Source of the DNA: a virus
Virus record (IMG/VR): IMGVR_UViG_3300038696_000410
Coordinates: 1-25,046 of that record
Strand: one strand, 5' to 3'
Length of the DNA: 25,046 nucleotides
Position 1 is the stretch's first letter. Every line of letters starts with the position of its first letter. The position numbers were made by a program, and so were the translations under genes. The notes under the pieces are model-generated. The model saw only the letters and a list, made by a program, of their open reading frames with translations. It made no database searches and had not been told where the DNA came from. Below, piece by piece: positions 1 through 25,046 of this stretch.

Positions 1-620
1 GTCTTACCCGTGATAAGACCCATCTCCTGCAGGCGCATACTCGCCTCACCCACTGGACGGCCACTCATCAGACCATCATACAGACGGCCCATACTCCGCG
101 CCGTAGATTCTAAGCCAGCACCACTCACCGCAGCACCATCCGCCAAAAGCATCATCCCAGCCTTACCACTCAGAGAACCACGCGTAAGACTCTCAAGAAT
201 CTTATTCGCCTTCACCACCTCACCCAGCTGGAAAGGAGTCTTCGCCGTAAATTCATACAGCTCCTGCACCCGCTGTTTCGCCAGCTCCATACTCCCGAGC
301 AACGGCTTAAACTGGAGCTCCATCTTCTCCATCGCACGCGCACCTTCCACACCCGCTATTTTCCACTTAGAAATCAGCTTAGAAGTCAGAGCCACCAGAC
401 CTATCGTAGCACCAGCCACCATCCCTATCGGACCCAGCACCTTATTAAACATGATACCCCGCACACCCGCCCACGCCGCAGACACCTTACTCGCACCTGC
501 ACTCAGCATAATAATAGGCTCAGCCAAGTCACCCGCAAAATCCAACCACTGGCCCCGCATCTTACCCAGCCCCTTACTCTTGAACTCTACCTCAGTCTCA
601 ATACTCTGCTTCTTAGCCAT
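1..620 (-). CDS. Tape measure protein, N-terminal part (runs off window)
   Basis: The protein would set tail length and form the inside of the tail tube. The frame is open from an ATG at 620 to the left edge, so about 206 residues are visible and the C-terminus is missing. After a basic start (MAKKQSIETEVEF), residues 35-75 contain a hydrophobic Gly/Ala stretch. The stretch around residues 100-205 matches the conserved N-terminal region of tape measure proteins: FKPLLGSMELAKQRV, TPFQLGEVVKANKILES and ARSMGRLYDGLMSGRPVGEA. The start at 620 is preceded by a TGACA box and GGTGGGGTGGG, and by palindrome P1. It is the last gene of the tail module here and follows the chaperone-position genes, as in lambda. 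The family assignment rests on these motifs. Confidence 0.88.
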   Translation of the reverse strand, partial: MAKKQSIETEVEFKSKGLGKMRGQWLDFAGDLAEPIIMLSAGASKVSAAWAGVRGIMFNKVLGPIGMVAGATIGLVALTSKLISKWKIAGVEGARAMEKMELQFKPLLGSMELAKQRVQELYEFTAKTPFQLGEVVKANKILESLTRGSLSGKAGMMLLADGAAVSGAGLESTARSMGRLYDGLMSGRPVGEASMRLQEMGLITGK

Positions 621-646
621 ACCCACCCCACCGTGTCACAGCCTAA

Positions 647-668
647 AAACACTTACGCGTAAGTGTTT
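647..668. repeat. Palindrome P1
   Basis: A 22-bp perfect palindrome, AAACACTTACG followed by CGTAAGTGTTT: the family palindrome with CG inserted at the centre. It lies 27 bp upstream of the tape measure start and overlaps the first base of the preceding gene's stop codon. Confidence 0.9.
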
Positions 669-952
669 CACCCCACCTCATCAGCCAGTTTCTCAGCCAC
701 CAGTGCAGCCTTTTTCTCTTCCAAGAACTCCTGCAGAGTCATCACCAGCTCCCGGAACGTCACCGCATGGCCATGCAGCAGATCACCCTCACGCAGAGCC
801 ACCTCATAATCCGCACTTATCTTCACCGGAACATGGCACACTCTACGCCTATTTTCCCTAGCCTCAGCATCCACAAAAAAAGATAACTCCCACCATCCAC
901 TCGTAATCCACCCCACATCAGGAAACAACTGCCTCCCCATCTGAGCAGTCAC
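668..952 (-). CDS. Small protein before tape measure, unknown function
   Basis: A 94-residue protein (MTAQMGRQLFPDVG...), not recognised. Its GTG start at 952 directly follows the TGA of the upstream 46-aa gene (TGAGTG), which suggests translational coupling; an ATG at 940 is an alternative start. The C-terminal half, with MTLQEFLEEKKAALVAEKLA, is predicted to be helical. Its place just before the tape measure gene is where long-tailed phages carry a tail assembly chaperone or a small tail gene, but there is no sequence motif to confirm that role. Palindrome P1 begins at its stop codon. Confidence 0.6.
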   Translation of the reverse strand: MTAQMGRQLFPDVGWITSGWWELSFFVDAEARENRRRVCHVPVKISADYEVALREGDLLHGHAVTFRELVMTLQEFLEEKKAALVAEKLADEVG

Positions 953-1093
953 TCACGTCTCAGTGAACCCAGGAGTCACCACATCATCCTGCACCTGCTT
1001 CTTACAAAAATTCAGAATATCCTCCACCCTAAAAAGAATCCCCACCTCACCATTCTGAGTGCACAACAGATCATCGATCACTAAATCACTCAT
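953..1093 (-). CDS. 46-aa ORF, tail chaperone position
   Basis: A 46-residue acidic protein beginning MSDLVIDDLL and ending TPGFTET. Its ATG (1093) overlaps the end of the upstream 205-aa gene by 8 bp (ATGAGTGA), with a GGTGGTGGAG ribosome site just before it. Its TGA touches the GTG start of the next gene. The tight packing on both sides is the main support for it being translated. Lambda-like phages express a chaperone pair by frameshifting at this location (gpG and gpGT); here there is instead a stop-start overlap. No family recognised. Confidence 0.55.
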   Translation of the reverse strand: MSDLVIDDLLCTQNGEVGILFRVEDILNFCKKQVQDDVVTPGFTET

Positions 1094-1703
1094 CTCCACC
1101 ACCTTTCTCTTTTTCCGCCTTCTCCTGCTCATCCTTACGCGCCTTCATCCCAGCCTCCATCTCCTCATCATGCTCACTCTTCACCCCCACATCCGCGCCT
1201 CGGTGACGGTAGACACCCGCCATATACCACTCCACCTCACCAGGACCCATATTCCACACCAGCTCAGGCTCCCACCCAGTAGCACGGATCACCGCACACA
1301 CCTGGTCCATCGTAGGCGGAAACTCCACAAACCCTTCACCACCAGGATCACCCCCAGAATGAGTATCTGGACCACACACATGATCCTCCAAGTAGCCATG
1401 AAACTTCACCGCCTCCTTACCAGGATCTAAAAACACACTCCGCAGCGCAAACCACCAACCCCGCCAGCTCCAGCACCCGCTAGAACCACGCTCCACCATC
1501 ATCGGTATCTCCTCACGCTTACTACTACAGATCAATGCAGCCAGCTCCAGATCCACCACACTCACCTCACCGCCAAGAACCAGCGGACTCTCCATCGCCT
1601 CCAGCCACAGCCGATGATACAGCTTGAAATCCTGCAATCTATACCCCATCACCCTATGCCTAACATGCACAAAAGCCTCATAAAAACGGTCTTTATTCCT
1701 CAT
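1086..1703 (-). CDS. 205-aa protein, possible tail assembly chaperone
   Basis: A 205-residue protein beginning MRNKDRFYEAFVHVRHRVMG. The N-terminal 60 residues look like a compact helical domain (KLYHRLWLEAMESPLVLG, then DLELAALICSSK). The C-terminal 40 residues are highly charged and rich in Lys/Glu (DEEMEAGMKARKDEQEKAEK). The ATG at 1703 is preceded by a TGACA box at 15 nt. It follows the tail tube gene and precedes the tape measure gene, the usual place of tail assembly chaperones, and the charged tail would suit a chaperone that coats the tape measure protein. The function is inferred from position only. Confidence 0.6.
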   Translation of the reverse strand: MRNKDRFYEAFVHVRHRVMGYRLQDFKLYHRLWLEAMESPLVLGGEVSVVDLELAALICSSKREEIPMMVERGSSGCWSWRGWWFALRSVFLDPGKEAVKFHGYLEDHVCGPDTHSGGDPGGEGFVEFPPTMDQVCAVIRATGWEPELVWNMGPGEVEWYMAGVYRHRGADVGVKSEHDEEMEAGMKARKDEQEKAEKEKGGGDE

Positions 1704-1729
1704 ATACTAACCGCCCCATGTCACCAAAT

Positions 1730-1766
1730 AAAAAGCAGTCCCTACCCACTCAGGCAGAGACTGCTT
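1730..1766 (-). terminator. Rho-independent terminator after tail tube gene
   Basis: On the minus strand AGCAGTC pairs with GACTGCT around a further TGCC/GGTA stem, followed by TTTTT. It lies between the tail tube gene and the 205-aa gene, so tube transcripts probably end here at least in part. Confidence 0.8.
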
Positions 1767-1841
1767 CAAACAATGAACAAACGCACGCAAATAAAAACGC
1801 ACATACTAATCAACAAGGAAAATAACACTCCCATTAAAATT

Positions 1842-2210
1842 TTATTCTACCGGGCCAGTAATCTTACTAAAGGATTCACCCGTAAACTCACACTTCTTAT
1901 ACTCCTTAGAAGCAGTATCCGTCTTACGTCCAGTGATCACAAAATAATCACCCTCGTAAGAAAATGAAACCGCAGCCGCAAACTTAGTGGCATCCGTGAG
2001 ATAACCGCTCAAAGTGAACGTCTTCCCATCGTCACCCACAGCCATAGCCGCAACGTGTCCAGTAGTGTCCTCAGCCTTCGCTATAAATTCCGCAGCGCCA
2101 GACTCCGATAGAGTCATGGGAGCTACACCCAATAAAGTTTCAAGAGCAGCCGCATCGGTATTGCCCCATGAAAATTCATACTTCCCGTCACCATGTTCTG
2201 ATATCGCCAT
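1842..2210 (-). CDS. Candidate major tail tube protein
   Basis: About 122 residues beginning MAISEHGDGKYEFSWG. The sequence is Gly/Ala/Thr-rich with beta-type alternation (GKTFTLSGYLTDATKFAAAV, then SYEGDYFVITGRKTD), as expected for a small tube-forming beta-barrel, and it lies between the tail terminator and the tape measure genes, where tail tube genes usually are. The start was placed at ATG 2210 because the TGACA box is exactly 13 nt before it; a GTG at 2222 is also in frame. A strong terminator follows, which suits a highly expressed structural gene. No diagnostic motif, so the call is from context. Confidence 0.55.
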   Translation of the reverse strand: MAISEHGDGKYEFSWGNTDAAALETLLGVAPMTLSESGAAEFIAKAEDTTGHVAAMAVGDDGKTFTLSGYLTDATKFAAAVSFSYEGDYFVITGRKTDTASKEYKKCEFTGESFSKITGPVE

Positions 2211-2253
2211 ACCCAACCCCACCTGTCAACCACCCCACCAACAACCCAAGAAA

Positions 2254-2276
2254 TTCCTAATTCCTAATTCCTAATT
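2254..2276. repeat. TTCCTAA heptad tract
   Basis: Three tandem TTCCTAA units in the gap between the tail tube and tail terminator genes, abutting the terminator gene's TAG stop. Confidence 0.9.
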
Positions 2277-2699
2277 CTAAACCGAAGGCCTACCCACCCC
2301 AACCGTTATCATAAACACATCCCCAAAAACATCTTCCTCACCATTCACCGAATCCTCTATATCCTCCAGCTCCCAACCATCAATCTCCACCTCACGACCC
2401 ACATCACCACCCCTCAGCGGAAACCCATCAAGAGCCTCCTCGATCAACTTCACCCTAGCACCGTGCTCCACACTCTTACTATCCGCCACATCACTCACAT
2501 GCACCACCCGCAGCTCCGCCACAAAACGCCCATGCACCCGCCCCGTGCGCTCCAAATGCTTCACCACCACCACCGTAAAAGGCGGCTGCACCTCAGCATC
2601 ACGCCTGCCAGAAAAAACCACATTACCCGAAGGCAACAAAGCCTCCAACGTCTCCGCCCAGCTCTCCGCCAGACTATCCTTTAAATTATTCAAGCTCAT
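2277..2699 (-). CDS. Candidate tail terminator / tail completion protein
   Basis: A 140-residue alpha/beta protein beginning MSLNNLKDSLAESWAETLEA. The pattern is an N-terminal helix (LKDSLAESWAETLEALLP), a beta hairpin (NVVFSGRRDAEVQPPFTVVV), a strand with R-V-H-G-R-F-V-A-E-L-R-V, a helix (VEHGARVKLIEEALDGF) and a final strand VFMITVGVGRP. This matches tail terminator proteins of the lambda gpU / SPP1 gp17 type, which cap the tail tube and join it to the head. It lies directly before the tube gene in transcription order. A TGACA box lies 13 nt before the ATG and overlaps the upstream gene's stop. The call is from pattern and position. Confidence 0.6.
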   Translation of the reverse strand: MSLNNLKDSLAESWAETLEALLPSGNVVFSGRRDAEVQPPFTVVVVKHLERTGRVHGRFVAELRVVHVSDVADSKSVEHGARVKLIEEALDGFPLRGGDVGREVEIDGWELEDIEDSVNGEEDVFGDVFMITVGVGRPSV

Positions 2700-2707
2700 A
2701 ACAAACC

Positions 2708-2956
2708 CTAAATGTCACCTAAAACATCTTCCAACTCCCTGCTCACCACCTTATCACGCGCCCTATCCACATCCTTACCCAGAGCCATCGCCAGACTCTC
2801 ATCTGCATCCGTATCATAGACCTCACCACGCGCTTTAGGAGCCTTAGCCTTGATATTCCTCTCAGCTCGCTTCCCACCACGGAACAGCCTCTTAGAAGCA
2901 CCACTAAGACGCTTCAAAAAACCACTATCATTCGTATTTATTTTGACACCTAACAT
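2708..2956 (-). CDS. Small basic protein, possible tail completion protein
   Basis: An 82-residue protein, MLGVKINTNDSGFLKRLSGA..., with a basic first half (KRLFRGGKRAERNIKAKAPKA) and an acidic second half. Its ATG directly follows the TAG of the PAS gene (TAGATG). Proteins in this slot, before the tail terminator, are often HK97 gp10-like or lambda gpZ-like completion proteins, and the K-(x)n-L-x-x-L pattern near the N-terminus would fit a short member. That family is usually longer (120-190 aa), so this could be a truncated or unrelated protein. Confidence 0.5.
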   Translation of the reverse strand: MLGVKINTNDSGFLKRLSGASKRLFRGGKRAERNIKAKAPKARGEVYDTDADESLAMALGKDVDRARDKVVSRELEDVLGDI

Positions 2957-3619
2957 CTACTTCAGTGGAATTATAATTGAAATATAGTGCAGAAACGCAC
3001 CCGCAGCAGGATAACGGAACACATACAGAGCAGCCTTCACTTGCTCACCATCCTTGCGCACATAAGTTTTCTCCATCCGGTAGCGCTCTAAAGTGCCAGC
3101 GGCCACCCGCTCCACATTATCACAGTCCGCCTCCAGATCCTCACCTAAAGTAAGCTCCTGAAACGTCATCCTGGATAACTCCCCAGAAGAATAACCAAAA
3201 AATTCATCACAAGCCTCATTCAGCTTCGTGAATCGATAATCCTTACCCACATAACACATCGGCACAGGATGATTCGTGAACAACACCTTGAATAATTCAC
3301 CATCATCTGGCTTCGCCTGGATCGCACTCACCAGCAGCCGCTCAAGATCCACAATCGCCCTAGTATTCCCCTGCAGGCCACTCACTATCGCCACCTCAAG
3401 CGCCTTGTTAGACTCCACCTGCTTCACACTCACCAGAGTCATCGTCTCCTTCATCTCCTTGGAGTCCTCGCGGATCCCATCCAGAAAAATCACCATCGCA
3501 CCCTCCTTGCCAAACAGCCGAATCCCCAAAAACTTACCCACACGCCACAATAAAAAACAAATCGCAAACGAAATGAACAACCAAGGATTATCCACCGCCC
3601 TATCAAACCAAGACTCCAT
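2957..3619 (-). CDS. Membrane-anchored PAS-domain protein
   Basis: A 220-residue protein. Residues 12-27 (PWLFISFAICFLLWRV) form a single membrane segment. Residues 45-100 are a helical, probably coiled-coil linker. From about residue 108 to the end there is a PAS domain: a first strand and helix (PVPMCYVGKDYRFTKLNEAC), the typical FFGYSSGEL and LTLGEDLEADCDNV segments, then YVRKDGEQVKAALYVFRYP and a last strand. PAS domains sense small molecules, haem, flavin or redox state, or mediate dimerisation. There is no kinase, cyclase or DNA-binding domain attached. It starts 2 bp after the amidase stop, so it is co-transcribed with the lysis genes. Its role is unknown; control of lysis timing is a guess. 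Confidence 0.8.
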   Translation of the reverse strand: MESWFDRAVDNPWLFISFAICFLLWRVGKFLGIRLFGKEGAMVIFLDGIREDSKEMKETMTLVSVKQVESNKALEVAIVSGLQGNTRAIVDLERLLVSAIQAKPDDGELFKVLFTNHPVPMCYVGKDYRFTKLNEACDEFFGYSSGELSRMTFQELTLGEDLEADCDNVERVAAGTLERYRMEKTYVRKDGEQVKAALYVFRYPAAGAFLHYISIIIPLK

Positions 3620-3621
3620 GA

Positions 3622-4263
3622 CTAGTGAGCTCCAGAGTTAGAGGTAAGTTTTCCACACACGCAAGCACACACTCTACCCACCGCACGCCTCAGCCGATTA
3701 GGCCCATCCACCTTATAATAATCACGGCTCATCAGCAAATCATAAGCAGAATCAATAATCGCATCCGCATAAAGATCCAACTTCGCGTTATCAGTCAGAG
3801 TCATATCACCGAGCACCGTATCAATGAATTCCAGCTCCCACAGAACCGCACGCATATTCGTCTCACGCAGCACATGGAAATTAGCCCCCTTAACACCTCG
3901 ATCATTATGCCTAGAAAACCTAGCCATAAGCTTCTCATGGCACACCTCAGCCGCAGCCTTAGATCGCTTAGAATACCGATAATAAAACGTCTCTATTCCA
4001 GTCACCGTAGAATTATACGCATTACAATGCAGACTGAAAAACAGATCACTCTTATTCTCATTCGCATCCCTAGCACGCTCAGGCAGCTCCACGAAGTAAT
4101 CATCGGCCCGCGTGAAATGAAGCTTTATCCCCACCCGCTTAGCACGCACCTCCAGCCGCTTCTTTAATCCCAGAACAACGGACTTCTCTCTCAGACCGGT
4201 GATAGGATTCACCGCACCAGCGTCCTTACCGCCATGTCCAAAATCGATTGTGAGAATCTTCAT
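3622..4263 (-). CDS. N-acetylmuramoyl-L-alanine amidase (endolysin)
   Basis: A 213-residue Amidase_3-family enzyme that would cut the bond between muramic acid and the peptide stem of peptidoglycan, releasing progeny phage. The zinc and catalytic residues are visible in order: His10 (DFGHGG), Glu26 (GLREKS), His79 (FFSLHCNAYN) and Glu143 (VLWELEF). The catalytic domain fills residues 1-177. The C-terminal 35 residues are basic and Cys-containing, with no recognised cell-wall-binding domain. No signal peptide is seen, so it would depend on the neighbouring holin. The start region lacks a Shine-Dalgarno sequence and is A/T-rich. A tRNA gene lies just upstream. Confidence 0.93.
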   Translation of the reverse strand: MKILTIDFGHGGKDAGAVNPITGLREKSVVLGLKKRLEVRAKRVGIKLHFTRADDYFVELPERARDANENKSDLFFSLHCNAYNSTVTGIETFYYRYSKRSKAAAEVCHEKLMARFSRHNDRGVKGANFHVLRETNMRAVLWELEFIDTVLGDMTLTDNAKLDLYADAIIDSAYDLLMSRDYYKVDGPNRLRRAVGRVCACVCGKLTSNSGAH

Positions 4264-4284
4264 ATTTTTTACTATTCAAAAAAT

Positions 4285-4359
4285 TGGTTGCTGGGGAGGG
4301 AGTTGCACCCCCGACCTTCAGATTATGAGACTGACGAGCTACTACTACTCCACCCAGCG
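4285..4359 (-). tRNA. Initiator-type tRNA-Met (CAU), divergent
   Basis: A 75-nt tRNA with encoded CCA. The acceptor stem is CGCTGGG/CCCAGCA, so the first pair is a C1-A72 mismatch, the hallmark of bacterial initiator tRNA. The D-stem keeps the initiator A11-U24 type pair. The anticodon loop is CUCAUAA, identical to E. coli tRNA-fMet. Divergent points: the anticodon stem is UCAGU/UCUGA, so the three G-C pairs of initiators are absent and the pair next to the loop is U-U; the D-loop (AGUAGUA) lacks GG; the T-loop is UGCAACU, not UUCAAAU. The last two would weaken the usual D-loop/T-loop contacts. It sits between the lipoprotein and amidase genes in the same direction. It may be functional, specialised or decaying. 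Confidence 0.85.
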
Positions 4360-4366
4360 ATTAAAA

Positions 4367-4663
4367 TTATTTACCTGATCTCTGATCAACTACCACGTCA
4401 GCCACCACACCAGATTCATCGACACGGATGTCTCCTTGGTCAGTTCTAACAACAAATCCTCCCTTGAACTGAAACCCACCAATAGGAGTCACATCCACAA
4501 CATCCATCACCAGCGGTTCATCAGGAGCCGCCGCTATCTTATCCGCATACGGCGCGGGATTCACCTTATAAGCACTCGCTGTCATATCTCCACAAGAACT
4601 ACTCACCAAAGCCACCGCAATAAGCGCAGCCACAACTAGGTATTTTTTTATATCGTTTTTCAT
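4367..4663 (-). CDS. Small lipoprotein in lysis cassette
   Basis: A 98-residue protein with a lipoprotein signal peptide: a basic N-terminus (MKNDIKKY), a hydrophobic core (LVVAALIAVALV) and a lipobox VSSSCG with Cys24. The mature part is about 75 residues, acidic, Val/Asp-rich and beta-like. Lying between holin and endolysin, it could act in outer-membrane disruption, as a spanin subunit does. However, it lacks the Pro-rich pattern of Rz1-type o-spanins and no i-spanin is evident, so this is a positional guess. There is no Shine-Dalgarno sequence before the ATG. Confidence 0.7.
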   Translation of the reverse strand: MKNDIKKYLVVAALIAVALVSSSCGDMTASAYKVNPAPYADKIAAAPDEPLVMDVVDVTPIGGFQFKGGFVVRTDQGDIRVDESGVVADVVVDQRSGK

Positions 4664-4683
4664 GATTTTTGTATTCTAAAATT

Positions 4684-5010
4684 TTACTTCACATCAGCAT
4701 AAGAATCCTTCTCAAACTTCGTCCACACACTCACGGCAAGTAACAGCACCGCAGTCATAGACACACCCTGAGTCGCATCAATGTAACCGAGATACACCAG
4801 GACCGGGCTCACCGCCTGCATTGACTTACGCGCAAAACTCGCCCAGGCATTCACCCCATAACGGTAAGCGATACCCCACATGATCACCGCAACAGTCAAA
4901 GCCACCACATTACTCACCAGCTCACTACCCAGCAGATTAAAACTAGCCACCAACGCCGCAATAGCAGTAACAGCCTCACGGACCAACGCACCCTTCTGTT
5001 CTAAATTCAT
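4684..5010 (-). CDS. Holin (membrane protein)
   Basis: A 108-residue protein with three hydrophobic segments, about residues 13-32 (AVTAIAALVASFNLLG), 34-50 (SNVVALTVAVIMWGIAY) and 68-92 (PVLVYLGYIDATQGVSMTAV), and a short charged C-terminus (KFEKDSYADVK). Size, topology and its place just before the lipoprotein and amidase genes fit a holin that opens the inner membrane at lysis. The ATG at 5010 has the TGACA box 13 nt upstream followed by GGTGGGG. No family signature beyond this, so a different small membrane protein is possible. Confidence 0.7.
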   Translation of the reverse strand: MNLEQKGALVREAVTAIAALVASFNLLGSELVSNVVALTVAVIMWGIAYRYGVNAWASFARKSMQAVSPVLVYLGYIDATQGVSMTAVLLLAVSVWTKFEKDSYADVK

Positions 5011-5046
5011 ACCCCACCAAAAATGTCAACCCACCCAACACAGACT

Positions 5047-5319
5047 CTAAAAATAAATATACCTAGCCACTACCCTAGTCCAGCGGTATAAGCCTATGCC
5101 ATTTGAAATGGGAACTCTCGCATCCCAGAAAGGCATCTTAGCACTCTTCATACGCTGACGGAATTTTCTGTTAGCTTTGCACCAACCAAGAGAAGCAATT
5201 TCCTCGTCATGATACCTTCCCATCACATCAAGTTCATTCATCACGGACTGTCCATGCTTTCTGATGATGCGCTTACGCAACCAATCAGGGACTGAAGCTC
5301 TTCCGTCTTGCTTATTCAT
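5047..5319 (-). CDS. 90-aa protein downstream of tail fibre, unknown
   Basis: A 90-residue basic protein (MNKQDGRASVPDWLRKRIIR..., with DARVPISNGIGLYRWTRVVA near the end), not recognised. Its ATG overlaps the stop of the upstream gene by 8 bp (ATGAATAA), so the two are translationally coupled. Base composition is balanced, like the distal fibre and unlike the skewed genes around it. Fibre-downstream genes of this size are often chaperones or attachment proteins for the fibre, but nothing here identifies it as one. Confidence 0.6.
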   Translation of the reverse strand: MNKQDGRASVPDWLRKRIIRKHGQSVMNELDVMGRYHDEEIASLGWCKANRKFRQRMKSAKMPFWDARVPISNGIGLYRWTRVVARYIYF

Positions 5320-5659
5320 CTTCTGGCGGTGTGTAAACGAACCCCTGTTCAGTCAGACTAATATGGGGATGCCCTATTTCTAGCGGGACGCGTTTTGAGT
5401 ATTTGGCTAGTCCTAGAGTGTCTAAGTGTGTGTTAATACCCAGACCTAGTGTCGCGTTAGCAGTCATTAACGCGACTGAGTTTTCCAGATCAGCATTAAG
5501 GTCTGCGACTAGCTGGACTGGATCCACCGCCCAGAAAGCATTATTGACTGAGGTCATAATGCTTGCTGTGTGATTAAGAGCCTCAGCTATTCTGAGGACT
5601 TGACGATCACGCTCGTTCTTGCGTGCCTGTGTCGGTGTAGGTGTTTTTATGTATGACAT
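5312..5659 (-). CDS. 115-aa protein downstream of tail fibre, unknown
   Basis: A 115-residue protein beginning MSYIKTPTPTQARKNERDRQ. It is mostly helical up to residue 80 (ALNHTASIMTSVNNAF, LVADLNADLENSVALM), then has a beta-like C-terminus (ISLTEQGFVYTPPEDE). It follows the fibre gene by 22 bp, overlaps the next gene by 8 bp and shares their balanced composition. The start lacks the TGACA box found on the phage's core genes. It may be a fibre accessory protein acquired with the fibre; no family recognised. Confidence 0.6.
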   Translation of the reverse strand: MSYIKTPTPTQARKNERDRQVLRIAEALNHTASIMTSVNNAFWAVDPVQLVADLNADLENSVALMTANATLGLGINTHLDTLGLAKYSKRVPLEIGHPHISLTEQGFVYTPPEDE

Positions 5660-5681
5660 GATTTTGGTGGTTTGTGGTTGT

Positions 5682-7862
5682 TTACCAAGACACTGGAGTA
5701 GTTATTGGTGTTATTTTTATAATATAAGAGCGCCCAGTTCCTGCGCCAGAAGCAGGCGGGGTGATGGTCACGTCTACCGTGCTCTGTCCAGATACAGTCT
5801 TACCTGGTGCAGAAATAGTAGCTGACTCTGCATCGCCAACGTTAAATACTTCCAAAGTATTTGATTCAAAGATTCCGCCATTAATATATCGACCTGATAA
5901 AATGTATCTAGCATATCGCGCTATTCCAGCTCCGCCAGCGGGATAGTAACTGACTATGTCTAAATAGCAAACACGCGCTGCGGCGTCATTGCCTGGAGCC
6001 TGTAGTCCATTGTCTTTAAATCCCACAGACACCACATCCGCCGATTCTCCTACAGCAACACTTCCAGTAGCAATCGTTTTAGGTTGATAAATTTCTAGGT
6101 CATCAATCAACCCCTTAGTCATCGCAGAGTCATCAGTAGCCGCCGTCTGACCAGTTAACTCTTGTTGACCTGTAAATGTCTTTTCACCCGCAATAGTTTG
6201 ATCTCCCGTAAGATTAACAGTGCTATCTATAGGTGCCTTACTCGGATCACTAGCATTTAATACAGACCACAAGCCATTCGCGCGGATGAAACTATGCATG
6301 CCGCCAGCAGGTATATCAACATCGTCAACCGAGTTTCCAAACTGGTCTTTGTATTGTGTGGAAGAACCATCTAGGTAAATTCGACTGTTGCCTGTTGCAG
6401 CTGCTTTAATATGGACAATACCGTCGACTGTAGTGTTTTCCAAGACGTAATAGGTTTCACCTGCAAAATCACTTTGTATTAAAAAACCTAAGTCAGAATC
6501 AGTAATTTCGTAAGTTGCTGGAGTTGTCCCAACAGTAGTTGCCACCTTAAAACCATTGATGCTCTCTTTTGGCAGCTTGCTGGAGAGTGCTGTCTGCTGA
6601 GCGGTGCTGACTGGTGCAGCTGTTAGATCTTGATCTCCTGTATTAGTTCCAGAGGTATTACCAATAACGGTTTTCTCGGCATCTGTTACAAAGTTATCGT
6701 CTGCTCCCTTTGCTGGTTCATAATCTGTGGTGTCGAACGCTTTAACGTCTGCGAGGTTGGTTACCTCGCTATCCATCAACGCACCTGCTGACTCAACGTT
6801 AGCGGTGTCTGTCACGTCTGCATTATCTTCTACTCCCGTGGCTGTGCTGTAAGATGATAAATCCTGATCGCCTGTTGCACCCGCCTCAATGTTGTCTAAC
6901 TTAGTCTTATCCCCGTCTACAAATTCCCCTTCTGTTAGAATCCTCTGTTTAGCATCTAGAGCCGCTTGTAACCCACCAACTCCAGCAATACCTAGAGAGT
7001 CAATATCTCCTCTGTTATTCTTAATGTAGTCCACTAGCTCCTGCACTTCGTCTAAAGAAACGTCATCGGATGCTAGTAGCGCATTTATCTGATCAATGAG
7101 TTCCTTTAAAGATTTTCCTTGCTCAGCACTTAAAACTTTATCAACACCTCCAGCGGTAAGATTGTTTACTATATCAACTATAGCTACCTTATCCGACCCT
7201 TGAGCAAACCACTTAGCAGGATCTGTAGTCGGAGACTCACCTACTGCTATAGATTCTAAGGCTCTCCATACTTTAGCTGTAAAGTAAACTAGCTCTCCTG
7301 CTCTATAGTCTTTACTTTCGTCATAAGGCTCAGCATCAAATCTAGCCTGCAGCTCCGCGACATCAGCAATAGCATCCACCACCTCCTGGGAAGTCGGATA
7401 CACCGGATTAGCATCCACCGGCACACCCTCATCCCCCTTGATCACATCATTACCCACCGTAGCCACCACCGTCTTTGTGCTAAGCCAGTCTACACCATCC
7501 ACACTCCAGCTAACCTCCATCATCAACGGCACAGAAGTAACATCATTATCCGCATCCGCATCACCATGGCCCAGCAGCGTATTCAGCTGAGTCGTATTAA
7601 AATTAGGCTTCCCCACATACACACCACCCACCTTAGTCCAGGAATCCAGATACACCACAAACCCCGCATCATACTTACCCACCTCCTTCAGCGCAAACTT
7701 CACCACCGCAGCTCCACCAAGATCCTCCTCCACCTGGTTGCTCAGAAACGCCACATCCAGCTGGCCACTATCACCACGCTTGAAATTAAATTGTTTCCTC
7801 TCGCCATTAAATCCAGCACTCACCAAGAAAGTGCCATTATCTACATCTACAAAAATTTTCAT
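5682..7862 (-). CDS. Tail fibre / receptor-binding protein, chimeric
   Basis: A 726-residue fibre. Residues 1-150 look like a BppU-type N-terminal domain that attaches fibres to the tail (MKIFVDVDNGTFLVSAGF, FALKEVGKYDAGFVVYL, VSWSVDGVDWLSTKTVV). Around 175-225 is a small domain resembling a CBM5/12-like carbohydrate-binding module (YDESKDYRAGELVYFTAKVW, PTTDPAKWFAQGS). Residues 230-310 carry a helical shaft segment ending GGLQAALDAKQ. Residues 315-430 hold fibre-type segments (LDNIEAGATGDQDLSSYSTA, VIGNTSGTNTGDQDL). The C-terminal 300 residues are beta-rich and end in ITPITTPVSW. The ATG at 7862 has a TGACA box and GGGGGTGG. Composition switches near 7380 (about residue 160): the first part is G/T-rich on the coding strand, the rest is balanced. 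Unusually, it lies before the lysis and tail genes. Confidence 0.82.
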   Translation of the reverse strand: MKIFVDVDNGTFLVSAGFNGERKQFNFKRGDSGQLDVAFLSNQVEEDLGGAAVVKFALKEVGKYDAGFVVYLDSWTKVGGVYVGKPNFNTTQLNTLLGHGDADADNDVTSVPLMMEVSWSVDGVDWLSTKTVVATVGNDVIKGDEGVPVDANPVYPTSQEVVDAIADVAELQARFDAEPYDESKDYRAGELVYFTAKVWRALESIAVGESPTTDPAKWFAQGSDKVAIVDIVNNLTAGGVDKVLSAEQGKSLKELIDQINALLASDDVSLDEVQELVDYIKNNRGDIDSLGIAGVGGLQAALDAKQRILTEGEFVDGDKTKLDNIEAGATGDQDLSSYSTATGVEDNADVTDTANVESAGALMDSEVTNLADVKAFDTTDYEPAKGADDNFVTDAEKTVIGNTSGTNTGDQDLTAAPVSTAQQTALSSKLPKESINGFKVATTVGTTPATYEITDSDLGFLIQSDFAGETYYVLENTTVDGIVHIKAAATGNSRIYLDGSSTQYKDQFGNSVDDVDIPAGGMHSFIRANGLWSVLNASDPSKAPIDSTVNLTGDQTIAGEKTFTGQQELTGQTAATDDSAMTKGLIDDLEIYQPKTIATGSVAVGESADVVSVGFKDNGLQAPGNDAAARVCYLDIVSYYPAGGAGIARYARYILSGRYINGGIFESNTLEVFNVGDAESATISAPGKTVSGQSTVDVTITPPASGAGTGRSYIIKITPITTPVSW

Positions 7863-7903
7863 CTACCACCCCCTTAAATGTCAACCCCAGAAACACCCAA
7901 CCA

Positions 7904-7923
7904 AAACACTTACGTAAGCGTTT
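7904..7923. repeat. Palindrome P2
   Basis: AAACACTTACGTAAGCGTTT, 42 bp upstream of the fibre ATG. Its single departure from symmetry becomes a G-U pair in the minus-strand transcript. Confidence 0.88.
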
Positions 7924-7952
7924 AACACAACCAAAGCACACAACCCAAGCAA

Positions 7953-7977
7953 TTCCTAATTCCTAATTCCTAATTCC
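7953..7977. repeat. TTCCTAA heptad tract
   Basis: Three TTCCTAA units plus TTCC between the head-tail joining candidate and the fibre gene. Confidence 0.88.
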
Positions 7978-7982
7978 ACATT

Positions 7983-8333
7983 CTACCCCCCAGGGATACG
8001 ACCATCCCAGCTACTCACCGGACCGCACACTATCTCAGACCCAGCCTTATCCAGATCCACCACCCGCAGCACTCGGCCACGCACATTATCCACCTCCACG
8101 ATAAATCCCTTCTTCACACCCTCAGCATCCGCAGCCTTCACAAAGAACCGGAAGCTCGCCAGGTCCCGCTTACCACCCGTGCTCTGCACATGATCAGAAA
8201 CCATATCACTCTTCGTTCCCCGCACCTTCTTAAAATCCACCGCATCCAGACTCTCCTTAATATACGCCCACTCACCCATCTCCGCCTGCTCCGCATCCAC
8301 ACTACACTCCCACGCGTCATCAAAATTACTCAT
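7983..8333 (-). CDS. Candidate head-tail joining protein
   Basis: About 116 residues beginning MSNFDDAWECSVDAEQAEMG. The N-terminus is acidic and the C-terminal half is beta-rich (FRFFVKAADAEG, KKGFIVEVDNVRGRVLRVVD). It follows the major capsid gene in transcription order, where lambda carries FI and FII; the size and beta fold suit a FII-like connector or a stopper protein, but no motif is decisive. The start at ATG 8333 is chosen because the TGACA box and GGTGGGGTGGGG lie at the usual distance. An in-frame extension to 8411 would read through the terminator hairpin and is unlikely. Confidence 0.55.
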   Translation of the reverse strand: MSNFDDAWECSVDAEQAEMGEWAYIKESLDAVDFKKVRGTKSDMVSDHVQSTGGKRDLASFRFFVKAADAEGVKKGFIVEVDNVRGRVLRVVDLDKAGSEIVCGPVSSWDGRIPGG

Positions 8334-8384
8334 ACCCCACCCCACCATGTCAAACCCAAGCCCTTTAACCTTTCCCCTGCAGCA

Positions 8385-8415
8385 CAAAAAAGAGTGCAGC
8401 CATAAGGCCACACTC
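8385..8415 (-). terminator. Terminator after major capsid gene
   Basis: On the minus strand AGAGTG-TG-GCC, loop TTAT, GGC-TG-CACTCT, then TTTTTT. It is closely related in sequence to the terminator at 11136-11166. Confidence 0.85.
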
Positions 8416-8448
8416 TCTACGCTTCATTAGTTCCCCAACTAAAAAATC

Positions 8449-9408
8449 TTACAGGGTAGAATTCGTCTTGATCAGCTGACCAGCGTGCTCGTTCACTATC
8501 TTCTCGATAGAGTTAGAACGCACTCTGAGCTTATCAGAACGAGTAGCCTCATCGCGGTATGTCTCCGTAGAGAACAATCCACCAGGACTATCTGCATCCC
8601 AAGTCAATGTGCGACCCACTCCACCTTCGGAGAAATCACCACCCTTAACGCAACCGATCCACATATAATCAACTCCCCAGATAGGATTAACAACCGTCTT
8701 ATCCTTAGACTTAGAAGTATCAATATGAGACTTCGTGATATGCACAGTATCAAAGTCAAACACCTCCTTGAGATGATTCGCAGTGAGCTGGCGCTTACCA
8801 GTGCTATCAGTGAGCTTGCCCCAGACATACGCCTGCATAAGCTTACTTCTGCGGAGGTAGTTCCATAGCTTCAGACTCAGAACGAGCGTATTAGCTGTTT
8901 CACCACGAGAAATGATCGCCTCAATCGCCGCCTCAATATCCTGCGGTGCATCCACAGTATCAATAAGTGCGTTAGTATAAGCTATCACAGCATTCTCCTT
9001 AGCGAAGACATTCTCATCAATAAGAGTCTCCTTAGCACGGACCTCGAAATCCAGAGCCACTTGTCTTCTAACAAGCTTACCAGTCATCGTCTCCATATCG
9101 AAGAAACTCTTCATCTCAGCCGCTTTTGAATCATCAATGCGCTCCTCAAGACCCCGATCTTTACAATCATAAGAATCCCATTCGTGAGAACGAGTTACCT
9201 CATTATAACTACCACCCGAGTTACGAGCCGTGTTATCACGGCGCATAAGCTTACCAGTTCCCATCTTAATGACTGGGAATCTTCCAGCGCGAGCTTTCAT
9301 GCCCTTCACTGGAAACAACTTCTGTGCGATGAAATAATCATCAACACCGTGCGCATGTTCCAGAAATGCTGTGATCTCTGGTCTACTTACTGCTTGTGTT
9401 CCATACAT
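8449..9408 (-). CDS. Major capsid protein (lambda gpE type)
   Basis: A 319-residue HK97-fold coat protein that forms the head shell. Recognisable features are the N-terminal AFLEHAHGVDDYFIAQKLFP, the RFPVIKMGTGKLMRRDNTAR segment, the spine-helix region FFDMETMTGKLVRRQVALDF, DVDTVDAPQDIEAA-like P-domain sequence near 150-160, and the C-terminal IWGVDYMWIGCVKGGDF...TYRDEATRSDKLRVRSNS. No scaffold domain is fused to it, consistent with the separate scaffold gene upstream. Its ATG lacks the TGACA box; instead the leader is A-rich (AAATAGAAAGAATAATATAT), shared with the decoration gene. A terminator follows. Composition is less skewed than in the flanking genes, probably reflecting selection for expression. 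Confidence 0.9.
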   Translation of the reverse strand: MYGTQAVSRPEITAFLEHAHGVDDYFIAQKLFPVKGMKARAGRFPVIKMGTGKLMRRDNTARNSGGSYNEVTRSHEWDSYDCKDRGLEERIDDSKAAEMKSFFDMETMTGKLVRRQVALDFEVRAKETLIDENVFAKENAVIAYTNALIDTVDAPQDIEAAIEAIISRGETANTLVLSLKLWNYLRRSKLMQAYVWGKLTDSTGKRQLTANHLKEVFDFDTVHITKSHIDTSKSKDKTVVNPIWGVDYMWIGCVKGGDFSEGGVGRTLTWDADSPGGLFSTETYRDEATRSDKLRVRSNSIEKIVNEHAGQLIKTNSTL

Positions 9409-9461
9409 AATATATTATTCTTTCTATTTGTTTTTTAAATTTACCAACAACGAACTAGCTA

Positions 9462-9827
9462 CTAGATAGCCACACAACGGATGATCGCACCCACTTCAGC
9501 ACACGCCTCAGTAGCAACATAAGAAGCCGTCCCTGCGGAAAACTTCTTCACCATTCCACCAGCGACACCTTCTAACTGATCACCCACCGCAATAGCGGTA
9601 GCAGTAGAAACCTCCAGATTCTGGAGCCCCACACCACGACTATGAATCGCAGCCTCTTCTCGGTTCAGATCACCAGGAACAGTAGTCCCAATGTCTGCAT
9701 CCGAAGCACCAGCGTAATCCGCGCCAGTAGCCGTCATCTTAATACGGCGGAATGGAAGAATTCCCACCGGGAGAGCCTCCGTAACAACCACTGCGCTTGG
9801 CAGTGAAAACACAACATTTCTATTCAT
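9462..9827 (-). CDS. Capsid decoration protein (DUF2190-like)
   Basis: A 121-residue beta-rich protein beginning MNRNVVFSLPSAVVVTEALP, with GVGLQNLEVSTATAIAVGDQ and ending GAIIRCVAI. The pattern of small Gly/Ala/Val-rich strands around a VGDQLEGVAGG turn resembles the DUF2190 capsid-cement family and occupies the place of lambda gpD between protease/scaffold and capsid. It would trimerise on and stabilise the expanded head. The leader (AAATAGAAAGAAAAAAAGTT) matches that of the capsid gene, which suggests matched high expression. It ends in TAG, showing that TAG is a stop in this genome. Confidence 0.68.
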   Translation of the reverse strand: MNRNVVFSLPSAVVVTEALPVGILPFRRIKMTATGADYAGASDADIGTTVPGDLNREEAAIHSRGVGLQNLEVSTATAIAVGDQLEGVAGGMVKKFSAGTASYVATEACAEVGAIIRCVAI

Positions 9828-9912
9828 AACTTTTTTTCTTTCTATTTAACTATTTAATTTACCAACCACCAGCAAACCGCCCTGCGGACGAGCGCCAGCG
9901 AGTGCAAGCCCT

Positions 9913-10518
9913 CTAAACAAGAGCACCAGACTCCTCTAAATGCTGAGTGTAACGGTCCTCGTCTTCTCCGATCGCAAAGCTAATCGCCTCACAAGCATCC
10001 TTACCCTCAGACTTCAGCTGCTCCACACGCGCAGAGAACTCAGACTGACCAGCCCCACCCTCAACAATGTTAAGCTCCACAGCACCATCAGCACCCGCAC
10101 TAAACTCCAACGGAGCATCAGTAAGTTCACTAAGTGTATTTGCCATCGCCTGATTCTGCAGCGCAAGTGACTCATTCAACTCAAGCACCTGCTCAAGTTT
10201 CTCATTAAGCTCATTAAGCTGCTCATCACGAGCCTCCTCATGTGCAGCGAACTCACGCGCAGCAGCATCATCAGCCAGACGGCCTTCAAGATAAGCCACC
10301 GGATCTTCACCTTCAGCGAATTGATGTTGCGCCTCAAGACCAGCCTCAGCCTCAGCCTCCAAGTTAATAGCATCAGAGACTTCAGAACTAAACTCTTCCA
10401 CCGCATCTAAACGTAAACCAATCACCTCAATACCACTCTGAATAGCTTCCAGGGCAGCTGAGAAATCGACCACGTTTCCTTCATTCCCACTCGCGGGATT
10501 TTTATTTGTATCGGACAT
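9913..10518 (-). CDS. Nested scaffold protein (internal start)
   Basis: An in-frame ATG at 10518 (residue 171 of the protease) begins MSDTNKNPASG and would give a 201-residue scaffold identical to the C-terminus of the full protein. It is preceded at 14 nt by the same TGACA box and GGTGGTGTGG run that mark the starts of separate genes in this phage. The arrangement matches lambda, where scaffold Nu3 is made from an internal start in protease gene C. The scaffold would nucleate capsid assembly and then be degraded. Confidence 0.7.
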   Translation of the reverse strand: MSDTNKNPASGNEGNVVDFSAALEAIQSGIEVIGLRLDAVEEFSSEVSDAINLEAEAEAGLEAQHQFAEGEDPVAYLEGRLADDAAAREFAAHEEARDEQLNELNEKLEQVLELNESLALQNQAMANTLSELTDAPLEFSAGADGAVELNIVEGGAGQSEFSARVEQLKSEGKDACEAISFAIGEDEDRYTQHLEESGALV

Positions 10519-11028
10519 ATCCACACCACCCATGTCAACACCATCATCACCAAGATCACCCTCAGAAAATAATCCATCAGGATTCGCCGCTGGACTAGCC
10601 ACCAGATCCACACAAGGAAGCGCACTACAACGCGCAAACATCTTATCACCAACCTTCTCACTCAGACCCTTAAAACTAGCACTCAGACCCACCCCCTTCG
10701 GCATCTTCTGCGCCAGCTCCAGTGCTTGCTCATAGCGTTCATGCTTCTTCAGCAAATGCCAATCAGCCTTCAGCTTATCCCCCACAATCTTAAAATTAGT
10801 AAGGAAACCATTAACCGCATCTGCCCCGGTCTTATGGTTCCACTTCACTGGCACCTGCACCGCCTCAGTAGCGCAGTCTCTCATCTGCTCCAGCGTAGTC
10901 ATATCCGTGTGCAGCTTATGGCCCTTAGCCTCCACCCCACTCGTAATAACACTCACATCCTTGATCACTCCAGACTTCTCATCCACCTGGCCATCCAACG
11001 GTAAAAATTCAAATTCATGTAACTCCAT
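9913..11028 (-). CDS. Prohead protease with fused scaffold region
   Basis: A 371-residue protein. Residues 20-150 resemble U35/S78-type prohead proteases: candidate catalytic His65 (VPVKWNHKTG) and Ser116 in KGVGLSASFKG, then LVASPAANPDGLF. After residue 154 the protein changes to an acidic Ala/Glu coiled-coil scaffold with a charged C-terminus. The motif F-(S/A) occurs eight times from residue 153 on: GLFSEG, VVDFSAA, VEEFSSE, HQFAEG, REFAAH, LEFSAG, SEFSAR and ISFAIG. The first separates protease from scaffold, which suggests these are its own processing sites. The start at 11028 is marked by a TGACA box and GGTGGGTGGTGG; an upstream in-frame GTG/ATG at 11091 would translate palindrome P3. 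An internal start at 10518 is listed separately. Confidence 0.82.
   Translation of the reverse strand: MELHEFEFLPLDGQVDEKSGVIKDVSVITSGVEAKGHKLHTDMTTLEQMRDCATEAVQVPVKWNHKTGADAVNGFLTNFKIVGDKLKADWHLLKKHERYEQALELAQKMPKGVGLSASFKGLSEKVGDKMFARCSALPCVDLVASPAANPDGLFSEGDLGDDGVDMGGVDMSDTNKNPASGNEGNVVDFSAALEAIQSGIEVIGLRLDAVEEFSSEVSDAINLEAEAEAGLEAQHQFAEGEDPVAYLEGRLADDAAAREFAAHEEARDEQLNELNEKLEQVLELNESLALQNQAMANTLSELTDAPLEFSAGADGAVELNIVEGGAGQSEFSARVEQLKSEGKDACEAISFAIGEDEDRYTQHLEESGALV
10519..10538 (-). promoter_or_regulatory. Internal TGACA start box for scaffold
   Basis: Minus strand reads TTGACATGGGTGGTGTGGAT directly before ATG 10518. The box-to-ATG distance (14 nt) equals that at true gene starts, although here it lies within coding sequence. 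Confidence 0.7.
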
Positions 11029-11053
11029 ACCACCACCCACCTTGTCACAACCT

Positions 11054-11073
11054 AAACACTTACGTAAGCGTTT
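11054..11073. repeat. Palindrome P3
   Basis: AAACACTTACGTAAGCGTTT, 26 bp upstream of the protease ATG; the same variant as P2 and P5. Confidence 0.88.
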
Positions 11074-11135
11074 CATCAACCACCTAATCAACCCAAACCT
11101 TTAAACTTAAATCTTAAATCTCTAATCTTCCAAAG

Positions 11136-11166
11136 AAAAAAGGGCGCAGCCCTAAAGCCACACCCT
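11136..11166 (-). terminator. Terminator after 40-aa gene
   Basis: Minus strand: GGGTGTGGC, loop TTTA, GGGCTGCGCCC then TTTTTT. It shares the flank GTAGAG and GTGTGGC with the capsid terminator but differs at paired positions. Confidence 0.8.
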
Positions 11167-11204
11167 CTACAATTACTCTCTTTTAATTCTGCAGTGCCGG
11201 GAAC

Positions 11205-11327
11205 CTACTTCGGCTTAACCTCCACCAACTTACCACCAGGACCCTTAGCCCAAGCTTGAATCGGTAACTTACTAGCCGGAGCATTCGCCCCCTTATTCAC
11301 TACTTCTGTTTTCGTTTTATCTGACAT
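11205..11327 (-). CDS. 40-aa protein, unknown
   Basis: A 40-residue basic protein beginning MSDKTKTEVVNKGANAP and ending KLVEVKPK, TAG stop. It is followed by its own terminator, which supports expression as an independent unit. The leader is A-rich (ATAGATAAAAAAATT) like those of the capsid and decoration genes, not of the TGACA type. The function is unknown; its position before the protease and its A-rich leader suggest a small abundant virion or assembly protein. Confidence 0.6.
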   Translation of the reverse strand: MSDKTKTEVVNKGANAPASKLPIQAWAKGPGGKLVEVKPK

Positions 11328-11411
11328 AATTTTTTTATCTATAGTTTCATCGTAAACCTAATCAACCACCAATGACCAATCAACCAATGACCAATCAACG
11401 TGGCAAAGCCA

Positions 11412-13253
11412 CTACACACCCCCCCTCCGCATCACTCTACCAGCCACACGCTTCAACCCACTCCTACCAGCAACCGCACCAACCAAACCAGCTACAGCCG
11501 CGCCTGCCACAACGCCTTTCTGGATTCTCCGTTTCCGCAAACCCTTAGCTGCCGCGAAGTCACCGACCCCTGCAACACTAGCACCTGGCGAAAAACGACC
11601 TCCATCATCACGACTGCGGGACGCAAACTGCATCAGTTGTCTATCAGCTTTCTCTGCAATACTCAACTCATTATTTCCATTACTTGGATCAGAAGGTATC
11701 TGGTCTATTGATAAAATATCCATCGAGGCGCTATGCTTCTCCGAGCCATCATCCTTAACATTCACGGACTTATTCCTCAGCTTATACTGCACCACTGCCT
11801 GCCCCACATTATCCAGCTTCACAGCCTTATCCTGGCTATCAATTCGGAAATGCGGAAAATCTTGTTGCGGATCCTTGTCATCAGACCGCCAGCTTGGAAC
11901 AAACCCAAGCTCCTGGAACTCATGCAGCTGCTCATCAGCAAGCTCTAGCGCACTCATCTGGATACGAGATAACGGCTCTTTCCCTATTTTCCCTGGCGCA
12001 TATTTCTTCAAATAATTACGCTGGTTAATATTTCTATTCACCCGTTTTACTTTATAATTAACACTATCCCTAATAACCTTATCCCTATAACCGCTACCAG
12101 TCTCAAGACCCTGCCTCAAAACAGGACGATTCATCCCATCTTGAACACGGCGTATCTTACGCATCCCCACCTTCGGAAGATCAGCGATAGCGCCCTTCTT
12201 TTTAAGCGCAGCCATCTTACGAGTCAGCTTAGCCACACCACCACTACCAAACTCAGTTGGCTTCACAGAATCCCTAACATGCTTCATTGTCCGACTATAA
12301 TCACCCAAAGGAGTCCCAAACTCAACCGCACTCAGATTCTTCTCAGCCTTAGCCTCAGCCTTCGCAGCCTTCGCCTTCACCTTGATCCGCTTCTTACCTG
12401 GACGAGAATACTCATCCCCCAAAACAACCTCACCAGCAGTTTTAGCTTTATTCTTTTTACGCACCAAAATATTCCATGCAGAATTTCTCCTGATATGACC
12501 ATCAAAACCACCCTCCTTCTCAACACCATGCTTAGTATTCACATACCCACCAGCAAACTCAGTAGTCTCCAACTGAGAACATAACTCAACCGCACGGTCC
12601 ATATAAGCTTGTTGCTCCTCCACACTCGCAAACCGCTTCTTACCCACAGCTCCCATAATCATCTTCTTCGCCTTACCAAGACCACCCACAGCACCCGCAC
12701 CAATCCTAGATTTATTCAACTGCCTCACAGCACCCTTACGCATCTTCTTCAGCTGCTTCTTAGGATCATGAATCAGATTCTCCCCCAGTATCTCAGTCTT
12801 CAAGATAGCATTCCTAGTAGGCTTATACTTCCGAGCACCCGCATACGCGGCACCCACCCCACCAGCAACAACCACCTTCTTACCAAAACCACCACCTTGA
12901 TTCTCATCAGAAAAATTCACTGAGCCATCATCAAAAAACATCTTCCGCTTAGCACGCACCGTCTTCACAAGAGCCTGCTTACCCAGACGTCTCACCTTGC
13001 GCCGAGCCGTGGTCAAATGCGGAGCCACCTTTGGCTTCACCTTATCATAAACCTTCATAGCATCCATCTCAGCCTGCAAAATTGGCTTCCGTGTCAGACG
13101 ACCCTTACGAGCAATCGCAAACGCACCACCAGCTCCAGCTCCAATCACAGCACCCTTCACCAACCTACGCGCTCCACGCTCATCATCACCCGCAAAATGT
13201 TGCAGCCGCTCACCTAAAATCTCATTTAATTCAGTAACACTCTTATCACTCAT
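11412..13253 (-). CDS. Large basic modular protein, candidate virion polyprotein (613 aa)
   Basis: A 613-residue, very basic protein with no recognised family. It repeats a module: an F-(A/S/G) motif, a basic stretch, then a glycine-zipper-like hydrophobic helix. Motif sites include LQHFAGDD, SVNFSDEN, KRFASVEE, TTEFAGGY, AVEFGTP, PTEFGSGG, MQFASRSR, GRFSPG and GDFAAAKG. Hydrophobic segments include AVIGAGAGGAFAIARKG, VVVAGGVGAAYAGARKY, RIGAGAVGGLGKA and GVVAGAAVAGLVGAVAG. An internal repeat is visible: ARKGRLTRKPILQAE and ARKYKPTRNAILKTE. It lies between portal and protease, where packaged or ejected proteins could be encoded. The start at 13253 (MSDKSVTELNEIL) is set by the TGACA box 14 nt upstream. 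I infer a protease-processed internal head protein; the sequence alone does not prove this. Confidence 0.6.
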   Translation of the reverse strand: MSDKSVTELNEILGERLQHFAGDDERGARRLVKGAVIGAGAGGAFAIARKGRLTRKPILQAEMDAMKVYDKVKPKVAPHLTTARRKVRRLGKQALVKTVRAKRKMFFDDGSVNFSDENQGGGFGKKVVVAGGVGAAYAGARKYKPTRNAILKTEILGENLIHDPKKQLKKMRKGAVRQLNKSRIGAGAVGGLGKAKKMIMGAVGKKRFASVEEQQAYMDRAVELCSQLETTEFAGGYVNTKHGVEKEGGFDGHIRRNSAWNILVRKKNKAKTAGEVVLGDEYSRPGKKRIKVKAKAAKAEAKAEKNLSAVEFGTPLGDYSRTMKHVRDSVKPTEFGSGGVAKLTRKMAALKKKGAIADLPKVGMRKIRRVQDGMNRPVLRQGLETGSGYRDKVIRDSVNYKVKRVNRNINQRNYLKKYAPGKIGKEPLSRIQMSALELADEQLHEFQELGFVPSWRSDDKDPQQDFPHFRIDSQDKAVKLDNVGQAVVQYKLRNKSVNVKDDGSEKHSASMDILSIDQIPSDPSNGNNELSIAEKADRQLMQFASRSRDDGGRFSPGASVAGVGDFAAAKGLRKRRIQKGVVAGAAVAGLVGAVAGRSGLKRVAGRVMRRGGV

Positions 13254-13289
13254 ACCCACCCCAAAAATGTCAACCGCAACAACAATCAA

Positions 13290-13314
13290 TTCCTAATTCC
13301 TAATTCCTAATTCC
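13290..13314. repeat. TTCCTAA heptad tract
   Basis: Three TTCCTAA units plus TTCC, next to the terminator at 13315 and upstream of the 613-aa gene. Confidence 0.88.
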
Positions 13315-13332
13315 AAAAAACCCCGAAGGGGC
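13315..13332 (-). terminator. Terminator after the 792-aa gene
   Basis: Minus strand GCCCCTTCGGGGTTTTTT: a four-base stem with the stable TTCG loop and a T-run. The 157 bp between it and the gene end at 13490 hold no convincing gene. That gap carries short repeats of the type ATTCTGTTAATCCTGTC and copies of CATCAACCC. Confidence 0.8.
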
Positions 13333-13489
13333 ATGGGTTTCTCACCCACAATCACCACTGCGCCCGCCTGCATATAGCCCCGCGCCACCAATGGATGATT
13401 TAAAATCTTCATCAACCCAAGTCACCATCAACCCAAGAGAAATTCTGTTCATTCTGTTAATCCTGTCAAAAAAATCCATCAACCCGAGA

Positions 13490-15868
13490 CTAATTCCTCT
13501 GATTCTTAGGCACCTTCATATCAGTATTCCCCCGGTAATGATACCCACCACCCGAAACCCCTTTACCAGCAGCCTTCTTCTTCATAAATTTACGCAGAGC
13601 CCTAGACTTCGCTCTTCCTCCAGCCTTATAACCAACCACCCCAGCCAGAACAGCCGTAGCAGCCAGCCCTCCAGCCACCATCTTCTTCTGGTTCTCCTTC
13701 TTCTCATGCCAATCCTTCTCACGTCTCACTCTACGTCTACTACCAGGAGCAAACACCCGAGCACTTCTACCGCGCGGATCCCGCACATCCCAGCCACTCG
13801 CCGCCGCCTGCGCATCAAACTCAACATCAGCAGGAGTTGAAAAATTCCTCTTATCCTCCTTACGGAACCTAGCCCCTATCCGTGAACCTATCTTAGCACC
13901 CGCATAAGCACCAGCCAGACCTAAAGCCAGCTTACCCTTCACCCCCTTACTCTTCAGCGCACGCCGAGCAGAATCAATCACCGGCTTAGTCGCTGACTTA
14001 GGATTATTGCGAAACACACCCTGAGTCCGCATCCCCTTAATCGTATTCACCGCCGCCCGCTTACTCGCATTATTCTTAGAAGCAGCACGCGCCACACCCA
14101 GACCACCCACAGCACCAGCACCGATCACTGCACCAGCACCCATACGGCTCTCATTTCTCAGCTTCGTCCCACTATCCTTCATCCTCCGCAAATGCTCATT
14201 CGCAGGAGTATCCCTAACCCCATAAGCAAACTGGACCTCAGCCGGAGTCTGATACCCCTCACTAAATAAAGACGAGCCACCAGGAGCAACCGCCTCAGCA
14301 GCACCCTTCACCTTCTTCACCATACCTTGGTGCAGACCTCTAAATTTCTTACTCTTCTTTATCCCACGCGTATAAGCCAGCACACCAGCACCCGCTATCG
14401 CAGTCTTCACGCCACGCTTGAAATAACCCTTCTCCCACTCACGCTTTTTCTTACGGCCACTACCATCCTTGCCACGCTCCTTACCGCGCAGCACATCAGC
14501 AGCATCCTTCGCCACCGCAGCCCCACGCGTCACACCCTTCTGGATCCGCGCACCCTTAGCCATACCCGCCTTAATCACCCGGATATCATTCAGTGGAATA
14601 TCCACCGCCTTACGCATCCCCTTCCCCAGCTTCTCACCCTTCGCATCTCGGAGACGTGGATCATGCGCTTTCTGAGTACCTCCAGCCACCCGCAGAGTAT
14701 TCGCAAATGTATCATCATCTATATCCCGCAAAGAATCCTTAGAAAAATCAATCGTCTCACCACCACCCTCAAAAAACTTACGCTTCTTCACCAGCCCCCT
14801 AGCAATTTTACGCACAGTAGGAAACGCATCCCCCACTTTCCGCTTCGCCTTCTTCGTGATCGCATCCGCCACACTCTTACCACTCGTCCTATCCGCAGCT
14901 CCCTTCACGCTCCCTGCCACAGACTTCACAGTATCCTTCAGCTCATCAATCGTCTGGCCAGCCTTAATCGCAGTCTTCCGCGCAGCCAACCCACTCATCA
15001 CCGCACCAGTTCCCACCGCCGCCGTGCCAGCAATAGCCACACCATCACGCGTCTTCGCCCAGTTATCTCGGATGTTCTTCCGCTTCGCATAAACCTTGAG
15101 ACGTGCAGCCTTAGCACGCTCCTCCTTAGTAGAAAACTCCACACTACTCATCTCCACCCGTCTCCGCGCACCTGGAGCTCTATCGCTAATTTTAGATTTC
15201 ACTTTCATACCTGTAGATCCCTCGATCAATGTTCTCGCATAACTATTACTATTCTTACCCAGCCCCAGAATATTACGAATAACACCCGGATACTCCTTCC
15301 CTTTAAATTTCTTACTCTTATCCAGCGCATCCCGAGCCGCCTTATCAACACCACGCGTAGACACCAGCTTCAAATCCTTCGGATTCTTCTTCAGATCCGC
15401 CACATCATACTTGTCATTGATCCCGCTCTTCAGCTTGCCCTTCTTATTATAAGCACCCATCACCACCGCCTTACTACCACCAATATTCCGCAGCTTCTTA
15501 GCATCCTTCCCCAGACTCTCACCCTTGCGAGGCACCGCCACCATATACTCATGGTTGAAAAACGGCATCGCCCTCACCCCACGCTTACCCTTATAAATAC
15601 CAGGCTTCAACCCCTCAGACTTCTCACCAAATAACCGATAAGGACGGCCCACCCGCCGTCTAACAGCACCCTCAACAGCAACCTTCCCCATCGACAAAGC
15701 ACCCACAGCAGCACCAGCAGTAGCCCCACCAGGCATCGGGATCAGCGCACCAATAGCCGCCCCCCTACGAATCGGCTTAGGAACCTTCTTCACCATATCC
15801 ATCACCGGTTTAGGAACCTTCTTCTTCATCCTAGCTAAAACACTCCCAACAATCTTTTTCGTTTTCAT
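13490..15868 (-). CDS. Large basic modular protein, candidate virion polyprotein (792 aa)
   Basis: A 792-residue strongly basic protein that resembles the 613-aa product in build but is not a simple copy. Motif sites include SVEFSTKEE, TIDFSKDS, SLFSEGYQ, EVQFAYGV, RNFSTPAD, DVEFDAQ and RVFAPGS; LFSEG is identical to the protease-scaffold junction. Hydrophobic Gly/Ala segments include AAIGALIPMPGGATAGAAVG, VAIAGTAAVGTGAVMSGLA, AIAGAGVLAYTRG, AGAVIGAGAVGGLGVARAA, LALGLAGAYAGAKIGSRIG and MVAGGLAATAVLAGVVGYKA, each flanked by Lys/Arg. Two modules open alike, with TPAEVQFA and TPADVEFD. A start at 15868 (MKTKKIVGS) is preferred: GAAGGGTGA precedes it. I infer an internal virion polyprotein cut at F-(S/A) sites into membrane-active peptides. 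Nothing enzymatic is recognised. Confidence 0.6.
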   Translation of the reverse strand: MKTKKIVGSVLARMKKKVPKPVMDMVKKVPKPIRRGAAIGALIPMPGGATAGAAVGALSMGKVAVEGAVRRRVGRPYRLFGEKSEGLKPGIYKGKRGVRAMPFFNHEYMVAVPRKGESLGKDAKKLRNIGGSKAVVMGAYNKKGKLKSGINDKYDVADLKKNPKDLKLVSTRGVDKAARDALDKSKKFKGKEYPGVIRNILGLGKNSNSYARTLIEGSTGMKVKSKISDRAPGARRRVEMSSVEFSTKEERAKAARLKVYAKRKNIRDNWAKTRDGVAIAGTAAVGTGAVMSGLAARKTAIKAGQTIDELKDTVKSVAGSVKGAADRTSGKSVADAITKKAKRKVGDAFPTVRKIARGLVKKRKFFEGGGETIDFSKDSLRDIDDDTFANTLRVAGGTQKAHDPRLRDAKGEKLGKGMRKAVDIPLNDIRVIKAGMAKGARIQKGVTRGAAVAKDAADVLRGKERGKDGSGRKKKREWEKGYFKRGVKTAIAGAGVLAYTRGIKKSKKFRGLHQGMVKKVKGAAEAVAPGGSSLFSEGYQTPAEVQFAYGVRDTPANEHLRRMKDSGTKLRNESRMGAGAVIGAGAVGGLGVARAASKNNASKRAAVNTIKGMRTQGVFRNNPKSATKPVIDSARRALKSKGVKGKLALGLAGAYAGAKIGSRIGARFRKEDKRNFSTPADVEFDAQAAASGWDVRDPRGRSARVFAPGSRRRVRREKDWHEKKENQKKMVAGGLAATAVLAGVVGYKAGGRAKSRALRKFMKKKAAGKGVSGGGYHYRGNTDMKVPKNQRN

Positions 15869-15889
15869 AACAAAATCACCCTTCAAAAA

Positions 15890-16057
15890 TTAACCCAAAA
15901 TACCCCGCATCGTCAGATCCGCCTTACGCACACTCAAAAAACGCACACTCAGCACCAGCCACACCACAATAAAAAAAGCCAACACCACCATATAAAAAAA
16001 CCACATAAAAGGATTCCACCCCCAACCGCTCGACTTCTCATCTTCAATGTATTCCAT
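15890..16057 (-). CDS. 55-aa single-pass membrane protein
   Basis: A 55-residue protein beginning MEYIEDEKSSGWGWNP, with one long hydrophobic segment (FMWFFYMVVLAFFIVVWLVL) and a basic end. The start at 16057 has the TGACA box 14 nt upstream; an in-frame ATG at 16063 is an alternative. It lies between the portal and the 792-aa gene, separated from the latter by 21 bp. A lone membrane protein among head genes is unusual; with the neighbouring hydrophobic polyproteins it may belong to a DNA-ejection set. No family recognised. Confidence 0.6.
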   Translation of the reverse strand: MEYIEDEKSSGWGWNPFMWFFYMVVLAFFIVVWLVLSVRFLSVRKADLTMRGILG

Positions 16058-16080
16058 ACCCATCCCAACAATGTCACCAA

Positions 16081-16243
16081 GGAGAATTGAGAATTGAGAA
16101 TTAGGAATTAGGAATCAAAACCCAGCATAACCAAACAAACACTTACATAAGCGTTTCATCAACCCAAACCATCCCTAATTCCTAATTCCTAATCCCTAAT
16201 TCCTAATTCCTAATCCCTAATTCCTAATTCCTAATCCCTAATT
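16081..16243. repeat. Composite repeat block A (inverted heptads around P4)
   Basis: Heptads in the TTAGGAA orientation (16083-16116), then CAAAACCCAGCATAA, palindrome P4, TTTCATCAACCC, and a TCCCTAA/TTCCTAA tract (16172-16243) up to the portal stop. The same order recurs at 18553-18680. The opposed heptads could pair as a long hairpin with P4 in its loop. Confidence 0.85.
16137..16156. repeat. Palindrome P4
   Basis: AAACACTTACATAAGCGTTT, 80 bp upstream of the 55-aa gene; the central ACGT is changed to ACAT. Confidence 0.85.
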
Positions 16244-17953
16244 CTAAGCCGCAGGCGCAGCCGCAGCGGGAACTAAGAGCGAAGCTCGCCCATAATCCAT
16301 CGCATACATCTCCATCAGCAGCGCAATCGTGCTATCCCTATCCGCCAGACCATTACCATAATTCTCCAGCACATCGATCAACGGCTTCACACCCTTCTCA
16401 CCCTGCTCACCTATCAATCCAGGTGCAGGCTCCAGCTCATCAGAAATACCCGCCTCAGCCTTCGCCATATTAGCAATACTCTCAGTCGCATTCTGCAGCG
16501 AAGCATTAAGCAGCTCCATCGGAACCTTATACTTCTCAGAAACCCGCTGCAACATCGCCAGCTCAGCACCAGCCTGCTCCGCCAGCTCCTCAAAATCTGA
16601 ACCCAGCTCAGTCGCCCAAGTCGTCCGCGTCTTCACCCCCATATTCACCAGCTGCGCATCCGCCTGCACCTGATGGCCCACATCACCAGTGATATGAGCG
16701 CCATACTTCCAGTCACCCTTCTGCCACTGCTTACTAGACGGAATGCGCCCCTGGGCTATCCCTAACATCAAAACCTTATTCTTCACCCGATTCAGAATCA
16801 CCTCCTCCAACCGCTTCTGGTAACTCTTAAATACCCGCTGCGCCTGCGCCGTCTCCAGCCTAGCAGTCACCCCACCAAAACTCGCCATATTATAAACAAA
16901 CCCATAAGGAAGATTCAAAGAAATCGCAATCTCTCGGATAATCGCATCGAGCAGCTGCATGAACGCACCACTCGGGCGCATCGTCCCAGGTGCAAAACTT
17001 ACCTCCTCATCATACCCCAGCTGCCTCACCTGACCAGGCGCAGCATTCATCGTATTGATCTTACTCCCCGCAGTCCCACCACCCTTAGAATCTGGACCAT
17101 TATCCCACGATCCACCAGTCCGGTTATTACTCGTATCCTTCTTCTTCACAAACCCCGCAAAACTCGCCGCAAACTTCGCCGCTATCTTCTCATACCCCAG
17201 CAGCTCATAAAGATCCCGCGCATGAGGTAAAGCTGGCTTCAGCTTACTCACCCCATGGTATTGATCCACAGAAGTCGGAAAAAACAAATGGATAAACCGC
17301 TTAGGAGTCACACTCCCCTCCTTAGAATACTGGTTATTCACACTCCGCTTATAAATATCATACGCCTGAACCACCCCAGCCTTATTCACATGGATCCCAT
17401 TCAGATTCGTCTCACTCTGCACAAACGCAGTCGGATTACCAATACGGTCCGCAGTAATCCCCTGCAGACTCAGCTCACCACCCTTAATATGCTCCACAAA
17501 ACCAAACTCACCATCACGAATACTCGCCCGCAAAGCCAACTTCACCAGCGTTCCAAAACTATGCCGCCCACCATAATCCGCCCGCTTACACCAAGCATGA
17601 AAATAATCTTCATAAGCCTTATCAGTCTTCGGATCACCAGTCGCCGCCCGGTATTCCATATTGTCACAAACATACTGCGTAGTCCGCTCCAGGATACCCG
17701 TAATGATACACAGATACTCCTCCATCGCCCTACCCTCCCAGATAGCAGCCACCCGCTTACGCTGTTTCTGAGGACCCTCCGCACCAGCCTGATCAAACAA
17801 ACTCGCATTCTGCCCCCTAGCCCTACCACCACCACCACGGCCACCAGCACTCAACTCCACAAAACTTTCAAGCGCCACCCGATCCTCAGCCCGCTTAATC
17901 GCATAACCTGGGGAAACAGCACCTACGACCTTTTCAAAAAAATTCAATTCCAT
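16244..17953 (-). CDS. Portal protein (lambda gpB family)
   Basis: A 569-residue Phage_portal_2-type protein, the dodecameric ring at the head vertex through which DNA is packaged and ejected. Recognisable stretches are FHAWCKRADYGGRHSFGTLV, LRASIRDGEFGFVEHIK, RFIHLFFPTSVDQYHGVSKL, LYELLGYEKIAAKFAASFAG, LDAIIREIAISLNLPYGFVY and FGGVTARLETAQAQRVFKSY, in the family order. The length is usual for the family. The start at ATG 17953 has a TGACA box 13 nt upstream; the GTG at 17965 is in frame but less likely. Lambda's preceding gene is the small gpW, also paralleled here. A terminase gene is not in the window. Confidence 0.92.
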   Translation of the reverse strand: MELNFFEKVVGAVSPGYAIKRAEDRVALESFVELSAGGRGGGGRARGQNASLFDQAGAEGPQKQRKRVAAIWEGRAMEEYLCIITGILERTTQYVCDNMEYRAATGDPKTDKAYEDYFHAWCKRADYGGRHSFGTLVKLALRASIRDGEFGFVEHIKGGELSLQGITADRIGNPTAFVQSETNLNGIHVNKAGVVQAYDIYKRSVNNQYSKEGSVTPKRFIHLFFPTSVDQYHGVSKLKPALPHARDLYELLGYEKIAAKFAASFAGFVKKKDTSNNRTGGSWDNGPDSKGGGTAGSKINTMNAAPGQVRQLGYDEEVSFAPGTMRPSGAFMQLLDAIIREIAISLNLPYGFVYNMASFGGVTARLETAQAQRVFKSYQKRLEEVILNRVKNKVLMLGIAQGRIPSSKQWQKGDWKYGAHITGDVGHQVQADAQLVNMGVKTRTTWATELGSDFEELAEQAGAELAMLQRVSEKYKVPMELLNASLQNATESIANMAKAEAGISDELEPAPGLIGEQGEKGVKPLIDVLENYGNGLADRDSTIALLMEMYAMDYGRASLLVPAAAAPAA

Positions 17954-17981
17954 ACCCATCCCCACATGTCACCAAAGAACC

Positions 17982-18212
17982 TTAATTTCTCACTTTAGAC
18001 CGCCCATAACTAGCGATCCTACGCTTATTCCTTTCATCCCTCGCAGCCTGACTCTCAATCGCCGGACTCCTCTCATAATCCAGCCCCCTACCCTTCAAAA
18101 AAACATTACAAGCCCTCCGCACATCCCTAGATAAATTCTTCATCCACTCATCCTCCCTACACTCCTCTTCCCGGAACCGCCACTGAACTTTTTTTGATCT
18201 ACTAGCACTCAT
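17982..18212 (-). CDS. 76-aa basic protein before portal, unknown
   Basis: A 76-residue highly charged basic protein beginning MSASRSKKVQWRFREEECRE, probably all helical. It lies between the 101-aa gene and the portal with short gaps and the same direction. It begins MSAS like the upstream gene, which may be chance or the trace of a copied start region. There is no TGACA box. The function is unknown; a small head or terminase-associated protein would fit the position. Confidence 0.55.
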   Translation of the reverse strand: MSASRSKKVQWRFREEECREDEWMKNLSRDVRRACNVFLKGRGLDYERSPAIESQAARDERNKRRIASYGRSKVRN

Positions 18213-18223
18213 ATCGGCAAACC

Positions 18224-18529
18224 CTAAAAATCACACAAATCAGGACCACTCATATCCACCTGCCCCTTAAACGCACCACCAGCCGGAGCAACCGCTCCAC
18301 CACCACCTACACCCACATCAGTCTCCTCCATGCCAATATTCCGCTCCGCCATCACCTTCGTAAGACTCTGGAATCTAGCCGTAAGATGGTTCAGATCCTT
18401 CTCATAACTCTTCCCCCCAGTAGACTGCCCACTATAAGCATGATCCAGCTGCTTCTTCAGCCTCGTCCGTTCCGCGCGGACCTCAGCCACACTATACCCA
18501 TGATAAATTTCTTCCCAGCTTGCACTCAT
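18224..18529 (-). CDS. 101-aa head gene, gpW position
   Basis: A 101-residue protein beginning MSASWEEIYHGYSVAEVRAE. Residues 10-70 are helical with heptad character (VRAERTRLKKQLDHAYSG, LNHLTARFQSLTKVMAERN). The tail is Gly-rich and ends MSGPDLCDF. It is the first gene of the leftward operon, shortly before the portal, the place of lambda gpW (head-tail joining), but the long helical coil is also like other small portal-adjacent proteins. The start at 18529 is set by the TGACA box and GGTGGTGGG. Confidence 0.55.
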   Translation of the reverse strand: MSASWEEIYHGYSVAEVRAERTRLKKQLDHAYSGQSTGGKSYEKDLNHLTARFQSLTKVMAERNIGMEETDVGVGGGGAVAPAGGAFKGQVDMSGPDLCDF

Positions 18530-18552
18530 ACCCACCACCTCTTGTCAAAGAC

Positions 18553-18680
18553 AAGGAATTGAGAATTGAGAATCAAGAATTAAGAATCAAAACCCAGCAT
18601 AATAAAACAAACACTTACGTAAGCGTTTCATCAACCCGCGCCATCCCTAATTCCTAATTCCTAATCCCTAATTCTTAATC
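18553..18680. repeat. Composite repeat block B (inverted heptads around P5)
   Basis: A second copy of block A: GAATTGAGAATTGAGAAT heptads, CAAAACCCAGCATAA, palindrome P5, TTTCATCAACCC, CCATCCCTAATTCCTAA tract. It fills the gap between the divergent leftward and rightward operons. Confidence 0.85.
18609..18628. repeat. Palindrome P5
   Basis: AAACACTTACGTAAGCGTTT, 80 bp before the 18529 start and 89 bp before the 18718 start. Its asymmetry favours pairing in the leftward transcript. Confidence 0.88.
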
Positions 18681-18717
18681 CTTTACCCTTTAACCTTTTT
18701 CCTTCATCATACCCACC

Positions 18718-18951
18718 ATGAAAACACCCGCAGAAAAAGCCACCGAATCAAAACTCATAAAACGTAACCTCAAAATCCTCCTAGCGATCATAGCCGCCAT
18801 GGTCATCTCCATAATAATCGCCGAAATAATGTATCCAGATCCCATGACCTTCTCAGACCCACCACAAACCCTAGAAGACAAAATACTCAAAGAACAAGAC
18901 GCCTACAAAGCCAAACACCGCGCAAACTACCAAAAACTCTACGGCGAATAA
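18718..18951 (+). CDS. 77-aa single-pass membrane protein
   Basis: A 77-residue protein: a charged N-terminus (MKTPAEKATESKLIKRN), one membrane segment (LKILLAIIAAMVISIIIAEI) and a charged C-terminus (LEDKILKEQDAYKAKHRA). It is the first gene of the rightward set, just after repeat block B. It has no Shine-Dalgarno sequence, only CCCACC before the ATG. Small phage membrane proteins of this kind are often superinfection-exclusion or host-takeover factors, but nothing specific is visible. Confidence 0.6.
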   Translation: MKTPAEKATESKLIKRNLKILLAIIAAMVISIIIAEIMYPDPMTFSDPPQTLEDKILKEQDAYKAKHRANYQKLYGE

Positions 18952-18987
18952 TAATCCTAACTTTGAACCCCCACCATGCTATAAGGT

Positions 18988-19365
18988 ATGACCACCACCA
19001 ACATGCCCACAAACAAAAACAACCCATTCCTAGATTTCCTCAAAATATTCGCAGAAACAGGGAATCCAAACCATGCGGACCTAGAATCTGGCTGGGAAGA
19101 AAACCCAGACCAACAACCACCCGAAACTGAAATAAACCTCTCCACCACCCCCAAAGAAAAACACCACACCTACATTTACCATGACATCACCATCCCACCA
19201 GCAATCAACCAATACATCGCTGCCTCAGACACCCAGCTCACACAGCACGAGATAAACAACCTAGAAATAGGCATGGAAAAATACCATCAGATAGACACCA
19301 TCAAACACTGCATCACTTGGCAGGCAGCCCTCAACAAATTCATCCTACTAGAAAATGTCCAATAA
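18988..19365 (+). CDS. 125-aa protein, unknown
   Basis: A 125-residue acidic protein beginning MTTTNMPTNKNNPFLDFLKI. The middle is low-complexity and Pro/Glu/Asn-rich; the C-terminal half looks helical (HEINNLEIGMEKYHQIDTIK). It overlaps the next gene by 11 bp, so the two are probably co-expressed. The leader contains CTTTGAACCCCCACCATGC followed by TATAAG, which resembles the 38-bp repeat unit at 19905. No family recognised. Confidence 0.6.
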   Translation: MTTTNMPTNKNNPFLDFLKIFAETGNPNHADLESGWEENPDQQPPETEINLSTTPKEKHHTYIYHDITIPPAINQYIAASDTQLTQHEINNLEIGMEKYHQIDTIKHCITWQAALNKFILLENVQ

Positions 19366-19624
19366 ATCCAAAGCAACAGGAGACAAACCGTGGGCGGAAA
19401 AAGACACCCCACACCTAGACCACTGGAAAAATGAACTCAGAAAAATTCTTACCCCCAGAGGCAAAAAAACAGAGCTCGCCACCTTCATAGCCAAAACATC
19501 CAACCGGACACTCCAGCACACCCTACCCATCATCTCCAGGCTCGTCAACACAACAGTCTCACCGTCAGCAGAACTACTCCTCTCCATCAACACCTGGACG
19601 GAAAAACAAAAGCGCAGCCGCTAA
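19355..19624 (+). CDS. 89-aa protein, possible HTH regulator
   Basis: An 89-residue protein. After a charged N-terminus, residues 24-84 have the spacing of a Cro/CI-type helix-turn-helix: LDHWKNELRKILTPRGKKTE, LATFIAKTSNRT, PIISRLVNTTVSPSAELLLS, INTW. This fits the common phage pattern of helix, G-K-K-x-x-LA-x-x-(I/L), then a recognition-like I-S-R-L-x-N, then P-S-x-E-x-L-L. The middle turn is longer than usual, so the call is tentative. It lies at the end of a short operon, directly before palindrome P6 and the repeat-rich control region. If it is a regulator, these repeats are possible targets. Confidence 0.45.
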   Translation: MSNKSKATGDKPWAEKDTPHLDHWKNELRKILTPRGKKTELATFIAKTSNRTLQHTLPIISRLVNTTVSPSAELLLSINTWTEKQKRSR

Positions 19625-19642
19625 ACACTTACGTAAGCTATT
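19623..19642. repeat. Palindrome P6 (degenerate right arm)
   Basis: AAACACTTACGTAAGCTATT: the left arm and centre are intact and the right arm is altered. It overlaps the stop codon of the 89-aa gene. Confidence 0.7.
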
Positions 19643-19791
19643 TGCACCCCAAAACCATGGACGGCTAGAATTTTTTAGCCCTCACTCCCCCACTTCCAGG
19701 ACGGCCCTGGCTGAGCTGTTTTTGCGCCATTTTTTAGTTATAGTTATGTATAAGTAAATATCTGTATTTTAAAAACATGATGATATCATCG

Positions 19792-19876
19792 TTTTCTGTT
19801 AGATTCTGTTTTCTGTTAGATTCTGTTTTCTGTTAGATTCTGTTTTCTGTTAGATTCTGTTTTCTGTTAGATTCTT
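19792..19876 (+). repeat. 17-bp tandem repeat, five copies
   Basis: Unit TTTTCTGTTAGATTCTG, five copies with one mismatch in the last. Each unit contains TTCTG twice, so it also has a shorter internal period. Confidence 0.95.
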
Positions 19877-19883
19877 TTAGAAA

Positions 19884-19903
19884 ATAAACTTACATAAGCT
19901 TTT
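19884..19903. repeat. Palindrome P7 (degenerate)
   Basis: The core CTTACATAAG with A-rich and T-rich arms, directly before the 38-bp repeats. Confidence 0.6.
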
Positions 19904-19904
19904 C

Positions 19905-20043
19905 AAACTTTGAACTCTCATCATGCATAAGAGTGAGAGTTGAAACTTTGAACTCTCATCATGCATAAGAGTGAGAGTTGAAACTTTGAACTCTCATCAT
20001 GCATAAGAGTGGGAGTTGAAACTTTGAACTCTCATCATGCATA
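19905..20043 (+). repeat. 38-bp tandem repeat, 3.7 copies, hairpin in each
   Basis: Copies start at 19905, 19943, 19981 and 20019 (last partial). Each contains AACTCTCA and TGAGAGTT as an inverted repeat around TCATGCATAAGAG; copy 3 has one change. Similar in sequence to 18961-18985. Iteron-like or operator-like, upstream of the 20099 gene. Confidence 0.93.
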
Positions 20044-20098
20044 ATAATAGACTTTATAAGCTTGCATCATGTAACAATAAATCGTAAAATCATTCACA

Positions 20099-20881
20099 AT
20101 GAACACAGAAAACGAAAATAAAATTGGGTGGCTTAAAAGCCATAATGACGAATCAAATCGCAAGACTGCTCTTAGAAAAAAGCGTGCTTTGTGGGAAAAA
20201 TCACAATCTCGAAAAACTGGAAAGCGTAGCAATGCCATTGCATACTCTTCACCTTCCACTGAAAATGAAAAACTAGAAACCGCTGAAAAGCTCATTGCAA
20301 AAGTGATTCGTGTTATTCAGTCAAAAGGTTTCACCTTTTCAAGCTTTGACTTGGAAGACATGAAACAAGCTGGAAAGTTTGCGCTAGTGGAAGGTGGATT
20401 TTTTGAAACTGGAGTGATCAACTCTGATTCTTTCAAGGATATCAGAAACGCCATTGGAAGTAGAGATTGCATGAGATTACAATGTAAGTGGGAAACTACT
20501 AGTAGTGAATTTGAAACGCTAACAGAAATTGGAGTTTTTCACGAGTTTGAGCAGTGCGACAAATTAAACTCAAAAACAGTTTCCATAATGAGGGCTTGCA
20601 TGAGAACTCTACGCAAAGCTCATTCAATAGATGACTCAAGACGTGCAAGCGCAAATTTTACCGCAAATAAAAAATTCTTTCTAGCTTGTGTTAAAGAATC
20701 AACTGGAAAATCTAACGGAAACAAGCTGAAAAAATCTACCTTTTCAATGCGCAAAAAAACCTTTATTGCCTATCTTGCCAGCGGCGCAAAAGCTTTACAA
20801 CCTGCCAACACAAAAACCGCAAATAAGGCCTTAGAGCTTGAAATACTCTCTAACCTAGAAAAAAATTTACTAGCAAACTAA
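20099..20881 (+). CDS. 260-aa protein, possible sigma-like or initiator protein
   Basis: A 260-residue, Lys-rich protein beginning MNTENENKIGWLKSHNDESN. Residues 60-125 (ETAEKLIAKVIRVIQ, SFDLEDMKQAGKFALVEGG, SFKDIRNAIGSRDCMRL) loosely resemble sigma-70 region 2, in which a DLEDLxQEGxxGL segment is typical. Residues 190-230 (KESTGKSNGNKLKKSTFSMR) could be a second DNA-binding region. Similarity is weak, so a replication initiator binding the upstream 38-bp repeats is an equal alternative. Codon and base use are balanced and A/T-rich, unlike neighbours on either side, which suggests separate origin. A strong terminator follows 6 bp after the stop. Confidence 0.5.
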   Translation: MNTENENKIGWLKSHNDESNRKTALRKKRALWEKSQSRKTGKRSNAIAYSSPSTENEKLETAEKLIAKVIRVIQSKGFTFSSFDLEDMKQAGKFALVEGGFFETGVINSDSFKDIRNAIGSRDCMRLQCKWETTSSEFETLTEIGVFHEFEQCDKLNSKTVSIMRACMRTLRKAHSIDDSRRASANFTANKKFFLACVKESTGKSNGNKLKKSTFSMRKKTFIAYLASGAKALQPANTKTANKALELEILSNLEKNLLAN

Positions 20882-20887
20882 ACCCTC

Positions 20888-20920
20888 AAAAAATGCAATC
20901 TTTCAAGATTGCATTTTTTT
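20888..20920 (+). terminator. Perfect bidirectional terminator
   Basis: A 15-bp perfect inverted repeat, AAAAAATGCAATCTT and its complement, with loop TCA; an A-run on one side and T-run on the other allow function in both directions. Confidence 0.92.
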
Positions 20921-20934
20921 AGAAGCAAAATTTC

Positions 20935-20963
20935 GCCGTCCACACTTCTAGTGTGATGACGGC
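20935..20963. promoter_or_regulatory. Stem-loop with bulge
   Basis: GCCGTC/GACGGC outer stem and CACACT/AGTGTG inner stem with loop TCT, separated by a two-base bulge (AT) on one side. It lies between the terminator and the 66-aa gene. ATTTTAA follows, so a second weak terminator or a leader structure are both possible. Confidence 0.65.
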
Positions 20964-20993
20964 ATTTTAATCCCCTAATCACTCCATCCAATT

Positions 20994-21194
20994 ATGAAAC
21001 CAGCAGAATTTAAACAATTAAGAAGCACCTTATCCAAGGCACACGTCTCCGCCCACTTCTTAGAAGCCGAGCAGTTAGACTACATCATAGAAATTAGCCA
21101 GCGCCGTATCACCGAGCTAAAAGATGAGCAAAAACGGATCACCCGTGACGGCTCTATTGATAGCATAATCAAACATAATTTTTCCATCGTATAA
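20994..21194 (+). CDS. 66-aa helical protein, unknown
   Basis: A 66-residue protein beginning MKPAEFKQLRSTLSKAHVSA, almost wholly helical, with a charged middle (IIEISQRRITELKDEQKRIT). It has no Shine-Dalgarno sequence. Palindrome P8 overlaps its TAA stop. It follows the 20935 stem-loop and returns to the C/A-rich composition of the rightward genes. Function unknown. Confidence 0.6.
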   Translation: MKPAEFKQLRSTLSKAHVSAHFLEAEQLDYIIEISQRRITELKDEQKRITRDGSIDSIIKHNFSIV

Positions 21195-21212
21195 ACACTT
21201 ACGTAAGTGTTT
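21193..21212. repeat. Palindrome P8 (perfect)
   Basis: AAACACTTACGTAAGTGTTT, 31 bp before the 21244 start and overlapping the previous stop codon. Confidence 0.92.
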
Positions 21213-21243
21213 GAAACATAAACAATAAGCAACCATAAAAAAT

Positions 21244-22143
21244 ATGACTAAACTAATAACCATCCAGGAAGCCACCCAGCTGGCACCTGCCAAGATAGCG
21301 GATGCCTACGCATCCCACCACCAAGCAAGAGCCAAAGCATTCATCAGCCAAGGCAAACTCGTCTACGCCCTGCAAGGTAAAAACCTCCGCAACGGCCAAT
21401 CACCGCAAGCTCTCCTCTCCAGCAGAGGCGTCCCCAACGGATCAATCGGCAATGCTCGAAAGGCGTCCAATATTATCGAGCATCTAGTCATCCCAGGCCT
21501 CCTAGCAGAAGCCGTCTACGATGAAAAATTGACATGGAGAATCACCCGCTTCGCCAATAAAGTCCTCGGCCTCGACAAAGGCACAGAAGAAATTCGCACC
21601 CCAGCCGAGGTAGCCGAGATCATCGCCACCCCAGACGCAAGCTCCGCCGAAATCGGTGAAGAGCTTGAAAGCTTAGCCGAGCACGGATGCACCGTAGCCG
21701 AGCGAGCCACCCAGCTAAAAGCTGAGGAAATACTCAAAGCCGAAAACGAGAAAGAAATCGCCATCATGAAAGCCAAAGCCGAAGCCGAAGCAGATGCCGA
21801 AACCGAAGAGGAAACCGAAGAGGAAATTCCAGAAGAGACTCCAGAAGAGACTCCAGAAGAGACTCCAGAGGAAACTCCAGAAGAGACTCCAGAAGAGACT
21901 CCAGAAGAGACTCCAGAAGAAACTCCAGAGGCAGAAACTCCCGCCCCTCCAGTCAGTAAAGCTCCAGCTCCAACCTATGAAGCTCCAAGCGTTTCCAAAG
22001 TGCTAGAAAGCATCCAGAAGTCCCACATGGAAGCTCTCGACCTAGACGCCGATGAAATGAAGCAAGTGCTGAATGCCATCAACGAAATGCAAAGTGACCT
22101 CATCGAATCACTCAATGAGCTAAAAACAGAGAAAGCAGCATAA
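21244..22143 (+). CDS. 299-aa protein with EETP repeat, unknown
   Basis: A 299-residue protein in three parts. Residues 1-110 form a folded-looking helical domain (TIQEATQLAPAKIADAYASH, RGVPNGSIGNARKASNIIEH). Residues 110-190 are helical and charged. Residues 193-230 are an acidic EETP repeat linker, followed by a Pro/Ala stretch and a helical C-terminus (LDADEMKQVLNAINEMQSDL). The acidic linker could be flexible or mimic nucleic acid charge, but no function is recognised. It is followed by a strong terminator and preceded by P8, so it is probably a single-gene transcript. Confidence 0.65.
   Translation: MTKLITIQEATQLAPAKIADAYASHHQARAKAFISQGKLVYALQGKNLRNGQSPQALLSSRGVPNGSIGNARKASNIIEHLVIPGLLAEAVYDEKLTWRITRFANKVLGLDKGTEEIRTPAEVAEIIATPDASSAEIGEELESLAEHGCTVAERATQLKAEEILKAENEKEIAIMKAKAEAEADAETEEETEEEIPEETPEETPEETPEETPEETPEETPEETPEETPEAETPAPPVSKAPAPTYEAPSVSKVLESIQKSHMEALDLDADEMKQVLNAINEMQSDLIESLNELKTEKAA
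21820..21927 (+). repeat. 12-bp in-frame tandem repeat coding EETP
   Basis: Nine units of GAAGAGACTCCA with small changes (first unit codes EEIP). In frame, so copy number changes would alter linker length without breaking the gene. Confidence 0.95.
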
Positions 22144-22161
22144 TCCCACCACCGAAAAACG

Positions 22162-22191
22162 CCCGCCTAGCAAATCGCTAGGCGGGTTTTT
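22162..22191 (+). terminator. Rho-independent terminator
   Basis: CCCGCCTAGC, loop AAATC, GCTAGGCGGG, then TTTTT; 10-bp perfect stem after the 299-aa gene. Confidence 0.93.
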
Positions 22192-22305
22192 AAAAACAAA
22201 TCCCCACCGTCCCACAAATCCTCCAGCTCTTTACCCTCCTGCTCTTTACCCAAAACCAACCCAACCCAACCTAAAAGCATCACCAACCCAAAATGCCTAA
22301 ACCCA

Positions 22306-22331
22306 GCCCTAGCCACCACCATGGCTAGGGC
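22306..22331. terminator. Stem-loop, possible terminator
   Basis: GCCCTAGCCA, loop CCACCA, TGGCTAGGGC, followed by GCAATTTT. A perfect 10-bp stem; the short T-run makes terminator activity uncertain. Confidence 0.6.
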
Positions 22332-22378
22332 GCAATTTTCCCCGCCCCGTCCTGGACTAAACGCAACGTCCACAACCC

Positions 22379-22407
22379 GACCTAGCCACTGCATCAGTGG
22401 CTAGGTC
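22379..22407. promoter_or_regulatory. Strong 13-bp stem-loop
   Basis: GACCTAGCCACTG, loop CAT, CAGTGGCTAGGTC. No T-run, so more likely a leader structure or protein site than a terminator. P9 follows 10 bp later. Confidence 0.7.
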
Positions 22408-22417
22408 ACAACTTTCA

Positions 22418-22437
22418 AAACACTTATGTAAGTGTTT
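22418..22437. repeat. Palindrome P9
   Basis: AAACACTTATGTAAGTGTTT, 27 bp before the 22465 start; arms perfect, centre ATGT instead of ACGT. Confidence 0.9.
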
Positions 22438-22464
22438 ACACAACAAATAACCAACCAACCAACC

Positions 22465-22770
22465 ATGCAAATTCCAATCCACATCCCCATCTGCGAAGCC
22501 GCAGAAATCGCCGAGCTAAAAAAATACGGATCGTATGACTTCGCCGTCCCTCATCAATGGAGCATCAAAAACCCTGGTCACAAAGCCGTCTGGTTCTACA
22601 ACCACAGTTCAAGAATCTGGGGCAGACCACTCGCCTACCTAGCCATCCTCCGCCTCGCCAGGAGGAAATGCAAAGACGCCTACGATCTAATGAGAATAGA
22701 AGCCGCCATCGCCAGCTTCAACCCGAGCAAACTCACCGCCCAAAATCTCATCCAATTATTAAACGCCTAA
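22465..22770 (+). CDS. 101-aa protein, unknown
   Basis: A 101-residue protein beginning MQIPIHIPICEAAEIAELKK. It has an aromatic-rich centre (HKAVWFYNHSSRIWGRPLAY), a basic helix (LAILRLARRKCKDAYDLMRI) and a helical end (LTAQNLIQLLNA). The start is placed at 22465, after a run of CCAA repeats and 27 bp after P9; the in-frame ATG at 22432 lies inside the palindrome and would translate that run. P10 follows its stop. Not recognised. Confidence 0.6.
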   Translation: MQIPIHIPICEAAEIAELKKYGSYDFAVPHQWSIKNPGHKAVWFYNHSSRIWGRPLAYLAILRLARRKCKDAYDLMRIEAAIASFNPSKLTAQNLIQLLNA

Positions 22771-22788
22771 TCACTTACGTAAGTGTTT
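22769..22788. repeat. Palindrome P10
   Basis: AATCACTTACGTAAGTGTTT, overlapping the preceding stop and 64 bp before the 22853 start; one mismatch near the outer end. Confidence 0.88.
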
Positions 22789-22805
22789 ATATAACAACTC
22801 ACTAA

Positions 22806-22847
22806 TTCCTAATTCCTAATTCCTAATTCCTAATCCCTAATTCCTAA
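22806..22847. repeat. TTCCTAA heptad tract
   Basis: Six heptad units (one TCCCTAA variant) directly before the DUF3150-type gene start. Confidence 0.9.
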
Positions 22848-22852
22848 CCACC

Positions 22853-23701
22853 ATGTCCATCCAAGAAAAAGCAATCCTAATCGACCTCACACTCACCACA
22901 TTCTCCACCAGCCGAACTGATAAATCAGTCACCCAAGAAGTCACCTACAACAAAGGAGCCGGAAAACAAGCTGGCAAATGGACGACCAAAATCCTCCCCA
23001 AACATGCCACCCAAGCCATCGCCCAGCACGATGGACGCATCCGCAAATTCCACTACACCAACACCCTCCCCTGGAGCGACAAAGGTGCCAGAATGCTCCC
23101 CGCCAGAAACTTCGACAACTACATGGCAACCATGCGCTCCCTCCGCCGTGAGCGGGACGAGCTAGTAGAACACTTCACCAGCCACTACCAGCAACACCTA
23201 GACGAAGCCCGCCAAGTAAATGCTGCACTCTACAACCCCGCCCACTACCCCACCGCCCACGAAGCTGGTGAACGCTACTCCATGCAAATCCAGCCCGCCC
23301 CCGTCCCAGACAAAGGAGACTTCCGCGTCACCCTCTCCAACACTGGCGACCTCCAAGCCATCCAGCAACAACTGGAGCAACAAGTCCACCAGGCAGTCAA
23401 AGCCGCCGAAGCCGACCTACTCAGCCGACTCCTAGAGCCACTCCAGAACATGGCCGAGAAGCTATCCGACCCAGACACCAAGTTCAAAGACACCCTAGTC
23501 ACCAACCTAGCCGATATAGTCGCCATCATCCCCACCCTCAACATCACCGACAACCCCAACCTCACCATCATCACCCAACTCATCGAGCAACAGCTCGCCC
23601 ACTTCACCCCAGACACCCTCCGCCACTCCCCAGCCGACCGAGCCATCGCCGCCCGAAAAGCCCAAGAAATCGCCACCCAAGCCTCCAGCTGGATGGCATA
23701 A
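22853..23701 (+). CDS. DUF3150-type protein
   Basis: A 282-residue protein. Residues 65-150 match the DUF3150 pattern: LPWSDKGARMLPARNFDNYM, a helical segment with RRERDELVEHFTSHYQQHLD, LYNPAHYPTAHEAGERY and PVPDKGDFRVTLS. The rest is helical (LQAIQQQLEQQVHQAVKAAE; LTIITQLIEQQLAH). DUF3150 genes are often found beside MoxR-like AAA+ ATPase genes in phages, as here. The molecular role is not established; a chaperone-like or virion-assembly partner of the ATPase is plausible. No Shine-Dalgarno sequence, only ACCACC before the ATG. Low G and high C on the coding strand. Confidence 0.75.
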   Translation: MSIQEKAILIDLTLTTFSTSRTDKSVTQEVTYNKGAGKQAGKWTTKILPKHATQAIAQHDGRIRKFHYTNTLPWSDKGARMLPARNFDNYMATMRSLRRERDELVEHFTSHYQQHLDEARQVNAALYNPAHYPTAHEAGERYSMQIQPAPVPDKGDFRVTLSNTGDLQAIQQQLEQQVHQAVKAAEADLLSRLLEPLQNMAEKLSDPDTKFKDTLVTNLADIVAIIPTLNITDNPNLTIITQLIEQQLAHFTPDTLRHSPADRAIAARKAQEIATQASSWMA

Positions 23702-23725
23702 AATCACTCACCACTCACCACTCAA

Positions 23726-23995
23726 ATGATCCTCACCGAACCCCACTACACCGAGCTACCCTCACCAGTCATCTTTGACCTTCCAGGAATCCGCGTTACC
23801 CACCTCCTAGACTACCCACCCAATGAAGGAGAAAAGGAAGGATGGCGATGGAAAATCCTACACCCAGACGATGTAAAACACGCCTTCAACTCCACCGATG
23901 CAGAAATCGTAGAAATCCACGATGACAAAGAATGCGGAGAATCAGTCCTAGAAGAATGGCAAGACCATAACCCCCACGCTTCTTACGCTTACTAA
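23726..23995 (+). CDS. 89-aa acidic protein, unknown
   Basis: An 89-residue acidic protein beginning MILTEPHYTELPSPVIFDLP, with Trp-rich centre (EGWRWKILHPDDVKHAF) and C-terminus VLEEWQDHNPHASYAY. It starts 24 bp after the DUF3150-type gene and is likely in the same transcript. P11 lies just after its stop. No family recognised. Confidence 0.6.
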   Translation: MILTEPHYTELPSPVIFDLPGIRVTHLLDYPPNEGEKEGWRWKILHPDDVKHAFNSTDAEIVEIHDDKECGESVLEEWQDHNPHASYAY

Positions 23996-24005
23996 TAACC
24001 CACAC

Positions 24006-24025
24006 AAACACTTACGTAAGTGTTT
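24006..24025. repeat. Palindrome P11 (perfect)
   Basis: AAACACTTACGTAAGTGTTT, 30 bp before the 24056 start. Confidence 0.92.
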
Positions 24026-24055
24026 CACTCACAAACTAACTAACTAACTAACACC

Positions 24056-24280
24056 ATGCCAAACTTAAACAAAGAAATCTAGGAAGGATGGACAGTCCAA
24101 TGCTTCATCAACGACCTCCAACCACAACTAGACATGGCCTTCCAAGGCCAATCCATCCAGAAAATGCCCACCACTCGAAAAGAGATGACCGATTACTTGA
24201 AGGAGAACCAACCCTCCTACAAAAAAACCATCCCCGACCTCGTGAAATATTTCTGCGAGAGATACACCATCACCAACTAA
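24056..24280 (+). pseudogene. 74-codon gene interrupted by an in-frame TAG
   Basis: From ATG 24056 the frame reads MPNLNKEI, then TAG at 24080-24082, then EGWTVQCFINDLQPQLDMAF and on to ETYTITN-like end (CERYTITN) with TAA at 24280. The downstream part looks like a real protein: helix-forming, ending in PSYKKTIPDLVKYFCERY, with no further stop. P11 and an A/C-rich leader sit before this ATG as before intact genes. So the gene is either inactivated by one base change (TAG from GAG, AAG or CAG), or translated by readthrough, or started further in (ATG 24134). TAG is a normal stop elsewhere in this genome. A sequencing error is also possible. Confidence 0.65.
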
Positions 24281-24318
24281 CCCTAATTCCTAATCCCTAA
24301 TTCCTAATTCCTAATTCT
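24280..24318. repeat. TTCCTAA heptad tract
   Basis: About five heptads (one TCCCTAA) between the interrupted gene and the ATPase ATG at 24320. Confidence 0.88.
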
Positions 24319-24319
24319 C

Positions 24320-25046
24320 ATGAAACCAAGCCAACTACTACCACTACTCGCCAACTCCTTCGCCCACCAACGCAAAGTCCTCATCAAAGGAGCTCCAGGC
24401 ATCGGCAAATCTGATATCGTTGAAAAAGCCGCCCGAGACGCCTCCGCCGACCTCATCATCATGCACCCCTCAGTCAGCGACCCCACAGACTTCAAAGGAA
24501 TGCCAGCCCTCGTCAAAGACCTCGCAGAATTCCTCCCTTATGGCGACCTCCGCAGACTAGCCACCGCCACCAAGCCAACCATCTGCTTCATCGATGATAT
24601 CGGACAAGCCCCCGGCGCCGTCCAAGCCGCCCTCATGCAGCTCATCCAAGCCCGCCAGATCAACGGAGTCAAAATCTCCGATAAAGTCACCTTCTGCGGA
24701 GCCACCAACGACTCCACCCACCTCGCAGGAGTCTCCTCCATCATCGAACCAGTAAAATCCCGCTGGCACACCATCGTAGAACTAGAAGCCGACTTCATGG
24801 ACTGGAAAAAATGGGCGCTCCAGAACGACATGCCACCCGAGCTAATCGCCTTCCTCAACCTCAAACCCGAACTCCTCAGCGACTTCAAACCCACCCGCGA
24901 CCTCACCAACTCACCCTCCCCCCGCACCGTAGCCGCCGTAGGTGGATGGCTCAAAGTAGGCATCACCGACTACGAAGTCCTAGCCGGAGCCGTAGGACAA
25001 GGATTCGCCGTAGAATTCATCTCCTTCCTCAGAGTCTACCACACCA
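24320..25046 (+). CDS. MoxR-like AAA+ ATPase (runs off window)
   Basis: The first 242 residues of an AAA+ ATPase. Walker A is GAPGIGKS at residues 24-31, Walker B is TICFIDD at 87-93 and sensor 1 is FCGATND at 125-131; SRWHTIVELE then follows at the arginine-finger region. MoxR-type ATPases act as chaperones that remodel a partner, often one with a von Willebrand A domain; in phages they are found with DUF3150 proteins, as here at 22853. The C-terminal part and any VWA partner lie beyond the right edge. No Shine-Dalgarno sequence; the heptad tract runs up to the ATG. Confidence 0.88.
   Translation, partial: MKPSQLLPLLANSFAHQRKVLIKGAPGIGKSDIVEKAARDASADLIIMHPSVSDPTDFKGMPALVKDLAEFLPYGDLRRLATATKPTICFIDDIGQAPGAVQAALMQLIQARQINGVKISDKVTFCGATNDSTHLAGVSSIIEPVKSRWHTIVELEADFMDWKKWALQNDMPPELIAFLNLKPELLSDFKPTRDLTNSPSPRTVAAVGGWLKVGITDYEVLAGAVGQGFAVEFISFLRVYHT

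Follow-up and report, generated by a model that had tools for sequence, protein, structure and literature searches.

A putative phage initiator tRNA with A18-G55 at the elbow and an open 31-39 pair in the anticodon stem

We describe an initiator-type tRNA gene in a virus record of 25,046 bases (here called the window, i.e., the whole stretch of DNA that was analyzed, which is probably a fragment), in which A18 with G55 reads as a compensated elbow pair replacing G18-U55 and in which the closing pair of the anticodon stem is open (U31.U39). Judged by its sequence, this is probably a functional gene for an initiator tRNA in a phage most likely infecting Verrucomicrobiota; we favor this reading because the initiator determinants are present, the two pairs read by the ribosome are kept, and the elbow residues change together. 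The same unusual pairings, with matching changes in their partners, recur in the start tRNAs of many unrelated phages and do not look like random damage, and phages appear to run working start tRNAs on rules slightly unlike those of their hosts.

Identity and setting of the tRNA gene

ARAGORN called a tRNA-Met(CAT) spanning exactly 4285-4359 on the minus strand, and its score with Rfam RF00005 was 54.1 bits, well over the gathering threshold of 29 bits (E 2.9e-9). The preliminary description had taken the gene for an initiator-type tRNA with an altered body and had proposed covariance-model scoring; the score above the Rfam threshold, the ARAGORN call, and the sequence determinants uphold this identity, and all of the structural elements that it listed are present in the sequence (Table 1). 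Residue positions follow the standard tRNA numbering. The C1xA72 mismatch is accompanied by G2-C71 and C3-G70, A11-U24 lies in a GAGU/GCUC D-stem, and the CAU anticodon sits within a CUCAUAA loop. A weak 1-72 position, G2-C71, C3-G70, and A11-U24 are described as determinants of formylation and initiation (PMC7949028, PMC11497404), and the tRNA carries the sequence determinants of a formylatable initiator tRNA. The three consecutive G-C pairs at 29-31/39-41 are absent (A29-U41, G30-C40, and U31.U39 stand there), and G18-U55 is replaced by A18/G55, with G19-C56 kept. With pairs 27-30 formed and U.U at 31-39, the tRNA falls under the definition of a 4-bp anticodon stem; the acceptor stem, CCA, D-stem, and T-stem are otherwise intact.

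Table 1. Features of the window discussed in the text
Feature	Position	Strand	Basis or remark
Initiator-type tRNA(CAU) gene, 75 nt with encoded CCA	4285..4359	-	ARAGORN, Rfam RF00005, sequence
Encoded CCA	4285-4287	-	A73 at 4288; sequence
Acceptor stem, 5' side, CGCUGGG	4353..4359	-	C1 at 4359; sequence
Acceptor stem, 3' side, CCCAGCA	4289..4295	-	A72 at 4289; sequence
D-loop, AGUAGUA (7 nt)	4340..4346	-	A18 at 4343, G19 at 4342; sequence
T-loop, UGCAACU	4301..4307	-	G55 at 4306, C56 at 4305; sequence
Anticodon arm, UCAGU-CUCAUAA-UCUGA	4318..4334	-	anticodon at 4325-4327; sequence
Unpaired U31 and U39 of the anticodon arm	4330 and 4322	-	G30-C40 kept; sequence
Upstream gene, 98-aa ORF	4367..4663	-	no PHROG match (0 families)
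Downstream gene, N-acetylmuramoyl-L-alanine amidase	3622..4263	-	Pfam Amidase_3 7.3e-40; PHROG endolysin 5.5e-41
PAS-domain protein gene	2957-3619	-	directly downstream of the endolysin gene in the late operon
GKTGACAT box	17966-17973	-	
GKTGACAT box	16071-16078	-	
GKTGACAT box	13267-13274	-	
GKTGACAT box	10532-10539	-	
GKTGACAT box	7878-7885	-	
GKTGACAT box	5023-5030	-	
GKTGACAT box	2712-2719	-	
GKTGACAT box	1718-1725	-	

The tRNA gene starts 7 nt past the stop codon of the upstream ORF, which contains the lipobox-like motif LVSSSC, and its CCA end lies 21 nt before the ATG of the amidase gene, whose product is a probable endolysin. These two genes and the tRNA gene lie on the same strand in a phage late operon, and because the flanking genes share one strand, the tRNA is most likely co-transcribed with that operon. 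A PAS-like ORF, such as the one downstream of the endolysin gene, also precedes a related tRNA at another locus (L268, by-eye reading).

The host was approached through the structural genes. The portal protein matches, over its full length, that of a prophage-like region in genome G467 (E 1.8e-100, 36% identity), which belongs to the same phylum as a Chthoniobacter flavus MAG (the genome of L148), i.e., Verrucomicrobiota, and the window and G467 have a common gene order comprising protease/scaffold, capsid, and three further ORFs. A second relative, G640, matches in capsid (42-43%) and portal (36%). The phage host is thus most likely a member of Verrucomicrobiota, and a CPR host was dropped on the synteny with both relatives. 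Searches for relatives of the phage by amidase and capsid protein in IMG/VR, and by capsid in INPHARED, found none. The syntenic prophage region of G467 has no tRNA at all, which implies that the tRNA is dispensable in that prophage. The G640 relative, in a Verrucomicrobiota genome, carries a different CAU tRNA elsewhere in the operon (L227, 9789-9865, minus strand), with C1xC72, an elongator-like D-stem, and an A31xC39 mismatch.

We found no close homologue of the exact window tRNA, and it shares 58 to 64 matched positions with five Verrucomicrobiota initiators. A host copy was rejected because the U31.U39/A18 form is absent from host-type initiators in the Verrucomicrobiota genomes scanned. 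An att-site copy of a host tRNA left by a prophage was rejected as well, on the lack of host identity and on a position inside the late operon rather than at an element boundary.

It is improbable that the gene encodes an elongator tRNA-Met or serves only as a processing signal freeing the amidase message. The arm UCAGU/UCUGA does recur in a phage tRNA-Met that looks like an elongator (L002), and elongator tRNAMet often has unpaired stem ends, with 4-bp stems in 27.3% (PMC13092985), but C1xA72 and A11-U24 favor formylation and initiation (PMC7949028). The short distance to the amidase start would suit a processing signal; however, related tRNAs adjoin quite different genes, so that a lysis-specific role is not general, and the idea that the tRNA is tied specifically to lysis genes was discarded on these varied neighbors.

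Coupled residues of the elbow

One residue of the 18-55 contact is called universally conserved in the literature (PMC4810234, PMC7912444). The preliminary description had counted the missing GG of the D-loop and G55 as two defects; on the sequences compared, these are one compensated change, because A18 and G55 change together in scans and in a tree. An IMG/VR scan that fixed A18 and left the T-loop free gave 9 records, all with G55, and the reciprocal scan, fixing G55 with the D-loop free, gave 16, all with A18; combined, they comprise 19 distinct records besides the window. Within the A18 set, L026 and L065 are near-identical with one extra T-arm base, and L136 has C54. Searched in one genome per bacterial species, the G55 pattern occurred at 25 loci, 23 of them with A18, although such G55-selected sets, from IMG/VR and genomes alike, give no measure of G55 frequency. 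Both exceptions, L148 (Chthoniobacter) and L165 (Acholeplasmataceae), have G18-G19 with G55. The Chthoniobacter MAG (L148/L208, genome G001) holds two initiator genes; one has U55, and the other, with G55 next to G18, is an uncompensated exception.

A scan for phage initiators that was neutral at both sites gave at least 120 matches; its pattern requires C28-G42, so that many U31.U39 stems fall outside it and the count is no complete census. Among the 118 parsed of the matches listed, 111 had G18/U55, 4 had A18/G55, and 1 had G18/C55, the others being one C19 with G56 and one odd D-loop; neither A18/U55 nor G18/G55 was present in these 118. The rows with a T-arm one base longer (L088, L096, L120, L026, and L065) were read by eye for these counts. 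An initiator query also matched 112 INPHARED records. Phage initiator tRNAs are already known and not rare, and the earlier statement that they are rare among phage tRNAs finds no support in these counts.

We built a tree of 142 unique initiator tRNAs without the D-loop and without position 55; 33 of the 214 loci were unparsed and left off, including four A18/G55 cases of the viral scans (L026, L065, L109, and L147) and L154. The tree contained 36 tRNAs with both A18 and G55, 104 with neither, 2 with G55 only, and none with A18 only. All 6 of the well-supported independent contrasts for 18/55 were concordant (p 0.031), and over all branches, supported or not, there were 28 contrasts.

Among 583 parsed tRNAs, a sample biased by the scans, A18/G55 was seen not only in initiators but also in Patescibacteria elongator tRNA-Met and in the phage tRNAs for Cys, Gln, and Tyr. 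Some Patescibacteria genomes carry it in both initiator and elongator tRNA-Met (L157, L160, L161, L166, L169, and L174). In the phage tRNAs L077, L100, L136, L025, L104, L119, and L263, A-U or C-G replaces G-C at the other elbow pair, 19-56. None of 387 Verrucomicrobiota genomes gave a match to a short D-loop with A18. No publication on A18-G55 in tRNA was found in a literature search that covered few subscription journals; laboratory selection work on the 18-55 elbow reportedly exists and may bear on this form.

The open 31-39 pair and possible roles of the tRNA

Host initiators are uniform, with UCAGG-CUCAUAA-CCUGA in all 43 pattern matches, which came from 38 of 59 Verrucomicrobiota genomes (the pattern had no match in the other 21), and the initiators of G467 and G640 have the same arm. 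A29-U41 is, by these arms, the norm of the likely host phylum, and the anticodon-stem departure of the window tRNA would therefore be U31.U39 alone. We scanned IMG/VR and two phyla with U31 and U39 fixed and 27-30 and 40-43 free. With AGCUC preceding the stem and AGGUC following it as further fixed bases, a pattern that reaches only initiators having both, the U31.U39 form was found in 36 other IMG/VR records (30 distinct tRNAs including that of the window), in 0 of 299 genomes in the phylum of G003 (the genome of L158, Pseudomonadota), and in 0 of 367 Verrucomicrobiota genomes.

In all 30 distinct tRNAs, residues 27-30 pair with 40-43, and G30-C40 is present in 30/30, though the scan pattern left this position free. 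Position 29-41 is A-U in 20 and G-C in 10, whereas 28-42 and 27-43 covary with at least four pair types each. Furthermore, 1-72 is never G-C or C-G, 2-71 is G-C in 28, and 3-70 is C-G in 27; one member, L270, combines U31.U39 with A18-G55, as the window tRNA does. In E. coli, 16S rRNA residues A1339 and G1338 touch 30-40 and 29-41, and a swap of G30-C40 alone cuts translation about 20-fold (PMC11497404), while a full replacement of the three G-C pairs is inactive in initiation (PMC10486304). At the level of sequence conservation, the U31.U39 class keeps exactly both of the pairs read by the 30S head, namely, G30-C40 and 29-41 (purine-pyrimidine), and loses 31-39 alone.

These patterns bear on the earlier suggestion of a decaying copy. 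We consider it unlikely that the gene is such a copy of a formerly normal initiator tRNA, passively carried. Its cloverleaf is weak in silico (-23.1 kcal/mol, against -28.0 kcal/mol for an alternative fold): the cloverleaf is more stable in 203 of 231 CAU tRNAs, and an energy gap as large was seen in only 15 of the 231, the window tRNA included. Its Rfam score is also the lowest among 22 tRNAs compared, and the G467 relative does without the tRNA. The weak fold, the low score, and the lack of a close homologue leave room for a damaged copy. However, the change at the elbow is matched by its partner, both variants are found again in unrelated phages, where the pairs that touch the ribosome are retained, and the CCA and the acceptor, D-, and T-stems are otherwise intact; damage would not explain matched changes together with kept contacts.

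If the gene is instead a working initiator, its tRNA would be cut from the late-operon transcript, charged by the host MetRS, formylated by host enzymes, and admitted to the P site, where it would start late translation of the phage. The altered positions would most likely persist because ribosome and formylase do not need them, or they may be kept because they change features used by VapC-type initiator-targeting toxins or by host modification enzymes.

VapC cleavage in tRNAfMet probably lies near 38/39. A stronger form of the working-initiator explanation is that the body changes were selected for hiding the phage initiator from host toxins directed at tRNAfMet (VapC through the anticodon arm, AtaT through initiator identity), which we regard as possible but doubtful; that starts would then continue after loss of the host initiator is a similarly tentative proposal. 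Resistance to anticodon nucleases has been proposed for phage tRNAs, and most phages are said not to carry tRNA-fMet where VapC targets it (PMC10264068); VapC toxins cut the anticodon stem-loop, and AtaT acetylates Met-tRNAfMet (PMC7180214). Thus, toxin escape would fit the published proposal and the known toxins, and the closing pair of the stem-loop is altered in 30 distinct phage tRNAs versus 0 of 666 genomes in two phyla. Nevertheless, many phage initiators keep a closed 31-39 (118/118 parsed among the matches listed, with a pattern that excludes some stems). We only tentatively suggest that phages have repeatedly evolved an initiator class of their own, with A18-G55 and/or an open 31-39, that retains just the contacts required by ribosome and formylase and would be unrecognised by the toxins or modification enzymes directed at host tRNAfMet.

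The preliminary description had also proposed a specialised initiator acting with unusual start boxes. The boxes are real: GKTGACAT occurs 8 times on the minus strand of the window versus 1.12 expected, and not on the other strand, and it is not a plain Shine-Dalgarno sequence. By eye, an ATG follows the box by 12 to 15 nt in 8/8 box-led late genes. One boxed ATG is an internal start within the protease ORF, which may mark a nested scaffold gene. The link to the tRNA was, however, rejected on the box positions and on the relatives, given that the box is seen four times in G467, which has no tRNA, and is absent from G640 and from in front of both genes flanking the tRNA. A relaxed start selection, in which an initiator with a 4-bp stem accepts more codons (through C34, AUA or other near-cognates) and makes unusual starts usable, is very unlikely. 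Under the extended superwobble hypothesis, C34 tRNAs with 4-bp stems should read AUA, and tRNAfMet of this form should be selected against in bacteria, but in the main class of that paper the open pair is the one at the top of the stem rather than 31-39 (PMC13092985); besides, all box-led genes have, by the same reading, an ATG after the box, and both flanking genes start with ATG.

Significance and comparison with known systems

Initiator tRNAs are said to need three G-C pairs, and the 18-55 residue is called universally conserved. Natural phage initiators that break both rules, in a compensated or selective manner, are ready variants for testing which contacts initiation truly needs. If phages do have an initiator class of their own, an 18-55 pair described as conserved would be swappable in nature. 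The U31.U39 class bears on the idea that phage tRNAs escape host tRNA-cutting defenses, as well as on the idea that bacteria purge 4-bp-stem initiators; no phage initiators with an open 31-39 were found in the literature searched.

The tRNAs with 4-bp stems surveyed by Fakih et al. in 2026 resemble the window tRNA in having one terminal pair open and account for 82 of 50,849 bacterial tRNAfMet genes (about 0.2%); that survey covers bacterial genomes, and the word phage is absent from its main text (PMC13092985). Bacterial tRNAfMet and the window tRNA share C1xA72, G2-C71, C3-G70, A11-U24, the CUCAUAA loop, G30-C40, and an encoded CCA, whereas the window tRNA has A18-G55 instead of G18-U55, a 7-nt D-loop, and U31.U39 and A29-U41 where bacterial tRNAfMet has three G-C pairs. 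The annotated tRNA-fMet of Caulobacter phage CcrSC is likewise a phage-borne initiator type, but it has G18-U55 and a closed 31-39, neither of which is found in the window tRNA. Some Patescibacteria initiators (L149, L153, and L157) match the window tRNA in the A18-G55 elbow and the short D-loop, although they are cellular genes with, in most, a closed UCAGG/CCUGA stem; the A18-G55 form is rare even in Patescibacteria, occurring in 1 of 239 genomes of the phylum of G005, namely, G005 itself. A relative from a cultured phage is available in Brevundimonas phage Kikimora, whose tRNA-Met (L232) has A18 with G55 as in the window tRNA but differs in its 9-nt D-loop, GCGC D-stem, C1xU72, and closed stem.

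Follow-up and report, generated by a model that had tools for sequence, protein, structure and literature searches.

In the described systems closest to the locus analysed here, three features are already known: T4-type processing of head proteins, polyvalent proteins, and the propeptides of giant phages. The T4 capsid-targeting sequence is a propeptide of 10 to 19 residues that both targets a protein and is cut, residues 4 and 7 serving targeting and the cleavage site lying at its end, and the T4 protease gp21 cleaves after L/I-X-E (PMC9026906). Relatives of gp21 in giant phages of the phiKZ and SPN3US type likewise cleave after Glu (PMC9026906, PMC5694885), and the inner-body and ejection proteins of these phages are cut after S-X-E or A-X-E, with removal of N-terminal propeptides. 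Polyvalent proteins are predicted to be packaged and injected (Iyer et al., 2017, PMC5512222). Within the open literature we found neither a description of one tag repeated between swappable modules of a portal-proximal protein nor a comparable phage polyprotein, absence being unproven in both cases.

Gene order and the protease-scaffold protein

The window (the whole stretch of DNA analysed, 25,046 nucleotides of IMG/VR record IMGVR_UViG_3300038696_000410) carries on its minus strand a lambda-family portal protein that anchors a conserved gene order (16244..17965; PF05136, E 9e-38, found also in relatives), a basic modular protein of 792 amino acids with homologues in relatives (B1; 13490..15868), a second basic open reading frame of 613 amino acids (B2; 11412..13253), and a prohead protease of predicted T4 gp21/herpesvirus assemblin fold joined to an acidic coiled-coil scaffold (about 9913..11028). 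The next large structural gene encodes the major capsid protein (8449..9408; phrog_1005, E 7.6e-33). Both very basic proteins that the initial annotation had placed between portal and protease were confirmed as minus-strand open reading frames, and its description of them as Lys/Arg-rich with Gly/Ala hydrophobic segments agrees with the residue counts (Lys plus Arg versus Asp plus Glu, 187 versus 68 in B1 and 125 versus 65 in B2) and with four such segments in B1 and three in B2, each 19 residues long. MuF and SPP1 gp7 minor head proteins occupy the same place between portal and protease; no MuF domain was identified in B1 or B2 by Pfam or PHROGs.

A single-sequence protease search of viral contigs gave no match and profiles were required; scans of viral contigs with portal and protease profiles collected 31 relatives, giving 32 non-redundant loci with the window included. 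The order portal, basic proteins, protease-scaffold is kept in 32 of 32. The portal-to-protease interval spans 1.3-9 kb in these loci and holds mostly Lys/Arg-rich proteins, the largest of about 1600 amino acids. Named phage collections contained no close relative of the window capsid protein, of the proteases of loci L055 and L035, or of B1. One relative is carried by a Phycisphaerae MAG contig, and one sampled genome of the same phylum has a strong protease match at E 3e-86. In four of the 13 distant Planctomycetota prophage loci that served as controls (see below), the portal lies directly beside the protease and no basic protein intervenes.

The window protease was not clearly recognised by PHROGs or PDB sequence searches. 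Its AlphaFold model (pLDDT >90 across most of the protease domain) has an assemblin-like fold (Foldseek probability 1.00) and finds its best structural match in T4 gp21 (5jbl, Z 11.6, rmsd 3.1 over 129 residues), with the herpesvirus proteases (assemblins) ranking below (Z up to 8.2). H67, S118 and D143 (numbered from 11034) are invariant in 29 protease sequences and form a triad predicted from sequence, in the order His-Ser-Asp. Judged by its modelled fold, the window protease is a T4 gp21-type enzyme, and because gp21 cuts after L/I-X-E, the L-x-E of the motif described below agrees with what enzymes of this type are known to cut, a link drawn from homology. The scaffold half, an acidic coiled coil, contains six [EDQ]F[SA] sites. 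Some EF sites of the scaffolds may be structural, since they fall within the predicted coiled coil or begin a folded three-helix domain at the C-terminus, which has a nearly invariant F333.

Motif enrichment and conservation

Motif counts in the window were compared with 2000 shuffles. [EDQ]F[SA] occurs six times in B1 and B2 together (0.79 expected, p 0.0005) and its six copies in the scaffold half compare with 0.50 expected (p<0.0005); it is absent from the protease domain and the portal, and shows no enrichment in eight other window proteins (2 versus 2.5 expected). The comparison with other proteins of the genome that the initial annotation had suggested as a check thus gave an excess in the basic proteins and scaffold that the eight others lack. 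With the looser F[SA] there are seven sites in B1, eight in B2 and eight in the scaffold half; the last figure is exactly the number first reported for the scaffold, and the nine and seven sites reported for the basic proteins come close but depend on the loose motif. LFSEG was indeed found both at the protease-scaffold junction and in B1 (F535; 14255..14269, minus strand), but the match is not specific, because relatives mostly show LFEA or MFEA at that junction, and LFSEG as a specific shared cleavage site is a weak candidate that we rejected.

All gapped tripeptides were then scanned in 90 basic proteins, counting independent contexts only and without presupposing the motif first proposed, and L.EF ranked top (28 independent contexts versus 3.8). 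The repeated F-(S/A) motif is real in the window, but across the 32 loci L-x-E-F is strongest and F-(S/A) alone is not, F[SA] reaching only 1.12x in the basic proteins. Relative to composition-preserving shuffles, [LM]xEF is enriched 10.0x in basic proteins (46/4.6 observed/expected), 8.6x in other intervening proteins (7/0.8), 7.5x in scaffolds (18/2.4) and 3.0x in portals (13/4.4), with 1.55x in upstream genes (6/3.9) and 1.2x in downstream genes (8/6.7). Cleavage of lambda gpB is a possible parallel for the E-F at the portal N-terminus and is left out of the argument. Thirteen distant Planctomycetota prophage proteases served as controls; in their scaffold parts, whose boundary with the protease is only approximate in some, the motif stands at chance level (1 versus 0.84 expected). 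The residue profile around the motif F has L/M at -3, E at -1 and S at +1; sites in the window rarely have L at the P3 position.

On the minus strand of B1, motif searches identified SVEFS (F245; 15131..15142), TIDFS (F375; 14741..14752) and EVQFA (F547; 14225..14236) in addition to LFSEG, and homologue alignment, which also supports TIDFS, identified RNFSTPA (F676; 13835..13846); DVEFD (F684; 13814..13825) directly precedes the conserved GWDVRDPRGRSARVFAPG terminal module. F365, F375, F676 and F684 are invariant in the alignment of B1 with three homologues. The slot before GWDVRDPRG (the GWDVRDPRGRSARVFAPG module) is present in 22 loci, of which 18 have F there and four have L. F or L is thus retained, while the preceding residue is frequently one other than E (Q, H, M, L, T, S or R). 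Conservation in homologues, whose absence would have counted against the interpretation given in the initial annotation, was thus found. As a separate observation, the variable residue before F in this slot is easier to reconcile with a docking residue, or with cleavage behind F, than with a strict specificity of the gp21 kind. Sites of B2, also on the minus strand, are TTEFA (F233; 12552..12563), AVEFG (F312; 12315..12326), PTEFG (F335; 12246..12257) and QLHEFQ, which is of the L-x-E-F type (F446; 11913..11924), all identified by motif, and QLMQFA (F543; 11622..11633), located by projection where free copies of an RPRNxxGQF module begin.

Module boundaries and the N-terminal tag

Some modules are internal in one locus and begin a protein in another. 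The HEY...NSNSYAR module, a putative cargo module of B1 (15167..15634, minus strand), is internal to a large protein in the window and in L004 and starts a separate protein in L003. Its weak AF2 model (pLDDT 61) had no PDB match, and an LRAT/NlpC-like assignment was rejected on the weak model, the missing structural match and an unsupportive profile comparison. The VWRHY module lies inside a protein in L005 and at the N-terminus of one in L016, L035, L036 and L007; its designation as 'ART-like' was dropped as being without Pfam support (DUF5872, E 9e-6, just below the cut-off). BLAST block ends near motifs are only ~2-fold enriched, and this measure was therefore replaced by a projection in which the free-copy start of two mobile modules was mapped onto 23 internal copies. 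That start falls at most one residue from an [EDQYH]-F bond in 14 of the 23 (61%) versus 2.5% for random positions, the 23 copies being mutually related and not independent events. In one such pair, free MTDPRPRN (L035) lines up with internal RPGMIE/FVDPRPRN (L011; the slash marks the bond), and B2 has the same boundary pattern at QLM-QF-ASRSRDDGGRF. As read from these sequences, the motif is a marker of module boundaries. DUF6321, LRAT and DNA-ligase OB-like domains lie between or beside motif copies in relatives, which also have weak metallopeptidase matches; among the proteins of the window itself Pfam identified no effector-like domains.

Companion proteins in most loci are headed by a conserved N-terminal tag, a helix-like stretch (e.g. 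KLVALEAKVDAKLF or HLHELSARIDAHLHQF) that ends at a motif-type F. A tag profile built from 20 sequences that were picked by eye in 18 loci also matches internal sites; with E below 1 as the limit, it has no match in control ORFs that are unrelated. It misses the window copy at the B2 N-terminus, MSDKSVTELNEILGERLQHFAG (13188..13253, minus strand), which resembles the tags of relatives by eye only and is proposed as a capsid-targeting-sequence analogue. An LSA-type stretch followed by [EQHK]F occurs 29 times versus 3.0 expected, with 2 versus 2.4 in control ORFs. By analogy, the companion-protein tag recalls the T4 capsid-targeting sequence.

Proposed processing and comparison with known systems

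On balance, we think it probable that the basic proteins are concatenated internal head proteins, each module with a targeting/cleavage tag, that are processed by the gp21-like protease. Every module would follow a short element, in the typical case an amphipathic helix LSAxLxxLK ending in L-x-E-F, which would recruit the protein to the prohead core in the manner of the T4 capsid-targeting sequence and would also be where the neighbouring gp21-like protease cuts, targeting and cleavage most likely residing in this one element. After assembly, the protease would cleave scaffold and basic proteins at the L-x-E-F elements, yielding separate basic, DNA-compatible modules, in relatives partly enzymatic, within the head, and the cleaved modules could exit with the DNA at infection. 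The bond cut would be that between E and F, by analogy to gp21, or that between F and S/A, which is considered since no other residue is as constant as F.

A stronger version, to which we give rather less than an even chance, is that of a true polyprotein: a head-packaged precursor would be cut in the prohead into separate proteins, swappable enzymatic effectors among them, and these would enter the host together with the DNA. Recombination at the cut sites would then allow cargo to be gained, lost and reordered. If the favoured reading is right, a single gene with one tag grammar would load many different internal proteins in tailed phages, and the T4 capsid-targeting principle would extend to portal-proximal polyproteins of uncultivated phages. 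[LM]-x-E-F between modules would in that case be a sequence rule with which to find and split injected effectors in viral metagenomes.

The most serious competitor, already named as the alternative in the initial annotation and unlikely in our estimate but well short of negligible, is that L-x-E-F is an uncut docking peptide that repeatedly binds scaffold, portal or capsid wall, the proteins being full-length internal core or DNA-organising proteins. The hydrophobic-x-x-F spacing does resemble that of residues 4 and 7 in the T4 capsid-targeting sequence, the part that serves targeting (PMC9026906), F is better conserved than E in the best-aligned slot, before GWDVRD, and companion proteins carry the element mainly as a single N-terminal helix. 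However, docking does not account for the start of free module copies at most one residue from the bond, for the presence of the motif in the scaffold itself, or for the many copies between unlike modules of one protein. The initial annotation instead envisaged membrane-active ejection peptides whose glycine-zipper helices form a DNA channel, a model in whose favour stand features of B1 and B2 (the 19-residue Gly/Ala hydrophobic segments) and of L004 (a weak Gly-zipper match, E 0.014). We regard it as improbable: hydrophobicity is moderate, the Lys/Arg-rich flanks equally fit DNA binding, the modules of relatives include non-membrane domains, and one long relative has a gene for a tape-measure protein (phrog_9959, E 2e-6) and is therefore long-tailed, which removes the need for a podovirus-like ejection channel. 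The initial interpretation is thus supported in part, by the conservation of the motif, its place at module boundaries and the type of the neighbouring protease, but not in its claim that the products are membrane-crossing channel peptides. Least probable of all is that the motif is functionless and arises from the composition or structure of basic low-complexity linkers. Short repeats often accumulate in such linkers, and the modest BLAST block-end enrichment would agree with this view; against it, the motif is 10-fold enriched over composition-preserving shuffles, an enrichment that flanking genes and control scaffolds lack, and has invariant F residues in diverged B1 homologues.

The tagged, concatenated head proteins favoured here have partial counterparts in three known systems. 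Polyvalent proteins of phages and conjugative elements are likewise large, multidomain, encoded near the portal and composed of shuffled domains, but no repeated module-boundary tag is described in the accessible part of their account (PMC5512222), and most modules here match no known domain. The inner-body and ejection proteins of phiKZ and SPN3US resemble the proteins proposed here in being head-internal, in having more than one cleavage site and in their gp21-type protease, whereas concatenated modules are not described for them in the available portions of the sources. With T4 IPI-III/Alt and gp21, these loci have in common basic proteins beside a gp21-fold protease, a short N-terminal tag (putative here), a predicted cleavage motif of the L/I-X-E type and enzymatic cargo in some. 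Unlike in T4, the scaffold is fused to the protease, and where T4 has one tag per small protein, here the tags are repeated between the modules of proteins of up to about 1600 amino acids.

Small ORFs and neighbouring genes

Two small ORFs on the minus strand flank the basic proteins, a membrane-protein-like one (GWGWNPFMWFFYMVVLAFFIVVWLVLSVRFL; window ~15830-15951) between the portal and B1, the 792-aa basic protein, and a basic one (MSDKTKTEVVNKGANAPASKLPIQAWAKGPGGKLVEVKPK; ~11205-11326) between B2, the 613-aa basic protein, and the protease. The same strand carries a tRNA-Met (4285-4359), directly followed by an endolysin gene (3622-4263; phrog_435, E 5.5e-41).

Repeat arrays in the window

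Tandem copies of the heptamer AATTCCT/CCTAATT were identified at seven places (2252-2277, 7951-7983, 13288-13314, 16171-16244, 18646-18679, 22802-22847 and 24277-24317), several of them within intergenic gaps. Two longer arrays lie close to each other, 17 bp x 5.0 (100%; 19791-19875) and 38 bp x 3.7 (99%; 19905-20044), and this pair may be an iteron-like or regulatory region.

Apparent insertion in a helicase-like gene

Outside the window, the helicase-like gene G296:C1:52470-56372 is apparently interrupted by an intein/Hint insertion (GCHARGALILMYDG ... VTHNTGKT).

Cargo domains in related loci

The cargo of related loci includes an LRAT domain (L048:3657-6332; E 1.6e-5) and a DNA-ligase OB-like domain (L008:11091-12492; E 4e-4). 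Basic proteins of three relatives contain zincin-like HExxH-type segments, namely LAHEIGH (L045:8791-9963), VEHEIGH (L030:4337-6535) and ALHETGH (L051:4520-8074); of the three, L045 alone gives a Pfam match (M48/M78), and a weak one. Zincin-like segments are likewise found in polyvalent proteins, the multidomain proteins from phages and conjugative elements that are predicted to be packaged and injected.
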